Shown here in pieces: positions 1-64,000 of a stretch of DNA of 64,000 nt. The position numbers and the translations under genes were made by a program. Positions within the stretch are counted from its first letter, which is position 1. Each line of letters opens with the position of its first letter. The DNA is from a virus, in the IMG/VR virus record IMGVR_UViG_3300035670_000082, positions 1 to 64,000 of that record; one strand, written 5' to 3'. The notes under the pieces are model-generated. The model was not told the DNA's origin. It saw only the letters and a list, made by a program, of their open reading frames with translations, and made no database searches.

Positions 1-2
1 AT

Positions 3-278
3 ATACAAAGATGGCAAACAAAAGCCAACTGCCGCGGACGCACAAACGAAATGTTCCCCAAACGCCACAAAGACATCACCTACATCCTCAACGCCCGCCA
101 AATCTGCCAACAATGCACCGTCCAAACAGAATGCCTCAACTACGCCCTCGAATACCACCCCGTCGACATGCACGGCGTATGGGCAGGCATGACCAGCCGA
201 CAACTCGCAGCCGAACAAAAACGACGAGGCATCAAACCCATACGACCATCAATCTCACAAATGTGGGACAACCAATAA
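3..278 (+). CDS. WhiB-like iron-sulfur regulator, 5' end outside window
   Basis: The reading frame is open to the left edge, so the start codon lies outside the window. The visible protein has the WhiB pattern: a first cysteine in NCRGRTNEMFP (codon at 30-32), then ICQQCTVQTEC, then the GVWAGMT turn that matches the family's G[VI]WGG motif, and a basic C-terminus. The ATG at 51 is not the start, because it would remove the first cluster cysteine. WhiB proteins bind a 4Fe-4S cluster and act with the primary sigma factor in actinobacteria and their phages. A second WhiB gene lies at 43461. Confidence 0.9.
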   Translation: MQRWQTKANCRGRTNEMFPKRHKDITYILNARQICQQCTVQTECLNYALEYHPVDMHGVWAGMTSRQLAAEQKRRGIKPIRPSISQMWDNQ

Positions 279-379
279 CCCACACCGATAACAACAACAC
301 CCAAAACCCCAAAACCCGAAAACAAGACAGGGAACCCACTGTGTGTGGGGTTGTTTGGTTTTTTGTGTGTTTTGTGTTT

Positions 380-452
380 GCTCCTGTAACTCAGTGGTGA
401 GAGTGGCACTCTTATAAGGTGTTGGTCGGTGGTTCGATTCCACCCAGGGGCA
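380..452 (+). tRNA. tRNA, anticodon UAU (isoleucine, AUA codon)
   Basis: A full cloverleaf can be drawn. Acceptor stem GCTCCTG pairs with CAGGGGC, the D arm is ACTC/GAGT, the anticodon stem GCACT/GGTGT has two wobble pairs around loop CTTATAA, and the T arm is GGTGG-TTCGATT-CCACC. The anticodon at 413-415 is TAT. No CCA is encoded. A UAU anticodon is unusual because most bacteria read AUA with a lysidine-modified CAU tRNA. Confidence 0.9.
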
Positions 453-457
453 CTGTT

Positions 458-793
458 TTAGTTTGTTTGGATTCCGCAGGTGTTGCAGTAGGTGGTGTTG
501 TTGAGGGTGATTGGTTGTTTGTTGCAGGTGGGTTGTCCGCAGGGTTGGAGGGTGCGGGTTCCTGTGAGGTAGTTGATGATGGGTTGGATTGGGTTGGGGG
601 GTGTGTTTTGTAGGGGTGGTTTGTTTTGGGTGTGGCGGAGTGCGTTGGTGAGTAAATGGTTTATGTGTTTTTGTAGGGATTGGTTGTGTGTTTGTGCACT
701 GGTGATGAGTTCGTTTTTGAGCCAGCCGGGGATGGGGATGGTTATGTGGGTTTTTGTGTTGGGGTGTGGGGCGGGTTGGGGTTTATGTGGCAT
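458..793 (-). CDS. Ribbon-helix-helix-like protein with C-terminal zinc ribbon
   Basis: The 111-residue product has an N-terminal beta-helix-helix segment (THITIPIPGWLKNEL, then an Ala/Gln/His-rich helix) like Arc/CopG-type DNA-binding proteins. Its C-terminus has four cysteines in two pairs (CGQPTC and CNTC), as in a zinc ribbon. The start ATG overlaps the end of the next upstream minus-strand gene by 11 bases, so the two are probably co-transcribed. The coding strand is extremely A/C-rich, as in the genes at 35.6-37.3 kb. The target is unknown. Confidence 0.75.
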   Translation of the reverse strand: MPHKPQPAPHPNTKTHITIPIPGWLKNELITSAQTHNQSLQKHINHLLTNALRHTQNKPPLQNTPPNPIQPIINYLTGTRTLQPCGQPTCNKQPITLNNTTYCNTCGIQTN

Positions 794-950
794 CGCGTTG
801 GATGAGGGTGGTGAGGTATTCGGTGATGGTCATGTCGTATGCGTCTGCTTGGGTCATCAGTTGACGCTTAGTGGTTGAGGGGATGCGGAGAGTGAGGGTG
901 GTGGTTTTGGTGGTTGGAGCCTTCGGAGGTCTCCCTGTCCGTTTCTTCAT
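783..950 (-). CDS. Small ribbon-helix-helix DNA-binding protein
   Basis: The product is 55 residues. It opens with a basic arm (KKRTGRPPKAP), then a short beta strand (TLTLRIP), then two helices (STTKRQLMTQADAYDM and TITEYLTTLIQRDA). This is the compact ribbon-helix-helix fold of Arc/MetJ/CopG repressors, which bind DNA as dimers through the strand. It lies upstream of another RHH-like gene with overlapping ends, suggesting a pair of small regulators. No strong Shine-Dalgarno sequence is visible. Confidence 0.75.
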   Translation of the reverse strand: MKKRTGRPPKAPTTKTTTLTLRIPSTTKRQLMTQADAYDMTITEYLTTLIQRDAT

Positions 951-959
951 AACCGAACC

Positions 960-1322
960 TTACCACTCAGGGTTGTTGATGAACTCCTGTTTCGCATCCC
1001 GTTCATCAGCCATACCGATGAATCGTTCCACATTCGCAGCGTGACGAAAAATGAGTTCCACATCATTATATTTTTTGTGGGACGGATTGTTACCCATATG
1101 CCATCCTGATTTGAGACAGCCATCTATCGCCTGCTTACAGGCTTCGATACCGTAGTCGTGGATAGCCCAACCTATTTTGATTTTGCGCGCGTCGTCGAGT
1201 ACGGCACGGGAACGGGGAGATACCTTCTCCCGCCAATAAGTGAAGATTTCGTGGATGGCGTCATCAGATATTTTGCGCGCTTTAGCGGTCTGCTGACGGG
1301 TCTGTATACGGGTGCGGTTCAC
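960..1322 (-). CDS. Hypothetical protein, 120 residues
   Basis: I chose the GTG at 1322 over the upstream ATG at 1448 because it lies directly behind the 17-mer start-associated sequence (here GGTGGAGGAAAGC) found before several minus-strand genes. The protein starts NRTRIQTRQQTAKARK and is mostly helical with charged surfaces. A central segment (FTYWREKVSPRSRAVLDDARK) resembles the short helical proteins often near phage replication genes. No family is recognised. Confidence 0.75.
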   Translation of the reverse strand: MNRTRIQTRQQTAKARKISDDAIHEIFTYWREKVSPRSRAVLDDARKIKIGWAIHDYGIEACKQAIDGCLKSGWHMGNNPSHKKYNDVELIFRHAANVERFIGMADERDAKQEFINNPEW

Positions 1323-1324
1323 TT

Positions 1325-1341
1325 GCTTTCCTCCACCGTCA
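1325..1341 (-). repeat. Start-associated 17-mer, copy 1
   Basis: The sequence is TGACGGTGGAGGAAAGC, ending 2 bases before the GTG start at 1322. The GGAGGAAAG part can serve as the ribosome binding site. The conserved upstream part TGACGGT is not needed for that. Confidence 0.85.
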
Positions 1342-1457
1342 CTTGGGAACAGCGGGTTTTTATCGGCAATCACCAAACAAAAGTTAGCAGACGTAACAAA
1401 CGACGTCAAGCATCTTGAAAGAAACGTCCGACCTGGACGTTTTTTCACACGTTGACG

Positions 1458-1625
1458 TCACATCACAGAAAGATGGTTTTTCGTGGAATCCACGAATAAA
1501 CCACCCGGACCTCTTTGGAGGGGGTGTGGGGGAACCTTTCGATTCTCGCCAACCGGTTCGAGAGCAGCACAATCAGGGTTTCCCGTTTCCGGGTAAACCG
1601 AATCCATCTCTTCGCTTTCGGACAT
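1458..1625 (-). CDS. Small hypothetical protein, 55 residues
   Basis: Predicted because an ATG lies 4 bases behind a perfect copy of the start-associated 17-mer and opens a 55-codon frame. The product starts MSESEEMDSVYPETG, is proline-rich in the middle and matches no family I know. Composition is less clearly coding than in neighbours, so the main support is the 17-mer. Confidence 0.5.
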   Translation of the reverse strand: MSESEEMDSVYPETGNPDCAALEPVGENRKVPPHPLQRGPGGLFVDSTKNHLSVM

Positions 1626-1629
1626 CCGT

Positions 1630-1646
1630 GCTTTCCGCCACCGTCA
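1630..1646 (-). repeat. Start-associated 17-mer, copy 2
   Basis: A perfect copy of TGACGGTGGCGGAAAGC, 4 bases upstream of the ATG at 1625. Confidence 0.85.
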
Positions 1647-2098
1647 CCCGATTACTGCTGTATTCATTGGGGTCTTGTGACTGAGCAGACACTCTAGCAG
1701 CACGACAGTCCCGTTCGTGCACTCCCCAACTAATGGTGTTCGCACCTCCTCACCATCTACCGGTTGTGGTTGGTGTGGTGACGAGGTGGGGCGGGACTCT
1801 TGGTGATGCGATGACGAACACGCGAAGCGGGACTTACTGCTGTTGCAGTGACGGGACTTATTGTTTACTAATCTTCTTTTGACTTTCCATTTTCGTCCTC
1901 CACCCCTGAAAACGGAAAGTCCTCGGAGGTGGCGGGGTGTTTGTGTGTTGACCTCGCCACCTCCGCTCCTCTACTATTTGTGTGGGAGCCGCACGATATC
2001 TCCAGCGTGCAACAACCGAGTAACCACTCTCGGGTTCGTTGTGCGCGCCTCCTTAGGGTCGTGCGGCTCTCAACTCATGTAGCGGGACTTCTTCGCTG
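1647..2098. other. Noncoding block with GCGGGACT copies and a hairpin
   Basis: No convincing gene is seen here. The block has several copies of the GGGACT core on the plus strand (around 1793, 1829, 1853 and 2083) and one in reverse near 1706. It also has a strong hairpin at 1923-1963 and direct copies of AGCGGGACTT. Short frames in it lack ribosome binding sites and coding-like composition. Confidence 0.6.
1923..1963. terminator. Strong hairpin, possible terminator
   Basis: GGAGGTGGCGGGGT and ACCTCGCCACCTCC form a 14-bp stem with one mismatch and a 12-nt loop. No clear T-run follows on either strand, so it may be a factor-assisted terminator or another structured element. Confidence 0.5.
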
Positions 2099-2115
2099 GC
2101 TTTCCGCCACCGTCA
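2099..2115 (-). repeat. Start-associated 17-mer, orphan copy 3
   Basis: A perfect 17-mer, but no start codon with a sustained frame follows within normal spacing. It therefore either marks a lost gene or has a non-translational role. Confidence 0.8.
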
Positions 2116-2120
2116 CATGT

Positions 2121-2303
2121 TTAGTGTCGTTTGATGACACCTGACGCGAGCACTGCGCTCCGTATGTATTCGCATGGTTGCATTCCGCTCAGCATCGCCA
2201 TGTCCTCTACCTGTTCCCATTGTTCTTTCGTCCATGCGACGCTACGAATGACGCGTTCTTTGGGTTGACCTCTTCGTAGTCCGTCCAATCGTTTGCCGTT
2301 CAT
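2121..2303 (-). CDS. Ribbon-helix-helix-like small protein
   Basis: The product is 60 residues. After a basic N-terminus come a strand (ERVIRSVAWTKEQW) and two helices (EQVEDMAMLSGM and CEYIRSAVLASGV). This matches the RHH layout of CopG/MobC-type proteins, in which the helix pair follows a strand that contacts DNA. The ATG lies 2 bases behind a perfect start-associated 17-mer. Probably a regulator; the target is unknown. Confidence 0.75.
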   Translation of the reverse strand: MNGKRLDGLRRGQPKERVIRSVAWTKEQWEQVEDMAMLSGMQPCEYIRSAVLASGVIKRH

Positions 2304-2305
2304 CT

Positions 2306-2322
2306 GCTTTCCGCCACCGTCA
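2306..2322 (-). repeat. Start-associated 17-mer, copy 4
   Basis: A perfect 17-mer followed 2 bases later by the ATG at 2303. It is one of the clearest gene-linked copies. Confidence 0.9.
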
Positions 2323-2329
2323 CTTGTTT

Positions 2330-2536
2330 TTAGGTGTCGCTCTTCATCACATGCGGAGCCTTCTTGCTTCCGCAGTGAACGCAGATGCTTTCACATTCGT
2401 CGCAGAAGTACACGTTGCCTGTCCGCCATCCCGCTTTCCGCATTTTTTCTTTCAGGTCTTTAGACGAATCAGAAGAACCTTCAAACTTTTTTCCGCATTT
2501 GTCGCATGACGCAGTGAACTCTCTATGGATGGGCAT
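2330..2536 (-). CDS. Small zinc-finger protein, 68 residues
   Basis: Three CxxC pairs are visible: CDKC near residue 11, CDEC near 45, and CVHC near 52 (in CESICVHCG). They can bind one or two zinc ions. Between them is a charged helix (SSDSSKDLKEKMRKAG). It is one of many zinc-ribbon miniproteins in the left half of the window. Such phage proteins usually bind nucleic acid or host proteins, but nothing here fixes the role. A start-associated 17-mer lies upstream. Confidence 0.8.
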   Translation of the reverse strand: MPIHREFTASCDKCGKKFEGSSDSSKDLKEKMRKAGWRTGNVYFCDECESICVHCGSKKAPHVMKSDT

Positions 2537-2545
2537 CGTCTACCT

Positions 2546-2562
2546 GCTTTCCGCCACCGTCA
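2546..2562 (-). repeat. Start-associated 17-mer, copy 5
   Basis: A perfect 17-mer 9 bases upstream of the ATG at 2536, which is a longer spacing than in copies 1, 2 and 4. Confidence 0.85.
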
Positions 2563-2569
2563 ACGGTTT

Positions 2570-2881
2570 TCATGAACCTTTGTCCAACCAGATGCCGGAC
2601 TCTCCCGAACCGTCGTTGTGACGCTCGACGACCGTGATGCGTTTGAACACTCGAGCGATTGCACCGTCGTGTACGACGGGATACTTCTCGCGTGGTGTGA
2701 GTTCACCGAAATGTTGTTCCACTGCTTCCTCGGTTCCGCAGTCGGAGCAAATCTCCAACGGTTCCTCACCGTTGCGGGTGTGTCGAGACAACGCACCGAT
2801 GTATTCGCCCCACTGCTCAGCAGATGGGATGAGACCTGTGCAACGCGGACAGATGTAATCTAAAGGGTTTTTCGTTTTCAT
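2570..2881 (-). CDS. Zinc-ribbon hypothetical protein, 103 residues
   Basis: Two cysteine pairs, YICPRCTG near residue 11 and CSDCGTE near 45, suggest a zinc ribbon. The rest is charged and probably alpha/beta. The start overlaps the stop of the upstream gene (ATGA, 2878-2881), which implies translational coupling. No known family is recognised. Confidence 0.8.
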   Translation of the reverse strand: MKTKNPLDYICPRCTGLIPSAEQWGEYIGALSRHTRNGEEPLEICSDCGTEEAVEQHFGELTPREKYPVVHDGAIARVFKRITVVERHNDGSGESGIWLDKGS

Positions 2882-3204
2882 TGTGTGTCCTCTTCTCGTC
2901 GCATCACTTCAGCCAACGCCTCTTGGATGATGAACGAAATGGGGAGGAACATTGCGTGCTTCTTCCCGTAGTCGTCAGCGTTCGCCTCAATGGACTTCTC
3001 AATCCTGTCGTCCAACATCTTTTGGTTGATGACGACGAACCATTGTCCTTTCGCGCCTTGCTGAACATTGAAAAGTTTTCCGTCCAATGCGTCTCCGTCG
3101 GTCGTCAAAAAGACGACTTCCTCTGACCCGTCGTCAGATTTGATTCGCATCAGCACATCGGGGTCGTCGTTGACGAACTTGAAATCGCTGTCTCCGAAGT
3201 TCAT
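2878..3204 (-). CDS. Hypothetical protein, 108 residues
   Basis: An acidic alpha/beta protein starting MNFGDSDFKFVNDDPDVL. The middle (QGAKGQWFVVINQKMLDDRIEKS) looks like strand-helix, and the C-terminal helix is FIIQEALAEVMRREED. A start-associated 17-mer (GGAGGAAAGC form) lies 7 bases before the ATG. It is the first gene of a two-gene overlapping pair. Function is unknown. Confidence 0.8.
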   Translation of the reverse strand: MNFGDSDFKFVNDDPDVLMRIKSDDGSEEVVFLTTDGDALDGKLFNVQQGAKGQWFVVINQKMLDDRIEKSIEANADDYGKKHAMFLPISFIIQEALAEVMRREEDTQ

Positions 3205-3211
3205 GTTTACC

Positions 3212-3228
3212 GCTTTCCTCCACCGTCA
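3212..3228 (-). repeat. Start-associated 17-mer, copy 6
   Basis: TGACGGTGGAGGAAAGC, 7 bases before the ATG at 3204. Confidence 0.85.
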
Positions 3229-3275
3229 TTGTTTTTCATTATCTGCTCCTGTACATCTTATTTAGTTTGTCGTAC

Positions 3276-3500
3276 TTAGTCAATGGGTTGTTCCGTGACC
3301 TCGTGCTTGATTATTTCCTCTTCTGCGATGTCGTACACGAACTTCTCGCCCGTGTTGCGGTTACGGATTACGAGTATTGTCGCACCGTAGTTCTTGTTCA
3401 CCGCGTCCTGCAACTCTGCGACCGCCTGACCTAATACATCTTTCAGGTTTTCGCCGTCGTACAGGTTCGCCCACGACACTTCCCACTCAAACGGTTGCAC
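3276..3500 (-). CDS. Hypothetical protein, 74 residues
   Basis: A longer frame starts at ATG 3518, but those first six codons are a copy of the start-associated sequence (TGACGGTGGAGGAAAC). The GTG at 3500 directly behind it is therefore the likely start. The protein reads QPFEWEVSWANLYDGENLKD onward, acidic, with a short strand pair near ILVIRNRNTGEKFVYD. Function is unknown. Confidence 0.7.
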   Translation of the reverse strand: MQPFEWEVSWANLYDGENLKDVLGQAVAELQDAVNKNYGATILVIRNRNTGEKFVYDIAEEEIIKHEVTEQPID

Positions 3501-3514
3501 TGTTTCCTCCACCG

Positions 3515-3769
3515 TCATCGGTTGTCTCCCTTGAACGGAACGACCCTGCCACGCTTGTCGTATTGGTGGTTCGTGTAGATGACGATTTGACCGTCGTTAT
3601 CCTCGTCGTGACCGAACATCTCGAGCATCTTTACAATCATCTCGTACTCCGAGACTTTCTGCTTCGTGATGCGACCGCGCGGTTCAACGGGTGCGCGTTT
3701 CTTGACAACCCGATACGCGGGTGTCTTGCGCTTCTTTTTTGTTGGTTTCTTGGTTTTCTTCGTTGTCAC
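3515..3769 (-). CDS. Hypothetical protein with Lys-rich N-terminus, 84 residues
   Basis: I chose the GTG at 3769, preceded by GGAGGAACTCAA; it overlaps the upstream stop (GTGA). The first 30 residues are very basic (TTKKTKKPTKKKRK), then a compact domain (EYEMIVKMLEMFGHDEDNDG) ends in strands QIVIYTNHQYD and GRVVPFK. The basic tail suggests nucleic-acid contact. No family is recognised. Confidence 0.75.
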   Translation of the reverse strand: MTTKKTKKPTKKKRKTPAYRVVKKRAPVEPRGRITKQKVSEYEMIVKMLEMFGHDEDNDGQIVIYTNHQYDKRGRVVPFKGDNR

Positions 3770-4218
3770 TTGAGTTCCTCCTTGAGAACTTCTTTGATGA
3801 ATGGTCGTAGGTTGCTGTTGATTTCTTCGTTGTAGACATTCCACAGGTAGTCGCTGTCAAGAATGTATGAGCCGAACAACTCCAACTCTTCGTCGGTGAA
3901 CCGTGATGCGCGTTGCACCGCAGGGTCGTCGTCCCACACTCCTGAGTCAATCTTCGCTTTGATTTCCTCGCGTAGCCCAACTACATCAAATGCGATGCAG
4001 TTGTTGTAGCCGAGCGAGCCGTAGCCAACCCTTCCGAGGATGCGTGCGAGGTCGTTGCCTTGCGTGGTGAGGTCGCGTGCGGTTTCATCCGAACCCGTCT
4101 CGTCCCACTCCGCGAGCAACGCCTTGCCTGTCTCGTCAAGTTTGTCGGTGTCAACGAGGTATGCGCCGTCCAACGGGATGACGCTTCCGTCTTTGTGAAT
4201 GATGAGATAGTTACTCAC
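3766..4218 (-). CDS. Hypothetical protein, 150 residues
   Basis: The start is GTG at 4218, behind GGAAAGGTGG and overlapping the upstream stop. The product begins SNYLIIHKDGSVIPLDGAYL and has a polar, acidic body. The GTGA overlaps on both sides (4215-4218 and 3766-3769) show translational coupling in a three-gene cluster 4496-3515. No domain is recognised. Confidence 0.8.
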   Translation of the reverse strand: MSNYLIIHKDGSVIPLDGAYLVDTDKLDETGKALLAEWDETGSDETARDLTTQGNDLARILGRVGYGSLGYNNCIAFDVVGLREEIKAKIDSGVWDDDPAVQRASRFTDEELELFGSYILDSDYLWNVYNEEINSNLRPFIKEVLKEELK

Positions 4219-4496
4219 TTGACCACCTTTCCGAAGAAGTCGTGCGCCTGAGCGACGAAATCGTTTTGCTGTTGCAGGAAACCTCTCTGCCAATCCCCTT
4301 CACCGCACTTCACGAGTGCTGAGACTCGTGCGAGTGCTTCCGAAAGTTCGTGGTATGTCTCCACCCATTCGTTCGCAATGAAGTCCGTCCAACGAACCTC
4401 ATACTTTGCGAAGTAGTCCTCATCCAACTGCGAGACGGTGATGCCACTGTCGTTGTAGGTGAAGTTGAGGATTTCGTGTCTTGTTTCTGCTTCCAT
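4215..4496 (-). CDS. Hypothetical protein, 93 residues
   Basis: First gene of a unit transcribed from the promoter at 4553-4581. It has a good ribosome binding site, GGAGGTAATAAAGAA, before the ATG. The protein is acidic and mixed alpha/beta (ILNFTYNDSGITVSQLDEDY at the N-terminus). No family is recognised. Confidence 0.8.
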   Translation of the reverse strand: MEAETRHEILNFTYNDSGITVSQLDEDYFAKYEVRWTDFIANEWVETYHELSEALARVSALVKCGEGDWQRGFLQQQNDFVAQAHDFFGKVVK

Positions 4497-4518
4497 TTCT
4501 TTATTACCTCCGTGTGTT

Positions 4519-4581
4519 TAGTAGTTGTGTTGTATTCGTATTACGCACATTCATTGTACGGGTGTGACATCGTTTTGTCAA
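4519..4581 (-). promoter_or_regulatory. Promoter with bipartite element
   Basis: A canonical promoter: TTGACA (4576-4581), 17-bp spacer, TACAAT (4553-4558). The bipartite element overlaps it, with TCACAC (4562-4567) inside the spacer and GTGCGTA just after the -10, 13 bases apart. An ACTACTA leader follows at 4519-4526, without the hairpin. Confidence 0.8.
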
Positions 4582-4598
4582 CCCCACCCCCGAACGCA

Positions 4599-5129
4599 TC
4601 AGTAGTGGTAGTCCCACACCACGAGGAACTGCCTGTTCGGTCTTTCCTCAATCCGCTTCAACAGATACTCGTCGCTCACGCTGTGCGACTCCGCGTCGTA
4701 GAAGTGTTGGTCGCAATCAAACTCCCCGTCTTGAAGTTGGAGAAGTTTCTTCGCTCTGAACAATGCGAGAGATTTGTCGAGGTACGCATCGCGCTCGCTT
4801 TGGGTCATCTCGTTGAGTTTCCCCTTCTTCTTGTGGAACGGGAGATACTCCTCACTCGTTACGAGTTCCTTGATAGTTACATCTCCGAGTTCGCTGAGGT
4901 AACGCTCTTTGGTGTCGTTCGTGAACTTTTGGAACTCGCGCACCTTCTCCATGAACAGGGTCGGGTTGTCGGTGTATCGCAACACCGCGTTGGGTAAATC
5001 CTCTTCCCAACGACCGCCGTGCTCGTTCCAATCCGACCAACTTGCGTTGTGTTCGTTGAAGAACTCAATCTTTTGGACTGCCTCTTCGTTGTCGTCTGCT
5101 TCTATCGCTAGAACTATTCCCGTGTGCAT
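4599..5129 (-). CDS. Hypothetical protein, 176 residues
   Basis: Starts MHTGIVLAIEADDNEEAVQK with a strand-turn-helix of the kind seen in small ferredoxin-like folds, then long charged helices. Ribosome binding site GGAGGTAATACGAA. It is a single-gene unit with its own bipartite promoter (5150-5193). Its N-terminus recalls other phage accessory proteins that handle EEAVQK-type beta-alpha-beta repeats, but the role is unknown. Confidence 0.8.
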   Translation of the reverse strand: MHTGIVLAIEADDNEEAVQKIEFFNEHNASWSDWNEHGGRWEEDLPNAVLRYTDNPTLFMEKVREFQKFTNDTKERYLSELGDVTIKELVTSEEYLPFHKKKGKLNEMTQSERDAYLDKSLALFRAKKLLQLQDGEFDCDQHFYDAESHSVSDEYLLKRIEERPNRQFLVVWDYHY

Positions 5130-5149
5130 TTCGTATTACCTCCGTTTTG

Positions 5150-5193
5150 TGTGTTGTTGTGTTTATTACGCACGAACTTTCGTAAGTGTGATG
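5150..5193 (-). promoter_or_regulatory. Bipartite element upstream of 5129 gene
   Basis: TCACAC (5186-5191), 12 bases, then GTGCGTAATA (5164-5173). The spacer starts with CGAAAGTTCG. No good TTGACA is visible, so RNA polymerase binding here may need an activator. Confidence 0.7.
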
Positions 5194-5203
5194 TTCTCCG
5201 TGC

Positions 5204-5229
5204 CCCCTCACCCGTTTCCGAGTGAGGGG
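5204..5229 (-). terminator. Hairpin after the Api92-like gene
   Basis: CCCCTCAC pairs with GTGAGGGG around a 10-nt loop. It lies between the end of the 5253 gene and the next promoter. No T-run follows. Confidence 0.5.
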
Positions 5230-5252
5230 TTCACACGGGGTATTGCACTCGT

Positions 5253-5840
5253 TCAGTTTGTTACGCTGAACAGAGACCTTGTTTCGTCGGACAAACCCTC
5301 TACGACCATGCGTTTGCAACGGTCAACTTCCTCAACGACTTTCTCAAAGTGGTCGTCGTAGTCGTATCCGTCGCTTTCTACTTCCGAGTCGCTGAGTTCG
5401 GGGTACGAGCCTTCTACATCCGCGAGAATGTCGCCGTTCTGAACGCCGAACGCTCCGACGAAACACATTCCGCCTTCCTCGTACGCCGTGATGAACACAA
5501 GGTTCGGGAACTTTCGTGAGATGTTGAGTATCCCCTCAACTCCCGGTCCCCATGCGGTCGTGAACGCGAACTCCAAATGGGTGTCGGACTCGCCGTTCAG
5601 TGAGGTTTCGTAGTCGCCCCACTTGGTTCCCCAAGAGGAACTGCACCACTCATACCACTTGTCGCTTTCGTACAACTCCTTAGGACAGGGGTACGCGCGT
5701 TGGTAGATGCTGATGATTTCGCTCGCCTCTTCCAACGGTCTGCGGTCGTTTTCGTTTGGTGTGGTTACGAGTTTCTTGAACTCCGCGATACTGTCGCGGT
5801 CACCCAAGACATCCAACCAGTTTGAACAATGATTTGGCAT
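5253..5840 (-). CDS. Api92-like / YubB-type ferredoxin-fold protein
   Basis: The 195-residue protein opens MPNHCSNWLDVLGD, the hallmark of the Api92/YubB family (ferredoxin-like domain). This family is found on plasmids and phages with no proven biochemical role. Further family features are EFKKLV early on, a Trp-rich middle (WYEWCSSSWGTKWGDYE) and the segment TTAWGPGVEGILNISRKFPN. The C-terminus is acidic and helical. Ribosome binding site GGAGGTAATAAAGAA. Transcribed from the promoter at 5891-5919. Confidence 0.85.
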   Translation of the reverse strand: MPNHCSNWLDVLGDRDSIAEFKKLVTTPNENDRRPLEEASEIISIYQRAYPCPKELYESDKWYEWCSSSWGTKWGDYETSLNGESDTHLEFAFTTAWGPGVEGILNISRKFPNLVFITAYEEGGMCFVGAFGVQNGDILADVEGSYPELSDSEVESDGYDYDDHFEKVVEEVDRCKRMVVEGLSDETRSLFSVTN

Positions 5841-5890
5841 TTCTTTATTACCTCCGTGTGTTGTTTGTGTGTTGTGTATTTCTATTACCT

Positions 5891-5919
5891 AGCGTATTCG
5901 GTATTCGGGGATTTGTCAA
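5891..5919 (-). promoter_or_regulatory. Canonical promoter for the Api92-like gene
   Basis: TTGACA (5914-5919), 17-bp spacer, TACGCT (5891-5896). The -35 box overlaps the stop codon of the upstream gene at 5916. The bipartite GTGCGTA element is missing, unlike its neighbours. Confidence 0.75.
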
Positions 5920-6086
5920 CCCCCGACCGAACAATCAGGTTCGTGCGCCCATTCCCAAGACACGGTGTAACCCGCGTTCTCGTAGTTCTTGATGCTCTCC
6001 CCAATGGGGAAAGTCAAGGGGAGTGTCACGAGGACATCGCCCGTTTCTTGGTCAATGACTCTGAACCCGACAGTTTTCGTTCTCAT
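5916..6086 (-). CDS. Small hypothetical protein, 56 residues
   Basis: Begins MRTKTVGFRVIDQETGDVL and ends EWAHEPDCSVGG: a short beta-rich protein, perhaps two hairpins. Ribosome binding site GGAGGTAATAAAGA. It is its own unit between two promoters, and its stop lies inside the next -35 box. Function is unknown. Confidence 0.75.
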   Translation of the reverse strand: MRTKTVGFRVIDQETGDVLVTLPLTFPIGESIKNYENAGYTVSWEWAHEPDCSVGG

Positions 6087-6118
6087 TCTTTATTACCTCC
6101 GTGTGTTGTTGATACTTC

Positions 6119-6146
6119 TATTACGCACGAACCTTCGCCCGTGTGA
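6119..6146 (-). promoter_or_regulatory. Bipartite element upstream of 6086 gene
   Basis: TCACAC (6141-6146), 12 bases, GTGCGTAATA (6119-6128). A GC-rich hairpin (6150-6168, CCCCACC-TTAC-GGTGGGG) directly upstream could end the previous transcript. Confidence 0.7.
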
Positions 6147-6149
6147 TGT

Positions 6150-6168
6150 CCCCCACCTTACGGTGGGG
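6150..6168 (-). terminator. Hairpin after the DUF2958 gene
   Basis: CCCCACC-TTAC-GGTGGGG, a 7-bp perfect stem with a 4-nt loop. It lies between the stop at 6180 and the next bipartite element. No T-run is seen. Confidence 0.5.
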
Positions 6169-6179
6169 GTGCAACACAG

Positions 6180-6515
6180 TTACGCGACGGTCAGTATTTC
6201 TCCGACCTTCTTCGGGGTGAAGAAACAATCGCGCTCAATCGCGGGGACTCCGCCGAACACGGTCGTTTCTGAGAGTTCCGAGAGCGAGAAAGTACCCCAC
6301 TCGTTCTCCCAACCCTCGACATAACCCCAAAAGATGTCCTCACCGTCAAACTCAACCGCGTACCAACGCCAACCGTTGTACGGTGAGAAGAACTTGACTT
6401 GCGCGACCTTCTCTTCCAACGGGATTTCTTCCGTTGTGTAGAGAGCGGGGAGACGCTTGCGGATTTCTTGCGTGAGCAACTTGTGACCACGCTTGCCTTC
6501 ATGTGCTTCCTTCAT
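6180..6515 (-). CDS. DUF2958 family protein
   Basis: The 111-residue protein shows the DUF2958 sequence order: RLPALYTTEEIPLEEK, then VKFFSPYNGWRWYAVEFDGED, then FWGYVEGWENEWGTFSLSEL, then a C-terminal IERDCFFTPKKV. DUF2958 is a small single-domain family common on plasmids, ICEs and phages; its role is unknown. It is co-transcribed with the upstream gene, with ends overlapping (TAATG). Confidence 0.9.
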   Translation of the reverse strand: MKEAHEGKRGHKLLTQEIRKRLPALYTTEEIPLEEKVAQVKFFSPYNGWRWYAVEFDGEDIFWGYVEGWENEWGTFSLSELSETTVFGGVPAIERDCFFTPKKVGEILTVA

Positions 6516-6784
6516 TAGTTTGCCTCCGTTTCGTAGATGAATGCTTCAAGTCGCAACCCGTCAATGACGAACGCTGTCGTGCGAACGAGACCGTTTGCCA
6601 TAGTGACCTCGGTGTCGTAGTCGCCGTTGTTCGCGTTGGTAATCGCTTCCAACGCCGTGTCAACGAACGCCGTGTGTACGGGTGGATAGAAGTTGTGTTG
6701 AAGGTGATGTCGTATCGCGGTGTTCAGGTCAATGAGACCGTCGCGTTCCGCTTCCGCCATTCCTTCGGTGAAGTTTCTGCCCAT
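6515..6784 (-). CDS. Hypothetical protein, 89 residues
   Basis: First gene of the two-gene unit driven by the promoter at 6892-6920. It starts MGRNFTEGMAEAERDGLIDL, with an N-terminal helix followed by beta strands ending AFVIDGLRLEAFIYETEAN. The stop overlaps the start of the DUF2958 gene, so both are probably made together. No family is recognised. Confidence 0.8.
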   Translation of the reverse strand: MGRNFTEGMAEAERDGLIDLNTAIRHHLQHNFYPPVHTAFVDTALEAITNANNGDYDTEVTMANGLVRTTAFVIDGLRLEAFIYETEAN

Positions 6785-6883
6785 TTCTTTAGTACCTCCA
6801 TGTGTGTTGTGTGTTGCTTTATGTTGACCACCTTACGGTAGGGGTGTAATACGGTTTCCCTGTCGTTCGGTTGTCGCTATTAC

Positions 6884-6920
6884 TACGCACCATAATACGG
6901 ACATTGTGACCTGAAGTCAA
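6884..6920 (-). promoter_or_regulatory. Promoter with bipartite element
   Basis: TTGACT (6915-6920), 17 bp, TATTAT (6892-6897), then GTGCGTA (6884-6890) directly after the -10. GTCACA lies inside the spacer. The bipartite element therefore sits across the core promoter like an operator. Confidence 0.8.
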
Positions 6921-6937
6921 CCCCCTTGACTCAATAA

Positions 6938-6960
6938 AAGTTTGGACTCAATCCAAACTT
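6938..6960. promoter_or_regulatory. Perfect inverted repeat, possible operator
   Basis: AAGTTTGGA-CTCAA-TCCAAACTT, 9-bp arms around a 5-nt centre. It sits between the divergent minus-strand promoter (6920) and the plus-strand block. It may be a repressor site or a hairpin. Confidence 0.6.
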
Positions 6961-6964
6961 GGAC

Positions 6965-6981
6965 GCTTTCCGCCACCGTCA
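6965..6981 (-). repeat. Start-associated 17-mer, orphan copy
   Basis: A perfect 17-mer in a divergent intergenic block, with no downstream minus-strand gene start. Confidence 0.8.
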
Positions 6982-7066
6982 AGAACTCCGACGAACCCCC
7001 ACACACAACCCAAACAAAAAACGACTTTCTCACACACAAACAGAGGACCCCCGTCGCCAACAGCCC

Positions 7067-7083
7067 GCTTTCCGCTACCGTCG
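7067..7083 (-). repeat. Start-associated 17-mer, variant orphan copy
   Basis: Differs by one base in the centre (GGTAGCGG in place of GGTGGCGG). It lies about 100 bases from the previous orphan copy. Confidence 0.7.
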
Positions 7084-7226
7084 AACAAATGAAAACCCGC
7101 CCCCGCACCACCACCCGAAAGTCCCGCCCCAAAACAAGCAGACGCAGTCCCGCCAAACCGCTCGTCGGGCGCATGAAGCGGGACTATGAAGTCCGCCCAC
7201 TCTTGAAGAAGTGGCGGGACTATTGC

Positions 7227-7246
7227 GACCGAACACCTGTTCGGTC
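7227..7246. promoter_or_regulatory. LexA/SOS-box-like palindrome
   Basis: GACCGAACA-CC-TGTTCGGTC has 9-bp perfect arms. The core CGAAC-ACCT-GTTCG fits the actinobacterial LexA box (CGAAC-N4-GTTCG). It ends 4 bases before a TAATGT hexamer, which lies 7 nt before the ATG at 7263. Confidence 0.75.
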
Positions 7247-7262
7247 AACTAATGTCTTGACT

Positions 7263-7643
7263 ATGACATTCAGCAGAACAGACCGTTGGAACATCCACCT
7301 TCAAGCATTGACGCAATACGCGAACAGGACGGGAACCGCGCTCGTTCCGACCACTCACATTGAGCAGGTCGGTGGCAGGAACATCGCTCTCGGCGCGTGG
7401 GTCGCCTACAACCGACAGCAGAAGCGACAGGGAAGGCTCGCGCGTGAGCGCGTTGAGCAACTCTCAGCGTTCGCAGGTTGGGAATGGGACAAGCAGAAAC
7501 CTGGGAAACATGACAATCCTGAGCGTGATGCGCGTATCGCGAGCGAGTATCAGGAAGGCACATCAGCGCGCGACCTAGCGACCAAATACAAGTTGTCGCG
7601 TCAGCGTGTTCATCAGATTGTGAAGCGAACTAAGGTTCGTTGA
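7263..7643 (+). CDS. Helicase-associated domain plus HTH protein
   Basis: The 126-residue protein has a helicase-associated-type domain (WNIHLQALTQYANRTGTALV, then ALGAWVAYNRQQKRQGRL, then LSAFAGWEWD). It ends in a helix-turn-helix (EYQEGTSARDLATKYKLSRQ with RVHQIVKR) like sigma region 4. Both parts are DNA-binding in known proteins. The frame is open back to 6942, but upstream sequence is of the noncoding block type. The ATG at 7263 follows the LexA-like box and a TAATGT hexamer, consistent with a leaderless SOS-controlled transcript. Confidence 0.75.
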   Translation: MTFSRTDRWNIHLQALTQYANRTGTALVPTTHIEQVGGRNIALGAWVAYNRQQKRQGRLARERVEQLSAFAGWEWDKQKPGKHDNPERDARIASEYQEGTSARDLATKYKLSRQRVHQIVKRTKVR

Positions 7644-7957
7644 TGCCTAACGAAAGTTGGAGAACATCAGCACATGGTCGCGGTGATGCCTCATCGCGTT
7701 TCAACACTCCGCAAGTGTACGACCAAGACGACAATGTTCGTGAGCGTATGACCGTCACCAAAGTTGTTGGTGTGATTGTCACTTTCGTTCTCGGACTTGT
7801 CGCGGGTCTTTCGTTCTTTTCTTTTTTCGTCTATCACGGATTGAACGCGCTCGGCGTGAATGTCTCGTGGATTGACTCGCTCGTTGCTTCGTTGTGCTTC
7901 ATCGCAGTCAGATACTTTGACTTGGGTATCTCGACGCGCTTACGGAAACGAGACTAG
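7643..7957 (+). CDS. Membrane protein with two transmembrane helices
   Basis: The 104-residue protein has a polar N-terminus, a first membrane helix (VVGVIVTFVLGLVAGLSFFS) and a second (SLVASLCFIAVRYFDL), ending in a basic tail (STRLRKRD). Its ATG overlaps the stop of the HTH gene (TGATG), so the two are coupled. Small two-helix membrane proteins in phages can be holins or exclusion proteins, but the position away from lysis genes gives no support for either. Confidence 0.75.
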   Translation: MPNESWRTSAHGRGDASSRFNTPQVYDQDDNVRERMTVTKVVGVIVTFVLGLVAGLSFFSFFVYHGLNALGVNVSWIDSLVASLCFIAVRYFDLGISTRLRKRD

Positions 7958-7967
7958 AAACAACGAG

Positions 7968-8006
7968 ACTCGGTGGACATCGCCTACTAGAACGATGCCA
8001 CCGAGT
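7968..8006. terminator. Long hairpin after plus-strand pair
   Basis: ACTCGGTGG-A-CATCG pairs with CGATG-CCACCGAGT (14 bp, one bulge). It is placed just after the stop at 7957. The loop holds CCTACTAGAA. No T-run follows. Confidence 0.55.
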
Positions 8007-8099
8007 TCGTCGGAACGACCGAGGGTGAAAGGAGATGAAAAAGCCCCTCTCGCTCGTCTCTCAGAATAACACACTTGGTAGTGTGCGACTGAAAGGCAA

Positions 8100-8122
8100 G
8101 TTGGGGATTATCTCCCCAACCG
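8100..8122. terminator. Hairpin around the VWA gene stop codon
   Basis: GTTGGGGA-TTATC-TCCCCAAC is a perfect 8-bp stem, and the TAA stop of the minus-strand gene lies in its loop. It can act on both strands at this convergent junction. Confidence 0.6.
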
Positions 8123-9640
8123 CCGACCGTTTAGCCGTTCGTATGTCTGTTGCCAACAAGACGGATACCACTTGCGAGGTTTGCGTCCGTTCTTCAAGTC
8201 TTTGAGAACTTCCACGCCTCGCGCGACATCAGGTGCAACGAACACATTGCCCTTCAACGCTTGCGTCACGCAATCCATTGCGAGGATGTCGTGATAGCCA
8301 CCCCATTGACCGCCGTTGCCGAGACCGTGAACTTGTCCGTCCGTAATCCAAACGACAGGAGTTGACGAGCGTTGCCGTTGCTTGATTGCCCAACGGATTG
8401 CTTCTCCGTCCACTCCGTTGCCACCGTTGCGGTCGGGAAGTTTGTCAACCATGCGACCCTTCTCCGCGAGGATTAGCAAGTTCGGTTTCACATTGTCCCT
8501 GTCTGCGGAATACACCGCGACCGTGCAACCTGGTGCGTTCTCAGTAATCGTGAGAATGTCTTTGTGCGAGAGCGACATCGAGCCACTTCCGTCAATCAAC
8601 ACGACACCGCCGTTGCCTTTGGTTTGTTTGTCAAAGACGCGACGCTCAGGGTCAACGAGCGCGTTGCCGATGCGACGCGGATTGCGACCGATGTTGTTCG
8701 CCGTTCGCTTGCGACCGAGACCGCCCTTAGCGCGACGAGTCAACGGAAGTTTGTGCGTGATGAGTTTGCCCCAAGTTGGGATTGCACCCCTCTCGCGACC
8801 CGCAGGATTTATTTGCTTCGGGTCAATCGGAGCAGGTTTGTCGCCTTGCTTCGCGTTGTTCGCACCGTTGCCTTTCTTGCGAGTCTCTTTGCCTTCGCCT
8901 TCCTGAGTACCGTCGCCGTCCTGAGCGTCGCCCTGAGCGTCGCCGTTCTCGTCGCCGTTCTCCTCGCCGTTCTCGTCCTCATCCTTTGGGGGATTAGCGA
9001 GACGGTCAACCCACTCCGCGATGCGTTCCGTGTGAGAGAAACCGCGCGGAGCAAGACCTGTGCGAGCGTCAACTTCTGTTGATGCCAAGTCACCACCCTT
9101 GTCTGCGTCTTTCATCTCTTTCTCAACACGCTTCACGATGTCGCGCAAGGTTGCGCCCCACGCACGATTGACGCGACGAACACCTGTCAAGAAGTCTTTG
9201 CCACCTCCGCAGATTGCGTAACCGACCGCCGTGTAGACACACGATGCCCAATCGTTGCGTTCTGCGAGCAGAACACCTGACGAAAGTTCGGAACCGTCTG
9301 CGAGGATTGAAACATCGAACCCTGCCTTCTTGACAAGGTAGTTGACGCGCACTTCCTCAACGGTTCGCAACGCGGTCTCGGTAGCGATACCGCGCTCAAT
9401 CCACTTCGGGAAGTCATCCGCAGGGGACACCTTCGCGTGAACCATCTCGTGAGCGCGAACCACGCGGTCAAGTGCCTCGTCGCCGTGCGGAACATTCATC
9501 ACGCGGTCAACGACACTCGTCATCGGTGCGCCACGAACAGGTTTGCACTCTTTGATTGCCCATGCTCCGAGGTCATCTGCCTTGTCCTTTCTCCCCAAGA
9601 GTTCGGGGAGAGGACGGTTGTGCAAGTTTGTCGCGGTCAT
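8108..9640 (-). CDS. VWA-domain protein, CobT-like partner of the AAA+ ATPase
   Basis: About 510 residues. The N-terminal half has AHEMVHAK (residues 63-70), a zincin-like HExxH. An acidic Glu/Asp/Gly linker follows (about 219-250), then a C-terminal von Willebrand A domain with the MIDAS motif DGSGSMS at about 350. This arrangement is that of CobT and other VWA partners of MoxR ATPases. I used ATG 9640 (spacing 6 from GGAGGTGAA); it overlaps the ATPase stop. CobT-type proteins help insert cobalt into corrin rings, but related pairs act as chaperones, so the substrate is open. Confidence 0.85.
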   Translation of the reverse strand: MTATNLHNRPLPELLGRKDKADDLGAWAIKECKPVRGAPMTSVVDRVMNVPHGDEALDRVVRAHEMVHAKVSPADDFPKWIERGIATETALRTVEEVRVNYLVKKAGFDVSILADGSELSSGVLLAERNDWASCVYTAVGYAICGGGKDFLTGVRRVNRAWGATLRDIVKRVEKEMKDADKGGDLASTEVDARTGLAPRGFSHTERIAEWVDRLANPPKDEDENGEENGDENGDAQGDAQDGDGTQEGEGKETRKKGNGANNAKQGDKPAPIDPKQINPAGRERGAIPTWGKLITHKLPLTRRAKGGLGRKRTANNIGRNPRRIGNALVDPERRVFDKQTKGNGGVVLIDGSGSMSLSHKDILTITENAPGCTVAVYSADRDNVKPNLLILAEKGRMVDKLPDRNGGNGVDGEAIRWAIKQRQRSSTPVVWITDGQVHGLGNGGQWGGYHDILAMDCVTQALKGNVFVAPDVARGVEVLKDLKNGRKPRKWYPSCWQQTYERLNGRRLGR

Positions 9641-10377
9641 CACTTCACCTCCAACTTGTCAATCGCGATTGCGTCCAACACCGACTTTGCGTTCTTGCCG
9701 AACACGAGTCGTGCGCCTTCCTCGTCGCCCAACGACTTGCGGAGTTTGTCAAACGCATAGAAGGTTCGGAGCGAGATGCGCCGTTCCCCTGCGTCTGCCA
9801 TACGCACCGCGTAGTTGCGTAGGTCGGGAGAGAGTTTTTCCAATGCGTCAGGATGCGGTTGGTTGATGCGGATTGCGACAGGGAACCTGTCCTTCAACGC
9901 CTCAGGTAGTTCATCCATTTGTTCGATGTTCGTGGTCATGATGACCGAGAAACCGTCGCGCGGTCGCACGATACGACCGTTCTCAGGATGTTCCCACTTC
10001 GCTGACTCAGGTGAGTCGGTCATCGCGAGCAAGGTTGCGAACACATCGCCACCTGCCTTGTCAATCTCGTCAACAACGAGACGACCACCGCGTTCACCGT
10101 CGCCCTGCCACGCCTTGATAGCGGAGCCTTCGTTCCAAGTCCACGCGCCTTGCGCGTTCGGGAAGAAGTGTCCTGTCACATCCGCGTTGGTCATGTCCTC
10201 GGTGCAGATGAGTCGCCACGCGCCTGCGTTGACATCTCCGTAGTTGAGACCTGCGTAGGTCTTGCCTGTCCCTGGGGGACCGAACAAGATGATGCGGTCA
10301 ACACCTGCGTTGATTGCGTCCTCAACATCCTTCCAACATTGTGGAAGGTCTTGACGACCCTTTGCTTGATTAGCCAT
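9640..10377 (-). CDS. MoxR/CobS-like AAA+ ATPase
   Basis: The 245-residue ATPase has Walker A GPPGTGKT at 33-40, Walker B RLVVDEID at about 99-106, a sensor-like IMTTN and an arginine-finger region (LKDRFPVAI). The segment FFPNAQGAWTWNEGSAIKAW is typical of the CbbQ/CobS/MoxR group. It sits directly upstream of the VWA gene with overlapping ends, the usual pairing. A bipartite promoter with full leader hairpin precedes it. It is predicted to remodel a protein or load metal with its partner. Confidence 0.9.
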   Translation of the reverse strand: MANQAKGRQDLPQCWKDVEDAINAGVDRIILFGPPGTGKTYAGLNYGDVNAGAWRLICTEDMTNADVTGHFFPNAQGAWTWNEGSAIKAWQGDGERGGRLVVDEIDKAGGDVFATLLAMTDSPESAKWEHPENGRIVRPRDGFSVIMTTNIEQMDELPEALKDRFPVAIRINQPHPDALEKLSPDLRNYAVRMADAGERRISLRTFYAFDKLRKSLGDEEGARLVFGKNAKSVLDAIAIDKLEVK

Positions 10378-10380
10378 TGT

Positions 10381-10460
10381 TATCTCTTTTTCTTTCTCCG
10401 ACTTTTGTCGGGCTAGTAGTTTGTGTTGGTATTACTACGCACGAACTTTCGTTCGTGTGT
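10381..10460 (-). promoter_or_regulatory. Bipartite element and hairpin leader (ATPase/VWA operon)
   Basis: ACACAC (10455-10460), 12 bases, GTGCGTAGTAATA, then CAAACTACTAG (10413-10423), then hairpin CCGAC-TTTT-GTCGG (10398-10411), then an A/G-rich ribosome binding region. The spacer is palindromic, CGAAC-GAAA-GTTCG, matching the LexA core pattern. Confidence 0.8.
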
Positions 10461-10539
10461 CTTGCTTTCTGACCACCACCTTACGGCAGGGGTGTTACAC
10501 GGTTTCGTGGGGGGATTGACCCCCCACACCGTGCCTAGT

Positions 10540-10944
10540 TCACGCAACCTTTCGCGCCTTCTTGACTTCCGCGCCTTGCGCGTCCACTTCGTACACGCGG
10601 ATTGCCTCGACCTCGGTCTCGGTCGTGACCGCGCCTGCGACATCGTGCTTGATGTCTCCGAGAGCGACCGCCGACTTGAACTTCGTTCCGTCAACCGTGA
10701 CCTTCGTGACCTTCTTGAATAGTTTGTCGGACACGAGACCCTTCAACGCTTCCACGCTGTAAGTGTTTCGGATTGACTTGATGAGCGACACTTTCTTGCC
10801 GTTCACGATGTTGAAGTCCACACCGTTCTGTGCGAACGATTGCTTCAAGAGAGCCTCCGCTTGCGCGAGAGCCTTCTCTGCGGTCTCCACCGCCTCGCGC
10901 TTTGCGAGATAGTCGCTCGTGAGAGCCGTGATGTTGTGCTTCAT
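10540..10944 (-). CDS. Hypothetical protein with N-terminal coiled coil
   Basis: 134 residues. The first 50 are a heptad-rich helix (LAKREAVETAEKALAQAEAL), then strands and a basic segment (KLFKKVTKVTVDGTKFKSAV). This layout is common for phage early accessory proteins. A single-gene unit with a full bipartite leader. No family name can be given. Confidence 0.8.
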   Translation of the reverse strand: MKHNITALTSDYLAKREAVETAEKALAQAEALLKQSFAQNGVDFNIVNGKKVSLIKSIRNTYSVEALKGLVSDKLFKKVTKVTVDGTKFKSAVALGDIKHDVAGAVTTETEVEAIRVYEVDAQGAEVKKARKVA

Positions 10945-11020
10945 TTTGTTTCTTGCCTTTCCCGACTTTCGTCGGCTAGTAGTTTGTATCTCTATTACGC
11001 ACGAACTTTCGTTCGTGTGA
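10945..11020 (-). promoter_or_regulatory. Bipartite element and hairpin leader
   Basis: TCACAC (11015-11020), 12 bases, GTGCGTAATA (10993-11002), CTACTAG leader (10976-10986 reversed), hairpin CCGAC-TTTC-GTCGG (10962-10975). The spacer again reads CGAAC-GAAA-GTTCG. Confidence 0.8.
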
Positions 11021-11101
11021 TGTCCTTCTTGCTATCCACATTAGGGAAGGGGTGTTACACGGTTTCCCGTTTCTGTCCCCACCACTCGGTGGCACTATTA
11101 C

Positions 11102-11138
11102 TACGCACAATAATACGGCAAGTGTGATGAGAAGTCAA
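11102..11138 (-). promoter_or_regulatory. Second, upstream promoter with bipartite element
   Basis: TTGACT (11133-11138), 17 bp, TATTAT (11110-11115), then GTGCGTA (11102-11108), with TCACAC (11122-11127) in the spacer. It lies about 90 bases upstream of the 10945-11020 element, so the 10944 gene seems to have tandem promoters. Confidence 0.8.
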
Positions 11139-11346
11139 GAGACGCTCGTCACACCGAAGTTACCGAGCGGTAAGTTACCGAACGGTAACAAACGCACCAA
11201 CAAACCCGACCTGCGCTCGCTTTCCGCCACCGTCACGAAACACGCACACACGCGCACGCGCAGGCGCGCCCGCCCGCGAGAAGTCCCGCACCACAAGCAC
11301 ACACACAACAGCCCCGCTACCGCGCGCGAAACGCGGGACTCACAAG
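11139..11346. other. Noncoding block with orphan 17-mer and inverted repeat
   Basis: No gene is seen. It contains direct repeats of GGTAAGTTACCGAACGGTAA type (11160-11190), an orphan start-associated 17-mer (11219-11235), and AGTCCCGC (11282-11289) facing GCGGGACT (11333-11340). Composition is C/A-rich with CACACGCGCACGCGC runs. Confidence 0.6.
11219..11235 (-). repeat. Start-associated 17-mer, orphan copy
   Basis: A perfect 17-mer with no start codon at normal spacing on the minus strand. Confidence 0.8.
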
Positions 11347-11544
11347 TCAGAACAGGGTGATTTGGTCTCGGGACTGTGGAGAGTCGACACACATCTTGTG
11401 TGCGTAGCCGACGGGGGCAGAAGGGTTCTTGACTGAGCCGACAACGCGGTCGCCTTTCCACTCAACCCACCCGACGACCTTCACTACGGTCGCCATAGTC
11501 GCGGTGTCTAGTTCGTCCCCACACAGGGTACAGGTCACTTTCAC
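11347..11544 (-). CDS. Small zinc-binding protein, 65 residues
   Basis: An N-terminal CTLCGDEL gives one CxxC pair; a second metal site may use AHKMC near residue 50. The middle is a beta hairpin (KVVGWVEWKGDRVVGSVKN). GTG start, last gene of a tight minus-strand cluster that begins at 13148. Function is unknown. Confidence 0.75.
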   Translation of the reverse strand: MKVTCTLCGDELDTATMATVVKVVGWVEWKGDRVVGSVKNPSAPVGYAHKMCVDSPQSRDQITLF

Positions 11545-11554
11545 GCCCTACACC

Positions 11555-11716
11555 TTACTCGGTTAGTGTCGTGCTTGCTTTCTCGCCCTCGCTCATCAGG
11601 TACAGCCTGATGTCCAACAGCAGGTCGGTCATCTCCTTAGCGGATACCAAGTCGCGCCCTGAGATTTCTCTCAAAGCGTTGTCCACAAGTTCTGTTGCCT
11701 TGCTTTGCTCGGTCAT
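11555..11716 (-). CDS. Small helical protein, 53 residues
   Basis: Reads MTEQSKATELVDNALREISG, then two further helices (DLVSAKEMTDLLLDIRLYLM). Short all-helical proteins of this type often bind another protein. Its ATG overlaps the upstream stop (ATGA, 11713-11716) and its stop lies 11 bases before the next start, so it is in the same operon. Confidence 0.75.
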   Translation of the reverse strand: MTEQSKATELVDNALREISGRDLVSAKEMTDLLLDIRLYLMSEGEKASTTLTE

Positions 11717-11892
11717 ACAGGTTCCTCTATCGGTAAATAGTTTATCGCATACTCAACGGTGTGAGCGCGACACACAACATGGTCGTTGTATTTGGAGAGT
11801 CGTGTGACGCAACCTTCCATAGCGCACACACGGTTTCCTCGCGCGTCAAACACGGGGTCGAGTTCTTTGCGTGTTTCTTTCTTCTTGGTCAT
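11713..11892 (-). CDS. Small zinc-finger protein, 59 residues
   Basis: Start ATG 11892 behind AAGAGGTGAAGGT. Basic N-terminus (TKKKETRKELD), then CAMEGCVTRLSKYNDHVVCRAH, a Cys-Cys-Cys-His group fitting a treble-clef or zinc-ribbon knuckle as in small phage zinc-finger proteins. Coupled to its neighbours by 4-base overlaps. Confidence 0.8.
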   Translation of the reverse strand: MTKKKETRKELDPVFDARGNRVCAMEGCVTRLSKYNDHVVCRAHTVEYAINYLPIEEPV

Positions 11893-12128
11893 ACCTTCAC
11901 CTCTTTGTCGAACTTGTCGTCGAGAGCCTTGATAATCGCGTTGTCGCGTTCCAACAGCCACTCCTCGCTTGGTGTAGCGGAAATCCACTCGTCTCCCGTC
12001 CAAATACAACCTTCGGGGAAACGAGCCTGCGCCGTATCGCCGTCTATGCGAAACGAGATGTTGCCTTCCTCGTCTGCGATGCCGACCACCACGAAGTAGT
12101 GCTCGGTGTGCTGATGTTGATTACTCAT
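11889..12128 (-). CDS. Hypothetical protein, 79 residues
   Basis: Start ATG 12128 (GGAGAACAAGTA before it) overlaps the stop of the upstream gene. Strand-rich N-terminus (HYFVVVGIADEEGNISFRID), then WTGDEWISATPSEEW and a C-terminal helix. This looks like a compact beta-sandwich plus helix. No family is recognised. Confidence 0.75.
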   Translation of the reverse strand: MSNQHQHTEHYFVVVGIADEEGNISFRIDGDTAQARFPEGCIWTGDEWISATPSEEWLLERDNAIIKALDDKFDKEVKV

Positions 12129-12400
12129 TACTTGTTCTCCTCTGCTAGTTGTTCTGTTGCTTTCTCCGTGTAGTACTTGATGAAGTCGTACATCTTCTCC
12201 GAGATGTTGTCTGACCACGCCGACGAATCACGCGCCATGAGTTCCAACGCGCGAGTCCACTCCTTCTTTGTGAGCGGTATGTCGTCGTCCTTGTCGGGGT
12301 CATACTTGGGGAACAGGTCTCTGTCCCACCATGCGATGACGATTTCCTCGTTCGGTGAATACTTCTCTTGCAGGTGTTCTACGATGTCTGAAATCTTCAT
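12128..12400 (-). CDS. Hypothetical protein, 90 residues
   Basis: Starts MKISDIVEHLQEKYSPNEEI and continues VIAWWDRDLF. This N-terminus recurs in short phage and plasmid proteins of unknown role. The C-terminal half is helical (WTRALELMARDSSAW, then SEKMYDFIKYYTEKATEQL). Good ribosome binding site (GGAAGGAACTCAACAA). Part of the coupled cluster. Confidence 0.8.
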   Translation of the reverse strand: MKISDIVEHLQEKYSPNEEIVIAWWDRDLFPKYDPDKDDDIPLTKKEWTRALELMARDSSAWSDNISEKMYDFIKYYTEKATEQLAEENK

Positions 12401-12852
12401 TTGTTGAGTTCCTTCCATGTTTCTTCGTCGTTGATAAGTGCCTGAGCCTGCTCTACTGCTTCCACGATGTCGTGGTGTACAGCGTTGAGCCAACCCTGCT
12501 CAGGGTCGTTTGGTGCGTCTGCGTACAGGTCGAACCAAGTGTTGTTCACCCACTCCAAACGCTCCTCCTCGTTCGCTTTCGCGAGAAGTTCGTCGTTCGT
12601 GAGACCTGCTTCCAACAGCCTGTCCACATACCTGATGACTTCGGGGTCGTCACCTCGGTCGCGCGCCTCTTTCGTTTCCCACAAGTGGATACGCATCTCG
12701 CCGTCGCAGTAGACGGAGATAGTTCTGTCTTGCGTCTTGTCGGTCACGGTTGCCACGAGTTCGTGTCCGTAGTCGCCGACGAAGAACGCCGAGTCGCGCA
12801 TCGGTTTCTTGTTGTCGTCCTCAATGGGAAGGTGGTATTGGGTGGTAATCAC
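12397..12852 (-). CDS. Hypothetical protein, 151 residues
   Basis: GTG start overlaps the upstream stop (GTGA). N-terminal beta region (FFVGDYGHELVATVTDKTQD, then ISVYCDGEMRIHLWE), then acidic helices rich in Glu and Trp. The opening resembles the FVGDYF motif of the paralogous pair at 16368 and 16921, so distant relationship is possible. Confidence 0.75.
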   Translation of the reverse strand: MITTQYHLPIEDDNKKPMRDSAFFVGDYGHELVATVTDKTQDRTISVYCDGEMRIHLWETKEARDRGDDPEVIRYVDRLLEAGLTNDELLAKANEEERLEWVNNTWFDLYADAPNDPEQGWLNAVHHDIVEAVEQAQALINDEETWKELNK

Positions 12853-13148
12853 TTGCTACCCCCCATACCGAACACGATGCCTGCGCCTGAGCCATGCTCA
12901 CGCATCTGCTTGCTGAACTCGGTGAACTCCAACGACTCAATAATCGTGAGTCGTTCCAACTCCTCGGACTTGTCAAACTCGTCAAGGTCTGCTTGTGTCC
13001 AATGGGAGATGTCCACGAACGCATGGGTGTTCTCCTCCTCACCTGCGGTGAGCGAGTGGTTCGGGGGTAGCGTTTCGTACGCGACCCAAGTGTTGTCCTC
13101 CAAGTTGTAGAACAGGAACGCTTGTTCCCATTTGTCTATGCTGTTCAT
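12849..13148 (-). CDS. Hypothetical protein, 99 residues
   Basis: First gene of the seven-gene cluster 13148-11347. Begins MNSIDKWEQAFLFYNLEDNT with strand pairs (AFLFYNLEDNTWVAYETL), then helices, ending in a glycine-rich tail (GSGAGIVFGMGGSK). It is preceded by a bipartite element and leader hairpin. No family is recognised. Confidence 0.75.
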   Translation of the reverse strand: MNSIDKWEQAFLFYNLEDNTWVAYETLPPNHSLTAGEEENTHAFVDISHWTQADLDEFDKSEELERLTIIESLEFTEFSKQMREHGSGAGIVFGMGGSK

Positions 13149-13224
13149 TATTTGCTCTTTCTCCGACCTCTCGGTCGGGCTAGTAGGTGTTGTTATTACT
13201 ACGCACGATAACTCAGGGGTGTGA
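13149..13224 (-). promoter_or_regulatory. Bipartite element and hairpin leader (13148 cluster)
   Basis: TCACAC (13219-13224), 12 bases, GTGCGTAGTAATA (from 13206), CTACTAG (13180-13186), hairpin CCGACC-TCTC-GGTCGG (13163-13178). The TCACAC half lies inside the last codons of the upstream gene. Confidence 0.8.
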
Positions 13225-13383
13225 CGCGGTGTCTTCTTCCGATAGGAACACTTCGCGAGCGTCCTCTATGTATCGGTAGACGATGCCGTAGTCACCTATC
13301 GGTAGTGCTACCCCTTGCGCTTCTAACTCCTGAAATACGGAGTGGACATAATCCAACTCCCAAGCGTGTTTGGTGTTGCTCAT
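13213..13383 (-). CDS. Small hypothetical protein, 56 residues
   Basis: Start ATG 13383 (GGCGGAGAAGAA before it) overlaps the stop of the upstream gene. Reads MSNTKHAWELDYVHSVFQEL, then an acidic C-terminus. Its 3' end overlaps the promoter of the next unit. Function is unknown. Confidence 0.7.
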   Translation of the reverse strand: MSNTKHAWELDYVHSVFQELEAQGVALPIGDYGIVYRYIEDAREVFLSEEDTASHP

Positions 13384-13799
13384 TTCTTCTCCGCCTTTCG
13401 GTCTGCCTGCGGGTCGCGGACTTCGTATGTCCACCCGTCGCTCTCGCGGAAGATGTCAGGTCGGTCGCCAACGACCGTGCGTACGGTGTGTATCGGTACG
13501 CCTGTCGCTTCTGCGATGTCTTTCGTTGTGACTTGTTGGTAAAGGTTCTCTTTCGCCCATGCGAGAATAATGCTCTTGTTGTCGGGTCGACCTTTGTAGT
13601 AGCAACCGTCGTTGTCGCGTACCCAACCTTCGCTGAGTTTGGAGTTAGCGAGAAGTTCTTTGCGTACTGCCAACGGAACGAGATGCTGAATACGGGAAGG
13701 AACTTTGACGATGTAGACGGGTCTGCCGTACTCGCTAATCGCTTCCGCCAAGATGCGTGTCGCTTCTGCGACTTCGTTGTTTGTTTCGGTTGTATCCAT
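13380..13799 (-). CDS. DNA-binding protein with C-terminal winged helix
   Basis: 139 residues. The C-terminal 60 (TTKDIAEATGVPIHTVRTVV, then FRESDGWTYEVRDP) fit a helix-turn-helix with a wing. The first 70 residues are mixed helix/strand (ILAEAISEYGRPVYIVKVPS). A transcription regulator is the simplest reading. Tandem promoters lie upstream, one with the bipartite element. Confidence 0.75.
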   Translation of the reverse strand: MDTTETNNEVAEATRILAEAISEYGRPVYIVKVPSRIQHLVPLAVRKELLANSKLSEGWVRDNDGCYYKGRPDNKSIILAWAKENLYQQVTTKDIAEATGVPIHTVRTVVGDRPDIFRESDGWTYEVRDPQADRKAEKK

Positions 13800-13864
13800 T
13801 TGTTTCTCCTAGTAGTGGCTCGGTGGTTGATACTTCTATTACGCACAATACGAGCGGGGTGTGA
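13800..13864 (-). promoter_or_regulatory. Bipartite element and short leader
   Basis: TCACAC (13859-13864), 12 bases, GTGCGTAATA (13837-13846), CTACTAG near 13809-13815. No clear hairpin stem, unlike its relatives. Confidence 0.75.
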
Positions 13865-13889
13865 CATGGTTGTCTCACCTGCTACTTAC

Positions 13890-13918
13890 ATAATAGGGTA
13901 ATAGACACGGCAAGTCAA
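13890..13918 (-). promoter_or_regulatory. Canonical promoter upstream of the HTH gene
   Basis: TTGACT (13913-13918), 17 bp, TATTAT (13890-13895). It fires toward the bipartite element at 13837-13864, giving a tandem arrangement like that at 11102-11138. Confidence 0.75.
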
Positions 13919-14009
13919 GAGACAGTCGTCACATCTGAGTACACGCCGTGTGTACATCGGGGTCACACAGAAATCAAACTTTCCGAACATCACGCTGCGC
14001 CGGCTACCG

Positions 14010-14026
14010 GCTTTCCGCCACCGTCG
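14010..14026 (-). repeat. Start-associated 17-mer, orphan copy
   Basis: Matches 16 of 17 positions (CGACGGTGG...). No translated frame at suitable spacing on the minus strand. Confidence 0.75.
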
Positions 14027-14072
14027 GGAAACTTGTTCATCTCTCACATCTTTGGGTGCGCCCCACACGCAC

Positions 14073-14103
14073 AGTCCCGCGCCCGCGAAACCATCGCGGG
14101 ACT
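14073..14103. repeat. Inverted repeat of the GCGGGACT motif
   Basis: AGTCCCGCG (14073-14081) and CGCGGGACT (14095-14103) form a perfect 9-bp stem with a 13-nt loop. One of several such pairs in noncoding blocks. Confidence 0.8.
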
Positions 14104-14107
14104 CCCC

Positions 14108-14200
14108 GCGCGTGCGCGCGCGTGCGTCTGCTCGCTCGGTCGGTCGCTCGGTCGGTCGCCCGCTCGGTCGCCCGCTCGGTCGGTCGGTCGCTCGGTCGAG
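14108..14200. repeat. Simple repeats: alternating CG tract and CTCGGTCG units
   Basis: 14108-14127 alternates purine and pyrimidine (GCGCGTGCGCGC). 14133-14200 has seven copies of CGCTCGGTCG-like units with 8- to 12-base spacing. It may be a replication or segregation site, or slippage; no partner protein is evident. Confidence 0.7.
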
Positions 14201-14243
14201 CACCCGTGTACCCAATGTGACGCAGGTCGCATCACACGCGATG

Positions 14244-14320
14244 TCACACTATGTAACACCCCGTGCGTACTATGTGTATCAACTACTAGAACCGACGACA
14301 GTCGGAGAAGGAGATAGGTA
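14244..14320 (+). promoter_or_regulatory. Bipartite element and hairpin leader
   Basis: TCACAC (14244-14249), 13 bases, GTGCGTA (14263-14269), CAACTACTAG (14280-14289), hairpin CCGAC-GACA-GTCGG (14292-14305), ribosome binding site AGAAGGAGA. Confidence 0.85.
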
Positions 14321-14638
14321 ATGAATCCGAAGTATCCCGAAGTGAATGTGCAACTCGTTGGCGAAGACGGCAACGCGTTCTCGATTCTCGGTCGCGTCAC
14401 CCGTGCGATGAGTCGCGCAGGAATCAGCGAATCCGAAGTCGATGCGTTCAGGGCAGAAGCGACAAGCGGAGATTACGACAACCTACTTCGCACCGTGCTC
14501 GCATGGGTGAATGTCGACGGACTCGGTGACGAATCCGACGAAGATTCGGACGACGAACGCGGAGCGCAAGCGTGCTACGAGTGCGACAACCCGTACGCGG
14601 TCGGCGGTTGTCCTGAGTGCGGAGCGTGGCACGAATGA
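14321..14638 (+). CDS. Conserved phage protein with C-terminal zinc ribbon
   Basis: 105 residues. The N-terminal part (NVQLVGEDGNAFSILGRVTR, then SEVDAFRAEATSGDYDNLLR) is a conserved segment I associate with many actinobacterial and phage proteins of unknown role. An acidic linker (DESDEDSDDE) leads to CYECDNPYAVGGCPEC, a four-cysteine ribbon. Single-gene unit with full leader. Confidence 0.85.
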   Translation: MNPKYPEVNVQLVGEDGNAFSILGRVTRAMSRAGISESEVDAFRAEATSGDYDNLLRTVLAWVNVDGLGDESDEDSDDERGAQACYECDNPYAVGGCPECGAWHE

Positions 14639-14662
14639 ACCGAAGGTGGGCAGGGTGCGATG

Positions 14663-14738
14663 TCACACCCTGCTACACCCCGTGCGTAATGTAATAACCA
14701 ACTACTAGCCCGACACAAGTCGGAGAAGGGAATAAGAA
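14663..14738 (+). promoter_or_regulatory. Bipartite element and hairpin leader
   Basis: TCACAC (14663-14668), 13 bases, GTGCGTA (14682-14688), CAACTACTAG (14699-14708), hairpin CCGAC-ACAA-GTCGG (14710-14723), ribosome binding site AGAAGGGA. Confidence 0.85.
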
Positions 14739-15119
14739 ATGACTATCATCATCGGCTCGGAGCGAAGGGAGCGACTTGGCAAGCGCGAAGTCGTCTACCG
14801 TTGGCGCAACCCCGAAGCGCAACCCGACGCGGACGGCAACCGCAAGCAGGTGACGCTCGACATTCACCACGACGCAGACCGCAAGCGATTCATGGCGGTT
14901 CTTCGTGAGTCCGTCTATCGCGACGGCGGTGGCTACGAAGTCACCGAGTTCGCGCTATTCGGCGAAGAAGCGGTGTACGAGTATCTCCCGACCCGTCAGG
15001 TCGCGCGATACTCCCCGAAGGCGTTGCTCGCATACGAAGCGGAGACGCTCGCGCTACTCAACTCAGACGAGCGGTACGCAAGGTGGCACGCGCTCACCGA
15101 GCAACACGCAAGCAAGTGA
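14739..15119 (+). CDS. Hypothetical protein, 126 residues
   Basis: Basic N-terminus (SERRERLGKREVVYRWRN), then strand-rich middle (KQVTLDIHHDADRKRFMAVL) and a helical C-terminus (KALLAYEAETLALLNSDERY). No family is recognised. Single-gene unit with its own full leader, like its three plus-strand neighbours. Confidence 0.75.
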   Translation: MTIIIGSERRERLGKREVVYRWRNPEAQPDADGNRKQVTLDIHHDADRKRFMAVLRESVYRDGGGYEVTEFALFGEEAVYEYLPTRQVARYSPKALLAYEAETLALLNSDERYARWHALTEQHASK

Positions 15120-15136
15120 ACCACGCGCACGGAGCA

Positions 15137-15207
15137 TCACACTTGATGGTGTTCCGTGCGTATCACTATCAACAACAACACCCCGAACGGGGAGAAGGAG
15201 ACAACAC
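15137..15207 (+). promoter_or_regulatory. Bipartite element and hairpin leader
   Basis: TCACAC (15137-15142), 13 bases, GTGCGTA (15156-15162). CAACAACAACA replaces ACTACTAG. The stem is CCCCG-AA-CGGGG (15181-15192), then GAGAAGGAGA. Confidence 0.8.
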
Positions 15208-15510
15208 ATGAGAGACTTCTCACTAGATGAAGTCATCGCAGACAACTACATCGGCATCGGAGAACTTTACGGGCGTGACATCATCGTCAACGCGTGGAGT
15301 GACTACCTGAGCGGTAGCGTCGAGTTCGAAGACCTAGATGTCACCGAAGCGGAGTATGTCAACGGACTAATCCGACTCACGAGTGGCATCGTGGACGGCG
15401 GATACCTGAACGCGTACCGAACGGCAGGCGAGTGGTTGCTCAACACACCGAGCACCCCGAAGGTGCGCGAAGTGCGCGGTGCTATCGGCAGACGACCGAA
15501 CAACAAGTGA
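15208..15510 (+). CDS. Hypothetical protein, 100 residues
   Basis: Start ATG 15208, seven bases after GGAGAAGGAG. Mostly helical and acidic (MRDFSLDEVIADNYIGIGEL, then FEDLDVTEAEYVNGLIRLTS), with a basic tail (GAIGRRPNNK). A longer frame from 14905 runs antisense-like through the previous gene and is not real. Function is unknown. Confidence 0.75.
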   Translation: MRDFSLDEVIADNYIGIGELYGRDIIVNAWSDYLSGSVEFEDLDVTEAEYVNGLIRLTSGIVDGGYLNAYRTAGEWLLNTPSTPKVREVRGAIGRRPNNK

Positions 15511-15554
15511 ACTAACGACGGGTGCGCGTCAAGGTGGGGCGCGCACCCGTCACA

Positions 15555-15626
15555 TCACACCACCGAACACATCGTGCGTAACTAACAACAACAACAACCC
15601 CCACACGGGGAGAAGGGAATACCGAA
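15555..15626 (+). promoter_or_regulatory. Bipartite element and hairpin leader
   Basis: TCACAC (15555-15560), 13 bases, GTGCGTA (15574-15580), an AACAACAACAACAA leader, a CCCC...GGGG stem ending at 15610, then AGAAGGGA. Confidence 0.8.
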
Positions 15627-15950
15627 ATGACAGTCACAAGCATCAAGGAAATGGAGTGCGGTAAGACCGTAGTCCGCGCAGTCATCGACGAAGGCGCGGT
15701 GCGCGAAGGCGCGATGGTCGTCATCGCTATCGCGAAGAAGGACGCAGACGGCAACCGCGTACACGACGAAGTAATCGTCGTAGACCTTCGCGAAGAGACC
15801 TACCACACGGTAGACAGCGACGGCAACGAAGGCGAAGGTGTCAAGGACGGCACTCTTTACCTGAACGCGTACGAAGTCGCTAACCCCGATAGCGACGGGC
15901 AGGTCGAGAACCATTACCCCGAATACTTCGTGGATAAGTCAGCGAACTGA
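15627..15950 (+). CDS. Hypothetical protein, 107 residues
   Basis: Beta-rich: MTVTSIKEMECGKTVVRAVI, then GAMVVIAIAKKDADGNRVHD and EVIVVDLREETYHTVDSDGN. A small barrel or sandwich is likely. Single-gene unit with full leader. No family is recognised. Confidence 0.75.
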   Translation: MTVTSIKEMECGKTVVRAVIDEGAVREGAMVVIAIAKKDADGNRVHDEVIVVDLREETYHTVDSDGNEGEGVKDGTLYLNAYEVANPDSDGQVENHYPEYFVDKSAN

Positions 15951-16007
15951 CACCGCGACACTTGCGGGCGTATCCCTAACGGGTGCGCCCGCATCGCGCT
16001 GCGCACG

Positions 16008-16024
16008 GCTATCCGCCACCGTCA
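16008..16024 (-). repeat. Start-associated 17-mer, variant orphan copy
   Basis: TGACGGTGGCGGATAGC (one change). It lies between convergent genes, with no minus-strand start at normal spacing. Confidence 0.7.
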
Positions 16025-16111
16025 ATGGGTCGCCCGCACTCGCGCGCGGTCGGCAAAAGCAAACAAACGCGCGCCACACAAACAGTCCCGTTGTTTCATC
16101 GCGGGGGTGGC

Positions 16112-16143
16112 AGTCCCGCATTCGCGCGTCTTCGCGCGGGACT
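16112..16143. repeat. Inverted repeat of the GCGGGACT motif
   Basis: AGTCCCGC (16112-16119) and GCGGGACT (16136-16143). It is placed between convergent genes, where a terminator would be expected. Confidence 0.8.
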
Positions 16144-16192
16144 AGACGCGAATAGAACGAACCTTTCGGTTCGCTCCATTCTGTCTATTTCG

Positions 16193-16300
16193 TCAGGACG
16201 CTTCGCAATCGTGTCCGTACCAATACTCGTTCGCTTCGTCCTCGTCGAGAAGATGAAACTCGCGGTCACATTCTTGACACTTGCCGATTGGTTCGTTCAT
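16193..16300 (-). CDS. Zinc-ribbon miniprotein, 35 residues
   Basis: Reads MNEPIGKCQECDREFHLLDE and ends YWYGHDCEAS. The pattern CQEC plus HDC fits one zinc site, as in C2H2/C2HC-like knuckles. Ribosome binding site GGTAAATGAA, with a bipartite element upstream. Too short for standard gene callers, but the pattern is clear. Confidence 0.7.
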   Translation of the reverse strand: MNEPIGKCQECDREFHLLDEDEANEYWYGHDCEAS

Positions 16301-16366
16301 TTCATTTACCTTTCTGTCGTGGTTGATGTCGTGCTATGGATACGCACGATGTAGGCGTGATGTGAC
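16301..16366 (-). promoter_or_regulatory. Bipartite element (weak copy)
   Basis: GTGCGTA (16341-16347), 12 bases from TCACAT (16360-16365). The leader lacks ACTACTAG. Confidence 0.6.
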
Positions 16367-16367
16367 A

Positions 16368-16550
16368 TCACGCTTCTTCTACTGTCACCTCGTTGTAGCC
16401 GATGTCGCTCCCGAACTCGTCTGCGAACATCTGCTCCGCTTGCGCTATCGCGGTGTCGTCGTCGCTCGCTTCCACCGTGAACACGGTGACGAAATAGTCG
16501 CCTACGAAGATGACATTCTTTCTCGGTGCTTTCGTTTCGGTCTTGCTCAT
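16368..16550 (-). CDS. Small alpha/beta protein, paralogue of 16921 gene
   Basis: 60 residues: NVIFVGDYFVTVFTVEASDDDTAIAQAEQM... (two strands, then a helix). The gene at 16921-17136 has the same order (TVTFVGAYFVLSIHIFAENE, then EQAVDNADALL), so the two arose by duplication. Both resemble half of a ferredoxin-like fold. A hairpin leader precedes it. Confidence 0.75.
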   Translation of the reverse strand: MSKTETKAPRKNVIFVGDYFVTVFTVEASDDDTAIAQAEQMFADEFGSDIGYNEVTVEEA

Positions 16551-16580
16551 TTCGTTTCTCTTTCTCCGACGCTTGTCGGT
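16551..16580 (-). promoter_or_regulatory. Hairpin leader without the bipartite element
   Basis: CCGAC-GCTT-GTCGG (16566-16579) directly upstream of the ribosome binding region. GTGCGTA and TCACAC are absent, so the gene is probably read from the upstream promoter at 16842-16917. Confidence 0.65.
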
Positions 16581-16601
16581 GTTGGTAGTGGCATCGGGAT
16601 T

Positions 16602-16841
16602 TCACCCGATGATTGTGAACGAGTCGCCCGCGTCCTCGATGAGTCCGAGTGTGCTTCCGTTGTCCCACGCGATGTGTACCGTGCCGAATACATCTATGCT
16701 TCGCACGATGCCTTCGTCACCGCGCACGAGTTTCGTGTATGGGTCGCTCGTGTAATCCAAACGGACGCGCTTGCCGACGAGTCGCGCACGACGCTCCATT
16801 ACTTCTAGGTGGAAATCCTCGGTGTTGGGTATGGTGAACAT
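16602..16841 (-). CDS. DUF4314 family protein
   Basis: Start ATG 16841 after the leader. 79 residues: VGKRVRLDYTSDPYTKLVRG, then DEGIVRSIDVFGTVHIAWDN, then GSTLGLIEDAGDSFTIIG. This is the DUF4314 signature (a small SH3-like barrel also seen as a module in transfer and phage proteins). It is thought to bind nucleic acid or protein; the role here is unknown. Confidence 0.85.
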   Translation of the reverse strand: MFTIPNTEDFHLEVMERRARLVGKRVRLDYTSDPYTKLVRGDEGIVRSIDVFGTVHIAWDNGSTLGLIEDAGDSFTIIG

Positions 16842-16917
16842 TTCTTTATCTCTTTCTCCGACTCTCGTCGGTGTTGGTGTTGTGCTTGTATTACGCACGA
16901 TGTAGGCGTGAGCGTGA
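16842..16917 (-). promoter_or_regulatory. Bipartite element and hairpin leader
   Basis: TCACGC (16912-16917), 13 bases, GTGCGTAATA (16889-16898), hairpin CCGAC-TCTC-GTCGG (16858-16871). Confidence 0.75.
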
Positions 16918-16920
16918 CGC

Positions 16921-17136
16921 TCACGGTGTTGTTCGTGAATCTCCCTCGTCCTCTACGGTGATTTCCTGCGAAACATCTTTCACATTCCACCCGTAGTAGT
17001 CGCCCAATAGCGCGTCTGCGTTATCCACCGCTTGTTCTTCGTTCTCTGCGAAGATGTGAATGGATAGCACGAAATACGCTCCGACGAATGTGACGGTGTA
17101 GCGATGCTCGATGCGCGTTTCGGTGATTTCGCTCAT
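16921..17136 (-). CDS. Small alpha/beta protein, paralogue of 16368 gene
   Basis: Start ATG 17136. 71 residues: MSEITETRIEHRYTVTFVGA, then YFVLSIHIFAENEEQAVDNA, with acidic tail. Same strand-strand-helix layout and aligned FVG-YFV motif as the 16368 gene. Overlaps the upstream stop (ATGA). Role unknown. Confidence 0.75.
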   Translation of the reverse strand: MSEITETRIEHRYTVTFVGAYFVLSIHIFAENEEQAVDNADALLGDYYGWNVKDVSQEITVEDEGDSRTTP

Positions 17137-17420
17137 TTCGCTACCACCGCATCTGCGACGAATAGCCAACCCGCTCCGTTGCCTTCGGGGTCTTGCGACG
17201 GGATTAGAACGCTTCCGTCGGTGAACACGATTGCGAACGCATCTTCGCTCTCGTAATCCCACCCGAACGCTTCCGATTCGGATTTACGCATCGGTCGGAT
17301 TTCCTTGATTGTCTTGCCGACGAACTCGCCATACTCGCGCGTCACCCATTTCGTGCGCGCGTCGTACCGCTTGTCCAACACGATTGTTGGACGCTCTCGG
17401 TCATTCGGATAGTTGCTCAT
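17133..17420 (-). CDS. Hypothetical protein, 95 residues
   Basis: Start ATG 17420. Basic N-terminus (NYPNDRERPTIVLDKRYDAR), then a beta domain (FVGKTIKEIRPMRKSESEAF, then EDAFAIVFTDGSVLIPSQDP). The last part resembles small SH3-like barrels. It leads a two-gene unit with the 16921 gene, behind a hairpin leader. Confidence 0.75.
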   Translation of the reverse strand: MSNYPNDRERPTIVLDKRYDARTKWVTREYGEFVGKTIKEIRPMRKSESEAFGWDYESEDAFAIVFTDGSVLIPSQDPEGNGAGWLFVADAVVAK

Positions 17421-17470
17421 TACTTCATCTCTTTCTCCGACTCGCGTCGGGCTAGTTGTGTAATCCACAC
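17421..17470 (-). promoter_or_regulatory. Hairpin leader, degenerate promoter
   Basis: CCGAC-TCGC-GTCGG (17437-17450) then CTAG. GTGTAATCC stands where GTGCGTAATA is expected, and a second hairpin (CACACTTTACGGTGTG) is adjacent. Confidence 0.6.
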
Positions 17471-17502
17471 TTTACGGTGTGGGTGTTATGGCGTTTCGCG
17501 GA

Positions 17503-17643
17503 TTACTCCGCTCCGCGCCAACGGTATTCCCGACACTCGCGCTTGTTGCGCGCGCGCTTCTTGTTCGCGTGGGTCTGCGCTCGTGTACGCGCTCCGTCTG
17601 CGAACGCTTGCCTATCAGCGTCGTTCCATTCTCTCCGTTTCAT
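17503..17643 (-). CDS. Basic miniprotein, 46 residues
   Basis: Reads MKRREWNDADRQAFADGART, then a strongly basic helix (HANKKRARNKRECREYRWRG). Probably nucleic-acid binding. Its ATG overlaps the stop of the upstream zinc-ribbon gene and GGTGGTGAAG provides a ribosome binding site. Confidence 0.7.
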   Translation of the reverse strand: MKRREWNDADRQAFADGARTRAQTHANKKRARNKRECREYRWRGAE

Positions 17644-18119
17644 CACTTCACCACCTTTCTCGTCTTACAATCTTGCCGACACGCTTCGCGTACTTGCTCA
17701 ATCGTCTTGTGACTCAGGTTTATCTCGACTCCGCAACACGGTGTGTAGTATCGCGTGATTCCTTTCGCTACTTGGTCAGGACGGATAGGTGTGTTGCCGT
17801 GCTTGCGCTCGTTCAGATAGATAGTGATGAACTTGTAGCAGAACACGCACCCGATAATCTTGTAGTCGTCGTGGTCGCTCGGTGTTTCGCGCTCGGTGAT
17901 GTACCGCTTGGGTGCTCCGCAATCTTCGCATTTCCAATCACGAATGTTCGGTGGAATCGGCGAGACGGTGATAGCGACTCGCTCGTTGATGATGTCGTTG
18001 ATGATGTCCCAACGAAACTTCTTGCCGTTCACTTGGATAGGGAAATGGTCTTTCTGAGTCCATTCGCGTAGTGGCTTCTTCTCGCGCTTCTTGCCCTTGC
18101 CCTTCTTCTTCTTGCTCAT
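17643..18119 (-). CDS. Zinc-ribbon protein with Lys-rich N-terminus
   Basis: Start ATG 18119. 158 residues: SKKKKGKGKKREKKPLREWT is a basic tail, then a zinc domain with CEDC, CVFC and PCCG. Three cysteine pairs suggest one or two zinc ions. Leads a two-gene unit with the 17503 miniprotein. It may bind nucleic acid or ribosomes; no family is recognised. Confidence 0.8.
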   Translation of the reverse strand: MSKKKKGKGKKREKKPLREWTQKDHFPIQVNGKKFRWDIINDIINERVAITVSPIPPNIRDWKCEDCGAPKRYITERETPSDHDDYKIIGCVFCYKFITIYLNERKHGNTPIRPDQVAKGITRYYTPCCGVEINLSHKTIEQVREACRQDCKTRKVVK

Positions 18120-18199
18120 TTCGTATCTCGTTTCTCCGACTCTCGTCGGGCTAGTAGTTGATGACATACATACTACGCACGGGTGTAGTACGGTAGTGA
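18120..18199 (-). promoter_or_regulatory. Bipartite element and hairpin leader
   Basis: TCACTA (18194-18199), 13 bases, GTGCGTA (18174-18180), CAACTACTAG (18151-18160), hairpin CCGAC-TCTC-GTCGG (18136-18149). TACTAC lies in the -10-like place, as in the copy at 26595-26642. Confidence 0.8.
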
Positions 18200-18314
18200 C
18201 ATTCTGCGATGTGACTCGTGACACTAAGGGTACGAGTACGAGCAAGTAGCCGAACGAACACTCTCAGCGTTCACCCGCCACACGAAACCCGACAGCACGA
18301 GTCAAGATTCCCCC

Positions 18315-18331
18315 GCTTTCCGCCACCGTCG
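18315..18331 (-). repeat. Start-associated 17-mer, orphan copy
   Basis: 16 of 17 positions match. It lies in a noncoding divergent block. Confidence 0.75.
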
Positions 18332-18415
18332 GGAAACGCAACAAACGCAACAAACGCAACGCGACCCAACAAGCGCGCCACCGCCCAACAGTCCCGTCCG
18401 CTCTCGACAGTCGCT

Positions 18416-18447
18416 AGTCCCGCGACAATGAATACGCGCGCGGGACT
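18416..18447. repeat. Inverted repeat of the GCGGGACT motif
   Basis: AGTCCCGCG (18416-18424) and CGCGGGACT (18439-18447), a perfect 9-bp stem with a 14-nt loop. Confidence 0.8.
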
Positions 18448-18628
18448 CCAATCTTCTGTCTTTCGGGCGGGACTCGCCCGTGTCCTGCGTGCGGTTTCGG
18501 TTCGCGTGTCTCTTGCGGGCGGGTGAAGGCGTTGCGAAAAAGTGGGAATCCGAAATCGCGTGGTCGTGAAACCGTGTTACACCCCCTGTCGCGTGATACC
18601 CGTTCTGACCCGATACGCTGATAACCGT

Positions 18629-18695
18629 ATTACACCCCCTTGTTATTGTGGGGGGTAGGAATCAACTACTAGCCCTTCGGGGGAAAGGAATCAGA
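18629..18695 (+). promoter_or_regulatory. Degenerate bipartite element with hairpin leader
   Basis: TTACAC (18630-18635) replaces TCACAC and no GTGCGTA is present. CAACTACTAG (18663-18672) and the mini-hairpin CCC-TTCG-GGG (18673-18682) are kept before GGGGGAAAGGA. Confidence 0.7.
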
Positions 18696-19097
18696 ATGAG
18701 TCTCTTAGGAATCACTTGGGAAAAGAAATCGCAGGCACTCTCACTCGGATACGAAGTGAGCGTATGGCGCGCACCCGTGAACCCGTACCTAATCCGAATC
18801 CGCATCGCGGTATCGGGCGGTGAAAATAACGGTTGGGCAACCGAGCGCGTATTCAGCGGAGAAACATCGGCGCGTGACGCGGACAAGTGGGTCGGCAACA
18901 TCGTCGGCTACCCGAACCCGTTCTACGGCGAAATGGAATACGGCGCGAGCGGTGAAGGTCTCAAAATGTGGCTAGATGACCTTCGCGCGGACGACGAGCG
19001 ACGCAAGATAGAAAACGAGCACCGAGCGTTTCTCTCATCTCAGTACGACGACAACGGGTTCTACTTGGGGCAGATTCCGTTCTACCCGTCGCGGTGA
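18696..19097 (+). CDS. Hypothetical protein, 133 residues
   Basis: Start ATG 18696 behind GGGGGAAAGGAATCAGA. Beta-rich N-terminus (LGITWEKKSQALSLGYEVSV, then YLIRIRIAVSGG), then charged helices (LKMWLDDLRADDERRKIENE). No family is recognised. Single-gene unit. Confidence 0.75.
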   Translation: MSLLGITWEKKSQALSLGYEVSVWRAPVNPYLIRIRIAVSGGENNGWATERVFSGETSARDADKWVGNIVGYPNPFYGEMEYGASGEGLKMWLDDLRADDERRKIENEHRAFLSSQYDDNGFYLGQIPFYPSR

Positions 19098-19098
19098 A

Positions 19099-19175
19099 TC
19101 ACACTTCACGACGATTCGTGCGTAATGTAATCAGCAACTACTAGACCGCCGAAGGGCGGGGAAAGGAATACCGAA
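19099..19175 (+). promoter_or_regulatory. Bipartite element and hairpin leader
   Basis: TCACAC (19099-19104), 13 bases, GTGCGTA (19118-19124), CAACTACTAG (19135-19144), hairpin CCGCC-GAAG-GGCGG (19146-19159). The stem sequence differs from CCGAC/GTCGG but pairing is kept. Confidence 0.85.
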
Positions 19176-19505
19176 ATGAGCAAGTATGAAACCCAATCGG
19201 GTATGCCGAACCTTCTCAAAGAAGGCACGGAAACCGACAAAATTATGTGGGCTATCTACAACGAAATGGTGAGCGGATACCGCGTACCCGTAGAGGACAC
19301 AAAAACCGTCATGGCGTTGCGTGACGCGAAGGCGCGAGGATACTCGGAGATGTTCCGCGCTATCTACCGTGCCAAGCGTGAGCACCGTCTCGCGTATCTC
19401 ACGATGACTCAGCGTCAATGGCAGAGAAAGACACACCGACCGTCGCGTGCGCGTCACCACGACAGTATCGCTATCCGCGAGAAGTATGTGAGGTGCGCGC
19501 GATGA
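19176..19505 (+). CDS. Hypothetical basic helical protein, 109 residues
   Basis: Mostly helical (KEGTETDKIMWAIYNEMVSG, then MALRDAKARGYSEMFRAIYR) with a very basic C-terminus (RQWQRKTHRPSRARHHDS). Probably nucleic-acid binding. First of a small plus-strand operon running to 19915. Confidence 0.75.
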   Translation: MSKYETQSGMPNLLKEGTETDKIMWAIYNEMVSGYRVPVEDTKTVMALRDAKARGYSEMFRAIYRAKREHRLAYLTMTQRQWQRKTHRPSRARHHDSIAIREKYVRCAR

Positions 19506-19684
19506 ACGATGAACGAACCTGCGAGTACTGCGAAACCGTCACGGACAAGTGGTGGCTAGCACCTATCGGGATACTCCCCGACGGAAGCGACTACGAGTAC
19601 GACGGCACTGTCGTATGCGAAGCGTGCTACGACGGACACTGCACGAAATGGGACATACAACCACTACCCGAGCGCGGTGAATGA
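19502..19684 (+). CDS. Zinc-ribbon protein, 60 residues
   Basis: Start ATG overlaps the upstream stop. CEYCETVTDKWWLAP gives one CxxC; VVCEACYDGHCTKW gives a second cluster of three cysteines. A compact zinc ribbon with no known partner. Confidence 0.8.
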   Translation: MNDERTCEYCETVTDKWWLAPIGILPDGSDYEYDGTVVCEACYDGHCTKWDIQPLPERGE

Positions 19685-19687
19685 CCC

Positions 19688-19771
19688 GTGAACTATGTAG
19701 CGACATTCTTAGTCACCTACGGCGTGGTCATAGTGGTAGCGAACTACTTCATGATGAAAGGGGGGAAATAA
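19688..19771 (+). CDS. Membrane miniprotein, 27 residues
   Basis: GTG start; product NYVATFLVTYGVVIVVANYF plus a short MMKGGK tail. It is almost entirely one hydrophobic helix. The frame fits exactly between two zinc-ribbon genes of the same unit. Single-helix phage miniproteins often modulate a membrane target. Confidence 0.6.
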   Translation: MNYVATFLVTYGVVIVVANYFMMKGGK

Positions 19772-19774
19772 CCT

Positions 19775-19915
19775 ATGAGCAACGAGCACGAAGGACGCGA
19801 GTGTCCTATCTGTGATGATGTAATGACGGAGAGGCATGACAACTATCTGCCTACTTGGAGTGACCGCCACGACGACATAGTGTGTTGGTGGTGCGCGCAC
19901 CACGCGACACCCTGA
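19775..19915 (+). CDS. Zinc-ribbon miniprotein, 46 residues
   Basis: CPICDDV near residue 10 and CWWCAHH near 38 give the CxxC pairs of a classic zinc ribbon, with an acidic/His-rich middle. GGGGGGAAATAACCT precedes the ATG. Last gene before a terminator. Confidence 0.75.
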   Translation: MSNEHEGRECPICDDVMTERHDNYLPTWSDRHDDIVCWWCAHHATP

Positions 19916-19933
19916 ACCCGTAGCCGACCGAAC

Positions 19934-19962
19934 CCCCGCCCGAACCGACACGGGCGGGGTTA
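19934..19962 (+). terminator. Rho-independent-like terminator
   Basis: CCCCGCCC-GAACCGACAC-GGGCGGGG followed by TTATT. It ends the small operon 19176-19915. Confidence 0.8.
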
Positions 19963-20224
19963 TTCGCACCTGAAACCTGATGTGAACCGCGTCACACCAA
20001 AAAACCGAAGTGTTCTTCTCCCCAACCACCACCCGACCCGATAACAACCCGACCCAACCCCCACCCCACCACACCACAGTCCCGCCCACCAAACCCAACA
20101 ACCAAGCCATTTGCGGGACTAGACAGCAGGCGACGCGGGCAGCCCAACAGGACCTCCCGCAGGACCTCCCAAAAAGCGAAAAAAAATCAAAAATCTGGCT
20201 GCTGCGCTGCACGTGCGCTGCTTA
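19963..20224. other. Noncoding stretch before the lysozyme-like gene
   Basis: No gene is seen. C/A-rich, with AGTCCCGC (20078-20085) facing GCGGGACT (20113-20120), a doubled CAGGACCTCCC (about 20150-20170), an A-rich tract and a CTGCTGCGCTGC-rich hairpin near 20200-20220. Confidence 0.55.
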
Positions 20225-20254
20225 TTGACCCCGAAAACCCCCAACAGGTATACT
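20225..20254 (+). promoter_or_regulatory. Canonical promoter
   Basis: TTGACC (20225-20230), 18 bp, TATACT (20249-20254). It reads into the lysozyme-like gene with an untranslated leader of about 70 bases. Confidence 0.75.
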
Positions 20255-20330
20255 TGTTATCAGATTATTAGACGGAGAACGGACTCCGGAAACGAATACA
20301 CATCACATCAACCGAACAAAGGAAACAATT

Positions 20331-20957
20331 TTGTTACTCAAAGTAGGAACAGCGATAACTATTTTCTATGGCGCAGTATTCGGGGTGGTCTCCCGGATTG
20401 ACCCGGCACCAGAAAACGTCGCAAAACCAGAAACACAAGTAATTATCTCGGAAACTAGACCCGATTTCGTAGTCCCGCCAGCACCCGACAGGGTGGCGAC
20501 GGAGACGGGACTCCCCGCCGCCCCCGCCCCCATTGTGTTTAGGCATGGGCAGGTGGACTGGCTCGACGACCTGGCGCTCGAAGCGGGGTGGCTACCTGAG
20601 CATCTCCCGACCTTGCGGGCGATAATCCTGCGGGAGTCGGGCGGGTGTCCGAACCTGCGTGGTGGCGATGTCCCTAGCGAAACCTGCGAAATCCTGCGGG
20701 TACGCGAGTGGAATCACCGCTCGGATACGGGTCTACTCCAAATCAACGGGGTGAACTACGACCTGAAACGCAACAAGTGGGCGCGTATCTGTCTAGACAT
20801 GGGTATCTGCGAACAGGAACCGTTACTTGACCCGCTCACGAACCTGCGGGCAGGGAAACTGCTTTACGATTATTCGGGTTGGAACCCGTGGAACCCGTGT
20901 ACCTACGGGGAGAAGTGGGCGCACCTATGCAAGCGCACCAAGAAGGTGACCCCGTAG
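20331..20957 (+). CDS. Lysozyme/transglycosylase-like protein with N-terminal anchor
   Basis: About 208 residues from a TTG start (AAAGGAAAC before it). Residues 5-22 form a membrane or signal helix (VGTAITIFYGAVFGVVSRI), then a Pro-rich linker. The C-terminal domain shows AIILRESGGCPN with the catalytic Glu at about 102, DTGLLQINGVNY, and LDPLTNLRAGKLLYD. This is the pattern of SLT/goose-type lytic transglycosylases, which cut peptidoglycan glycan strands. It may act in lysis or in DNA entry. Own promoter and terminator. Confidence 0.85.
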   Translation: MLLKVGTAITIFYGAVFGVVSRIDPAPENVAKPETQVIISETRPDFVVPPAPDRVATETGLPAAPAPIVFRHGQVDWLDDLALEAGWLPEHLPTLRAIILRESGGCPNLRGGDVPSETCEILRVREWNHRSDTGLLQINGVNYDLKRNKWARICLDMGICEQEPLLDPLTNLRAGKLLYDYSGWNPWNPCTYGEKWAHLCKRTKKVTP

Positions 20958-20997
20958 AACCCTGCTAGACGCGCGGAGAAGCCCCTAGAAACGACGA

Positions 20998-21040
20998 AAC
21001 CCCCGCCCCCGCACCCGAAGGTACGGAGACGGGGGAAACC
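20998..21040. terminator. Bidirectional hairpin terminator
   Basis: AACCCCCG and CGGGGGAA flank an imperfect stem between convergent genes (20957 and 21052). Confidence 0.6.
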
Positions 21041-21051
21041 CGCCTAGCGCG

Positions 21052-21540
21052 TCAGACGCGCTTAGCGCACACCGGTCCGATGCCGTTAGCGACGGACTCG
21101 CTCGCGGTGAGTTCCGCGCCACAGACACAGCAGATGCCGAACTGAACGCCAAGTGCCTGCGCCTGCGCGACGCTCATGCGGTTATCCGCGCGAAGTGCGC
21201 GAACCGCACCACCCGCGTAGACGAAACGCTCGGACTTGACCTGCGCTTCGGGAACGAAACGCATCGCGTACAGCCTGCCCTGCTTGGACAACTTCACGCG
21301 AAACACGACACCCGCGTCATCGCGGTACATGCCGACTTCGGTGACGGGGTTCGGGTTCGCAACGCGCGCGGGTCGGTTCATGTTGCGCTCAACCGCGTCA
21401 AGTTGCTTGTCGGACAGACGACCCCAACGGTCGTAATTCGCAAGAACGGAACGCAGGAAGTTGTTGTCGCCCGCGTTATCGCGGAGCCACGCAACAACGC
21501 GCTCGGTGCGCGTGAGCGGTGGAAGGGTGGCGGTGGACAT
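21052..21540 (-). CDS. DUF6011-like protein with C-terminal zinc motif
   Basis: Start ATG 21540. 162 residues. N-terminal helices (ERVVAWLRDNAGDNNFLRSV), then a middle beta region (YRDDAGVVFRVKLSKQGRLY), then the end GICCVCGAELTASESVANGI and GPVCAKRV. The C-terminal cysteine-rich motif is that of DUF6011, a zinc-binding tail common in actinobacteriophage proteins. Function unknown. Full bipartite leader. Confidence 0.8.
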   Translation of the reverse strand: MSTATLPPLTRTERVVAWLRDNAGDNNFLRSVLANYDRWGRLSDKQLDAVERNMNRPARVANPNPVTEVGMYRDDAGVVFRVKLSKQGRLYAMRFVPEAQVKSERFVYAGGAVRALRADNRMSVAQAQALGVQFGICCVCGAELTASESVANGIGPVCAKRV

Positions 21541-21618
21541 TGGGTATCTCGCTTTCTCCACCCGAAGGTGGGCTAGTAGGTGATACCGAGATTACGCACG
21601 GGGTGTTACGAAGTGTGC
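21541..21618 (-). promoter_or_regulatory. Bipartite element and hairpin leader
   Basis: GTGCGTAAT (21590-21599), 13 bases from GCACAC (21613-21618), CTACTAG (21573-21579), hairpin CCACC-CGAA-GGTGG (21558-21571). Another compensated stem. Confidence 0.8.
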
Positions 21619-21699
21619 GATGGGTAGCGAACCGCCATCACATCACGAAACCCGTGATTCAGGCACAGCCCGACCCGCACAAGGGCGGCTCCCCGCCCG

Positions 21700-21716
21700 G
21701 CTTTCCGCCACCGTCA
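21700..21716 (-). repeat. Start-associated 17-mer, orphan copy
   Basis: A perfect 17-mer just after the stop of the 21729 gene, not before a start. Confidence 0.8.
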
Positions 21717-21728
21717 GGAAACCGCGGC

Positions 21729-22058
21729 TTACTTCGGGTCGGTTATTCCATACTTCGCTTCCATGCGGGCAGCGAAGTTATCAGTCCCGTAGTTGTCAAT
21801 CGCGTCCGTTAGGCGAACATATGTTCGGGTCGCGGGACTGTTCCCGATTGACTCGACTTCGAACCAGTTGTCCGGGTGTTCCGGGTCGGCGACAAGGTCT
21901 CGCATCGTGTTTCGGGCGGTAAGGACAGCCCAACTTTCGTCAAGTTCTTGGTCGCTTGTCGGGTTCAGGGTTACGACGGTTTTCCATGTGACTACATAAG
22001 TTTTTTCGTCGGCGAGTGGTTCGTTTTCCATGCGGGTCAGGCTAACAGTCCCGTTCAT
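21729..22058 (-). CDS. Hypothetical protein, 109 residues
   Basis: I use ATG 22058 behind GGGGGGTGGC. Starts at 22160 or 22088 are also in frame but would overlap the plus-strand membrane gene. Beta-rich (KTYVVTWKTVVTLNPTSDQE, then NWFEVESIGNSP), helical C-terminus. A LexA-like palindrome (21814-21827) lies inside the coding sequence. Confidence 0.65.
   Translation of the reverse strand: MNGTVSLTRMENEPLADEKTYVVTWKTVVTLNPTSDQELDESWAVLTARNTMRDLVADPEHPDNWFEVESIGNSPATRTYVRLTDAIDNYGTDNFAARMEAKYGITDPK
21814..21827. promoter_or_regulatory. LexA-box-like palindrome inside a gene
   Basis: CGAAC-ATAT-GTTCG fits CGAAC-N4-GTTCG perfectly. It is inside a coding region, so it may be chance. Confidence 0.4.
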
Positions 22059-22110
22059 TGTTTGCCACCCCCCTTGACAAGCAGACATCAAATCAGTAAC
22101 CTTTTTTATT

Positions 22111-22230
22111 ATGTATGAAGCAGTTATGGGACTAGCGATTTTGGTTTTGATGTCGCTCATGTTCAGCCTTGCCGTAAAAAACCTTTCCGACAAATGGAGT
22201 AACGAAAATGAAAACGATAAAACCAAATAA
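22111..22230 (+). CDS. Small membrane protein, 39 residues
   Basis: One hydrophobic helix (VMGLAILVLMSLMFSLAV) followed by a charged tail (KNLSDKWSNENENDKTK). It overlaps the start of the next gene by 23 bases. No good ribosome binding site; TTGACA at 22074 with a weak -10 suggests a short-leader transcript. Confidence 0.6.
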   Translation: MYEAVMGLAILVLMSLMFSLAVKNLSDKWSNENENDKTK

Positions 22231-22918
22231 ACAAATAACCATCGACGAAGAGAAGTTCATTCTCGACGCAATCGTTGACGGTTGGCGAGACATCGAGGCG
22301 GGACGCATCGGGACTCTCGGGAACGGGGGTAACTCTTGTGTTCTTGCGGGCAACTTCGCACGCAGAATCCTTGAAAACCAAAAAGTTCCGCACCGACTTC
22401 GACCCGTCGGCGCAATTTCTTTCAACACCAAAGGGTTCGAAATGTTCGGAACGAACGCGAACGACCTTCCCGATGATGCTTGGAATGTGGCGGTTACCCG
22501 TTTCTCCCAAGACTTCGGCGGTTGGAGCGGACACCTTCTTGTGGAGACCGACAACTTCATCTTGGACTTGACTTCCGAGCAGTTCGCACGACCCGCAAAA
22601 AACATACATGTTCCGTCAAATCTGATAGTCCCGATGTCGGACTTGAAATTGTTCCCTTTGTCGGATTTCGGTATGTCTCAGGAGCGGGACTCTTTGCGGA
22701 GTCGGGCGTTGTCGTATTACACACAAGGTCACGAACTGCGTGTCTTGGAGTTCGATTGGGGTTTGCTTACATACTTCTCCGACCCGACGAATCTGAGTTA
22801 CAAAACGAAACGGGGTTGGTTTCGCTCGTGGCGAGAACTCGGTTGCGGGGTGGTTATTCAGAATCTCAATCATCGGAGAAAAGAACGGAAGCAGGTTGTT
22901 TCCGTGTTACACCCCTGA
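22208..22918 (+). CDS. Hypothetical protein, possible papain/transglutaminase-like fold
   Basis: 236 residues. A cysteine in GGNSCVLAGNFARR begins a helix, and later GGWSGHLLVETDNFILDLTS carries a His and an Asp with strand spacing. This Cys...His...Asp order matches the papain/transglutaminase-like fold. The rest is charged, with no clear second domain. I infer a peptidase or related enzyme, but the family is not recognised. Confidence 0.65.
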   Translation: MKTIKPNKQITIDEEKFILDAIVDGWRDIEAGRIGTLGNGGNSCVLAGNFARRILENQKVPHRLRPVGAISFNTKGFEMFGTNANDLPDDAWNVAVTRFSQDFGGWSGHLLVETDNFILDLTSEQFARPAKNIHVPSNLIVPMSDLKLFPLSDFGMSQERDSLRSRALSYYTQGHELRVLEFDWGLLTYFSDPTNLSYKTKRGWFRSWRELGCGVVIQNLNHRRKERKQVVSVLHP

Positions 22919-22963
22919 GTAGTATGTATTGTGTAATAACCAACTACTAGGAAAGGGAACCTA
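22906..22963 (+). promoter_or_regulatory. Divergent copy of the leader element
   Basis: TTACAC (22906-22911) and GTGTAATA (22931-22938) are 19 bases apart. CAACTACTAG (22941-22950) is kept but the hairpin is missing. The start of the element lies within the 3' end of the upstream gene. Confidence 0.65.
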
Positions 22964-23188
22964 ATGAGTACACCAACAGAATCAGACGACACCAAGAAGG
23001 ACTACCTAGACAACATCGTCTACTCGGCGACCGACGCACTCGTGCTCGGCATACCGATGAACCTTCTCGGAAAGATTACCTACGAGCAGGCAATCACGGG
23101 CGACTACGAGAACCCTCGGTTCGATGCTTGGAAAAACCTTATCGACGAAGTGTTCGACACGACGAAGGGCAAGGTTCAGGAGAAATGA
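22964..23188 (+). CDS. Hypothetical protein, 74 residues
   Basis: Polar helical protein: TESDDTKKDYLDNIVYSATD, then LVLGIPMNLLGKITYEQAIT. First gene of an operon of tightly overlapping genes to 24381 that includes a LysM protein. No family is recognised. Confidence 0.7.
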   Translation: MSTPTESDDTKKDYLDNIVYSATDALVLGIPMNLLGKITYEQAITGDYENPRFDAWKNLIDEVFDTTKGKVQEK

Positions 23189-23373
23189 GTTTGTTCGACC
23201 AAGACCAAGACACGATTGACGAGTATTGGGAACGAGCGACCAACAACCTTGTTGAGTCAGCGTGGCTACCACTCAGCGACGATGTGTGGGCTACCGACAA
23301 GTACGACGACACAATCGCAGAGAAAGCGGAAGCACTTTGGGAAAAAGACCAAGAAGCGAAGGTCGCTAAATGA
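23185..23373 (+). CDS. Hypothetical acidic protein, 62 residues
   Basis: Start ATG 23185 overlaps the upstream stop. Reads MSLFDQDQDTIDEYWERATN, acidic and helical, ending in a Lys-rich tail (EKDQEAKVAK). No family is recognised. Overlapped by the next gene (ATGA). Confidence 0.7.
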   Translation: MSLFDQDQDTIDEYWERATNNLVESAWLPLSDDVWATDKYDDTIAEKAEALWEKDQEAKVAK

Positions 23374-23696
23374 ACACGCACAAGTATCGTTCACGCAACC
23401 TACGCAACACGCTCATGTTGTTGGGATTAGCGGTAGCGTCAATGGTGGCGTTGGCAATCGGCGGTAGAAACGCTGAACGGTTCACCTGCGACACGACACC
23501 GCACAAGGTTTTCGCATACGACACGCTATGGAGCATCGCAGAAAAGAAATGCGACGGCAACATTCAGGTGGTCACCGACAAACTTGTCGCAGTCTACGGA
23601 ACGGTAATCCAATCAGGCGACAACATCTACCTACCAACAAACCAAGATTGCTCACTAAAAATAGCAAATAACGGAAACATCTACGAGGAGTGCTGA
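23370..23696 (+). CDS. Membrane-anchored LysM protein
   Basis: 108 residues: a basic N-terminus, a membrane helix (LMLLGLAVASMVALAIGG) and one LysM domain (HKVFAYDTLWSIAEKKCDGN, ending GDNIYLP). LysM binds N-acetylglucosamine in peptidoglycan. The outer part carries four cysteines that could form disulfides. It may tether a phage-coded protein to the host wall or alter the wall during infection. Confidence 0.85.
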   Translation: MNTHKYRSRNLRNTLMLLGLAVASMVALAIGGRNAERFTCDTTPHKVFAYDTLWSIAEKKCDGNIQVVTDKLVAVYGTVIQSGDNIYLPTNQDCSLKIANNGNIYEEC

Positions 23697-23851
23697 TGAA
23701 CACAAAAGAAGTATGTACTTGTCCAACTACACGGTTTTACTACCACAACGAAATCTGTGACTACTGTCGAAATGTGGCGTTTCACGACGACCCCGACTAC
23801 GCAGAGCACATGGGATTCGTTCTCGTCGAAGGGAAATGGATTCGCAAATGA
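23696..23851 (+). CDS. Zinc-ribbon protein, 51 residues
   Basis: CTCPTTRFYYHNEICDYC holds four cysteines in CxC and CxxC pairs, a short zinc-ribbon pattern. Ends GFVLVEGKWIRK. Overlaps its neighbours by 1-4 bases on each side. Confidence 0.7.
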   Translation: MNTKEVCTCPTTRFYYHNEICDYCRNVAFHDDPDYAEHMGFVLVEGKWIRK

Positions 23852-24381
23852 TTGACTTCATAATCGACGACGGCTACTACGACGACGGAGACAGACGGCG
23901 AACACGATTAGGCGAACTGAGAACATCTATCGCCATGAAGGAATGGCACCTAGACACTTGGAGACGGGTAGACAACGCACCAATGGGAACTTGGTGTAGG
24001 CGACCAAACGACCTAGTGGAAGTAGCGGAGTACTACCAACTCATGTACCTAGAACAATCAGAAATCGTTTACGAACAAAACGGCTTAGCAGAAAACCACA
24101 ACAGCGGAGCAGACAGCAAAATCATCTCCATGCTTGACGAACTAGCAGAAGAACGAACGATTCGAGACCTCATAAATGTTCTCGGTTGGGCAAAAGAAAA
24201 CAACCAAAAAGCACGCACCGCAGTCACCGACACCGTACACGCAGGAAGGCTCGTCTCGATTGTTACCGAATGGGCAAGAATGTCCGAAAGCGAACGCAAC
24301 CACCTAACCCAAACAACAATCCTTTTGGGTCAAATGTTCACCGACGAAATCAAGAAACGAATCTCAGACGACGAACTCTAA
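23848..24381 (+). CDS. Hypothetical helical protein, 177 residues
   Basis: Start ATG 23848 overlaps the upstream stop. Starts MIDFIIDDGYYDDGDRRRTR; long helices follow (GELRTSIAMKEWHLDTWRRV, then RTIRDLINVLGWAKENNQKA). It precedes the SNF2 gene by 9 bases. No family is recognised. Confidence 0.75.
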   Translation: MIDFIIDDGYYDDGDRRRTRLGELRTSIAMKEWHLDTWRRVDNAPMGTWCRRPNDLVEVAEYYQLMYLEQSEIVYEQNGLAENHNSGADSKIISMLDELAEERTIRDLINVLGWAKENNQKARTAVTDTVHAGRLVSIVTEWARMSESERNHLTQTTILLGQMFTDEIKKRISDDEL

Positions 24382-24390
24382 ACTAGATTC

Positions 24391-26316
24391 GTGGACAAAC
24401 AACTACTACTCAACGACGACCACATCGTCGCCTACTTCCCGTACGACGCAGACCAAGTCGCAGAAATCAAACAAATCAGCGGAGCGAAATGGGACAAACT
24501 TGCCAAAGCATGGCGCATACCCGCCACCTCGCTCGCCGAGATACGGGACTTCGGGAACAAACACGGGTTCACCGTAGACCCGCAGATACTCACATTTGAT
24601 TTGCCGACCCCGCTGAACCAAGTGTTCGGAGTGCGGTTGGAAGGCGACTACATCTATCTCTCGTTCACCTACGACCCTGTGAAGGTGAAAGCAGTAAAGC
24701 AGATACCGAGCGTTACTTGGCACACCAAAACGAAAGCGTGGAGAGCACCCGTTTCGTCGATAACAGAAGCAATCGAGTGGGCAGACAACTTCCGAGAGAA
24801 AGTTCCCGACGACCTCAGGTTGTTGGCGCAGGAAATCAGAAGCAAACACGACGAGTCCGTACAGATGTCCCGCTCAACAGAAGCAGAGGTTGATGTCGCG
24901 GGACTCCCACTTCTCCCGTATCAGCGGGCAGGTGTCGCCTATGCGTCGCACGCACGCAGGTCGTTCATCGCCGACGACATGGGTCTTGGGAAGACGATTC
25001 AGGCGATTGCGACCGTCGAGTATGTGATGGATTCGTACCCCGTTTTGGTGGTTTGCCCACCGAACTTGGTTCTGAATTGGAAGAAAGAGTACGCAAAGTG
25101 GTTGCCTGACCGCACCGTGTCCACGATTACCGACCGCAAAACATTTCCCGAAACACCGACCGATGTGGTTGTTGTCGGATACAGCAACATTCATCATTGG
25201 GAGAAGCGACTCACAGGTTTCCAAGCCGTCGTGTTCGATGAGAGCCACTATGTCAAGAGTCCCGATGCTCAACGCACCAAAGCAGCCGTGAAGATTGCGA
25301 AACGCGTTCAACCCGAAGGCATCGTGTTGTGTCTAACCGGCACGCCGGTGACCAGCCGCCCGGCGGAGTACGCCAGCCAGTTGGAAGTTCTTGGGAAACT
25401 TGATTTGTTCGGCGGAAGGTGGGGTTTCTACCGACGGTATTGCGGTGCGTTCCGAGACAGGTTCGGTCAATGGAACATCTCAGGTCACAGCAATCTTGAT
25501 GAACTAAACGAGAAGTTGAGAGGAAACTGCTACATTCGGCGCACGAAAGGTCAGGTCCTCTCCGAGTTGCCGCCAGTCCGGCACGCACCCGTGTACGTCA
25601 CGGGGAGTCCCGCACAGATGTTGGAGTACAGGAAAGCGGAGCGGGACATCGTCGAGTATTTGGTGGAACGAGCGAAACAAATCGCCGAGGAACTCGGTTT
25701 GTCACCCAGGTCCGCAGCCGTTTTAGCCCGGATGAAGGCGGAAGCGAACGAACATTTGGTGAAATTGTCGGTTTTGCGCCGGCTGGCAGCCAAAGCGAAG
25801 ATGGATTCGGTCGTTGAGTTCATTGAGTCTCATGCGGAAGCCGGTCTGAAAGTGGTTGTGGCTGCTCACCACAGGGACATTGTTGATGAAATCGCGAACC
25901 GGTTCGGCGGTCTGAAGATTCAGGGCGGTATGCCGGTGGAGGAGGTGGAGGCTCACAAGTCCCGTTTCCAAGACGGGTCGTGCGCCGACGCACCCGTGAT
26001 TGTGTTGAGTATTCAGGCTGCCAAGACCGGGCACACGTTGACTGCGTCGCAAGATGTGTTGTTCGTGGAGTTGCCGTGGACACCCGCAGATGTAGACCAA
26101 ACCTATGGTCGTTGCCACCGAATCGGGCAGAAGGGTTCGGTGACGGCTACCTATCTGCTATGCGAAGGCACGATTGATGAGGAGATTTACGACCTGATTG
26201 AGCGTAAGCGTGGCGTTGTTGATGTGGCTACCGAAGGCGGTACGGTGGCGCGCGATGTGTCTACGAGTGACCTTGTTGGGTTGTTCGCGTCTCGCGGGTT
26301 GGGCATAAACGGCTAA
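24391..26316 (+). CDS. SNF2-family DEAD/H helicase with HARP-like repeats
   Basis: 641 residues. Two related N-terminal segments (about 14-44 and 92-119, ending KAWRIP and KAWRAP) resemble HARP domains of SMARCAL1-type annealing helicases. The motor follows: DDMGLGKT at 195-202 (motif I), DESH at 283-286 (motif II), LTGTPVTSRP (III), and TYGRCHRIGQKG (VI). Enzymes of this type remodel stalled forks. GTG start; a TAAACT hexamer lies 6 nt upstream, suggesting a leaderless start. Last gene before a bidirectional terminator. Confidence 0.9.
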   Translation: MDKQLLLNDDHIVAYFPYDADQVAEIKQISGAKWDKLAKAWRIPATSLAEIRDFGNKHGFTVDPQILTFDLPTPLNQVFGVRLEGDYIYLSFTYDPVKVKAVKQIPSVTWHTKTKAWRAPVSSITEAIEWADNFREKVPDDLRLLAQEIRSKHDESVQMSRSTEAEVDVAGLPLLPYQRAGVAYASHARRSFIADDMGLGKTIQAIATVEYVMDSYPVLVVCPPNLVLNWKKEYAKWLPDRTVSTITDRKTFPETPTDVVVVGYSNIHHWEKRLTGFQAVVFDESHYVKSPDAQRTKAAVKIAKRVQPEGIVLCLTGTPVTSRPAEYASQLEVLGKLDLFGGRWGFYRRYCGAFRDRFGQWNISGHSNLDELNEKLRGNCYIRRTKGQVLSELPPVRHAPVYVTGSPAQMLEYRKAERDIVEYLVERAKQIAEELGLSPRSAAVLARMKAEANEHLVKLSVLRRLAAKAKMDSVVEFIESHAEAGLKVVVAAHHRDIVDEIANRFGGLKIQGGMPVEEVEAHKSRFQDGSCADAPVIVLSIQAAKTGHTLTASQDVLFVELPWTPADVDQTYGRCHRIGQKGSVTATYLLCEGTIDEEIYDLIERKRGVVDVATEGGTVARDVSTSDLVGLFASRGLGING

Positions 26317-26359
26317 ACCCCCGCCATACGCGCCAAGAGGCACGCAGACGGGGGTTTAG
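26313..26359. terminator. Bidirectional terminator
   Basis: TAAACCCCCG and CGGGGGTTTA flank an imperfect stem. It sits between convergent genes with T- and A-runs on the proper sides. Confidence 0.8.
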
Positions 26360-26369
26360 GGTCAGGCGG

Positions 26370-26567
26370 TCACCACATCAGGTTGATGGTGCCACGCTCG
26401 TTCCGCTCGATGCGCGCGATGGAGTTCATCGCGTCGTCGTGCGACCAGCCGTCGAGACGCACGCGACGGAAGTAGTACGCGCGAGCGTCATACCTCAGCG
26501 CATGGATTTCCGCCCATTGCTCGCGCGACAGGACGAGCCTGCCACGGTCTACGGTGCCGTTAGCCAC
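26370..26567 (-). CDS. Hypothetical protein, 65 residues
   Basis: Basic helical protein: TVDRGRLV, then LSREQWAEIHALRYDARAYY and DDAMNSIARIERNERG. This could be a DNA-binding helical unit. Full leader hairpin upstream. No family is recognised. Confidence 0.7.
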   Translation of the reverse strand: MANGTVDRGRLVLSREQWAEIHALRYDARAYYFRRVRLDGWSHDDAMNSIARIERNERGTINLMW

Positions 26568-26583
26568 GGTTTTTCTCCTTTCT

Positions 26584-26642
26584 CCCCGAAGGGGCTAGTA
26601 GGTACTACCCATACTACGCACGGTTGTAGTACGGTTGTCAAG
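26584..26642 (-). promoter_or_regulatory. Bipartite element and hairpin leader
   Basis: GTGCGTA (26615-26621), CTACTAG (26595-26601), stem CCCC-GAA-GGGG (26584-26594). TTGACA is present at 26637-26642 in place of TCACAC, and TACTAC lies in between as at 18120-18199. Confidence 0.75.
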
Positions 26643-26709
26643 CGCGGAAACCTGCCACCTAGACCCGCCCAAGACCTGCGGTTTATTTACGGGGGCATTA
26701 TTTCGGGGG

Positions 26710-26743
26710 TTGCTATTTAGTGAGAACCGACTATTATGGGGTT
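26710..26743 (+). promoter_or_regulatory. Leaderless-type promoter
   Basis: TTGCTA (26710-26715), 16 bp, TATTAT (26732-26737), then 6 nt to the ATG at 26744. Transcription should start at or next to the ATG. Confidence 0.75.
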
Positions 26744-27769
26744 ATGGCACACAACATAGAAATCAGCAACGACGGAACCGCAAAGTTCGCTTTCGCAGGG
26801 GAAACCCCGTGGCACAAACTCGGCAAACGTATGACGGGACTCTCGACCATTGACGAGATGCTCGAAGCAGCCCAAGCCGACTATCAGGTCATTTTGACGA
26901 AAGTTATCGTCGCAGATGACGACGGCAACCCAATCCTCAACGCCGACGGCACACCCGTCATCGTGGACGATAGCCGAGCAACCGTACGAGTGAACGAAAA
27001 CGGCACATTTGACGCACTCTCAACCGTCGGAACTCGTTACGATGTCCGACAAAACCGCGAAGTATTGGAACGCGCACTCGCGGTCGTCGGCGCGTCATCA
27101 GGCGACGCCATCATCGACACCTGCGGAGTTCTGAAAAGGGGCGCACGATTCTTCTCCACGATTGACCTCGGGACTCTCATCATCGACCCGACGGGCGTGA
27201 ACGACAAGATTGCCCGCTACTTGGTCGTCTCCCACGGACACGACGGACTCTGGCCGATTCGGTACGCAAACACCGATGTTCGCGCGGTCTGCCAAAACAC
27301 CGTGATGCTCGGACTCAAGCAAGCGGAACGAGTTTTCACCGCACGCCACACACGCAATGTGGACGAGTACCTGAAAACCGCACAAGAAGCACTCCACATC
27401 TCCACCGAATGGGCAACCCATTTCCGCAAAGAAGCAGAAACAATGCTCGGAATCGCAGTACCCCAATCGAGCAACAAGGTCGACAAAGTTATCGAGGCTG
27501 TGTTCACACCACCAAGCGTCGACGACGGCGACCGCGTTCGAAGGAATTGGGAAGAAATCAACGGGACTATCCGCGCTTTGTACGCAAACCAGCGCAACGC
27601 AGGAGGCTACGGGTTCAACGGTTGGTCTATCTACAACACGATTGTCGAATACCTCGACCATCATCGAAGCGCAACATCAACCGAACGAGCATTGGCATCC
27701 ATCGACGAAAACTCGTGGGTGACCAAGCGAAAGATTACCGCTCAAAAGGCTGTCCTTTCGTTGGTGTAA
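26744..27769 (+). CDS. DUF932 family protein
   Basis: 341 residues. Opens with AGETPWHKLGKRM, then the DUF932 body (VVADDDGN-type strands, GTRYDVRQNREVLE, AVCQNTVMLGLKQ, RRNWEEINGTIRAL). DUF932 (phage/plasmid-like protein) is widespread on mobile elements; its function is unproven. ATG chosen because of the TATTAT-N6-ATG arrangement; an upstream GTG at 26720 is in frame. Confidence 0.9.
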   Translation: MAHNIEISNDGTAKFAFAGETPWHKLGKRMTGLSTIDEMLEAAQADYQVILTKVIVADDDGNPILNADGTPVIVDDSRATVRVNENGTFDALSTVGTRYDVRQNREVLERALAVVGASSGDAIIDTCGVLKRGARFFSTIDLGTLIIDPTGVNDKIARYLVVSHGHDGLWPIRYANTDVRAVCQNTVMLGLKQAERVFTARHTRNVDEYLKTAQEALHISTEWATHFRKEAETMLGIAVPQSSNKVDKVIEAVFTPPSVDDGDRVRRNWEEINGTIRALYANQRNAGGYGFNGWSIYNTIVEYLDHHRSATSTERALASIDENSWVTKRKITAQKAVLSLV

Positions 27770-27792
27770 TCACCAAGTGGTACCATTTTCTT

Positions 27793-28263
27793 GTGGAAAA
27801 CGGTGAAGAACAAGATTTCGGGTTGGACGAAGAAGAACCAATCGTCGTACCTCTCCCCGAGTTGGAAGTGCCACGCAACATCATCGAAGAACTCTCGAAG
27901 TTCATCGCACAACACATAGAGAAAGAAGACGACATGAACCGCAGAGTGCGGGACTATTTGGATGAACTGTACGAGCAGTTCGACGACGACGAAGAAGTCA
28001 GCGATTTCATCATGAACTATGTACAGCGACGCCACGGATGGGATTTGGAAATCGTTCTCTCCGAGTCGGATGTGGAAGAAATGTTCTTCAAGGTCTTTGA
28101 CGGCTACGACCCCGAAATGTGGGGGAAGGTCAGGAACACCGACGCAGTACGGGAACTCCACTACGAGGTGTACAAACTCTCACAGTTCTACGCCAAGAAA
28201 GCCGTGAACGAAGTGCTACAAGACAAGCACCCAACCCGCAAGAAGCGACGCAAGTTTTGGTGA
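27793..28263 (+). CDS. Hypothetical acidic protein, 156 residues
   Basis: GTG start at 27793 with TACCAT 6 nt upstream. Strongly acidic (ENGEEQDFGLDEEEPIVVPL, then YEQFDDDEEVSDFIMNYVQR), with a basic end (TRKKRRKFW). Helical throughout. Possibly a DNA mimic or coupling factor, but this is only composition. No family is recognised. Confidence 0.7.
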   Translation: MENGEEQDFGLDEEEPIVVPLPELEVPRNIIEELSKFIAQHIEKEDDMNRRVRDYLDELYEQFDDDEEVSDFIMNYVQRRHGWDLEIVLSESDVEEMFFKVFDGYDPEMWGKVRNTDAVRELHYEVYKLSQFYAKKAVNEVLQDKHPTRKKRRKFW

Positions 28264-28266
28264 AAC

Positions 28267-28548
28267 TCAACCGAGTTCGCTGAGTTCTTCCTCGCTAATC
28301 GGGTCGCCATCCTCATAGGACAGCGAGGCAACCAAGTTCGTAGTCCCGTTGTCATCTACCTCGACCGAAGTGACCGAGAAGTTCAGCGAGTCGAGAACAA
28401 GCGAAGCGATGTTTCCCATTTCTTCCTCGAACACCGCAACCTCTTCGTCTGTGGTTTCGTCATCAACCGCCAAGGTGACCAAGATTTCGGTGATTATTTC
28501 GTGGATTTCCAAGCGAGTTTCTTCGTTCGTCTTTGCCATGTGCGCCAT
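28267..28548 (-). CDS. Hypothetical acidic protein, 93 residues
   Basis: Acidic: LAVDDETTDEEVAVFEEEMG. Ends in an acidic tail (EEELSELG). Starts at 28548 or at the ATG at 28539; the latter has TAGGAT 7 nt upstream. It faces the SSB gene from a divergent region. No family is recognised. Confidence 0.7.
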   Translation of the reverse strand: MAHMAKTNEETRLEIHEIITEILVTLAVDDETTDEEVAVFEEEMGNIASLVLDSLNFSVTSVEVDDNGTTNLVASLSYEDGDPISEEELSELG

Positions 28549-28633
28549 CCTAGTTGCGTGTGTGCTGGTTCCCTGCTAGTGTTGCCTCGTTAGTTCCGAT
28601 AGGCGGGACTACATCACACTAGGAGGAACCGAA

Positions 28634-29092
28634 GTGTCAGCATCACCCGTAACCCTCGTCGGCAATCTCACCGCCGACCCAAAGTTGGAATACCTTTCCA
28701 GCGGAGCAGCGAAACTCAGTTTCAGCATCGCCTGTAACCATTATTGGACAGACCAAGCAGGTGAGAAGCAGGAGAAGACTTCGTTCTTCAACATTGTTGC
28801 GTGGCGCACTCTCGCCGAAGACGGCGGGAATGTCCTCTCGAAGGGAAGCAAAGTCGTCATCACGGGTCGTTTGGAACAGCGTTCATGGGAAGACAAGGAA
28901 GGCAACAAGCGTTCGACCGTCGAGGTTCTCGCCGACAACATCGGTCTTTCCGTGTACGGAGTCGATTCGTACAACAAGAAAGAGAAGTCGGCTAACGGTT
29001 CAGTCCCGCCTGCTCGTACGGCGACGCGTTCATCTGCGCCTGCGAAGAAGGCTCAGCCTGCTCTCGTTGAGGAGACCGAAGAACCTTTCTGA
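28634..29092 (+). CDS. ssb: Single-stranded DNA-binding protein
   Basis: 152 residues. The OB-fold is clear: VTLVGNLTADPKLEYLSSGA, then LSFSIACNHYWTD, then KTSFFNIVAWRTLAED, and GSKVVITGRLEQRSWEDKEG. The linker is Ala/Pro-rich and the tail ends EETEEPF, matching the acidic tip that recruits partner proteins. It coats ssDNA in replication and repair. GTG start behind GGAGGAACC. Confidence 0.95.
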   Translation: MSASPVTLVGNLTADPKLEYLSSGAAKLSFSIACNHYWTDQAGEKQEKTSFFNIVAWRTLAEDGGNVLSKGSKVVITGRLEQRSWEDKEGNKRSTVEVLADNIGLSVYGVDSYNKKEKSANGSVPPARTATRSSAPAKKAQPALVEETEEPF

Positions 29093-29491
29093 TTAGAGGG
29101 TTCTGATTTCGAACGGTTGCTTCGCGATTTTGTCGCGGAGGTCGGAAAGGTTTATCCGTAGGGGGAGATTTCCGTTCATTTCGCGTGCTTGTTCCGCGAA
29201 ATCTTCCGTGAAGAAACTGTCTGGTGGTGCGGTGTCGTAGCCTTCTTCGTCGTTGGATACGATGACCGCATCACCACACAGGATGATGCCGAAGAGCATT
29301 GAGACGATTGCGTTTGGTTCTAGTTTGTCGATGATGCCCGTGTCGTTTACATACGCACGGAGGTTGTACCCGTTGCTTTCGCGTGCGACATCAAACCACC
29401 CGCCGACCTCGCGACGGATTGCTTCGCTGTCGTTGAGCGGAATGAAGTTGATGCTTCCGTCGGTTCGTACTACTACTGCTTGATTGTTCAT
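29093..29491 (-). CDS. DUF3846-like protein
   Basis: Start ATG 29491 (overlaps the upstream stop). 132 residues: VVVRTDGSINFIPLNDSEAI, then GGWFDVARESNGYNLRAYVN, DTGIIDKLEPNAIVSMLFGI and ILCGDAVIVSNDEEG. The order of these segments matches DUF3846, a small family of mobile elements with unknown function. Confidence 0.85.
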   Translation of the reverse strand: MNNQAVVVRTDGSINFIPLNDSEAIRREVGGWFDVARESNGYNLRAYVNDTGIIDKLEPNAIVSMLFGIILCGDAVIVSNDEEGYDTAPPDSFFTEDFAEQAREMNGNLPLRINLSDLRDKIAKQPFEIRTL

Positions 29492-29799
29492 TATTTTCCT
29501 CCGTATCGTTTGCTTTGTTTTGGGTCGTAGAAATCGTTGTATGTGCGGTTCACCGATGGGTCTTCCAACGGTACGAACTCCACCCGTACGCGAGACGCGA
29601 CTTGTCGCATCCAACGCATCGCTTCTTTGCCGTCTGCGAATGGTCCGTAGATTGCGAACCCTCCGTGGTTTGGTGCGTATCTGACGATGCCGACTAGTGG
29701 TGTGTTTGCGTACGATGCTTCGATTTGTTCGCTGAACTCGTCAAACGATTGTACGAAGTCGCGTTCGTCAATGAAGTCGTCGTGGATGATGTCAGACAT
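29491..29799 (-). CDS. Hypothetical protein, 102 residues
   Basis: Acidic N-terminus (HDDFIDERDFVQSFDEFSEQ), beta core (LVGIVRYAPNHGGFAIYGPF), helix and strand, then a basic tail. Coupled to the metallophosphoesterase gene upstream and the DUF3846 gene downstream by overlaps. No family is recognised. Confidence 0.75.
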   Translation of the reverse strand: MSDIIHDDFIDERDFVQSFDEFSEQIEASYANTPLVGIVRYAPNHGGFAIYGPFADGKEAMRWMRQVASRVRVEFVPLEDPSVNRTYNDFYDPKQSKRYGGK

Positions 29800-30541
29800 C
29801 TAGCACCAAGACGCTTTCTTTGCCCATTCCGTCGCGACCCAAGACATCTACGGTTGTGATGCCGTTTTCGTCTTTCCAAGTTTCGCGCGTGTGGTGGTGA
29901 CCGCAGATGACTCGCTTCGGTGAGAACCGTTGTACGAGTTCTGATACAAGCGCGCGTTGCGCGACGCTTACGGGGATGTCATCTTTGTAGGAGATTGCCT
30001 GACCGAACGGTGCTTCGTGCGTGATGAGGATGTCCACTTTGCCGTCGGGGAGTTGGTCGATGTGGTACGGGTTGATGAGTTCGCCTCTCCACCATGAAAC
30101 GCCTTCCACGCGGTGTAGCCAATCGACGCTGTACGCGCCTCCGTAGCCCATGAACTCGGTGTCTCCGATGACGAAACGACATCCGCGAGGTATCCATTGA
30201 CACCATTCGTTTGGTGTGTCAATCGGTTCTGAGTCTCCGTAGATGTCTACGAGGTCGTTGAGCAGGTCGTGGTTTTCGTGGTTGCCGTCTACCCACAGGA
30301 ACTTGATTTGGTTTTTTTCTGCGAGTTCAGCAACTTGATTTACGAACTTTTCGCCTTTGGGCATGTGTACCCAATAGCCGAAGTCGCCACATGCGATGAT
30401 GTGGGTAGCGTTCTGACGCTTTGCTTCCGCGAACACGAACTTTGCGTGTCCGATTTCGCCGTGTATGTCGCCTGCGAATAGCACGCGCTGTGTATCGGTT
30501 TTCGTGTTATCTAGGTTTGGTATGTAGGTTAGTGTGTTCAT
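29792..30541 (-). CDS. Calcineurin-like metallophosphoesterase
   Basis: 249 residues with the family's metal motifs in order: AGDIHGE, CGDFGYW, WVDGNHEN, LITHEAPFG and CGHHH. These bind two metal ions for phosphoester cleavage. Phage members act on nucleotides, 2',3'-phosphates or proteins; the substrate here is unknown. Consensus promoter at 30551-30579 gives a nearly leaderless start. Confidence 0.9.
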   Translation of the reverse strand: MNTLTYIPNLDNTKTDTQRVLFAGDIHGEIGHAKFVFAEAKRQNATHIIACGDFGYWVHMPKGEKFVNQVAELAEKNQIKFLWVDGNHENHDLLNDLVDIYGDSEPIDTPNEWCQWIPRGCRFVIGDTEFMGYGGAYSVDWLHRVEGVSWWRGELINPYHIDQLPDGKVDILITHEAPFGQAISYKDDIPVSVAQRALVSELVQRFSPKRVICGHHHTRETWKDENGITTVDVLGRDGMGKESVLVLDV

Positions 30542-30550
30542 CTAACTACC

Positions 30551-30579
30551 ATCATAATAGGTGACAAGGGGTTTGTCAA
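30551..30579 (-). promoter_or_regulatory. Consensus promoter, near-leaderless
   Basis: TTGACA (30574-30579), 17 bp, TATGAT (30551-30556), then 9 nt to the ATG at 30541. Confidence 0.85.
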
Positions 30580-30659
30580 GGGGACAAAAGTCACCATGTA
30601 AGGCTCACCTAACACAACCTGTCGCATCGCGATAGCAAACTCTCAACTAATCTAGTGTC

Positions 30660-31085
30660 GTGAAAATCACCGCACAAATAGTCGCCAACCAACTCCCCCA
30701 AGAAATCAGGGAATTGGTGATAGCCACCACAAGCGACGCAACACTCGACTTCGAAGACCCCGAACTCAAAGACTTCCTGCCACCCGACAACATCATCCAA
30801 TCCATCCTCGCATCGGCGGGACTAGACGACTCCCCAACAGAAGCAGAACTAGACCAAGCAAACGCGTGGGTCAAAGAACAGCAAGAATGGATTACTCGCG
30901 CCATCCAAGCAAGCGAAGAACTCAACAAACGCGACCCACTCTCATCGGACCTGGCTGCCGCAGGGAAGTTCCCGCAATGGTTCCACACCCCGTGGGCAAG
31001 CAAACTCAACCATCAATGGTCGGAAAACCTGAAAGATTCAGTCCAAAAAGCAGAAGAGTATTTGGCGAAAGGCGACAAACAATGA
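30660..31085 (+). CDS. Hypothetical helical protein, 141 residues
   Basis: GTG start with TAATCT 6 nt upstream. Helical (ITAQIVANQLPQEIRELVIA, then DSPTEAELDQANAWVKEQQE). Polar, no zinc site. First gene of a plus-strand group. Function is unknown. Confidence 0.75.
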   Translation: MKITAQIVANQLPQEIRELVIATTSDATLDFEDPELKDFLPPDNIIQSILASAGLDDSPTEAELDQANAWVKEQQEWITRAIQASEELNKRDPLSSDLAAAGKFPQWFHTPWASKLNHQWSENLKDSVQKAEEYLAKGDKQ

Positions 31086-31408
31086 ATGACGAGAACAAAG
31101 AACCAAGCAACCTCGAACAAGCGATGAGCAAAGTCGCCGAAACGCTCACCCCGTCTCGCAAGAAAGTCCCGCGAACACAAGAAGGCGAACCCGCGCAAAG
31201 CCAAATCTTGATTCGAGCAAGCAAAGAAGACCACGAACTCATCAAGAAGGCTGCCGAACACGAAGGGAAATCGATGTCGGAGTTCGTTCGTGAAGTCGCA
31301 GTCGGGAAAGCAAACGAGTTGGTGAACTGCCAACATCCGCTCTCCCACAGGAAATCGTACCCGTGGTCAGAGTTTTGTCTGAAATGCGGGCAAAGGCTCA
31401 GAGGGTGA
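31082..31408 (+). CDS. Ribbon-helix-helix plus zinc-ribbon protein
   Basis: Start ATG 31082. 108 residues. The middle (SQILIRASKEDHELIKKAAE, then MSEFVREVAVGKANELV) fits a TraY/DUF1778-type RHH or antitoxin-like fold. The C-terminus CQHPLSHRKSYPWSEFCLKC has Cys/His for one zinc. A small DNA-binding regulator is likely. Overlaps the gene on each side. Confidence 0.75.
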   Translation: MNDENKEPSNLEQAMSKVAETLTPSRKKVPRTQEGEPAQSQILIRASKEDHELIKKAAEHEGKSMSEFVREVAVGKANELVNCQHPLSHRKSYPWSEFCLKCGQRLRG

Positions 31409-31743
31409 AACGCGGGAAACCGCTCAAACGCACCCCGCTCAACAAACGGTCAAAGAAACGGCAGAAGGTGTATGACGAAGAAAGGAAACCGCTCGTCGCC
31501 CGCCTCCTCAAAGAACGCCCGTGGTGCGAAGCGTGCCAAATCTTCGCGGGCTACGACGGGAAAGCAGTCTTCGTCAAACGACCTTCGCGGGACATCCACG
31601 AGTTGGTACGACGCTCACAAGGCGGAAGCATCACAGATGAGACGAATTGTATTGCGGTCTGTCGCCCGTGCCATCGGCGAATCGGGGAAAACCCGCAGTT
31701 AGCGTTCGAGTTGGGTCTCGCAAAAAGAAGTTGGGAACGCTGA
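31405..31743 (+). CDS. HNH endonuclease
   Basis: 112 residues from GTG 31405 (overlaps the upstream stop). N-terminal basic motif KRGKPLKRTPLNKRSKKRQK is typical of short phage HNH nucleases. The core shows CEACQIF, IHELVRRSQGGSITDETN and CIAVCRPCHRRIGENPQ. HNH proteins nick or cut DNA and in phages often act near packaging genes or as homing enzymes. Confidence 0.9.
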   Translation: MKRGKPLKRTPLNKRSKKRQKVYDEERKPLVARLLKERPWCEACQIFAGYDGKAVFVKRPSRDIHELVRRSQGGSITDETNCIAVCRPCHRRIGENPQLAFELGLAKRSWER

Positions 31744-31810
31744 TTGTGGTATTCTGTTAGGTAACATAAACCATTAGTTCGTGCGCTGAGGCGTGCGGGG
31801 GAGAAAAGCA

Positions 31811-32191
31811 ATGAGCACATGGAGAAACGGAAAGCAGTTGGCGGGAATCGTCACACTGTCAAGCGAAGAAGTCCTGTCCACAGGCACAGGTAAGGCGCGG
31901 GTTCGCATGCCCGTCGCAGGTCACATCGTCGGTGTAACCGTGTCGGTGCTCAGCGCACCCGCAGGGTCGTCAGCGATTTTCGATGTCAACAAGAACGGGA
32001 CTACCATTTTCACAACGCAGGCGAACCGCCCCACCGTTGCCGCGGCTGCTGTCTCGGCAACCGCCGGCGCAGCGGCAGTCAAGTCGTTCGCTGCTGGTGA
32101 TGTCATCACCGTTGACGTAGACCAGGTTGGCTCAGGCACGGCAGGCACGGGTTTCACTGTCGCCATTGCTTACAGAGGCAAGAACCTCTAA
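31811..32191 (+). CDS. Structural surface protein, head fibre/decoration-like
   Basis: 126 residues. The segment GVTVSVLSAPAGSSAIFDVN, KNGTTIFTTQANRPTVAAAA and ITVDVDQVGSGTAGTGFTVA, then YR, is a recurrent beta-sandwich in phage surface or fibre proteins. It is likely a virion-exposed protein. Ends in a strong terminator at 32214-32252. Confidence 0.7.
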   Translation: MSTWRNGKQLAGIVTLSSEEVLSTGTGKARVRMPVAGHIVGVTVSVLSAPAGSSAIFDVNKNGTTIFTTQANRPTVAAAAVSATAGAAAVKSFAAGDVITVDVDQVGSGTAGTGFTVAIAYRGKNL

Positions 32192-32213
32192 ATCTGCTGT
32201 CACGCACAATAAG

Positions 32214-32252
32214 GCGCGTGTCCACTCGGTTTCGGGTGGCACGCGCTTTTTT
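32214..32252 (+). terminator. Rho-independent terminator
   Basis: GCGCGTGTCCAC...GTGGCACGCGC with one bulge, then TTTTTT. The best terminator in the window. Confidence 0.9.
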
Positions 32253-32269
32253 GTTGTATTGTTTGCCTC

Positions 32270-32779
32270 GTGAACACGCTCGGACTCGACTTGTCGCTCA
32301 CTTCGACGGGCGTTTCCTACAACGGGAACACGGAAAGTATCCGCCCAACCACCCGTGGTGCTGAGCGTCTCGTCGAAATCAGAGACAGGGTGATGAACAT
32401 CTGTGAAGGGCAACGCATACAGGTCGTCGGAGTGGAGGGCTACTCTTACATGTCCCGCAACTCTCAGGCGCACTCGATTGGCGAACTCGGCGGAGTTGTC
32501 AGGGTCGCCTTGTTCGAGAGGGGAATCCCGTACATCGAAATCCCCCCGACTTGCCGTGCGAAGTTCGCAACAGGGAAAGGAAATGCGGGAAAGTCCGAAG
32601 TTGTGTCGGCTATCTCGGCGATGACGGGCATTGTGTGGGGTGGCGGAGATGGCGATGACCGTTGTGACGCTTGGATTCTCGAACAGATGCTTATTGCGAA
32701 ACTCGGTTCGAGTGAATACGCTTGGTCTGCCCAACAGTTATCGGCGTTGGAGAAAGTTGATTGGACGGGACTGTCGTGA
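32270..32779 (+). CDS. RuvC-like Holliday junction resolvase
   Basis: 169 residues. Motif I LGLDLSLTSTG (Asp at 6), motif II VVGVEGYSYMSRN, and a late Asp pair in DGDDRCDAWILEQM fit the RNase H-like fold of phage RuvC enzymes. They cut four-way junctions during recombination and before packaging. GTG start with TATTGT 7 nt upstream. Confidence 0.85.
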   Translation: MNTLGLDLSLTSTGVSYNGNTESIRPTTRGAERLVEIRDRVMNICEGQRIQVVGVEGYSYMSRNSQAHSIGELGGVVRVALFERGIPYIEIPPTCRAKFATGKGNAGKSEVVSAISAMTGIVWGGGDGDDRCDAWILEQMLIAKLGSSEYAWSAQQLSALEKVDWTGLS

Positions 32780-33120
32780 CGAGAACACAACCGATTTCAC
32801 AGGTGGACATCGAGCGTGAAATGATGCGTTTGATGGCGCAAATGGAGGAGGAAACCGAAGCGTTCGAAACGCTGAGTGTGGACTGCGCCAAGAAAGAAGC
32901 GTTGATGAAAGCAAATTGGGCGAAAGAGTATCTGTCTGCGAAGGGGTCTATAAAAGAGCGGGAAGCGTGGGCTGACTACAAACTGTCCGACGAGGTGTAC
33001 GGATACAAGATTGCTGAGGCGTTGGTGAAAGCGAAACGGGAGAAGTTGCTGTCCGTGAGGTCGGCGTTGGATTCGTTGCGAACACTAAACGCAAATGTGA
33101 GAGTTCAGGTGAACCAATGA
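32776..33120 (+). CDS. Hypothetical coiled-coil protein, 114 residues
   Basis: GTG start overlaps the resolvase stop (GTGA). Long helices: VDIEREMMRLMAQMEEETEA and YKIAEALVKAKREKLLSVRS. Phages often place such a protein next to RuvC-like genes. No family name can be given. Confidence 0.75.
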   Translation: MTRTQPISQVDIEREMMRLMAQMEEETEAFETLSVDCAKKEALMKANWAKEYLSAKGSIKEREAWADYKLSDEVYGYKIAEALVKAKREKLLSVRSALDSLRTLNANVRVQVNQ

Positions 33121-33890
33121 GCAACATCCACGAGTCGATAAAGAACTTGGCGATGCCGATTGAGAAGTTGATTCCTCTCGACGGCAACCCCCGTAAAGGA
33201 AATGTCGATGCGATTATGGCGTCGTACAAGGAGTTCGGTCAAGTGAAACCCGTCGTGGTGCGTGGCAACGGTGACGGGACTTACACGGTGCTTGCGGGTA
33301 ATCATCAGGTCGAGGCGTGCCGTCGGCTTGGTTGGTCGGAAGTTGCGTGCGTCGAGTTCGATGGCGACGATTCCCGTGCTGTCGCTTTCGCTCTTGCTGA
33401 TAACCGTACTACTGAACTTGGCACGGTGGATAGCAACCTTCTGTTCGAGATGATTACGACTGCTGATGATTATGCGGATTTGTTCGAGTCGCTCGGATGG
33501 GATGAGTTCGAGTTCGCTTCGATGGAAGATGATTATGTGTCGGATGATGACACGACCTACACTCCGCCCGTGATTGTGAATCCGAATCCCGTTGTCGAGT
33601 CCGCTAGTCCCGTTGCGCCTCTGACTGTGGTTGAGACTGCTGAGGGGTCGGGGGTGGTTGCGCCTGCTTCGACTGATACTGCGAGGGCGGTGGTTCAGGG
33701 GAGTGGCACGGTGGTTGGTGGTGCGAACTCCAAGGCGGTGGTTCAGTACACGCTTGTCTTTGAGTCTGCTGAGCAACAACGCAAGTGGTACGACTTCATC
33801 AGGTGGTTGCGTTCTGCGCCTGCGTATGACGGTGACACGACGGCTGAGCGGTTGCTTTCGTTCTTGGATTCTCACGCTGACTACGAGTAA
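33117..33890 (+). CDS. ParB/Srx-like domain protein
   Basis: 257 residues. N-terminal ParB-like part: IEKLIPLDGNPRKGNVDAIM, then FGQVKPVVVRGNGDGTYTVL, then AGNHQVEACRRLGWSEVACV. Linker and tail are rich in Val, Ser, Ala; the C-terminus (FESAEQQRKWYDFIRWLRSA) looks like a helical add-on. Phage proteins of this group use the fold for CTP or nuclease functions. Confidence 0.8.
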   Translation: MSNIHESIKNLAMPIEKLIPLDGNPRKGNVDAIMASYKEFGQVKPVVVRGNGDGTYTVLAGNHQVEACRRLGWSEVACVEFDGDDSRAVAFALADNRTTELGTVDSNLLFEMITTADDYADLFESLGWDEFEFASMEDDYVSDDDTTYTPPVIVNPNPVVESASPVAPLTVVETAEGSGVVAPASTDTARAVVQGSGTVVGGANSKAVVQYTLVFESAEQQRKWYDFIRWLRSAPAYDGDTTAERLLSFLDSHADYE

Positions 33891-33894
33891 CCCC

Positions 33895-33963
33895 GTAACA
33901 CCCTTTCCCTAAGGTAGTCGGCAACTACTAGACACCCGTAACGGGTGGGAGAGGTGATACGAA
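33895..33963 (+). promoter_or_regulatory. Leader element with hairpin, degenerate promoter part
   Basis: GTAACACC (33895-33902) in place of TCACAC, CAACTACTAG (33922-33931), hairpin CACCCG-TAA-CGGGTG (33933-33947), then GGAGAGGTGA. GTGCGTA is missing. Confidence 0.7.
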
Positions 33964-34131
33964 ATGCTTACTTGTAACTCTTGCGGGCGTGAGGTTTCTC
34001 ACGACGACTGCGAAATCTTCTGCGACATCGCCGAATCTTGGTTGGGGGTGAACTTCGACCCCAACACGATTCCTGAGGGTGCGTCGGTTGAGTGCCACGA
34101 GTGCTGTCCGCCTGACGGCGACTACTGCTGA
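33964..34131 (+). CDS. Cysteine-rich zinc protein, 55 residues
   Basis: Reads MLTCNSCGREVSHDDCEIFC and ends CHECCPPDGDYC: nine cysteines, several in CxxC pairs. Likely binds two zinc ions. Single-gene unit behind a leader hairpin. Confidence 0.8.
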   Translation: MLTCNSCGREVSHDDCEIFCDIAESWLGVNFDPNTIPEGASVECHECCPPDGDYC

Positions 34132-34134
34132 GCG

Positions 34135-34211
34135 TCACACTTCATGACTTCGGTGCGTAATACTGATACACAACTACTAGCCACCCGTGAGGGTGAGAGA
34201 GGAAATACGAA
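34135..34211 (+). promoter_or_regulatory. Bipartite element and hairpin leader
   Basis: TCACAC (34135-34140), 12 bases, GTGCGTAATA (34153-34162), CAACTACTAG (34171-34180), hairpin CACCC-GTGA-GGGTG (34182-34195). Confidence 0.85.
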
Positions 34212-34379
34212 ATGACGATTCTCTACGAGTGCTATGTCACCTTCCTAGTCGAGGTTGAGGATACGACTGAGACCATGACTGAAGCAGACATCATCAACAC
34301 GGCGAGACAGAAAGCCGTTGAGGTAGTCAAGTATCTCCACGACGACCAACTCCACATCGAGTATGAGGCGTATGTCTGA
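34212..34379 (+). CDS. Small hypothetical protein, 55 residues
   Basis: MTILYECYVTFLVEVEDTTE, then an acidic helix (MTEADIINTARQKAVEVVKY). Strand-helix-strand layout; ferredoxin-like half domain possible. Single-gene unit with a full leader. Confidence 0.75.
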   Translation: MTILYECYVTFLVEVEDTTETMTEADIINTARQKAVEVVKYLHDDQLHIEYEAYV

Positions 34380-34391
34380 TTAGAGGTGAGT

Positions 34392-34421
34392 CTCACGGGT
34401 AGTAGGGGTGCTACCCGTGAG
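34392..34421. terminator. Perfect hairpin between convergent genes
   Basis: CTCACGGGTAG and CTACCCGTGAG, an 11-bp stem with an 8-nt loop. Confidence 0.7.
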
Positions 34422-34431
34422 CAACCCGTCG

Positions 34432-35091
34432 CTAGTTCTTCCCTGTGTCTAGGTTCGCTATGTATGCGACAGCCTTCGCTAACGACCCTTGCTCTGTGAC
34501 GAGTTCATCAAACGCTTCGAGATACTCTTTGCCTTCATCGGTTGAGAGTTCCCTACGACAGTAGTCACGATAGTCGTTCAGTATGCGAGTCACGAACCCT
34601 GACATGTTTCGTTGAGGGGTAGCAACTTCACTACCCGTATCCCCGTACACGGGTTGCCCCCTGTCGTCGTAGTTCACTTTCACGAAACGGTATGCGGTAT
34701 CACCTTCCCAAGTAGTGACGACAGTAAACAAACCTTCCATCACATCGGTTAGCGGATTCGTTTGGTATTCCTTCTCAAGGTCGCCACGCTTGTATCGTTT
34801 CGCTTCCTCTTCTGTCATACCTTCTGCGGGTTTCATGAACACTTCTGCGGTGAACGCAAGCACATCAAACTTCATGAGACCTGTCTTTATGACAGCATCC
34901 AATGTTCGAGGTAGCGTCTCAACAAGTGTTTCACCACCCGTAGCGTCAATGGTCATCATCTCATCTCTGTACGAAACAGACACGAACGAACTTGTATCTG
35001 TCACACCACGATTCATAAGACATGCTTCACTCTTCCTATGTTGAGCAAGTTCAGTGATGAAATCACAATACTTAGTCGCTAACGAACTCAT
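34432..35091 (-). CDS. Hypothetical protein, about 220 residues
   Basis: I use ATG 35091; ATG 35103 is also in frame but sits directly on AAAGG. N-terminal helices (SLATKYCDFITELAQHRKSE), beta middle (FVSVSYRDEMMTIDATGGET, then EGLFTVVTTWEGDTAYRFVK), helical C-terminus. It lies downstream of the LexA-like array. No family is recognised. Confidence 0.75.
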   Translation of the reverse strand: MSSLATKYCDFITELAQHRKSEACLMNRGVTDTSSFVSVSYRDEMMTIDATGGETLVETLPRTLDAVIKTGLMKFDVLAFTAEVFMKPAEGMTEEEAKRYKRGDLEKEYQTNPLTDVMEGLFTVVTTWEGDTAYRFVKVNYDDRGQPVYGDTGSEVATPQRNMSGFVTRILNDYRDYCRRELSTDEGKEYLEAFDELVTEQGSLAKAVAYIANLDTGKN

Positions 35092-35187
35092 ACACTCACA
35101 CATCCTTTCATGTGTCTCTCACCTAGTTTCATCATACGAATACACATCACAAATCACCCGTAAATCACCCGTGAGCCTTGCGAAACT

Positions 35188-35361
35188 TCACGCCAACACA
35201 CGGTCAAGACGATACGACTCACGCAACGCCTCAGCACGAGACCCACACAACTTCACCTTCGCATAACGACTCTCAGTATCAACAACCCACCACTTACCAC
35301 GCTCTTCATAACACGGTGCGATGTCATAACGATTCCGATACCTGTACTTAGCCACACTCAC
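35188..35361 (-). CDS. Small basic protein, 57 residues
   Basis: GTG start at 35361. Reads SVAKYRYRNRYDIAPCYEER, then KWWVVDTESRYAKVKLCGSR and a final helix (ALRESYRLDRVLA). Basic and compact, perhaps nucleic-acid binding. It is the first gene after the five-site LexA-like array and thus its best candidate target. Confidence 0.65.
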   Translation of the reverse strand: MSVAKYRYRNRYDIAPCYEERGKWWVVDTESRYAKVKLCGSRAEALRESYRLDRVLA

Positions 35362-35451
35362 ACTCTCACTTTCATCAAAATAAACAAAACGGATAATCGC
35401 ACAACACTTTACAACACGACGAAACGAAAGTCAAACCACAAACCACAAACA

Positions 35452-35565
35452 AACACATGTTCGCAAACACGAACACATGTTCACACACAAAAACACATGT
35501 TCGCCCCCACAAACACATGTTCGCCCCCAATCACACACAACAAACACACACGAACACATGTTCAC
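35452..35565. repeat. Five tandem LexA-box-like sites, 20-bp period
   Basis: AACACATGTTC occurs at 35452, 35472, 35492, 35512 and 35553: exactly 20, 20, 20 and 41 bp apart. Copies 2 and 5 read CGAAC-ACAT-GTTC, close to the actinobacterial LexA consensus; copies 1, 3 and 4 read AAAC-ACAT-GTTCG. The spacing puts all sites on one face of the helix, so cooperative binding is possible. Confidence 0.85.
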
Positions 35566-35661
35566 ACACAAAAAAGCCAAATAAGCGGGACTACAACCTA
35601 GGGGCGCCTCGACAGCACCGGGGGCGGGTGTGCGCCAATTTTTTGGTCGGGTGTGTTCTGT
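35566..35661. other. Intergenic region after the array
   Basis: Holds GCGGGACT (35587-35594) and a GGGGCGCC-rich fold (about 35600-35640) followed by TTTTTT on the plus side. A terminator for the minus-strand methyltransferase is likely, but I could not settle a clean stem. Confidence 0.45.
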
Positions 35662-36396
35662 TTATTTTGTGAGAGCGGGGACTGTGATGGCTTGTTGTGC
35701 GATTTGTGTGTAGTGGGGGTCTATGTCGTAGCCGATGTATTGGCGTTGGAGTTTGTGTGCGGTGGTGGTGGTTGTTCCGATTCCGTTGAATGGGTCGAGG
35801 ATGATGTCTCCGGGTTGTGTGGTGAGGAGGATGCAGTTTTCGACGAGTTGTGGTGGGAATGGTGCGGGGTGTTGGTTTTGTTTTTGTGGGGGGATGTCCC
35901 AGATTTCGGTGATGTATTTGGGGTGTAGTTGGTTGCGGTATGTGCGTGGTTTGTTTTTGGTGAGCCAGTAGATGTGTTCGGTGTTGGGGAGGAGGTGGTC
36001 GTTTCGGATGTTGGGGGAGTTGTGGCGGTTCCAGATGATGAGTTGGTAGATGTTGGCGTTGGTTTTGTGGATTATTTCGGTTGGGAGGTGGGCTTGGTTG
36101 TTGTGGCGTCGGGGTTTGTGGTTGAGGAAGATTGAGCCGTCTGGTGTGATGATGCGGTGGAGTTGGTTGATTATTTCTATTAGCCATTGTTGGTATTGGT
36201 GTTCTGGCATGTTGTCGTGGTATTGGTTGTAGTTGATGTTGTGTTTTTGCCAGATTTGGTTGCTGTTTTGTGTTTTGCCGCCGTTTATGCCTTTTTTGTT
36301 GTAGGGGGGTGAGGTGATGACGGTGTGGATGCTGTTGTCGGGGAGTTGTTGGAGTGTTTGGGTGGCGTCGTTGACCGTGATTGTGTTGGTTTGCAC
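35662..36396 (-). CDS. DNA methyltransferase (N4-cytosine or N6-adenine type)
   Basis: 244 residues. ITSPPYNKKG at residues 27-36 is motif IV (SPPY) and DPFNGIGTT near 204 is motif I, in the beta-class order. SPPY is commonest in N4-cytosine enzymes but N6-adenine ones have it too. No target domain is obvious. The coding strand is very A/C-rich, giving Asn/Gln/Thr/His excess. Next upstream is a nuclease-like gene, so a modification-restriction pair is possible. Confidence 0.9.
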   Translation of the reverse strand: MQTNTITVNDATQTLQQLPDNSIHTVITSPPYNKKGINGGKTQNSNQIWQKHNINYNQYHDNMPEHQYQQWLIEIINQLHRIITPDGSIFLNHKPRRHNNQAHLPTEIIHKTNANIYQLIIWNRHNSPNIRNDHLLPNTEHIYWLTKNKPRTYRNQLHPKYITEIWDIPPQKQNQHPAPFPPQLVENCILLTTQPGDIILDPFNGIGTTTTTAHKLQRQYIGYDIDPHYTQIAQQAITVPALTK

Positions 36397-36419
36397 GGTT
36401 TGATGTTAGTTGTTTTGGG

Positions 36420-36962
36420 TTATTTGATTTGGAAGATTTCGTTGCCGTGGAGTTGTTGTTCTGTGGCTACTAGGCGGGGTCCGTAGCCGTAGTTGCGTTT
36501 TTGGGCGATTTGGAAGAATTCGTGGCGGTTGATTGCGCCGATTATTTGGAATTGTGTGGTGGTGCTGATGGTTATGGCGGTTTTGGGGGGTCGGTTGCAG
36601 TGGACGAGGATGCAGATTTCGGTGTCGGGTTTCCAGATGCCGTATTTGTTGTGGGCGGGGTCGTTGATGATGAGGTTGCGTTGGGTTGAGGTTTTGATTT
36701 CGGTTTTTTTGTTGTGGATGTGGAGGTCGTTGCCGTTGTCTGCGCCGATGTAGATGTTCCAGTCGGGTTGGACGCCGTAGTAGCGGGCGGCGATGACTTC
36801 TCCGCATTTGCCCATGAGTGCGATGCCTTCTGAGCCGAGGGTTTTTGCGTAGATTTGGTCGTTTACTTTGTGGTTGCGTTTGTTGGCTTGTGCTTGTTTG
36901 ACCCAGGTGACGACGTGGATGAGTTCTTTGGCGGTGAGTGTCATTATTTCTGAGATGGGCAT
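36420..36962 (-). CDS. PD-(D/E)xK nuclease-like protein
   Basis: 180 residues. GEVIAARYYG (Glu 54-55 region), NGNDLHIHNK (Asp 79) and TEIKTS (Glu 88, Lys 90) give the E...D-x8-ExK layout of restriction-type nucleases. N-terminal helical part (LTAKELIHVVTWVKQAQANK). It sits 23 bases upstream of a methyltransferase on the same strand. Either a restriction-like enzyme paired with it or a repair nuclease. Confidence 0.7.
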   Translation of the reverse strand: MPISEIMTLTAKELIHVVTWVKQAQANKRNHKVNDQIYAKTLGSEGIALMGKCGEVIAARYYGVQPDWNIYIGADNGNDLHIHNKKTEIKTSTQRNLIINDPAHNKYGIWKPDTEICILVHCNRPPKTAITISTTTQFQIIGAINRHEFFQIAQKRNYGYGPRLVATEQQLHGNEIFQIK

Positions 36963-36969
36963 GTTTGTT

Positions 36970-37329
36970 TTATTTAATGACGGCTGGGGCTTTGGGTTTT
37001 TGTTGTTTGGGGACGGGTCGGTAGATGTCTTTGTTGATTTCTTGTGATGGGTATCTGCGTTCTACGTCGTAGATTGCGCCGATTCCTTTTTCGGTTATGT
37101 GGTAGCGGGGTGTTTTGGGGTTGGTGTTGTCTTTGGTGAGGAAGTTTTGTTGGACGAGCCGTTTGAGGGTTTCTCGGATTCGTTTGGTTTGTATGCGTCC
37201 TGCTTGGAAGGTGTGATAGTCCTTGTCTGTAAACCATTCCCGCCCTTTCCAGTGTGCCATCATGCGGGCGTAGCAGAGGATGACGTAGGCGTTGCTTCGG
37301 CGGGTGTATTGGGTGCGTATGTTGTTCAC
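36970..37329 (-). CDS. Winged-helix DNA-binding protein
   Basis: 119 residues. RIQTKRIRETLKRLVQQNFL, then TKDNTNPKTPRYHITEKGIG fits a winged helix (recognition helix and wing), as in PadR/MarR-type regulators. Upstream part is basic. First gene of the minus-strand trio with the nuclease-like protein and the methyltransferase, and so a possible regulator of them. Confidence 0.75.
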   Translation of the reverse strand: MNNIRTQYTRRSNAYVILCYARMMAHWKGREWFTDKDYHTFQAGRIQTKRIRETLKRLVQQNFLTKDNTNPKTPRYHITEKGIGAIYDVERRYPSQEINKDIYRPVPKQQKPKAPAVIK

Positions 37330-37352
37330 TGTTTTGAGTCTATTGTGTGGGT

Positions 37353-37880
37353 ATGGAAAATCACATTTTTTGGGGTTCTGGTCGGGTTGGGGTTTCGTGG
37401 AATGATGCGGCTGTGGTTGCGGTTGACCGTATTTTTGGTGGTTTGAGCAGTGACAAATTGATGGTGCGGTCGGTTGGGGATTTGCGCGCGTTTTTGGATG
37501 CTGCTATCGGTCTCGATTTTGAGGAGCAGTCGCGTAGCGGGGAGGCTCGGTTGGCTTCGTGGCGTGATATCGGTCGTGCTGGTGTGATGTTGGCGTCGGT
37601 TCTTGGGTATGAGTTGGATGCTGATGTGGTGACGAAGACGCTGGTTCGTAAGCAGACGGATTACGGGCATGAGAATATTCGTAGGTTTGGTGAGCGCGGG
37701 TTGTTTGTTCGTTTGCATGACAAGGTGGCGCGTTTGGAGAATTTGTTGGCGCGGGATGCGTCTCCGCAGAATGAGTCGTTGGCTGACAATCTTTTGGATG
37801 TGGTTGGTTATTGTGCTATCGGCTGTATGTGGGTTGGTGGAGTGTTTTTGCTACCTTTGGCGTATGCCGAAGCATCATAA
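37353..37880 (+). CDS. DUF1599 (nucleotide modification associated domain) protein
   Basis: About 176 residues. VRKQTDYGHENIRRFGERGL, then FVRLHDKVARLENL and NESLADNLLDVVGYCAI are the core motifs of PF07659 (DUF1599), found with DNA-base modification genes in phages. The N-terminal half (WNDAAVVAVDRIFGGLSSDK) is unassigned. TATTGT lies 6 nt before the ATG. Confidence 0.85.
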   Translation: MENHIFWGSGRVGVSWNDAAVVAVDRIFGGLSSDKLMVRSVGDLRAFLDAAIGLDFEEQSRSGEARLASWRDIGRAGVMLASVLGYELDADVVTKTLVRKQTDYGHENIRRFGERGLFVRLHDKVARLENLLARDASPQNESLADNLLDVVGYCAIGCMWVGGVFLLPLAYAEAS

Positions 37881-38133
37881 GCGTCGTTCTGTGCAACGCG
37901 GGTCTCGCGATGTCGCGTCTAGGGAAATCAGGTTGTCTGGTTCGGGGTTGGTGCCGAAGGGTTTTACGCCGTGGGTGGTGAGGGATGCTCGGACGGAGCA
38001 GGATGTGTTGGATTTTTTGGGGGAGGCTGCTGAGGCTGGTGACCCTGATGCCGAGTTTTTGTTGGGGTTGTTGGAGAGGGTTTCGGTGAATGATTTAATT
38101 GTGGAGGGTGCTATTCGTTTAGAGCGTGGTTGA
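37864..38133 (+). CDS. Hypothetical protein, 89 residues
   Basis: ATG 37864 overlaps the DUF1599 gene. Basic N-terminus (PKHHKRRSVQRGSRDVASRE), then acidic helices (EQDVLDFLGEAAEAGDPDAE). No family is recognised. It precedes the large multidomain gene. Confidence 0.7.
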   Translation: MPKHHKRRSVQRGSRDVASREIRLSGSGLVPKGFTPWVVRDARTEQDVLDFLGEAAEAGDPDAEFLLGLLERVSVNDLIVEGAIRLERG

Positions 38134-38149
38134 TGGTTCGTAGTAAAAT

Positions 38150-40621
38150 ATGGGGGTGTCTGGTCTTTATGTAAAAGTTCTTGGAACCCCTATTGGTGGG
38201 ATGTCCGAGGTCGATGGTGATGGGGACGGGTTTGTTAGCGGTCCGGGCGGTGACAAGTACCCCGCGCCGATAAAAAAGGCTGTTGATGGGCTTAACGAAA
38301 TCCTTGTTCCTGCCAGCAATTTTGCTGAAGCAAACAAAAAGAACCGACCTTGGGCGCCTTTACTGAGGGACGGGTGGACTCCCGAATTGCGCAAACAAAT
38401 GGACGATGCGATTGATTTTGAGAAACGGTTAGCACCGATAGCCGTCGCGTGGCTGAATAAATACGGAGACAATCCCAACGCACACAGTGTCATTGTGGCA
38501 CTGTTCGACGGTGCACACAGCGTAATTGGGAACAGAGACGACCCGGATGGCAAAAAGTATTTTGAAGAATTACTGAAAAACCTTGGTGACGATGCAAACT
38601 CTAAAGAATCTCAAGATTTGTTGAAGTTCGTCAGGGATAACGGCGTTCCGGTAATGGCGCGCCACGCGAAAGTGAAAAAATGGAGCGATGATTACGTTAA
38701 TCATGTAATTGAAGCGCTTAAACAAAACGGCGTGAAAGAAACACATCCGTTTTACAAAACGATGTTGGAGTACAAAAAATACGAAAATTCTCCCGCGCAT
38801 TATCCAAACCCGATTGGCAGATGGTTGGGTCACAGCCTTATGGGGCTGGAGAAGAGCGGGAAAATTATTCAGTTCATGGCTGATGTGAAACGCGATGGCG
38901 CAGTCCCCGACGCAGATGAAGTTGCCAAAAAACTTGTAGAGAACAAAAATCGCCGAATTGGTATTGCCATATCTGAGGGTGGTCTGGAAAAGGTTTTGTC
39001 TGATGGGAAATACAAAAATTTGTTTGAAAATAATGGGCGGAATGCGTTCATTGATGCGTGGAAACTAGAGCGTAGGGATTCGCAAGAACGAAACAAATTA
39101 AGGAAGCAGATGGAGTTTCGTGCAGTTGCCGAACAGATGCTTTTTGGAATCCCTGTTGCTGGAAGCAAAAAATCTGCTCGTCCGGTGTACGGATTTTTTT
39201 TCGAGGATGGTGTTGAACAGATTGGCGTTAATGGTGGAACATATGGTCGTTTGACAATGGTTATGAAACGCGGTGTGGAAGAGCGTTCAACGATGACTGC
39301 CGGTGATTCGATTGCAGGACAATTTATGGGTGTTTCGCCACTAAATGACCCCAAGGGGATAGGTGTGCAGGGTGGCTGGGCGGGGACAGTGAATGACCAA
39401 AAGCCAGACTATTCGTCTTACAATAATCGATACTTCGAGGCTCAGATATTTGGCGGTGTAAAGATTGAAGATATCGCCTATATCGCTGTTCCTTTTAATT
39501 ATAAGTTCGCGAATAAAGATGTTCAGAAACGGTTGGCTGAGTTGGGTGTTCCTATTCAGATTTTGCCAAGAGAAGGTAAATTTGTTGAACCGGGCGACCT
39601 TCAAGGCAAATCCGATAAGCGAGAGTCTGGTGTACTGATTGCCGTTTCTGGTGAAGCAAGATTGTTTGAGGTTGACAAAGATGTCGGCTATCTGCTCGTG
39701 AATGGAGAAAGAATAGATGTTCCGAGTGTTTCAGCCGTGTTGAAATTCGGGTACTGGGATTTGGTTGATTCGGGAGAAAATGATAAAAAGAATTTGGCGG
39801 TGAAGGTTCTCGGTACGCCTATTGGCGGTATGTCTGAGATTGACGGCGACGGGGACGGGTTTGTTAGCGGTCCTGGTGGCGACAAATATCCTGCGCCACT
39901 AAAGCGGCAAATACGAGACTTAACTAAAGATTTGGCATCGCTATTTGGTAAAAGCAAAGATGAATTCGAAAAGTCTGAAGCAGGCAGAGAGTACAAACAA
40001 AGGCTCGAGAAAGTGCCAAAAGGTGTTGGTCGGGATGTTCAGTTGGAAATGATTGCCGAAAAACAGGGATTCGATAAACCACCAAAGGTTGTCTCTGCGG
40101 ATGAGATAGAGCGTCTCCGTAAAGAAGGTTGGATTATTGCATATAGAGGATTAAGTACAGCCATGGTTGAGGGTGAAGATGGGAAAGGAACTGTCATAAA
40201 AGCGAAACAAATGGCTGACGATTTCAGAAGCGGTCAATATTTTGCGGGCATGGGGGTGCACGGCAACGGCATTAACTTTGCGCTAGATAGAGAAACTGCC
40301 GATATTTATGCTCAAGGGTTTTACGAAGACGGTGGCGAAGTGCTCGTTGTGGCAATTCCGCCAGACGCATTGATGTCTATCGAGGAAATGAAAAAAACAG
40401 TCGCCGAACATCGCGCGCGTATAGGGCGTGGGGAAACAAATTTTTATGGTGATGACGATATAAGCCGTTCTTTGGCGGCGAGAGGTGTCAAGGGCACTAG
40501 GTTGAATGTTCTTGTTTCCAATGGTTGGGTCAGTGAAGTTGCTGAAGATAGTGATGCCGAACCAAATGTGGTTGTTGTTTACGATAGGTCAATGCTGGCA
40601 GTGCAGGAGAGGTCCAAATGA
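38150..40621 (+). CDS. Multidomain protein with DGDGDG modules and ADP-ribosyltransferase-like domain
   Basis: 823 residues. A repeated module VKVLGTPIGGM...DGDGDGFVSGPGGDKYPAP occurs at about 8-39 and 551-585, with an Asp/Gly run like a calcium-binding loop. Between them is a helical stretch and a segment YNNRYFEAQIFGGVKIEDIA that recalls DUF3626. After the second module, IAYRGLS (about 662), YFAGMGVHGNGINFALDRET and EVLVVAIPP fit an ADP-ribosyltransferase fold. Virion-injected ADP-ribosyltransferases are known in other phages. Ends overlap the next gene (ATGA). Confidence 0.8.
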   Translation: MGVSGLYVKVLGTPIGGMSEVDGDGDGFVSGPGGDKYPAPIKKAVDGLNEILVPASNFAEANKKNRPWAPLLRDGWTPELRKQMDDAIDFEKRLAPIAVAWLNKYGDNPNAHSVIVALFDGAHSVIGNRDDPDGKKYFEELLKNLGDDANSKESQDLLKFVRDNGVPVMARHAKVKKWSDDYVNHVIEALKQNGVKETHPFYKTMLEYKKYENSPAHYPNPIGRWLGHSLMGLEKSGKIIQFMADVKRDGAVPDADEVAKKLVENKNRRIGIAISEGGLEKVLSDGKYKNLFENNGRNAFIDAWKLERRDSQERNKLRKQMEFRAVAEQMLFGIPVAGSKKSARPVYGFFFEDGVEQIGVNGGTYGRLTMVMKRGVEERSTMTAGDSIAGQFMGVSPLNDPKGIGVQGGWAGTVNDQKPDYSSYNNRYFEAQIFGGVKIEDIAYIAVPFNYKFANKDVQKRLAELGVPIQILPREGKFVEPGDLQGKSDKRESGVLIAVSGEARLFEVDKDVGYLLVNGERIDVPSVSAVLKFGYWDLVDSGENDKKNLAVKVLGTPIGGMSEIDGDGDGFVSGPGGDKYPAPLKRQIRDLTKDLASLFGKSKDEFEKSEAGREYKQRLEKVPKGVGRDVQLEMIAEKQGFDKPPKVVSADEIERLRKEGWIIAYRGLSTAMVEGEDGKGTVIKAKQMADDFRSGQYFAGMGVHGNGINFALDRETADIYAQGFYEDGGEVLVVAIPPDALMSIEEMKKTVAEHRARIGRGETNFYGDDDISRSLAARGVKGTRLNVLVSNGWVSEVAEDSDAEPNVVVVYDRSMLAVQERSK

Positions 40622-42993
40622 TTTCAGTTATGTCAATACAGGAATCTAGGGACTTGGCTAAAGCCGTACAGGTTTTGACTCCGAAACAGAAGGCTGATTT
40701 TTACTACTACACATTGGTGGAAAACGAAGAACCGAAAAAAGTAATGAAAAGAATCAAAAATGGTGCTGAACAATCAACAGAAGTCAAACATCACGGAGAG
40801 TTTATTGTAAAAGTTCTCGGTACCCCTATCGGTGGTGTCGCAGATTTCGATGGTGACGGCGACGGGTTCAGGACTGGTCCCGGCGGAGAGGACAATATCC
40901 CCTACACGCCACCTGTTGACGAATTGGTTTCCTTGTTTAAAAAAGTTTTCAACAAGGTCAGAAACCTCCGCTCTGACGAATCGGCAACAGTGAATAAACT
41001 CGAATCCCGCACACCAAGCAATGAGCAACAGCGTTCGCTAAAAGCAGCACAGAACATACTCAAGGCACACGCCGAAATCTATGAGCGGTACACCAACAAG
41101 TTTGGCGATTTGACCAAAAACGAGAACGCCGTAAAAGCACTCAAATCTGTTTATCCAAATTTGGGTGATTCTGAACGCGCATTGGAAGATGGGGAAATCG
41201 CGAGAGCATTCGATAATGAGCCTCCCACACCAGCGGATATGGGCTTATTTTTGACCCTGCTCCGAAGGGGCGAGGAGCGCCCAGATGTTGCCTCGTTGCT
41301 TCGCGGTATCTCTCGCCGAGGAGACAGAAATGCGGCGGTCAAATACGACGGTGTGGCGGGAATAATTTCCGACGGCATAAAAAGCATCAAGGATGACCAA
41401 CAGCGCCCAATGATGTATTCGTATTTGGATTTCCCGCCAGACCTTTCAGTTGACGGAGCGGACATTTCCAACATGAATAAACGGTTGTGGGGAATTGAAA
41501 GGGAATTCCTGCTTCCATTGGAGCAGTTAGGGATGTCGGACGACCAACTTGACTATCTCTATGGTGCGTATGTTGCCGACCACGAGTTTGTGCACGCAGA
41601 ACATTACTACACTTGGCTCACATCCCAAAAATTTGTTATCGAACCCAAAACCAAGTCCGATGTCGCACGAAATCTTTTGATTTTGCAGAATCTGCAAAAG
41701 GAAGCAACCGTTGGTGCAAAAAATCCTAATTTCAACATAACCGACGCGGACATCAAAGAGATGGAGGAATTCATTGCTCAGGGCATAGGTGTCGTCAAGG
41801 AAGCCATGAAAAAATTGCCCGATGAGGCGATGCCGGCATTTAATGTTCCGAGCATCAGGGATGTTTTGAACGGCGATTTGCTTGACAAATATGGACGCGA
41901 AAATATACCTGATGACATTTTGTGGATTATGGCGGCGAACAGGTTGGTTACACACTTTATTTCCAACGATGCTTATGGAAATGCTTTTGTTAACAAAAAC
42001 GGTGACCGCGACAGTATCTTGGGGGTTATTAGAGACCCGAATAGTTATCAGTGGTCGTTGTGGTTTGACAATATTAATAGAAATATGATGTCTTTGATTT
42101 TTGGTGACAGAGGTAGGCGCATGGTGCGCACGTCCCCGTATGCCGGAGTCAATTTTTCTGAATGGGTTGCCGAACAGCGAGCGGCAGATAAAATCGGTTT
42201 GACGCCACCTCATGAAGAACTTGTTGATGCTTGGAGAAAAATGTCGTCGTGGATTGAAAAGAAGGAAGCCAAACGAGACAATGTTCATGAGCACTCTGGT
42301 TTGTCTTTCAGTAAAACTGGTGCAATTGAAATTTCGTTGTGTTCTGGTTTGGCTAGTGCGACACCGAGGAAAGAAAACAAAAATCAGCAATATTCTGTGG
42401 ATGAAACCAAAGAATCGAAAGTTTTGCTTGACGCGATAGCAAGTTTGGTTAGGCGTGTCTATAGAAGAGGAAAGAGAATCGCAAAGAAATTGAAGCGAAA
42501 GACGGGAGATGATATGTCTGTTTACAACCAAAGGGTTGCCGAGTTCTATCTTGTCCAATCGAATGCTGTCGATATTAAGGGTGAGTCCCCTTACACGAAC
42601 AATGCTTTGCGTGAAAGAATCAAGGCACGGGTGATGGCTGGAAGCGAAGGTGGCAGACCTGGGCAGTGGTCTGCTCGTAAAGCACAGTTGGTAGCCGTCA
42701 GATACCGTAAGGCTGGCGGTGGGTACAAGAAGGGTAAGTCGCCGAACAAGAAGCAACGCTCGTTGAAGAAGTGGACGCGTGAGAAGTGGCGTACTTCTGA
42801 CGGCAAACCAGCGTTGCGTGGAGGCAAAATGCGCAGGTATCTGCCCGATAAGGTGTGGGGTCGTTTGACGCCTGCGCAGAGAGCGGCGACTAACCGCAAA
42901 AAGATTGAGGGCGACAAGAGGGGGCGACAGTTTGTGGCGAACACTACGATTGCTGAGCGGAGGGCTGCGAGTTACCGCAACAGGAAAAAGTGA
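40618..42993 (+). CDS. Multidomain protein with DGDGDG module, HExxH motif and DUF5872-like C-terminus
   Basis: 791 residues. The module FIVKVLGTPIGGVADFDGDG is at about 62-84. A long helical region follows with ADHEFVHAEHYYT (HExxH at about 322), suggesting zinc-protease ancestry. The last 120 residues (GGRPGQWSARKAQLVAVRYR, YKKGKSPNKKQRSLKKWTRE, WGRLTPAQRAATNRKKIEGD) are a basic DUF5872-like domain also seen in giant-virus and phage proteins. It shares the module with the upstream and 55360 genes. Likely a virion or injected protein. Confidence 0.8.
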   Translation: MISVMSIQESRDLAKAVQVLTPKQKADFYYYTLVENEEPKKVMKRIKNGAEQSTEVKHHGEFIVKVLGTPIGGVADFDGDGDGFRTGPGGEDNIPYTPPVDELVSLFKKVFNKVRNLRSDESATVNKLESRTPSNEQQRSLKAAQNILKAHAEIYERYTNKFGDLTKNENAVKALKSVYPNLGDSERALEDGEIARAFDNEPPTPADMGLFLTLLRRGEERPDVASLLRGISRRGDRNAAVKYDGVAGIISDGIKSIKDDQQRPMMYSYLDFPPDLSVDGADISNMNKRLWGIEREFLLPLEQLGMSDDQLDYLYGAYVADHEFVHAEHYYTWLTSQKFVIEPKTKSDVARNLLILQNLQKEATVGAKNPNFNITDADIKEMEEFIAQGIGVVKEAMKKLPDEAMPAFNVPSIRDVLNGDLLDKYGRENIPDDILWIMAANRLVTHFISNDAYGNAFVNKNGDRDSILGVIRDPNSYQWSLWFDNINRNMMSLIFGDRGRRMVRTSPYAGVNFSEWVAEQRAADKIGLTPPHEELVDAWRKMSSWIEKKEAKRDNVHEHSGLSFSKTGAIEISLCSGLASATPRKENKNQQYSVDETKESKVLLDAIASLVRRVYRRGKRIAKKLKRKTGDDMSVYNQRVAEFYLVQSNAVDIKGESPYTNNALRERIKARVMAGSEGGRPGQWSARKAQLVAVRYRKAGGGYKKGKSPNKKQRSLKKWTREKWRTSDGKPALRGGKMRRYLPDKVWGRLTPAQRAATNRKKIEGDKRGRQFVANTTIAERRAASYRNRKK

Positions 42994-43433
42994 TTAATAA
43001 AAAATCCGCTCCACAAAAAACAGTTAAAAATATTGAGCGTGTCGGAAGTTGGGGTGGGGTGGAGTATCACCATACACTCGAATGTGGACATGTGGAGATA
43101 CGAAAACGCCCTGCGAGAACGGAGCAGATTGCGTGCACTTGGTGTGTCGTCGCTTCCGAAACGGGGAGGCAGTTGCGGACGCTAACCGTTGTTCCGCCCC
43201 CTGTCACTGAAGAATTATGGGATTTCTATGACCAAGATATTGTTGATGAGGTCGGTATCGCCCGTATGCAGTCGGCGCTTGCCAGTGCTTTCGGATGCCC
43301 TAATGAAAGCGTTGAAATTGTGTCATCTGTTGACGACGATGGTCGGTTGGTTGTCAACTATGCGACGGTGTTGCTGGGTTACGACCAAATAAAACAAATT
43401 GTGGCTGGTCGTCAGAATACTGTTGACATTTGA
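42990..43433 (+). CDS. Hypothetical zinc-binding protein, 147 residues
   Basis: GTG start overlaps the upstream stop. EYHHTLECGHVEIRK and CTWCVVA give Cys/His ligands for one zinc. The C-terminal half (VDEVGIARMQSALASAFGCP, then VNYATVLLGYDQIKQI) is alpha/beta. This kind of protein is frequent in actinobacteriophages. Function unknown. Confidence 0.75.
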   Translation: MINKKSAPQKTVKNIERVGSWGGVEYHHTLECGHVEIRKRPARTEQIACTWCVVASETGRQLRTLTVVPPPVTEELWDFYDQDIVDEVGIARMQSALASAFGCPNESVEIVSSVDDDGRLVVNYATVLLGYDQIKQIVAGRQNTVDI

Positions 43434-43460
43434 GCGCTGTAGGCAATACGATATTGCCCC
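43423..43460 (+). promoter_or_regulatory. Promoter of the second WhiB gene
   Basis: TTGACA (43423-43428), 18 bp, TACGAT (43447-43452), then 8 nt to the ATG. The -35 overlaps the end of the upstream gene. Confidence 0.8.
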
Positions 43461-43853
43461 ATGACGACAGAACTCACCAACAGTTACTATTTGCCGTTCG
43501 ACACCTCACTCGCTGCCTGTCGAGGTAGTGCGGAAATCAGTCTGTTCTATCCAAAAGGTGAGTCATCTGCTCATGTCCGTTCAAGGGAACAGAAGAAAGC
43601 GATTTCTATTTGCATGGGTTGTGAAGTTCGTGAACCTTGTGCGGAGTATGCAATCAAAAACGAGTCATTCGGCATTTGGGGTGGCATGACGGAATCGGAA
43701 CGCGAGTATCACCGCATCGAGCGAAACATCGCGCTGCCTCAGGGAACCGTTTCGGATGTTGCGAAACGAACACGGAGACTTTACAACGACAAGGAGAGCA
43801 AACGACGCAAACGGCAGGCGCTCGCTCTTCAGAACAAAGAGGAAACCAAGTAG
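43461..43853 (+). CDS. WhiB-like iron-sulfur regulator
   Basis: 130 residues. AACRGSAEISLFYP (first Cys at 19), then AISICMGCEVREPCAEYAIK (three Cys in CxxC-x5-C), then the turn SFGIWGGMTESER, and a basic C-terminal DNA-binding tail (TRRLYNDKESKRRKRQ). The layout is complete for WhiB. It may redirect host sigma-dependent transcription, as shown for phage WhiB TM4. It precedes the primase-helicase by 3 bases. Confidence 0.95.
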   Translation: MTTELTNSYYLPFDTSLAACRGSAEISLFYPKGESSAHVRSREQKKAISICMGCEVREPCAEYAIKNESFGIWGGMTESEREYHRIERNIALPQGTVSDVAKRTRRLYNDKESKRRKRQALALQNKEETK

Positions 43854-43856
43854 CCG

Positions 43857-45611
43857 ATGCCAAATGTTTCATCTCCAACAGTTCAGTCATTTTTGGACAA
43901 ACTCAATGGTGTCCGAGCGACTGGTTCTGGTTGGCAGGCTCGATGCCCATGCAGGAACGACGATGACAATCCATCTCTTTCCATTGGGCAAGGCAATGAC
44001 GGGCGCGTATTAGTCACCTGCCATCGCGGTGGCGGGTGCGATGTGGTGGATATTTGCAAATCGCTGAACATGAAAGTGACTGAGTTGTATCCGCCACGAC
44101 AGGAAGAGCGGAAACTTTCCCTTATCGCGACATACGATTACAGGAACGAAAAGGGTGAGTTGCTTTATCAAAAACAGCGGTTCGTTGACCAATGGAACAA
44201 GAAGACATTCATGCAACGGCGCCCCGACCCAGACAATCCCAAAAAATGGGTGTACTCACTTAACGGTGTCACGAAAGTTTTATATCGACTGCCACAGGTT
44301 TTGAAAGCAAAATCAGACGGCGAGACCATATGGTTGGTCGAAGGAGAGAAAGACGCAGACAATCTCGTAAAACTTGGTTGGTGTGCGACGACACCACCGA
44401 ATGGTGCAGGGAAGTGGCAGGACAATTTCACTGAGACTTTGGCTAACGCAAATGTCTACATCGTTGCTGACAACGATGCCCCCGGACGCGAGCATTCCGA
44501 CCATGTGGCGAGCGTATTGCGTGATGCGGGGTGCTCCGTTATTCAGTGGGTTCCGCCAGCGAAATACAAAGATGTTTCCGACTTGCTAGCCGATGGTGGC
44601 TCACTTAATGACCTCTTGGAGTCAAAAGATGCAGAGCCTCTAACTGAGTCTGAGGCAAAAGAAGAAGAATCCGAGGAGCAAGACGAAATAGCGGTGGAAG
44701 AAGCGACCAGTTCGCTTGCGTCTGTCGCTCAGCAGGTGACAAAAGTTCTTTTGCGTGATGACCTATCTGAGGATACCCGTATCGCGCGGGCGTCAATGCT
44801 TCTTAATCAAATAAACACCGAAAACGATTACGACAAGGGTCGTTTGGTCAATTGGCAAGAATTTTTGGGTGAGTCTGCTGATGAAAGTTATGATTGGGTA
44901 ATTCCGCAACTTGTTGAGCGAGGCGAACGAATAATGGTCGTCGCAGCCGAAGGTGTCGGAAAAACGATGCTCGCCAGACAGGTCGCCATTTGTGCTTCCG
45001 CTGGTTTGCATCCCTTCAATTTTTCTCGAATCAAACCAATCAGGACTTTGACGATAGACCTAGAAAACCCTGAGAGAATCATCCGTAGAACATCGGCGAA
45101 TATTATGGGTGCGGCTGTCAGGTTCGGTCATGTCAAATCAGTCGACGCTCATATTCTCATCAAGCCTGCTGGACTGAATCTATTGACGGCGAAAGACCGT
45201 CTTGTCGTTGAAGAAGCGGTTGAGACCATTAAGCCCGACATGCTGTTCATCGGACCTATCTACAAGTCGTTCATCGACCCAGGTGGACGAACATCTGAGG
45301 CTGTTGCGGTTGAGGTCGCTCGGTATTTTGACATGATTCGCGACTACTACAACTGCACGCTTTGGCTTGAGCACCACGCCCCCCTCGGTACTTCTATGAG
45401 TACAAGGGATTTGCGTCCGTTTGGGTCTGCGGTTTGGTCGCGGTGGCCAGAGTTCGGTTTGGCTTTACACCCTGATGCGACTGCTGTTGGTGAATATGTT
45501 TACGATGTCCGCCATTTCCGTGGTGCCCGTGATGAGCGACCATTCCCGACTAAACTTAAGAGAGGGAAAGTTTTCCCGTTTGAACTGCTTGATTTGAGAG
45601 AACCAATATGA
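43857..45611 (+). CDS. Primase-helicase (TOPRIM plus RecA-like)
   Basis: 584 residues. An N-terminal zinc site (Cys 30, 32, 55, 61), TOPRIM core LVEGEKDADNL (161-170) and VADNDAPG (203-210), then an acidic linker (about 260-285) and a RepA/AAA-25 type RecA domain with Walker A AAEGVGKT (363-370) and TIDLENPE. This arrangement makes primers and unwinds DNA at the fork. It sits between WhiB and an HTH protein in one operon. Confidence 0.9.
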   Translation: MPNVSSPTVQSFLDKLNGVRATGSGWQARCPCRNDDDNPSLSIGQGNDGRVLVTCHRGGGCDVVDICKSLNMKVTELYPPRQEERKLSLIATYDYRNEKGELLYQKQRFVDQWNKKTFMQRRPDPDNPKKWVYSLNGVTKVLYRLPQVLKAKSDGETIWLVEGEKDADNLVKLGWCATTPPNGAGKWQDNFTETLANANVYIVADNDAPGREHSDHVASVLRDAGCSVIQWVPPAKYKDVSDLLADGGSLNDLLESKDAEPLTESEAKEEESEEQDEIAVEEATSSLASVAQQVTKVLLRDDLSEDTRIARASMLLNQINTENDYDKGRLVNWQEFLGESADESYDWVIPQLVERGERIMVVAAEGVGKTMLARQVAICASAGLHPFNFSRIKPIRTLTIDLENPERIIRRTSANIMGAAVRFGHVKSVDAHILIKPAGLNLLTAKDRLVVEEAVETIKPDMLFIGPIYKSFIDPGGRTSEAVAVEVARYFDMIRDYYNCTLWLEHHAPLGTSMSTRDLRPFGSAVWSRWPEFGLALHPDATAVGEYVYDVRHFRGARDERPFPTKLKRGKVFPFELLDLREPI

Positions 45612-46240
45612 CAGAAAAAGGTTTGACTCGGGAGTTTCTCGCCGAGCGTGATGTGCGTATTTTCAAGATGCGTCAGGCGGGTGTGCCTATTGCGGAGATT
45701 TCGCGTCGTTTTGGCATGACCAACAATGCTGTACACGGCTCTATTAGGCGTCAGTTGGGTAAGTTGAGTCAGGAAGCCCTCCTCGCCTATCCAGAGGTCT
45801 TACAGATGGAACTGGAGCGTCTGGACGCCCTTCAGAGCGCAATCTGGCCGCTCACGCAACACCGAAAAGTGAAAATGGATGACGGCACCGAGGTTGCGAT
45901 GGAACCAGACATTAAGGCGGTGTCAACGGTTCTCGCAATTATTGACCGTCGTGCTCGTCTGTTGGGTATGGAGCAGTCCAATGTCAATGTAAATATGCAA
46001 ACTTTCGGCAATCCGTCAGAGCAGAATCTTCGGGCTGTTTTGGCTGGCGCTCCCGGCGTCAAGGAATCGTCGAAGTTTGACCCCGAGACTGAGGCTAAGA
46101 AGTTGTTGTCGATTATGCGTGATGCTGGTGTTATTTCTGATAGTGCGCTTACTGGCTTGTTGGGAAATATGCCTGCGTTGACGGAGGGCGACGGAGACGA
46201 AGAGGAAAAACCTGAGGGTGAGGCAAGTCACACGACTTAG
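45608..46240 (+). CDS. HTH protein, possible terminase small subunit
   Basis: 210 residues. RDVRIFKMRQAGVPIAEISR and RFGMTNNAVHGSIRRQL form a helix-turn-helix like sigma region 4 or terminase small subunits. The middle is a helical dimerisation-like region (LQMELERLDALQSAIWPLTQ) and the tail is acidic (EGDGDEEEKPEG). A terminase small subunit fits best by layout, but no large subunit is next to it, so a regulator is possible. Confidence 0.65.
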   Translation: MTEKGLTREFLAERDVRIFKMRQAGVPIAEISRRFGMTNNAVHGSIRRQLGKLSQEALLAYPEVLQMELERLDALQSAIWPLTQHRKVKMDDGTEVAMEPDIKAVSTVLAIIDRRARLLGMEQSNVNVNMQTFGNPSEQNLRAVLAGAPGVKESSKFDPETEAKKLLSIMRDAGVISDSALTGLLGNMPALTEGDGDEEEKPEGEASHTT

Positions 46241-46440
46241 TGCGTCTGCGCACAAGCATATTGTTTACAATATTCGGCATGCTCTTATCGCTTATAACAA
46301 TAATTTTTGCTGGTTTGCTTTTCCACTTTGCGGTTCTGAACAGGTCTGTTGAAGATTACGAAGGATATGGCTTGCGTGAAAACAAAGCAAGCAAACCTGT
46401 TTTGGAAGAGAAATATTTTTCAGGACCTAACTGGTTCTAA
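46240..46440 (+). CDS. Small membrane protein, 66 residues
   Basis: One long hydrophobic helix (FTIFGMLLSLITIIFAGLLF) near the N-terminus, then a charged outer part. GTG start overlaps the upstream stop; an ATG at 46279 would cut off half the helix. Function is unknown. Confidence 0.65.
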   Translation: MRLRTSILFTIFGMLLSLITIIFAGLLFHFAVLNRSVEDYEGYGLRENKASKPVLEEKYFSGPNWF

Positions 46441-46441
46441 A

Positions 46442-47260
46442 TTACACCCCAAAATCTGTGTTGATTACGGGGTGTGGTTGGTTCATCATTTCCGATTTCG
46501 GCGGCAGTTTTTCAACCAGCAACAATCTGAGCATCCACCTGTCTGTTCCGTCGTATCGCGGCTGGAAAGGTTTGCGACCATGAACCAACTTTCTGTTGTT
46601 GATGATGAAAACATCACCAGATTCGAGCGCAATTTCCCTCGTTTTTGATTCCACCACATACCTCAAAGCACGAAGAGCACGCTCCGCGACAGCGTTTTCG
46701 CCCGTCATCAAATCATCGTCGTAACACAACTCCAATCCGTTCGAACCGTCTTCCAAAATAGGCAGACGAATCATTCTGTGTTTCTCTCCGTTGCGCCTAA
46801 AACTTTCGTCTGTGGTCGTAAAAAACTGTGGTTTGCGCAATTCCAGAATCGTCTCATTATCCAAATCACGCAAAATGTCACTGCAAAGCGCATAAGTGGT
46901 GAACGCGTTTTCATCTCCACGCAAACACATCAGGATAATCCAGTCAGGCTTATAAGGGTGAAACGCTGTCTCTGTGTGGAGTTTGAGAATCGTCTTTGAC
47001 GACGAAGACATTTGCGAATACTCGGTTTTGGGATTAGGGAGAACATGTTGTATGAGACGACCGTTTTGTTCCTGTGCATACCCGACTGGAATTCCGTAGT
47101 GTGCACCAAATTTCAAAAGCAACTTGCGTGCCTGTTCCACAACATCATCACTTGGTGGAACCGTTGGGGTGGGTGGTATGTGCCCTATCTCTGCATCTTT
47201 CACCAACACAAATGATGGCTGTGCATCATGATGGTCAAGAATCGCTATTCGGCGTTCCAT
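46442..47260 (-). CDS. Fe(II)/2-oxoglutarate oxygenase, clavaminate synthase/VioC-like
   Basis: 272 residues. The HxE iron site is HTE at 95-97 (LKLHTETAF), the distal His is H227 in KLVHGRKPFQPRYDGTDRW, and the 2-oxoglutarate Arg would be R241, 14 residues later as in VioC. This family hydroxylates free or carrier-bound amino acids (Asn, Arg) in antibiotic pathways. It is unusual in a phage. Not in an operon with a carrier protein; the substrate is unknown. Confidence 0.85.
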   Translation of the reverse strand: MERRIAILDHHDAQPSFVLVKDAEIGHIPPTPTVPPSDDVVEQARKLLLKFGAHYGIPVGYAQEQNGRLIQHVLPNPKTEYSQMSSSSKTILKLHTETAFHPYKPDWIILMCLRGDENAFTTYALCSDILRDLDNETILELRKPQFFTTTDESFRRNGEKHRMIRLPILEDGSNGLELCYDDDLMTGENAVAERALRALRYVVESKTREIALESGDVFIINNRKLVHGRKPFQPRYDGTDRWMLRLLLVEKLPPKSEMMNQPHPVINTDFGV

Positions 47261-47447
47261 CTCTCTTCTCTTTTTTGTTTGCACGCGTTCTCGGCATGTC
47301 GTGGGTTCTGAGGGGGTGACCGTACGGCAAGCGAGTGCGTTTCTTGCCAGCCTTGGTGCCGGGGACGGTTTCAGTCTGCCCAGTCAAATAGTTGAACCGA
47401 ACTCTTTGCTGTGCGCCGCGTGTGACGCGCTTGTTTTTCTTGCCCAT
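47235..47447 (-). CDS. Small basic protein, 70 residues
   Basis: MGKKNKRVTRGAQQRVRFNY, then LTGQTETVPGTKAGKKRTRL, a Lys/Arg-rich tail-like sequence. Likely nucleic-acid associated. Overlaps the oxygenase start by 26 bases and is coupled to the MazG gene upstream. Confidence 0.65.
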   Translation of the reverse strand: MGKKNKRVTRGAQQRVRFNYLTGQTETVPGTKAGKKRTRLPYGHPLRTHDMPRTRANKKEKRDGTPNSDS

Positions 47448-47773
47448 TATCTATTGTCCCCGCTTCCCTTAAGGGTATTCGCCTCTTTGCGCAAAGCAAG
47501 TTTGTCCACATTGCGGTTAGCCACAACCCCGAGATTTGATTTGAGGACAGTGCACATCTGTGCGATATACCAAAGGACATCACCAAGTTCTAATTCCAGC
47601 GCATCAACCAATTCTGTGGTGAGTTCTGAACCGTGGTCGCGGATAATCTTCTTAACTTTTCCTGCCACTTCTCCAGCCTCAGACACGAGACCAAGCGATA
47701 GATACTCAAGAGCCTTATCTGTCGGATAAATCGCAGTATGCCCTGTCCGCCACTGATAGTTTGCAAAGTCCAT
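47447..47773 (-). CDS. MazG-like nucleotide pyrophosphohydrolase
   Basis: 108 residues from ATG 47773 (AGGACAAGACAAA before it; 47791 is also possible). DFANYQWRTGHTAIYPTDKA, then LVSEAGEVAGKVKKIIRDHG (ExxE) and ELGDVLWYIAQM (ExxD) are the MazG metal-binding helices. Phage MazG proteins clean nucleotide pools or lower ppGpp. It lies next to a 2-oxoglutarate oxygenase and not far from the RNR. Confidence 0.9.
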   Translation of the reverse strand: MDFANYQWRTGHTAIYPTDKALEYLSLGLVSEAGEVAGKVKKIIRDHGSELTTELVDALELELGDVLWYIAQMCTVLKSNLGVVANRNVDKLALRKEANTLKGSGDNR

Positions 47774-47798
47774 TTTGTCTTGTCCTACCATTTCGTTC

Positions 47799-48431
47799 TC
47801 ACAAATCGTCTCGATAAAAAATGTCAAAACCTATGTCGTGTATTTCGTCAGCCAAAGTCTCAAAGTAAACATCTTTTGCATCAGTGAATTTGGCACTGTG
47901 GTAAGCAAGTTTCAGTGAAGCGTTTAGCGTCGCGGCATATGTTAGGTCGCGCATGACATCCAGAGCGGAATACCAGAGCGCGTCCCCAAATTGTACTTGT
48001 TTTCCCAAAAGTATTTTGTAAGGCACTGATATAAAGATAGGTACATCTGAGCCAAGTTGAGTAAATGATAGACATTCTGTTACTGGGGAGTTGGGCTGGG
48101 CGAACAGTTTTGCCAAATCCTGATTTTTGGTTTCGGAGGGTTTCAGGGAGCAATACCCCTCCGCTATGAATGTGAAGGAATCGACACCCCAACCCTGACG
48201 CTTGATACAGGCAGCCTTTGTGAGGCGCTCCAGACGCTCATCTCTGTCCAAATTGTGGGTTGATGTGAGTTGGAGAATTGACACCAATTTCGCCCCTTTC
48301 CAACAAAACAGGTTTATGTTCATGTCTTCCCCGATACCGCCCTCGCTAACTGTCGCCTGTTTAGCCAGTTTTATGGCTTCAACTGCAAGTGCGACCTTGT
48401 CTAAATCGGTCTCGTATACGCCTGTTTCCAT
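47799..48431 (-). CDS. Hypothetical protein, 210 residues
   Basis: Start ATG 48431, with TATTTT 7 nt upstream. N-terminal helix (LDKVALAVEAIKLAKQATVS), beta region (DMNINLFCWKGAKLVSILQL, then WGVDSFTFIAEGYCSLKP), helical end. The N-terminal helix and strands recall phage proteins near nucleotide enzymes. No family is recognised. Confidence 0.75.
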   Translation of the reverse strand: METGVYETDLDKVALAVEAIKLAKQATVSEGGIGEDMNINLFCWKGAKLVSILQLTSTHNLDRDERLERLTKAACIKRQGWGVDSFTFIAEGYCSLKPSETKNQDLAKLFAQPNSPVTECLSFTQLGSDVPIFISVPYKILLGKQVQFGDALWYSALDVMRDLTYAATLNASLKLAYHSAKFTDAKDVYFETLADEIHDIGFDIFYRDDL

Positions 48432-48507
48432 CACCCCCAAAATAGCCTATTTGGTGTTGTTCCAAGGGTTGCATTGGGGCGTCGTGTCATCTACTAGTGT
48501 TTCGGGT

Positions 48508-48780
48508 ATGGCACAAAAGAAGAAAACCACCAACAAGAAAACCAACAAAAAGACCTCTTCGGTGAAGAAGACTTCCACAAAGTCTGCCTCTGCCAAGAAG
48601 AAGAGCGTTGCATCAACAAAGAAGGACATTGAAGACGCTGCCGTGGCGGTTGCCTCGGCGGTCGCAGAGGCTGCTCCAGCAGTGGAGAAGGCGTTTGAGT
48701 CGGTCGTCGTGTACGCGAACGACATCAAGTCCTCTTCGGTGAGACAGCGTGTCCTTGCATGGTTCAAGAGGGGTCGCTAG
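48508..48780 (+). CDS. Lys/Ala-rich histone-like protein, 90 residues
   Basis: Start ATG 48508, TAGTGT 7 nt upstream. KKKTTNKKTNKKTSSVKKTS and then KSASAKKKSV form a tail like that of actinobacterial HupB/Lsr2-type or histone H1-like proteins; then an Ala/Val-rich helix (EDAAVAVASAVAEAAPAVEK). Low complexity. Probably DNA-compacting or a chaperone tail. Confidence 0.7.
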   Translation: MAQKKKTTNKKTNKKTSSVKKTSTKSASAKKKSVASTKKDIEDAAVAVASAVAEAAPAVEKAFESVVVYANDIKSSSVRQRVLAWFKRGR

Positions 48781-48791
48781 ACTTCTCCCCC

Positions 48792-50144
48792 GTGACAGGG
48801 GAACAAAACTTGAACCCGAAAATCCTGATAGGTGATGTTCGGGAAACATTGAAGTCGCTTCCTGATGGAAGCGTTCATTGTGTTATCACGTCTCCCCCCT
48901 ATTGGGGTTTGCGGGATTACGGAACAGCAAAGTGGATAGGTGGAGACCCGTCTTGTTCGCATAAGCGAGACAGCAAGTTCAGCGAAAGTTGCTCGACGGG
49001 TCAAAGAAACCTAGAGGGCGCAATCGGGGACGGTATATACAAAACGATATGTAAAAGATGTGGCGCCACCCGCGAGGACAGTCAACTAGGGCTTGAACCG
49101 ACGTTTGATGAATATGTCAAAGACATGGTCGGTGTTTTTGCTGAAATTTGGCGTGTCTTGCGAGACGATGGGACACTGTGGCTGAACCTCGGAGATTCGT
49201 ATGCTGGCAGTAACGGCAACGGCTACAAGCAGTCGATTGCTTCAACGAACGCTTCAAACGCGGGCGGCGATAACGAAGATTTTCGCGCAAAGATAGGTCG
49301 CGACGACGGACACCTAAAACCCAAAGACCTTGTCGGCATCCCGTGGAGAGTGGCTCTAGCGCTCCAAGAAGCAGGCTGGTATCTACGGCAAGATATTATT
49401 TGGCATAAGCCGAACCCGATGCCAGAATCAGTTTTGGACAGATGCACCAAGGCTCATGAATACATCTTTCTTTTGACAAAGAAACCTAGATACTTTTTTG
49501 ATTCCGAATCAATCAAAGAACCCGCAGTTTACGCTTTCGACGACAGAGGCTCCAGAGCAGATAAGCGACGCGGGGTAATCAGCAACTCAATGAATGGCAC
49601 AACTGGCGCGACAAGAAACAAACGCTCAGTTTGGTCAGTGACAACGAAACCATTCAAAGAAGCACATTTCGCGACATTCCCAACAGACTTGGTTGAGCCT
49701 TGCATCAAGGCAGGAACATCCGAACACGGATGTTGCGCCCTGTGTCTGTCGCCTTACCATCGAGTTGTGGAGCGCAAGCGCATTTCGCGAAGTGAATTAC
49801 CCGAGGACGACCCACGGTACCGCCCGAATAATTACGATGGGGCATACGCGGAAATCAACGGCAAAGGAGACGCTGGGTATACGCATACGGAAACAAAGGG
49901 ATGGGAGAAGAGTTGTGACTGTGCGACAGAAGAAATTGTTCCCTGCACTGTTCTTGACCCGTTCTTTGGGTCTGGTACGACTGGTGTTGTGGCGATGCGT
50001 TTGGGTCGCGACTATCGCGGTTGTGAACTCAATCCAGAATATGCGGGAATCGCAACGCGCAGACTAGACAAAGAACTCGAAGACATCGCTCTGCGTAAAG
50101 CGACGGAACAACTTAGTTTGTTTGATGAGGCTTCAAAGAAGTAG
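48792..50144 (+). CDS. DNA methyltransferase with zinc inserts
   Basis: About 450 residues. Motif IV ITSPPYWGLRDYG near residues 32-44 and motif I DPFFGSGTTGVVAM near 385-398 place it in the beta class (N4-cytosine or N6-adenine). Inserts carry CKRCGATREDS and HGCCALC, likely zinc sites. The first in-frame ATG is at 48759, inside the previous gene; GTG 48792 seems a better start. The 3' end overlaps the convergent gene by 32 bases. It would modify phage or host DNA. Confidence 0.85.
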   Translation: MTGEQNLNPKILIGDVRETLKSLPDGSVHCVITSPPYWGLRDYGTAKWIGGDPSCSHKRDSKFSESCSTGQRNLEGAIGDGIYKTICKRCGATREDSQLGLEPTFDEYVKDMVGVFAEIWRVLRDDGTLWLNLGDSYAGSNGNGYKQSIASTNASNAGGDNEDFRAKIGRDDGHLKPKDLVGIPWRVALALQEAGWYLRQDIIWHKPNPMPESVLDRCTKAHEYIFLLTKKPRYFFDSESIKEPAVYAFDDRGSRADKRRGVISNSMNGTTGATRNKRSVWSVTTKPFKEAHFATFPTDLVEPCIKAGTSEHGCCALCLSPYHRVVERKRISRSELPEDDPRYRPNNYDGAYAEINGKGDAGYTHTETKGWEKSCDCATEEIVPCTVLDPFFGSGTTGVVAMRLGRDYRGCELNPEYAGIATRRLDKELEDIALRKATEQLSLFDEASKK

Positions 50145-50511
50145 TTTCTGGCAGATTTATAGAAATTTCTATTCTGTCCGCAAGCCGAAGAAGCACTTTT
50201 TGTGCTTGTTCCGATGTATGGGTTTCCGCCCATACGGATGGGTCTTCCCCTAGCACCGCCTCGATGTATTCGTAGGCGACTTTAACCTTCCCCAAATTTA
50301 TTGGGGGGACATTCGTATCTTCTGCATCTTCAAACCCTGATGCCAAAAGTTTTTCTGATGCACCACACGCGAGAAGAAGAGCGCCATAAAAGTCAACTTG
50401 TTTTGTGTATGGGTCGTACGGAAGAACATGCGTGAATCCATGTTCGCTGATTATTTCAGCAGTTTTCCGATAAATCTCGTGGACTTTTGCGTCCTTCAGG
50501 CAGTACAGCAT
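50113..50511 (-). CDS. Hypothetical protein, 132 residues
   Basis: ATG 50511 (TGATG context, just behind the RNR stop). Helical (VHEIYRKTAEIISEHGFTHV, then FYGALLLACGASEKLLASGF). The segment HGFTHV...GALLLACG recalls DUF6197, but the match is loose. Likely co-transcribed with the RNR gene. Confidence 0.7.
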   Translation of the reverse strand: MLYCLKDAKVHEIYRKTAEIISEHGFTHVLPYDPYTKQVDFYGALLLACGASEKLLASGFEDAEDTNVPPINLGKVKVAYEYIEAVLGEDPSVWAETHTSEQAQKVLLRLADRIEISINLPETTSLKPHQTN

Positions 50512-50513
50512 CA

Positions 50514-52445
50514 CTACTTGATTGGACAAGCCCCCGAAGCGCATGCGTCGATATCCAAATCTTCTCCCGATATCGGCGTAAGGGCAACACTCAGGTCAAT
50601 TTTTGAGACCATTTGGTTGTAGTGCTCTTCCGTGCACGCCTCGTAAGGGGGTAGCGGGAAGTTGTGGTCGCTGTGGAGAAGGAATGATACCGATTTGATA
50701 CCATCGTCGTAGTTCTTGGAAAGCCATTCCTTGATGGAGTCAAGTTCTTCTTTGCGGTAGTAAACGGTGACTGAAACGGCATTGTCAGCCCATACCGTCT
50801 GCATTTTTTTGACCCATTCCAACTGTTCAATGGCTGTCATGTTTTCTGCGAGGACAGCGCCCTGTGGTGATTTGCAGGGGAATTCGACCACATATTTGGT
50901 GTGGTCTTCCCGACCGTCGAGACCGATATCCCACACGACCTTATGCCCCCGTTTGCGCAGGTTGTCCACAAGCGGGTCGGCTGCGCCGAAACGCACTCTA
51001 CGGATGTAGAACGGCGCGAACGCTGGATGCACACCCGGAGTGACACCTGGCAGTAGGGAAAGTGTTCCAGATGGCTGAACCGTCGTAAGCCTCACCGAAC
51101 GGGGGAAACCGTGTTTCTGTGAATACTCTTGGTCGAGTTTGTCCAACGCTTCATACGCATCGGAAAGCCAAGAAATTTGTTCGTCATTGCATTGAAGAAT
51201 CCCTGTAATGCTTTGCCCAAGTCGAGCATTTTTGTTCACAATTTCTGTTGTCTTTTCATACGGATACGAAAGGCGTGTTATCTGCTTTTGGAGCATGTAA
51301 AGAAGGCGCGATATTTCCTTCAACTGTTTCAATGACTCCACATTCGGCAGGAAGATAGTCGCAAGGTTGCATGACTCGCCGTCCCCAAGCCCAATTTCTG
51401 CGCAAGGATTGAATCCCTCAATGCTGTTGTCGGGTCGGACATCGCCAAGGCGACCATGCTTCCGAGCAAGACGCCTGTTCACGAGTCCGTAAGGTTCCCC
51501 GTTACCTGTGTACCCCTTCCAGAGTTCTGGCATGATGTGGTCGTAGTAGTCGGCGTAAATGCTGTTGTTGCTGTTGGCACGCCAAGCGGGGATGTCGCCG
51601 TTAGCCCAATTTTTTGCACGAAGGAAAAGGACATCGTCGGGGTCGCCGATGGCAATCTGCGCAGACCTTCGGGATGAACCTGAGACGACAATCCGACCGA
51701 TGATGTTGCAAATATCTAGAACATCTACTGACCGCAACTTTTTCCCTTCGCGGTTTCTCATCACCTTGCAGATATCTTCGATGCCGTCAACGAGCGCCCC
51801 CGGTCCGCTGGCGGTGCCACCGAAGGTTTTGAGTGGTGCACCGAATTCGCGGATGAGAATAGTGGAGTAGGTGAAAGATTTGCCCGTATCGAAGAAAGAC
51901 TTCAATACGCTGTGCAGAAGACGACGCCACCCTTGCCTGCTGTCGGGGACAATGATGTCAGCATCATTGGTTCGCTCGTGCGTGATTTTTACATTGGCGC
52001 GAACTTTGGGCAAGTCGTGAATTTTTGAGCGCTCAACCGAAAAACCCACTCCGCCACCGAGCATCAAGTAATCAAACAAAAGTTCGAAATCTTCAATTCT
52101 TTCAATGTTTGTGAAATAGCAGTTGTTTAGCGAGGACGCGTTGAACTTCTTGATGAGTGGAGTCCCCAACTGCCACAGTGCGCGACCAGAGAAAGAGCAA
52201 CGAAGGTTGTAGACATGGTCGAAGATTGCTTCCAAATCTTTTTGTGTCCACGGCACGCCGATTTCTACCGCTCCGTTTACGCAGCGCGACACGGTTTCAA
52301 TCCATGTTTCGTTTCGTTCAACACCCTCGATTGGGCGAGAGTATGTTCGAAGGTAGACGATTTCCCCAAGTCCACTGAAACCCCAAGGCGGAACCACATT
52401 TCGATACTGCTCCAAAAACTGTGGGGTCAAGCCGACTTTCTCCAT
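50514..52445 (-). CDS. nrdJ: Class II (adenosylcobalamin-dependent) ribonucleotide reductase
   Basis: 643 residues, in the size range of the monomeric class II enzyme. Active-site cysteines appear as NNCYF (Cys 109), FNPCAEI (346-350, Cys 348) and ESCNLATIFLP (Cys 359); the C-terminal CASGACPIK is the redox-shuttle pair. It makes deoxynucleoside triphosphates from ribonucleotides using B12 as radical source. It has no small subunit. Its neighbour is the hypothetical gene at 50113. It fits with the CobS/CobT-like pair at 8.1-10.4 kb. Confidence 0.95.
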   Translation of the reverse strand: MEKVGLTPQFLEQYRNVVPPWGFSGLGEIVYLRTYSRPIEGVERNETWIETVSRCVNGAVEIGVPWTQKDLEAIFDHVYNLRCSFSGRALWQLGTPLIKKFNASSLNNCYFTNIERIEDFELLFDYLMLGGGVGFSVERSKIHDLPKVRANVKITHERTNDADIIVPDSRQGWRRLLHSVLKSFFDTGKSFTYSTILIREFGAPLKTFGGTASGPGALVDGIEDICKVMRNREGKKLRSVDVLDICNIIGRIVVSGSSRRSAQIAIGDPDDVLFLRAKNWANGDIPAWRANSNNSIYADYYDHIMPELWKGYTGNGEPYGLVNRRLARKHGRLGDVRPDNSIEGFNPCAEIGLGDGESCNLATIFLPNVESLKQLKEISRLLYMLQKQITRLSYPYEKTTEIVNKNARLGQSITGILQCNDEQISWLSDAYEALDKLDQEYSQKHGFPRSVRLTTVQPSGTLSLLPGVTPGVHPAFAPFYIRRVRFGAADPLVDNLRKRGHKVVWDIGLDGREDHTKYVVEFPCKSPQGAVLAENMTAIEQLEWVKKMQTVWADNAVSVTVYYRKEELDSIKEWLSKNYDDGIKSVSFLLHSDHNFPLPPYEACTEEHYNQMVSKIDLSVALTPISGEDLDIDACASGACPIK

Positions 52446-52526
52446 GGGGACACTTTTCTTTCTTGTTTGGTTTTGGGAAGAAACTATTTTACCCTAGGCG
52501 GGTGTTTCAGTAAACGGTCTGTCGCG

Positions 52527-52832
52527 CTATTCGATGAGTCCGTTTTCACGCGCAACAGAAATAGGTATTTGTTGACCTTTTCGGAACTTTAAAACTTTTA
52601 TTGTTTGACGACCATAGAGGGTTCGTTCTTCGTACACATCTTCATTGACTATTATTTTGGTTTCGTGGTCTAGGCTCTGAAAAAGACCAACACCAACAAT
52701 GTTTTTATTGTGCAAAGGTTCCGCAGAGTCGTTTGGGCAATCGCCTGTCGGGTGTCCACAAATCGGGCAGGGCTGTCTGTCGGCGCGCAATATTTGGAAT
52801 TCTCCGTATAGGTATTCGGGATTCGTGCTCAC
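52527..52832 (-). CDS. Hypothetical zinc-binding protein, about 101 residues
   Basis: GTG 52832, with TACCAT 6 nt upstream. CPICGHPTGDC holds three Cys in a short zinc motif (with His between). The C-terminal half (LYGRQTIKVLKFRKGQQIPI) is beta-rich. A conserved small phage protein with unknown function. Confidence 0.75.
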   Translation of the reverse strand: MSTNPEYLYGEFQILRADRQPCPICGHPTGDCPNDSAEPLHNKNIVGVGLFQSLDHETKIIVNEDVYEERTLYGRQTIKVLKFRKGQQIPISVARENGLIE

Positions 52833-52856
52833 TTTCAGATGGTAACACAAAAAAAT

Positions 52857-52900
52857 ACCCCACCGCCTCTCGGAAAGGGGTGAGAGAGGCGATGGGGCAG
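52857..52900 (-). terminator. Rho-independent terminator
   Basis: CCCCATCGCCTCTC and GAGAGGCGGTGGGG form a near-perfect stem (CCCCA(C/T)CGCCTCTC both arms), followed on the minus strand by TATTTTTTT. It ends the 52933-53184 gene. Confidence 0.85.
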
Positions 52901-52932
52901 AAACCTTGGTCCGACATCTGCGGACTAGATGT

Positions 52933-53184
52933 TTACTTGTTGTTTTTGGTCTTTACGGAGTACTTGCCCCGTTGGAGTTTGCGAAGTTCCTCTTCATACA
53001 CCTTGGTGAACTCATCGGTGTACTTGTTCTCAAGAACGAACCATGCACGACGCTTCGCTTCCATTCTTTGACGGTTCTCAGCCTTGCGCTGTTCCAAACG
53101 CTCTTTGCGAACATGCTCAGGTAGCGGTTTTCTACCGCGACGGTTTCCGACCTTGTTTCGCATTTTTTCATATGTAGTTGTCAT
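52933..53184 (-). CDS. Small basic helical protein, 83 residues
   Basis: ATG 53184 behind GGAGAAACACAC. Basic and helical (RGRKPLPEHVRKERLEQRKA, then ENRQRMEAKRRAWFVLENKY). Likely DNA/RNA-binding. Divergent from the phosphatase gene. No family is recognised. Confidence 0.75.
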   Translation of the reverse strand: MTTTYEKMRNKVGNRRGRKPLPEHVRKERLEQRKAENRQRMEAKRRAWFVLENKYTDEFTKVYEEELRKLQRGKYSVKTKNNK

Positions 53185-53304
53185 GTGTGTTTCTCCACTT
53201 GTAACGGCAGTTTTACCCACCGATTGATTGATTGGTGCAATCTTAACTAGGTACGTTTTGATTTGCAACCCCTAATTACACCCATGTAAGTAACCACAAA
53301 GGGG

Positions 53305-53339
53305 TTGACAACCACATTCCCTCGACATACACTATTCCC
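53305..53339 (+). promoter_or_regulatory. Consensus leaderless promoter
   Basis: TTGACA (53305-53310), 17 bp, TACACT (53328-53333), then ATTCCC and the ATG at 53340. The clearest leaderless case: transcription should start on the ATG. Confidence 0.9.
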
Positions 53340-53870
53340 ATGAGTAATACATACACACAATCGTCGCTGGCTCTCCTCCCGACGGTAAGAAACTTGGAGG
53401 AGGCACGGAAGCACGCTCACGAGTATGCGTCCGTAATAACGGCAGGACCAAGCAAGCGCGAAGTCAAGTTCGACCATCCCGACCACCTCGTTGTGGAATT
53501 CGATGATGTTGTTGACAGTCATTGGGGGATGAAACCACCCACATTTGAGAATGTACGAGAAATGGTTTCTTGGGGGCATGGGCGGGAAAACATCCTTGTT
53601 CATTGTCACGCAGGAATCAGTCGCTCAACATCCACAGCATGGGGTGTGGCAATCTCCAACGGCTGGGACGCTGAAGAGGCTTACATCACCTTGCGCAACA
53701 ACCACCCGTCAAGTTCATACTCGGGAATGAGGTACAGGCGGTCATTTTGTCCGAACGAACTGATTATTTCCTATTTGGAAAAATTGTTCGGGTTCAAAAA
53801 GGACGAACTCCTCAAAATCCATGAGAACGGTTTGCGTTTAGACCCATGGCACCCTGCGGAGGAAATGTGA
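53340..53870 (+). CDS. Dual-specificity/tyrosine phosphatase-like protein
   Basis: 176 residues. HCHAGISRS at 88-96 (Cys 89, Arg 95) is the CX5R signature loop; FDDVVDSHWG upstream offers an acid. It is of dual-specificity type. The C-terminal segment (FCPNELIISYLEKLFGF) fits the usual last helices. Rare in phages; it might remove phosphate from host signalling proteins or RNA. Confidence 0.85.
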   Translation: MSNTYTQSSLALLPTVRNLEEARKHAHEYASVITAGPSKREVKFDHPDHLVVEFDDVVDSHWGMKPPTFENVREMVSWGHGRENILVHCHAGISRSTSTAWGVAISNGWDAEEAYITLRNNHPSSSYSGMRYRRSFCPNELIISYLEKLFGFKKDELLKIHENGLRLDPWHPAEEM

Positions 53871-54145
53871 TGGGCGCTAAAGGCTCTCCAATCAACCACG
53901 GAACATACAACTCGTATACCAACAGAAAATGCAGATGTAACTCCTGCAAGGAGGCGGCGAGTGAATATATGCGCAAGTATCGCAAAACACAGCATGGAGC
54001 CGCTTCGGCTCGGTATTACGCTGTTCTCAACGCAAAACGCGCACAACTCGCTGCTCGTTGGGTGAGAAAACACCGTCCAGACATTTGGGAAAACATTGCA
54101 TCCAAAGCAGAAAACCAAGTAGACAAAGAAAGGTATATCGGTTAA
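53870..54145 (+). CDS. Hypothetical protein with CRC-x2-C motif, 91 residues
   Basis: MGAKGSPINHGTYNSYTNRK, then CRCNSCKEAASEYMRKYRKT: an HGT...CRCxxC motif that I have seen in actinobacteriophage proteins. It may bind one zinc. Basic helix at the C-terminus (RAQLAARWVRKHRPDIWE). ATG overlaps the phosphatase stop (TGATG). Confidence 0.75.
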   Translation: MGAKGSPINHGTYNSYTNRKCRCNSCKEAASEYMRKYRKTQHGAASARYYAVLNAKRAQLAARWVRKHRPDIWENIASKAENQVDKERYIG

Positions 54146-54148
54146 GCA

Positions 54149-54415
54149 GTGGCTGAACAAGGCGACAATCCACAGTTCGAAAAAATCAGACAGGAATTCG
54201 CGGAAACCATCGACGAACTCCAAAAAGACATCGAAGACATCCGCAAGGAGATGCTGGAACTTCGAGGTCAAATCAAGGGAGTTCAAAAAGAAGTCACTGC
54301 GAATACCAAGCAGACAATGGTCGTATGGGAGAAAACATCGGGAACTCTCGGTGACATAACCAGAAAAATTTCCGATATGGCTAAACCCTTTTATTATGGG
54401 AAGGACAATAAATAA
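54149..54415 (+). CDS. Coiled-coil protein, 88 residues
   Basis: GTG start. Heptad-rich helix IRQEFAETIDELQKDIEDIR through LRGQIKGVQKEVTANTK, then TMVVWEKTSGTLGDITRKIS. Simple coiled coil; likely an oligomeric partner of a neighbour. No family is recognised. Confidence 0.7.
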   Translation: MAEQGDNPQFEKIRQEFAETIDELQKDIEDIRKEMLELRGQIKGVQKEVTANTKQTMVVWEKTSGTLGDITRKISDMAKPFYYGKDNK

Positions 54416-54417
54416 CT

Positions 54418-54684
54418 ATGACAGACATCAATATGAGCGCAGAAGAATGGCTCGAATACGGATACAAGAAGGGTTTTTGTGGTCCGCCCGTATGTGCTAT
54501 GCATGACGGGCTTCCCGCATCGGAAAGCGAGGCGTGGGCGCTAGACGAAAACGATGACCCATGCATACATGTTCTCAGACTGTATGAGGACTTGGATGTG
54601 AAAAGTTCCGTAGAAAAGGAACACTCACCTTCTGTATGGCGTGCATCAAATAGGGGTTGGACAACCCCCCAAGAGGCTGACTAA
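54418..54684 (+). CDS. Conserved phage protein, 88 residues
   Basis: ADMSAEEW-type opening (MTDINMSAEEWLEYGYKKGF), CGPPVCAMHDGLPASESEAW, then DDPCIHVLRLYEDLD. The core CAMHDG...DPCIHVLR recurs across actinophages and cyanophages. Role unknown; the Cys/His residues could bind metal. Confidence 0.75.
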   Translation: MTDINMSAEEWLEYGYKKGFCGPPVCAMHDGLPASESEAWALDENDDPCIHVLRLYEDLDVKSSVEKEHSPSVWRASNRGWTTPQEAD

Positions 54685-55085
54685 CCCTGTTTGAATTCCG
54701 TCCATGTTTTGTCGCCGACACCGTAGTATTCGCGCGCATACCCTGCATCAATAATGTCTTTGTTCAGACACGCAGTTGTTGGTGATTCAACATCGTCTGA
54801 CGAGAATACGCGTGCGAGTATGCGACCGTACTTGTCGTTCTTGTCGGGGATTGTATTTATGTACACCCATTTGTGACGAGTCAGCCAATCCTCGGTAAAT
54901 GATTTCGCTTTCAAGCCCATTTGTTTTTCCGCTAAATCTTTGGTTCGGGATTCGGGCGTGTTGACACCATAAAGGCGAACACGGACTTTGTGGTGGATGT
55001 TGAATCCGAGGTCAATCATCAAATCGACAGTGTCACCGTCAACCACTTTCAAAACGGTTGCACCATACCAAAATCGTTCACTCAT
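54681..55085 (-). CDS. Thermonuclease-like (SNase) protein
   Basis: 134 residues. GATVLKVVDGDTVDLMIDLG, then KVRVRLYGVNTPESRTKD, DWLTRHKWVYINTIPDKN and KYGRILARVF. This is the staphylococcal nuclease fold with Asp/Arg/Glu residues for DNA and RNA cleavage. No signal peptide, so it would act in the cell. Confidence 0.9.
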   Translation of the reverse strand: MSERFWYGATVLKVVDGDTVDLMIDLGFNIHHKVRVRLYGVNTPESRTKDLAEKQMGLKAKSFTEDWLTRHKWVYINTIPDKNDKYGRILARVFSSDDVESPTTACLNKDIIDAGYAREYYGVGDKTWTEFKQG

Positions 55086-55211
55086 TACTGTCTCTCATTC
55101 GTTTTCTTTTCTCTGCCCGTTTCCAAGCAGATAGACGCCAATCCAAAAATTTAACCAACACAGAATAAATACACGATTGCAGTTTGAATTTCAAAATAGA
55201 CAACCTATACA

Positions 55212-55367
55212 TCATTTATCCGACTGTTTCCGTACCTCTTCATTCGGGCTAAAACGCATGAGAAAATCCCTTGCGAACTCCCGCTGCTTCTCCAATGGCA
55301 TCGACCAAAAATCTTTCGGTATCGAAACATTCCTAAATTTCATGTTTCCGTTTTCGTTCTCAGCCAT
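55212..55367 (-). CDS. Small hypothetical protein, 51 residues
   Basis: MAENENGNMKFRNVSIPKDF, then WSMPLEKQREFARDFLMRFS. GGAGGATTCATCAA precedes the ATG. Overlaps the upstream gene by 8 bases. Function is unknown. Confidence 0.7.
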   Translation of the reverse strand: MAENENGNMKFRNVSIPKDFWSMPLEKQREFARDFLMRFSPNEEVRKQSDK

Positions 55368-56220
55368 TTGATGAATCCTCCGTTATCACAAACCTGAATG
55401 ACAAATCTTCTGATTTGCCAGATTGATTCGGTCTAAATATTCTAGATATCGTTCGTTTCGGTTCAGCGAAAACTCCGCGCGCGTCATTGAAAAACTCCCA
55501 ATCAATGACATCTGCACCATCTCCACCGCTGTCTATGAAAGGAGCATTCCAATCTGAAGGCTCCTTCCGTGCGTCGGCTTCCTTAGCCTCCCAAACCTTG
55601 TCCAAAATTGCCACTTCTTTCTGATTTTGTGCTTTGCCAAGAGACGCTGCTTTTGCAATATTTTCGTCTGTGGTCGGATATATGTCTACGACATCGAGGA
55701 AGAATCGCGGCACGCCATCTACGGTTTGCACCCATCCGCCAATCCCGCGCTCACGCGCCCCCGGAAGCGGATTGCCGAATACTTTGTCACCGTGATACTG
55801 CATCCATGCAAGAACTGTTTGAATTGCTTCTTCTTTCGGGTTTCCATCTTTATCCCAAACATCAGAAACATCTCTGCTCAATCCGTGTCTGTTGAGACCT
55901 ACCGATATCCCTGTTTTTACATCCCCTTCAATATTTCTGTCTCTAGTGAATCCGCCTTTTCGTGCGTCTGCAATGATTTCCTTAACGCGGTTACGTCTGC
56001 GAGCCAAATCTTTCTTGTAACTAGGGGTTTTTTTTCTGAGAAAATTAACCACCGTGTTTACCACTGCTGGATACGGCATGTTGTCTTCAGTAGAGCCGAC
56101 GGGTGTGAACATTCCGTCACCATCGCCATCTCTCGGTATACCGGGCTTCCCTCTGCGGAGAAAACCACTAAATGGTATTCCAAGAAGTTTTACTTTCAGA
56201 TTTTTGCTTTCGTCAGCCAT
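55360..56220 (-). CDS. Protein with DGDGDG module, 286 residues
   Basis: ATG 56220, with GATAAT 6 nt upstream. LKVKLLGIPFSGF, then IPRDGDGDGMFTPVGSTEDN (31-36): the module of the 38150 and 40618 genes. Next comes GGWVQTVDGVPRFFLDVVDI and YPTTDENIAKAASLGKAQNQ, a segment seen in MuF-like head proteins. It is in the structural region. Role likely virion or capsid-associated. Confidence 0.75.
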   Translation of the reverse strand: MADESKNLKVKLLGIPFSGFLRRGKPGIPRDGDGDGMFTPVGSTEDNMPYPAVVNTVVNFLRKKTPSYKKDLARRRNRVKEIIADARKGGFTRDRNIEGDVKTGISVGLNRHGLSRDVSDVWDKDGNPKEEAIQTVLAWMQYHGDKVFGNPLPGARERGIGGWVQTVDGVPRFFLDVVDIYPTTDENIAKAASLGKAQNQKEVAILDKVWEAKEADARKEPSDWNAPFIDSGGDGADVIDWEFFNDARGVFAEPKRTISRIFRPNQSGKSEDLSFRFVITEDSSNG

Positions 56221-56262
56221 CACTCAATTATCCCATAACAAACATGTCGATATAAAAACGAA

Positions 56263-56299
56263 ACCCCCACCCGCACCCCGAAGGGCTTGGGTGGGGGCT
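56263..56299 (-). terminator. Terminator after the capsid gene
   Basis: CCCCCACCC and GGGTGGGGG enclose a second small stem; minus-strand TTTCGTTTTT follows. Confidence 0.85.
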
Positions 56300-56323
56300 A
56301 CGCTTACTGCGCTTCAGCCGTTA

Positions 56324-57640
56324 TCAGGCAGGAGCGTTGTCAAACGAGACGGCAACGAATGCCTCAGGACGCTTGACAGCGAGTGCGAGACGCTGCTCGG
56401 CGAGCACCACAATCGCGTTGCGCACGAAGAAGTCTGCGTGCTGCTCGCTGATTCGGATGCTTGCCTGCTCACGGTCGTAAATCTGCGCGGCAGTGCCGAA
56501 CGCACCGACAAGAGCGGTGCCTTCTGCGATTGCCGGCGTGTCCACAACCGGGATGCGCCACAGACGCGGGGTTCCGCCGAGGGCGACCGAGACAGCAACC
56601 AGGTACTGTCCGTTGTCGTCCTTCGACAGTTCGATGTCTTCCCAGTCGTTCGGGTGCATCACGACGCCCGTCGGCTCGTAGTACGCGAGGAACGACAAGG
56701 TGGCTGCGCGACGAATCGCGTCCGCCTTGAGGTCACCCGTCGCACCAGAAGACCAATCGTAGGTCTGGATGCCCGTGGTCTGGAGAACACCTTCGAGGTT
56801 CTCGCCGGTGCCGTCACCGTTCAGGATTTGCTCGTCCTCAAGAAGACGCAGACCGTACATCAACTCGTTGTCGATGATGCTACGGAGTTGCGGCTCGTCG
56901 GCGAGCACATTGCGGTGCGCTGCTTCCCAGTGGGCAAGCGTGCGAACCGGTGCCTGATGACCAGTGAACTTCAAACCAGACTGTGGCTTCGCAGTGAACA
57001 CTGCGGGCGAACCCGAGCGCTCAGAGACAGGAGCCGCATTGTTGGTCGGCGCGCCAGTGACGGCGGTGTAACCAATCTGGCGGAAGTACTCAATCACCGC
57101 AGCGTTCGTGGTGCGCTTCGGGAAGAGGTCGCGGACGCGACGGGTACGGGTCGGCGAGACCACCATCGGGTCACGCTGGAACTGACCGAACTGTTCAACC
57201 GAGGAAAGCGGCGAAGCAGGACCGGTCGGCATACCCGTGAAGACATCCTTCACGTTGTACACGAACGGAGCCGGCATGTTCGCGCCGTTTCGACCAGAGG
57301 CGAGCGCCTTGTACTCATCGGACGAAAGGAACGCTTCGCCGAGGCTCTTGATGCTCATTCTCTGCTCGACCTGCTGAGGCTGTGCATTCGAAGCCTGCGC
57401 AACCGACTCAGAGGCAGGAGCCGAAGCCCACTTCTCTGCATCGCGCATTCCCTCAATGCCCTCAATCAGGCTCTTGATTTCACGGATGTCCGACATATTG
57501 CGGTCGAACGCTGACTTTTGTTCGGCTGAAACAACAACAGTGCCATCTTCGACTTTGAACGAGTCGGCAATGGTCTTGTTGTCAGCCATCTTTTCGCGAA
57601 GTGCGTTCTGCAACTCGCGAAGACGAATGTCGTCTGACAT
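56324..57640 (-). CDS. HK97-fold major capsid protein
   Basis: 438 residues. N-terminal helical scaffolding-like arm (ELQNALREKMADNKTIADSF to about 110), then the body: SPLSSVEQFGQFQRDPMVVS, QIGYTAVTGAPTNNAAPVSE, ILNGDGTGENLEGVLQTTGI and VVMHPNDWEDIELSKDDNGQ, ending RPEAFVAVSFDNAPA. These are the E-loop, A-domain and P-domain landmarks of HK97 capsid proteins. Ribosome binding site AGGAGGAAATC. No protease signature next to it. Confidence 0.95.
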   Translation of the reverse strand: MSDDIRLRELQNALREKMADNKTIADSFKVEDGTVVVSAEQKSAFDRNMSDIREIKSLIEGIEGMRDAEKWASAPASESVAQASNAQPQQVEQRMSIKSLGEAFLSSDEYKALASGRNGANMPAPFVYNVKDVFTGMPTGPASPLSSVEQFGQFQRDPMVVSPTRTRRVRDLFPKRTTNAAVIEYFRQIGYTAVTGAPTNNAAPVSERSGSPAVFTAKPQSGLKFTGHQAPVRTLAHWEAAHRNVLADEPQLRSIIDNELMYGLRLLEDEQILNGDGTGENLEGVLQTTGIQTYDWSSGATGDLKADAIRRAATLSFLAYYEPTGVVMHPNDWEDIELSKDDNGQYLVAVSVALGGTPRLWRIPVVDTPAIAEGTALVGAFGTAAQIYDREQASIRISEQHADFFVRNAIVVLAEQRLALAVKRPEAFVAVSFDNAPA

Positions 57641-57804
57641 GATTTCCTCCTACGGAAATACTTGATTGGGTACTGATATATTTCGACTTAGGTAAGCACC
57701 CAGTCAGCAGTCAACTGTTACATTAACTACTAGTACGAGAATAACATGTTTGTAGTAGCAATAAATGCAACTAATACCAAAAACAGAATCTAACTATAAA
57801 TTGT

Positions 57805-59157
57805 TTACAGTCGGTGATATCGTTTCACAACCTTGGGGCAACACCCACCCGAATACTTAACCCCCATAACACCGTCACCGTAAGCGTCGTCCCTTTTTGC
57901 TGACTTCCCGCTCTTGGAAGGATGATTGTCGGGAACCAAGTCGAAATCCCTGCGGGTTCCGCGCTTTGTGGGCTTGTCAGACTTCATGGATTCAAAGAAA
58001 TCCGACAAACGTTTTTTCGCAGACGCCTCGCCACCAGAAGAAAGACCGCGTAGATACACAATCTTCGCGTCCCTCAAATTGGTTCGATGTATCTGCTTGG
58101 ATACATCAGCATTGTGGCGTCGAACAAGAACAGCGAGGCGGTTCACGGTCTCGCTATCAATTTGTGGACTCTTTCGCTTCGGCTTTCTGACAACCTTTTC
58201 CTCAATAAAGGATGAATCAACCAAACTCTTGCGACCGCGACTGGGTTTATTGCCTCTCCTGTTTTTCGGGCTTCCATCATTCCGCAGTTTCATGACTCGG
58301 TTGTAATCTGAGCCGTTGGAGCACGGCATCCAAACAGTTTTCCCGTCACGAGCAACATACCTTCGTATGCCGATACAGCCAAGATTTCTTGCACGGATAC
58401 GCGCCGAATCAGGATTCGGGAATGTGTCTGGGTCGGTAGACCTGCTGACAAAAGGAACAAATCCTTTTGTGTCCATTTTCGCTGATACCAAACCGCCGTC
58501 AGGAAGTGTCTCAATTCCCGCCACCGGACGCTCACGCAACTTCTCGAATCTTTCCGTAGCAACACAAGGGGCGTAGTAGGTGACGCCACCAATCTTTATG
58601 ACTCGCACACCCTTACATCCGCGTCTTTTCGACGCTTCTTCAGCCATCGCCCTGTCCTCGTAATACTCGCCTGATTTGGTCAACGCCAATTGCGTTCGAT
58701 GCTCAATCTCGGTGAAACCGTGCATACGGCTCTTCGAAGAAACTTGGTAGTAGTCGTTCTTGCCTTTTTTCAACGCCTCGAATTCTTCATGAGTTGTGCA
58801 TGGCATCCACGAACCATTTTCGTGCTGATGGGCGCCTCGACAACCGAGAAGTCTCGCTACGGTGAGAGCCTGCTCACGAGATGCCACCCTCGCAGCCTTT
58901 TCGTTCGGCTTCACTTCACGCTCCAGCGCATTTGGAACTGCCGACTCGGGCATTGGACCCTCGACGGTCATACCTCTGTCTAGGGCAACTTCCAATTCTT
59001 GTTTGGTTATATCAGAATCGGAGTATTCGTCCTTGAAAGCGGAGAGAAGTTCTTTGGCGTCAGCAGAGACAGCACGGAAAGTGGTTTTCCCTTTACCTGT
59101 CGTGGCGACGAAATACGGGGAACCGTCACGTTTGCGAACAACGAACGAAGTAGTCAC
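57805..59157 (-). CDS. Protein with three LGC...WMPC repeats, 450 residues
   Basis: Three copies of a 30-residue unit: ARLLGCRGAHQHENGSWMPC at about 101-120, SKRRGCKGVRVIKIGGVTYY (with APC) at about 176-200, and ARNLGCIGIRRYVARDGKTV (with WMPC) at about 256-281. Each has two Cys that may pair. A basic linker and tail follow. Usual position next to capsid genes suggests a capsid-bound or minor head protein. Overlaps the next gene by 4 bases. Confidence 0.7.
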   Translation of the reverse strand: MTTSFVVRKRDGSPYFVATTGKGKTTFRAVSADAKELLSAFKDEYSDSDITKQELEVALDRGMTVEGPMPESAVPNALEREVKPNEKAARVASREQALTVARLLGCRGAHQHENGSWMPCTTHEEFEALKKGKNDYYQVSSKSRMHGFTEIEHRTQLALTKSGEYYEDRAMAEEASKRRGCKGVRVIKIGGVTYYAPCVATERFEKLRERPVAGIETLPDGGLVSAKMDTKGFVPFVSRSTDPDTFPNPDSARIRARNLGCIGIRRYVARDGKTVWMPCSNGSDYNRVMKLRNDGSPKNRRGNKPSRGRKSLVDSSFIEEKVVRKPKRKSPQIDSETVNRLAVLVRRHNADVSKQIHRTNLRDAKIVYLRGLSSGGEASAKKRLSDFFESMKSDKPTKRGTRRDFDLVPDNHPSKSGKSAKRDDAYGDGVMGVKYSGGCCPKVVKRYHRL

Positions 59158-59450
59158 TTTTGCTGTTTTTCCCTTAAGGCGCGAGCGATTTCTGACAACA
59201 TTTTGAAACCCTCTTCATCCCAAGGAACTTCCTCCCCGAAGGACATCATGGTTGATGTCCCAACATAAAGCGGATAATTGAAATCTTTATCTTTTTGCGC
59301 CAATTCCGAAACTCGTTCAGAATTGACATTGTTCAAAACATACTCTTCGAACTCTGGCGAGGTTGATGCGCACCTCACCTTTTCTCCGTCGAAACCCACA
59401 ACAACAGAGTTCCCCATCCCGACCATACCGACCCACATGGTTTTTTTCAT
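59154..59450 (-). CDS. Hypothetical protein, 98 residues
   Basis: MKKTMWVGMVGMGNSVVVGF, then GEKVRCASTSPEFEEYVLNN. Ends VPWDEEGFKMLSEIARALRE. Compact alpha/beta. First gene coupled (GTGA) with the repeat protein. No family is recognised. Confidence 0.7.
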   Translation of the reverse strand: MKKTMWVGMVGMGNSVVVGFDGEKVRCASTSPEFEEYVLNNVNSERVSELAQKDKDFNYPLYVGTSTMMSFGEEVPWDEEGFKMLSEIARALREKQQK

Positions 59451-59477
59451 GATTGCACTCTACCAATCTGCATAAAT

Positions 59478-62400
59478 TTAACGCTGAAACAGAACATCGC
59501 CAAGCCCTCGTGTCTCAAGGATGCGAATAATGGCGTTGACCCGTTTCCTGATTTGGTCAATTCTCTCCGCAACCTGTGCAGCGCTTAGAGCCTGTTTGTC
59601 ACCATACATTGCGCCAAATCGTCGTGCCATTTCTTCAAAATCAATAGCCTTAAGTCTGGGAAGAAGTTCTCTTCCCAACTCGTTCGCTGCTCCAATATCG
59701 CGCGCGCCCATTCCCGCTTTTCTATCCATATCGAAAGTCTCCCAATAATTGCGCAACCCGTCCTCGGTCACAGTTCGCCCAGGGCTTGCTCGACCAAAAT
59801 CAATCGGATATGCGACATCGTTCCCGTTTTCATCTTTAAACACCATTCCATTAAACCCATGTCTGTCGCCAACATTGAGAACAAAATTCGACAAGACATT
59901 CAATAGTCTGTCTTTTTTATTGCCTTTGTGATTATAGACGCCGACAACCATTTTCCCTTCAATCATGTTTCCACCGAAAGGAATAACAATGGTTCTACTT
60001 CCGTTTTTGAGTCCGTCAACACGACCACCTTCGCCTGGTGCTCCTAGCATTGCGGACAATTCGGCGCCCATAAGTTCAAACATGTTGGATTCGTCGCCGT
60101 TATAGCCATCTGGTGGCTTGATAACGAAACCCTCACCGGTGAGGCGTTTCCCGTCATCCGAAACACGGAAATGCAACCAAGGTGCTGCCGCACTTCCGCT
60201 CCTTAGTCGAACGAACTTTTTCCCTTTAAGTTTGTCTCTGAGTTCCTCGGGTATTTCCATGTCGGAAGCAGAGAGAGCCTGCGCAAACAAGAAGTGATGA
60301 TACTTCTTTCGGCGGAATGCGTCGTAGTCGATTCCATCCGCGTTAATCACACCCCTAGTAACCAAGTCGTTGAACACATCTTCGGTTACGAAATCTCCCC
60401 AATCCTGTGAACCGTCATGCGACACTCCCTCAAGTGCATCAAACAGGAATTCGTCTGGAACGTTTCCTATTTCACCACCATCTTGCAAATATTTAACGGC
60501 TTCATCTTTGGTGTTCATGCCGTTTTCGCCAACTTTCACCGTCTTGCCAACAACGACTCCATTTTTGTCGACGTCACCGAGTGGGGCAACCACATTGTCA
60601 CGATTCTTGCGTCGCTTTACAAACATGAATCTGTCAGCGAGTTTTCTTCGACCTTGAGGCTGCGGAGATTGCGGCGTTGGCGAAGGGGTCTGTCCAGCCT
60701 GCGGAGTCTGCGGCTGGTTTACTGGAGGGTTCGCGATATCTCGCCTGATAATTTCTTCTTGCAATCTTGCGATTCGTCTTTGATTGCTCGCCAGTTCTTT
60801 ATCTGCGCGCATGACGACGGCAACATTGTCTACATAGCGGTCTTTGACATCATCAGGAAGAATGTCGTATCGCAAACCCGTTGGACTATCCAACCCGTAA
60901 TCCTGTTTCAACCGCTCAATGTTTGCTGTTGCGTCAGATTTGTCTTTTGTTATTCTTTGTATATTTTGTTGCTGAGCGGCAAGCAGTGCTCTAAGATTCT
61001 GATTGTTTACATCGCCAGGTGGACGACGAATCGCATTATCGACGACATCATCTTGAACTTCATTTTCCCTGTCTCTGCCTCGCATAAGCACACGGAAAAG
61101 TTGTCGCGCTTTTGTCTTGGCGTCGTCCGGAAGTTCTCTGAATGCAGTTGATGCTTCCTCGGTGACCGCCAATGACGGTGGCGATGGGATATCAGCCTGA
61201 TTCGGTGGAGTGTTCTCCACGGGTTGCTTCGGTGCATCAGCCGGCTTTTTGCGTTGGCGAGGCTTGCGACCTTTCGGTGTGAGACCACCCCCACGTTTAC
61301 GTTTTTCAATTTCTTGATTAACCAAACGACCACGGTTATTGATATTCCCGTCCGCATCGTAGTATCTGCCAAAACGTCGTTCAAGTTCTGGTTTGTCATT
61401 ACCGTCGTAATCTGGTTTACGCCAATATGCGCTCTTCGGGAGACCGTTCTTCGGGAAACGGTTATTCACATTTCGGAATGAACGCGAATCGGGCATACTC
61501 TCGCCTTCCGCAAGTTCAATCATTTCCTCATCAAGGTTGATTCGCTCTGACGGCTTAGGTTGTCCGCCTTGTGGCTTGTCTTTCGGAGTTGGTGGTCGTC
61601 GAGTCGCTGACTCAGTTGCGATTTCATCAGAAGCGGCACGTCTACGGTTCCTCTTGCGAGCAGGTCTCTTGGGCTTTGGTGCTTCCGCTTCTGGTGTTTC
61701 CCCGGGCGCTGTTCGTGGTGCGCCGGGTTCTTCTATTTCTCTTCGTACACGTCGGCGTTCAGAAAAACGCAAATCTCTGTCTCGCTCATCTTCATCGCGT
61801 GGCGCCCTGCGTCTCCCACGCTCGTTTCTTTCACGCAACCGCTCATTCCTATTGTCTCGCCTTGCTCTGTCGTTTTCTTCAGCCTCACGGCGCTTACTCG
61901 GATTGCCTCTGATGTTCCACTGTCTGCTGTTCGGGTCGTACTCCCATTGGTCGCCCTCATCGTCCGTCCAAATACGGTTCTTGCCTTCTGGGTCTGGTGC
62001 ACCTTTTGGTGATTTCGGGTTGCGTAAATCGTCGCCTTTTACTCTTCGCTCTTTCTTTCTCAGGCGGTCATTTTCTAAATCGACTTCAGATGCGGGAACC
62101 CAAAAACCCTTTTCTTGTTTTCCTGCACCAATAACGTTCGCATCGGGGTTCGGTACCCATTTATAGGGTTCTCCGTCGCTACCGATAACAATCTCCCCAG
62201 GTTCTCTGCCGTCACGCTTCGGTGCGCCGGGTCTAAGGAAATCGTCAAACAGTCCTTCGTCTTCTTCGTCGGCAGCCGGTACGCGTGGAGGTCTCCGCTC
62301 GCCTGGGCGTGGTCGTCTTTCCTCCCCATCTCGCGGTGCTCGTGGTCTCCGTGGCGGTCTCGGAGCCTCTGGTGTCGGTTCTGATGCATCAGGTGTTTCT

Positions 62401-63281
62401 GGAGTCGGTTCAACTATGTCTGCTTCGTCTCGCTCTGCTCGCGGTCTGCGTCGTCCGCGTTCTCCTTCTGGTCGCGGGCGACGAGGACGCGGTGTTTCCG
62501 CATCTGCGTCACCTCTGTCTGGTCTGCTCGGAACATCAACCGAATCAGCATCAGGGCGCGGTGCAGGTTGACCCTCACCCCACCAAGGACGATTTCCTTG
62601 TTCGTTGTATCTTCGATTGCCTTCCGAAAGAACGCCTCGCCAGCCGCGACCAAGTTGACCTGCAGGTGGGTCACCTCTCTCTTCTCTTTCCTGCGCTTCA
62701 CGGAGTCGTCGCTCGCGTCGTTCTTGCCTTCTGCGCTTACGCGCCTCTCGTCTTTCGGCTCTTCCGTCTAGCGGTCTCCCACCATCATCTAAGACAACAG
62801 GGGAAGTCTCTGGAGCGTCCACATCATCAAGGACAACTTCTCTCCCTCGTGGCGGTCGTGCTACTCGGTCGGTTCCTTCTCCGCCATCCAGGACATCGGC
62901 GACACCGCGCAAACGGCGCTCTGCCCGACCTGCTTCCGCGTTCCGCTGAAGCCGTCCAGCCATACGCCTGTTTCGTCTATCTACTCGTCTGCCCCTACGC
63001 CTGTCGTCGAGGCTTTCCAATCTTTCACCAATGTTCGTGATGGAGTTTGCAATACGGCGAGCAACGCCCCACCCACAGTTTCTTCCAAAACGGTCGGTTA
63101 TCTGACCTCCGTACCGCGTACCAACAGGACATCTCCAACCGCCACGTCTACCCGTCCCAGGTATTGAAAGTGTCGGGTCCCACAACGCGCGAACACGCTT
63201 CACTTCATAAGCGAACGTGGTTTTATTCAGTTCACTTTGGAAGCGTTGCGCTTTATAGTTGATGAGATTCTTATTCGTCAT
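59478..63281 (-). CDS. 1267-residue structural-region protein with PI3/PI4-kinase-like C-terminus
   Basis: N-terminal GWRCPVGTRYGG near residues 48-60 recurs in actinophage head proteins. About 90-730 is highly charged, low-complexity Arg/Glu/Pro sequence. C-terminally, GFVIKPPDG (Lys 1055), an Glu-bearing helix (ESNMFELMGAELSA), the catalytic loop VGDRHGFN (Asp 1139, Asn 1144) and PIDFG (Asp 1161) reproduce the PI3/PI4-kinase order; D-R-H-x-x-N spacing is exact. Predicted ATP-dependent kinase domain. It may phosphorylate a capsid or host protein. Ends overlap the next gene by 11 bases. Confidence 0.8.
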   Translation of the reverse strand: MTNKNLINYKAQRFQSELNKTTFAYEVKRVRALWDPTLSIPGTGRRGGWRCPVGTRYGGQITDRFGRNCGWGVARRIANSITNIGERLESLDDRRRGRRVDRRNRRMAGRLQRNAEAGRAERRLRGVADVLDGGEGTDRVARPPRGREVVLDDVDAPETSPVVLDDGGRPLDGRAERREARKRRRQERRERRLREAQEREERGDPPAGQLGRGWRGVLSEGNRRYNEQGNRPWWGEGQPAPRPDADSVDVPSRPDRGDADAETPRPRRPRPEGERGRRRPRAERDEADIVEPTPETPDASEPTPEAPRPPRRPRAPRDGEERRPRPGERRPPRVPAADEEDEGLFDDFLRPGAPKRDGREPGEIVIGSDGEPYKWVPNPDANVIGAGKQEKGFWVPASEVDLENDRLRKKERRVKGDDLRNPKSPKGAPDPEGKNRIWTDDEGDQWEYDPNSRQWNIRGNPSKRREAEENDRARRDNRNERLRERNERGRRRAPRDEDERDRDLRFSERRRVRREIEEPGAPRTAPGETPEAEAPKPKRPARKRNRRRAASDEIATESATRRPPTPKDKPQGGQPKPSERINLDEEMIELAEGESMPDSRSFRNVNNRFPKNGLPKSAYWRKPDYDGNDKPELERRFGRYYDADGNINNRGRLVNQEIEKRKRGGGLTPKGRKPRQRKKPADAPKQPVENTPPNQADIPSPPSLAVTEEASTAFRELPDDAKTKARQLFRVLMRGRDRENEVQDDVVDNAIRRPPGDVNNQNLRALLAAQQQNIQRITKDKSDATANIERLKQDYGLDSPTGLRYDILPDDVKDRYVDNVAVVMRADKELASNQRRIARLQEEIIRRDIANPPVNQPQTPQAGQTPSPTPQSPQPQGRRKLADRFMFVKRRKNRDNVVAPLGDVDKNGVVVGKTVKVGENGMNTKDEAVKYLQDGGEIGNVPDEFLFDALEGVSHDGSQDWGDFVTEDVFNDLVTRGVINADGIDYDAFRRKKYHHFLFAQALSASDMEIPEELRDKLKGKKFVRLRSGSAAAPWLHFRVSDDGKRLTGEGFVIKPPDGYNGDESNMFELMGAELSAMLGAPGEGGRVDGLKNGSRTIVIPFGGNMIEGKMVVGVYNHKGNKKDRLLNVLSNFVLNVGDRHGFNGMVFKDENGNDVAYPIDFGRASPGRTVTEDGLRNYWETFDMDRKAGMGARDIGAANELGRELLPRLKAIDFEEMARRFGAMYGDKQALSAAQVAERIDQIRKRVNAIIRILETRGLGDVLFQR

Positions 63282-63624
63282 CGCTCATTTGTTTCTTTGT
63301 AGATATAACTTTGAAAGATTTGGTCACTTTGAGTTTTTCGGCAAGTTCCTCATAATCCTCTTCAATAAATGAGAAATCGGAACTGTAGTCAATTGACGGA
63401 CCGACCAATTTTGACAACACATATTCTAAACCATATTTCGAGTTTGAATATGTCGATTTGCCTGCAGACTCAGACAAAACATCATAAACAAAGTCCACAA
63501 TTTTTTTGTTATTGCCCCGCAACTCTATGTTCCCGTTATCATTTTTGGCGATGCATGTATCTGGTTCATCTTTGAATGAATAGAAGTAATCATTGTCTAA
63601 AACTATTTTTGCAAAATCAGCCAT
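63271..63624 (-). CDS. Hypothetical protein, 117 residues
   Basis: MADFAKIVLDNDYFYSFKDE, then ELRGNNKKIVDFVYDVLSES and IEEDYEELAEKLKVTKSFKV. Acidic alpha/beta. Lies between two kinase-motif genes. Codon use is AT-richer than its left neighbours. Function is unknown. Confidence 0.7.
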   Translation of the reverse strand: MADFAKIVLDNDYFYSFKDEPDTCIAKNDNGNIELRGNNKKIVDFVYDVLSESAGKSTYSNSKYGLEYVLSKLVGPSIDYSSDFSFIEEDYEELAEKLKVTKSFKVISTKKQMSDDE

Positions 63625-63629
63625 AACCG

Positions 63630-64000
63630 CTACCTTGTCACCTTGTCGATAATTGCTTGACGTCTACGCTTTAGGGTATCCAAGAGACCTTTCATCTGGT
63701 TGTATAGTCTCTCAGACTTATTTTGCGCGCTTCTTCGTTCTTTCTCGGGCACGTTTTTTATAGCCTGAGCAACAAAGACATCCAAATCGACATCGAGCAT
63801 GTTTTCAGTTTTTTCAATCACATTGTCCACGGCTCTTGTCAGGTCGCGAAGTATTCGTTGTTTATTTTCTGGCGTAGCGGAAGCATATAGACGTTGCATG
63901 TCGTCAAGAATTCCGCTGTCGAGTCCAAGATACCCAAATTCGACAAATTGGATTGGGTCGTCGAGAACAGCGCGACCCGCCCAGCCCAAATCAATTGGGA
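63630..64000 (-). CDS. C-terminal part of a second kinase-like protein
   Basis: The frame is open to the right edge, so the start lies outside. It begins PIDLGWAGRAVLDDPIQFVE; PIDLGWAGRA lines up with PIDFGRAS of the kinase-like domain at 59801, the DFG-type metal motif. A helical C-terminal region follows (NKQRILRDLTRAVDNVIEKT, then RLYNQMKGLLDTLKRRRQAI). I infer a truncated paralogue of the kinase domain; the catalytic loop would be outside the window. Confidence 0.65.
   Translation of the reverse strand, partial: PIDLGWAGRAVLDDPIQFVEFGYLGLDSGILDDMQRLYASATPENKQRILRDLTRAVDNVIEKTENMLDVDLDVFVAQAIKNVPEKERRSAQNKSERLYNQMKGLLDTLKRRRQAIIDKVTR

Follow-up and report, generated by a model that had tools for sequence, protein, structure and literature searches.

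Gene A encodes a 1,267 aa carrier protein with a C-terminal atypical kinase, and we consider it fairly probable that this protein is part of a polymorphic, virion-associated, head-encoded effector system with cognate inhibitors or chaperones, present in large, uncultured contractile-tailed phages, probably of actinobacteria. The gene lies on the minus strand at positions 59478 to 63281 of the window, i.e., the 64,000 nt stretch of the IMG/VR record IMGVR_UViG_3300035670_000082 that was analysed here. It starts with ATG, and the open reading frame of the original prediction was recovered in full length. All features described below are on the minus strand.

Gene A Encodes a Multidomain Carrier within the Head Gene Region

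The N-terminal domain of the gene A product comprises residues 1 to about 125 (62907..63281) and includes GWRCPVGTRYGGQITDRFGRNCGWG. An alignment of 32 sequences of this domain has 32 invariant columns, about 10 of which were fixed by the pattern that selected the rows. A charged, largely low-complexity linker follows (about residues 126–985; 60327..62906). Residues 101–760 consist of 44% D/E/K/R and 15% V/I/L/M/F/W/Y, a composition that bears out the low-complexity stretch proposed earlier. The atypical kinase domain spans residues 988–1267 (59481..60320). It contains Lys1055 (60117..60119), the predicted beta-3 ATP-binding lysine, and the alpha-C glutamate Glu1069 (60075..60077), both assigned by alignment and model. 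The alignment also places the catalytic loop DRHGFN from Asp1139 to Asn1144 (59850..59867) and, in the motif PIDFG, Asp1161 with a predicted role in metal binding (59799..59801). K1055, D1139 and N1144 (in VGDRHGFN) and D1161 are located at exactly the residue numbers that had been predicted.

The suggested head-gene setting is supported by the genes nearby, which encode a terminase, a portal fused to MuF and an HK97-type major capsid protein (56324..57640). In the record of the window, gene A sits between the portal-MuF and the capsid genes; among the first 23 loci of the census described below, a capsid gene was seen in 18 and a portal gene in 6, many of these loci ending early. A small partner ORF of 98 aa is located directly downstream of gene A (59154..59450), and a 450 aa head-region gene with DUF3721 repeats is found at 57805..59157. 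The N-terminus of the latter product is similar to the N-terminus encoded by gene B (34% over 58 aa). Gene B (G000, 63630–68489) encodes a paralogous carrier of 1,619 aa. The window covers just the 3′ end of this gene (63630..64000) with the kinase C-terminus, PIDLG lying at the window edge and DRHPWN just past it. Gene B has an N-domain as in gene A and a kinase-like C-terminus with DRHPWN and VPIDLG, which is 25–31% identical to that of gene A, depending on the alignment. Its own small partner ORF of 117 aa lies downstream (63271..63624) and shares 11 nt with the beginning of gene A.

The C-Terminal Domain Has the Catalytic Residues and the Predicted Fold of an Atypical Kinase

The gene A product has the catalytic set of the PI3/PI4-kinase superfamily (beta-3 Lys, alpha-C Glu, DRHxxN, DxG/DxS). 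A strict kinase motif, defined as D[RK]H..N, then 8–45 residues, then [ILVP][IVL]D[FLW]G, appeared in none of 20,000 shuffles of the gene A protein and in none of 20,000 shuffles of its paralogue. K1055, E1069, D1139, the R and H of the loop, N1144 and D1161 are invariant in a 23-row kinase alignment, and since the 22 added rows were selected for DRH..N, only the invariance of K, E and D1161 is independent of the choice of rows. With an HMM of this alignment 75 unique kinase ORFs were found, and in the columns covered they retain K (71/71), E (71/71), D1139 (70/72), N (72/72) and D1161 (72/72). Median identity among the 44 kinase ORFs of the AB type is 28%. For the 14 closest kinase pairs, which are 65–96% identical, dN/dS was 0.08–0.20 in 10 and 0.51 in 2, while dS was saturated in 2.

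Pfam family PF00454 matched the whole gene A protein with 11.4 bits (E 0.29) and the kinase domain with 14.0 bits (E 0.048), both below the gathering score of 27.1. Among the 23 aligned members PF00454 was the commonest Pfam match (22/23 at E up to 1, best 1.6e-7), and HipA_2 matched 9/23 at E up to 1. A gene of the related locus L066 (L066:663-4163) passes the cut-offs of both families (43.8 vs. 27.1 bits for PF00454, 33.9 vs. 27 for HipA_2). Comparison of the kinase profile with the PDB gave Fam20 as best sequence-profile match (5.5e-6), and PI4K beta was also found (4.4e-5). Single-sequence searches yielded nothing useful among PDB sequences and, for the whole gene A protein and the kinase domains against INPHARED, chance-level matches only (E 0.3 and 5). 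PHROGs gave nothing for the gene A protein; phrog_3162, a family of unknown function, matched 17/23 members at E up to 0.1 and was present in 9/11 records searched. Some uncultured-phage protein entries in databases are already named PI3/PI4-kinase. In the literature searched, mostly without subscription papers and preprints, no title or abstract named the carrier or PI3/PI4-like kinases in phage heads.

Structure prediction for the C-terminal 280 residues resulted in an atypical kinase model (pLDDT 81.7, pTM 0.82) with five helices after the DxG region. PI4KII alpha and beta top the structural ranking for this predicted model, the best match being PI4KII beta (Z 12.9, rmsd 4.1 over 218 residues). 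CotH (Z 11.9), CtkA (11.8), Fam20 (10.6), HipA (10.3) and HipT also match. All these proteins have the predicted fold and the catalytic set in common with the gene A kinase, but are only 7–17% identical to it in the structural alignments listed, and the gene A kinase differs from them by its fusion to a phage head-type carrier. Taken together, the conserved catalytic residues, the confident model and the structural matches support the view that a kinase core is present, as was originally predicted.

Carriers of This Type Bear Interchangeable C-Terminal Domains

A census of IMG/VR revealed 59 loci in which a conserved N-terminal Cys domain is joined through a long charged linker to a C-terminal enzyme domain that is exchangeable. 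Duplicates among the sequences entered the counts a single time, and L001–L007, which come from the genome of L008 or from the window's own record, were left out. A kinase is present in 50 of the 59 loci (48 with the stricter kinase threshold of E < 1e-20) and a GNAT-like domain in 25, counts that are not independent because several loci are near-duplicates. The 77 unique AB-type ORFs divide into 44 with a kinase, 19 with a GNAT-like domain, 12 cut by a contig end and 2 with neither domain. In the 44 kinase genes, 365 to 1,344 residues separate the N-domain from the kinase. Sister genes bear kinase, zincin or pseudokinase domains. One recognised enzyme domain each is found in genes A and B; some relatives have two, for example kinase and zincin (type D of L022) or kinase and PolyA_pol (L066). 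The counts for the AB, C and D types do not include 10 unique ORFs with a divergent N-domain (5 kinase, 1 GNAT-like, 1 pseudokinase, 3 cut) and 19 unique ORFs without recognised N-type motif (13 kinase, 4 pseudokinase, 2 zincin). Among the latter 13 kinase ORFs, 9 are cut by the contig at the 5′ end, and 3 directly follow a short type-D ORF and look as though they had been separated from it. The remaining one, L066:663-4166, is the sole complete kinase gene without a detected N-domain.

The assignment of the other domains varies in its basis. The model of the GNAT-like domain matches GNAT acetyltransferases with modest Z values (up to 8.8), and this fold is visible in the predicted model only, the sequence profiles having matched nothing. 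The zincin rows were selected for HExxH, which is the sole ground for the name, and their profile found no PDB relative. Type-C proteins hold a degenerate relative of the kinase (profile comparison probability 94.7, E 5.7e-8), in which the loop His, the loop Asn and the Asp of DxG are replaced in the profile alignment. A ParB-like end in the type-D protein of L028 was dropped, as Pfam gave nothing. No N-domain match was obtained in INPHARED, and GTDB genome contigs yielded no relative that could be confirmed; consequently the N-domain provides no link to prophages or hosts.

Comparison of close phages points to exchange of the kinase domains. The N-domain of gene A is 94% identical between L009 and the window, and the kinases at the same carrier are 18% identical; capsid, C and D proteins of the two phages are 85–90% identical. 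N-domain identity reaches 95% or more in 61 AB-kinase pairs, and in 23 of these pairs the kinases are no more than 30% identical. The DNA of L044 and L045 is 94% identical over 14.1 kb, yet one kinase shows 26% identity. Here the DNA identity ends within the linker of the second carrier and is regained where the next carrier gene begins.

Small Partner Genes Follow the Enzyme Domains

An ORF of 70–140 aa was found within 60 nt downstream of 66/67 kinase, 18/18 GNAT-like and 9/9 zincin genes, as opposed to 0/22 plain type-C and 1/15 pseudokinase carriers, with size limits that were chosen after the kinase cases had been seen. In the type-C and pseudokinase genes the next gene abuts (median gap 0–1 nt), and irrespective of the cause a partner would have no space there. 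Type-D genes without recognised domain have no partner within the size limits (0/9); in 4 of these 9 an ORF of 66, 66, 142 or 155 aa overlaps the stop.

Partner similarity tracks the kinase (Mantel r 0.52, 0/2,000 permutations) and is much less related to the N-domain (r 0.11, 19/2,000 permutations; partial 0.08). At the sequence level, the partner family thus depends mainly on the type of kinase and far less on the N-domain. In other phages, relatives of the 98 aa partner of gene A (16–35% identical) follow related kinases, as do relatives of the 117 aa partner of gene B (33–69% identical). Many inhibitors are acidic, but this does not hold for all partners, which are net negative in 62/93 cases, near-identical copies included. 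A Pfam scan of ten partner proteins gave no convincing relative and no HipS/HipB-like or known immunity family, a result compatible with immunity protein, chaperone and adaptor alike; a match of a partner to CdiI (E 0.089) was treated as chance. Scans of three partner families other than the 98 aa ORF, which cover close relatives only, gave matches confined to records that hold the module.

Hosts and Cultured Relatives

WhiB is encoded in 9/9 large records. Together with the cultured relatives of capsid and portal, this indicates that the hosts probably are actinobacteria. Other phages have been isolated on a cultured 'Ca. Planktophila' host (PMC10202952). No match to the integrase families PF00589 or PF00239 at E up to 0.001 was obtained in the same number of records (9/9), which are possibly incomplete. 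The nearest capsid or portal relatives include Brevibacterium phage Cantare, the Gordonia phages GMA6, ChisanaKitsune and ScarletRaider, and Streptomyces phage Gilgamesh. In three of these five phages a gene annotated as ADP-ribosyltransferase lies between portal and capsid; the cultured relatives also have RNA ligases as well as very large ORFs of unknown function. The idea that they have the same kinases in the same interval failed in all five: the portal-capsid stretch had no match to the kinase, pseudokinase, GNAT-like, zincin or N-domain profiles, and the whole records had no match to PF00454.

Head-region proteins with similarity to the kinase are also present in cultured haloarchaeal tailed viruses. 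The kinase profile, applied to 359 six-frame ORFs from two 20-kb stretches, matched only HHTV-1 gp13 (8.2e-7) and HSTV-2 gp16 (4.6e-7), which were equated by length with the fold-search entries R4T6E8 and L7TJZ0. HSTV-2 gp16 reaches 25.5 bits with PF00454, just under the cut-off, and HHTV-1 gp13 has no Pfam match. Both differ from gene A in their archaeal hosts, and neither matches the profile of the gene A-type N-domain.

Comparison with MuF Toxins and Polyvalent Proteins

The MuF polymorphic toxins (PMC5576092) likewise consist of a head-encoded carrier with a variable C-terminal enzyme domain and a small downstream ORF. Such an ORF is given there for 89.4% of 191 MuF toxin genes and 25.5% of 952 short MuF genes (PMC5576092). 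In our loci too the C-terminal enzyme domain is variable, and the small downstream ORF tracks it. The carriers differ in the N-domain: a MuF domain was not found in carrier A, and MuF is fused to the portal here. Furthermore, the MuF toxins belong to temperate phages (PMC5576092), and no integrase was detected in the 9 possibly incomplete records studied here. The word kinase does not occur in PMC5576092, although a later paper reportedly concerns pyrophosphokinase domains of MuF toxins (PMC12226406).

Polyvalent proteins (PMC5512222) resemble the carriers as large proteins of portal-terminase phages; they are multidomain, are thought to be packaged and injected, and have kinases, GNATs, peptidases and ARTs among their domains. 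Their kinases are described there as lacking the C-terminal subdomain and as occurring mainly in (pro)phages of Verrucomicrobia-Chlamydia and Bacteroidetes, whereas the gene A kinase has helices after DxG in the model and a PI3/PI4/HipA-like motif set. A further difference is the small partner of each enzyme, 'immunity protein' having no occurrence in PMC5512222. On the best reading, the system would operate in the manner of MuF polymorphic toxins and polyvalent proteins, but with a different carrier domain and a different type of kinase.

Proposed Function and Alternative Explanations

From the gene position only, we infer that the carriers are present in the virion. The N-domain would hold the protein in the head, and the flexible linker would allow exit through portal and tail alongside the DNA. 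The kinase would then phosphorylate a host target early in infection, a protein being likelier than a lipid. Until packaging, the small partner would bind the enzyme domain in the producing cell and keep it inactive, or fold it. Recombination during an arms race between phages and hosts would account for the diversity of the enzyme domains.

The location beside capsid and portal genes would also suit an undelivered assembly or maturation kinase with phage targets (capsid, scaffold or packaging motor) within the producing cell. A maturation kinase should be conserved together with its capsid substrate, however, and the kinase of L009 is only 18% identical while the capsid, C and D proteins are 85–90% identical. 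Kinase exchange is also frequent elsewhere, and on the same carrier a GNAT-like domain can replace the kinase, which makes an assembly function unlikely. Quite unlikely is a toxin-antitoxin-like or superinfection-exclusion module for which the head genes are a landing place only, with a late HipA/CtkA-like kinase directed against competing phages or acting in the infected cell, and the small ORF as antitoxin. HipA, HipT and CtkA among the structural matches, the partner behind nearly every kinase gene and the complete L066 gene without detected N-domain fit such a module, but the majority of the kinases are joined to an N-domain of the head type, and the three partner scans, limited to close relatives, met module-holding records alone.

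Phosphatidylinositol is made by many actinobacteria, and a phosphoinositide kinase acting on this lipid in the host membrane would agree with the first rank of PI4KII alpha and beta by structure and with PF00454 matching 22/23 members. Identity to PI4KII is 12–14%, though, protein kinases of the same fold are within about 1–2.6 Z, and Fam20 is the best sequence-profile match. In addition, the great divergence of the phage kinases within one slot suggests several targets, and we regard a lipid kinase as improbable. A catalytically dead kinase fold used as binding or structural module has a precedent in the degenerate relative of the type-C proteins, but is highly improbable for gene A, as nearly all 75 kinase ORFs retain K, E, D, N and D despite the low median identity among the 44 AB-type ones, and dN/dS is mostly low.

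The reading as a head-encoded effector system can be extended, tentatively, to an undescribed route of effector delivery. Here a conserved Cys-bearing cargo domain may load interchangeable enzymes into the heads of apparently lytic actinobacteria phages: atypical kinases and acetyltransferases and, on the sister carriers, metallopeptidases and DUF3626-like domains. In the producing cell, a dedicated small inhibitor may silence each enzyme, and the pseudokinase sister may regulate or balance the others. Several kinases would enter with the DNA and reprogram the host within minutes.

If this is true, the genome of such phages would reach aquatic actinobacteria in the company of kinases whose set can change, and the paired small proteins would be ready-made matched inhibitors. 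The idea of polymorphic toxins would extend from temperate MuF phages to phages without detected integrase. Since enzyme, inhibitor and carrier are naturally shuffled, the non-DNA cargo injected by phages would become a testable question.

Gene order around the predicted kinase gene

The ORF that the original prediction had credited with a PI3/PI4-kinase-like domain (gene A, 59478-63281) was borne out on the minus strand, where it codes for 1,267 residues. The kinase residues named for it (K1055, D1139, N1144 and D1161) are at the correct positions in the translation, and its combined kinase motif did not arise in any of 20,000 shuffles. The window belongs to a 100,569-base virus record; comparison of 12,520 bases with a second IMG/VR contig (133,214 bases) showed complete identity.

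In the direction of transcription, and on the same strand as gene A, a portal-MuF fusion gene is followed by ORFs of 840 and 518 residues, gene D (832 aa, HExxH motif) with an 80-aa ORF, gene C (456 aa), gene B (1,619 aa) with a 117-aa ORF, gene A with a 98-aa ORF, a DUF3721-repeat gene of 450 aa (57805-59157, minus strand) and an HK97-type major capsid protein. A CPxG...TD...C motif is present in all four of D, C, B and A. The 450-aa capsid neighbour gave three DUF3721 matches (3.7e-18) and has its N-terminus in common with gene B. Terminase and tail sheath genes lie on the opposite strand, the latter indicating a contractile tail. Of the first 23 related loci, many of them cut short, 18 show the capsid gene and 6 the portal gene. 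The window also codes for a ribonucleotide reductase (50514-52445, minus strand) matching the insertion domain of the B12-dependent type.

The C-terminal domain of gene A has a predicted kinase fold

In local alignments the N-domains of gene A and its paralogous neighbour gene B matched at 68% across 160 aa and at 78% across 130 aa; their C-terminal domains share 25-31% identity. Relatives were gathered via the N-domain, with gene A's own N-domain yielding 23 loci and an alignment yielding 59. The kinase alignment comprised 23 rows (the window and 22 of 23 picked domains); the near duplicate L019 was omitted, and the B row was taken from locus L008, not L004. Its seven invariant columns are the catalytic set, including DRH..N, which had itself served to select the rows.

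At E values up to 1, Pfam PI3_PI4_kinase matched 22 of the 23 kinase members, HipA_2 nine and Fam20C seven; the gene A protein itself was below the Pfam cut-off. The kinase profile matched Fam20, PI4K beta, PI3K alpha and mTOR in the PDB. A confident AlphaFold2 model of the gene A domain matched PI4KII, CotH, CtkA, Fam20 and HipA. Profile and fold matches place the domain in the wide atypical-kinase class, and it almost certainly has a kinase fold. Among the viral models that matched, some uncultured phage proteins carry the name PI3/PI4 kinase; others are a portal fusion, an HHTV-1 protein, and proteins of a Mycobacterium phage (ART) and a Gordonia phage. Other tailed viruses thus already have related domains, mostly unnamed, in their head-region proteins. 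In one related phage protein (L066:663-4163), a clear PI3/PI4 and HipA-like kinase domain is fused to a poly(A) polymerase head and RNA-binding domain.

C-terminal domains are interchangeable

Profiles were compared with the 704 plus-strand ORFs of at least 100 aa in the 59 loci, and unique carriers were sorted into relatives of A and B (AB type), C and D. The 77 AB-type carriers ended in a kinase (44), a domain called GNAT-like from its predicted fold only (19) or neither (2), and 12 were cut by contig ends. Among 29 D-type carriers we found 12 kinases (two being weak partial matches in apparently split ORFs), one kinase with zincin, seven putative zincins, named only for HExxH, and nine with none of these. 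The 33 C-type carriers comprised 10 pseudokinases and 23 without such a domain. Beyond these types, 10 ORFs had a divergent N-domain and 19 had a domain and no recognised N-type motif, mostly from contig cuts. Kinase matches occurred in 50 of the 59 loci (48 at E < 1e-20), several loci being near-duplicates.

Profile comparison related pseudokinase and kinase (probability 94.7, E 5.7e-8), and the loop His, loop Asn and DxG Asp were lost from the pseudokinase in their alignment. The type-C genes of L022, L023, L024, L025, L026, L027 and L028 have a degenerate kinase-like end, in most with TDxRDRSPATL ... NELS. One D gene lacking kinase and zincin carries a DUF3626 domain above the Pfam cut-off. 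The 823-aa protein of window 38150-40621 (plus strand) weakly matched DUF3626 (E 0.0018) and phrog_8314 (2.9e-5), and the type-D head carrier of L034 ends in the same domain (6.2e-10 and 2.7e-10, respectively), so effector types may occur elsewhere in the genome. The adjoining 791-aa protein (40618-42993, plus strand) has C-terminal matches to phrog_14910 (3.2e-20) and phrog_17747 (8.1e-16), and a weak one to DUF5872.

Exchange is visible between close relatives. In L009 the C, D and capsid proteins are 85-90% identical to those of the window and the N-domain is 94% identical to that of gene A, whereas the kinase on the same gene is 18% identical. Pairwise comparison of the 44 complete AB kinase genes (946 pairs) gave a median identity of 72% for the N-domain and 28% for the kinase; N-domains were at least 95% identical in 61 pairs, 23 of which had kinases of at most 30% identity. 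DNA of L045 and L044 is 94% identical over 14.1 kb, a stretch that takes in D, C and the first carrier and extends about 470 codons into the second. The kinase domain of that second carrier and its small ORF gave no aligned piece of at least 150 nt, and the two sequences become similar again where the third carrier starts. L034 and L036 repeat this pattern in three genes. Ten pairs showed the reverse (kinases at least 45%, N-domains below 75% identical), as expected from ordinary divergence or domain transfer.

Small partner ORFs follow the enzyme domain

A partner was defined as an ORF of 70-140 aa starting within 60 nt after the stop codon; a weakness is that the size limits were set after the first cases had been seen. 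Unique kinase genes with at least 330 nt downstream of the stop numbered 67, and such an ORF followed 66 of them at a median gap of 6 nt, whereas the one in L065 has a longer downstream ORF; the 68th kinase gene (L049) was too near a contig end to be counted. Partners also followed all 18 GNAT-like and all 9 zincin genes. They were found after 0 of 22 plain type-C genes and 1 of 15 pseudokinase carriers, a type-C comparison weakened by gene packing: the median gap to the next head-type gene was 0 nt (n = 22) and 1 nt (n = 11), against 331 nt for kinase (n = 49) and 311 nt for zincin genes (n = 7). None of the nine D genes lacking a recognised domain had a partner, although the size limits undercount here, since four have a stop-overlapping ORF of 66, 66, 142 or 155 aa.

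Partner and kinase similarity were correlated in 46 dereplicated kinase genes (Mantel r 0.44, reached by 0 of 2,000 permutations). If the partner were a packaging adaptor, it would be predicted to track the shared N-domain. In the AB subset (n = 32), partner similarity correlated with the kinase at r 0.52 and with the N-domain at 0.11 (19 of 2,000 permutations); partial values were 0.52 and 0.08. Partner genes gave dN/dS of 0.03-0.32 in 11 of 13 pairs (those with finite dS). Tracking of the enzyme domain, and the scarcity of partners beside pseudokinases, fit an inhibitor of the enzyme domain, or else a dedicated folding helper.

Host, lifestyle and proposed mode of action

WhiB is known from actinobacteria and their phages. 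It was present in all nine large records, and the window has two WhiB-like genes (12-203 and 43512-43706, plus strand), as well as a tRNA-Ile (TAT) at 380-453. Two Planktophila phages are described as carrying WhiB (PMC10202952). Among the matches listed, the closest cultured capsid and portal relatives were phages of Brevibacterium, Gordonia and Streptomyces. Searches of the same nine records, which may be incomplete, revealed neither a tyrosine nor a serine integrase, so the phages appear lytic.

Between portal and capsid, five cultured relatives have annotated ADP-ribosyltransferases (3/5), RNA ligases or very large uncharacterised proteins, and none of the kinase-system domains; this interval therefore seems to be a general site for such enzymes. 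In Streptomyces phage Gilgamesh (L070, 5979-19853) a single 13.9-kb ORF lies between portal-MuF and capsid genes and matched none of our carrier or enzyme-domain profiles.

The analysis shows how the carriers are built, that the kinases keep their catalytic residues, which fold is predicted for them, that domains are exchanged and that partners are linked to these domains; to this we add a proposed mode of action. MuF polymorphic toxins (PMC5576092) and polyvalent proteins (PMC5512222) may work in a similar way; however, no MuF domain was found in carrier A, which by this defining domain is not a MuF toxin, and the kinase type described for the latter differs from that of gene A. The N-domain would direct the carrier to the head, from which it would exit together with the DNA; the enzyme would then act on a host target, and the small partner would inhibit it. 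We consider this chain as a whole, on balance, probable.
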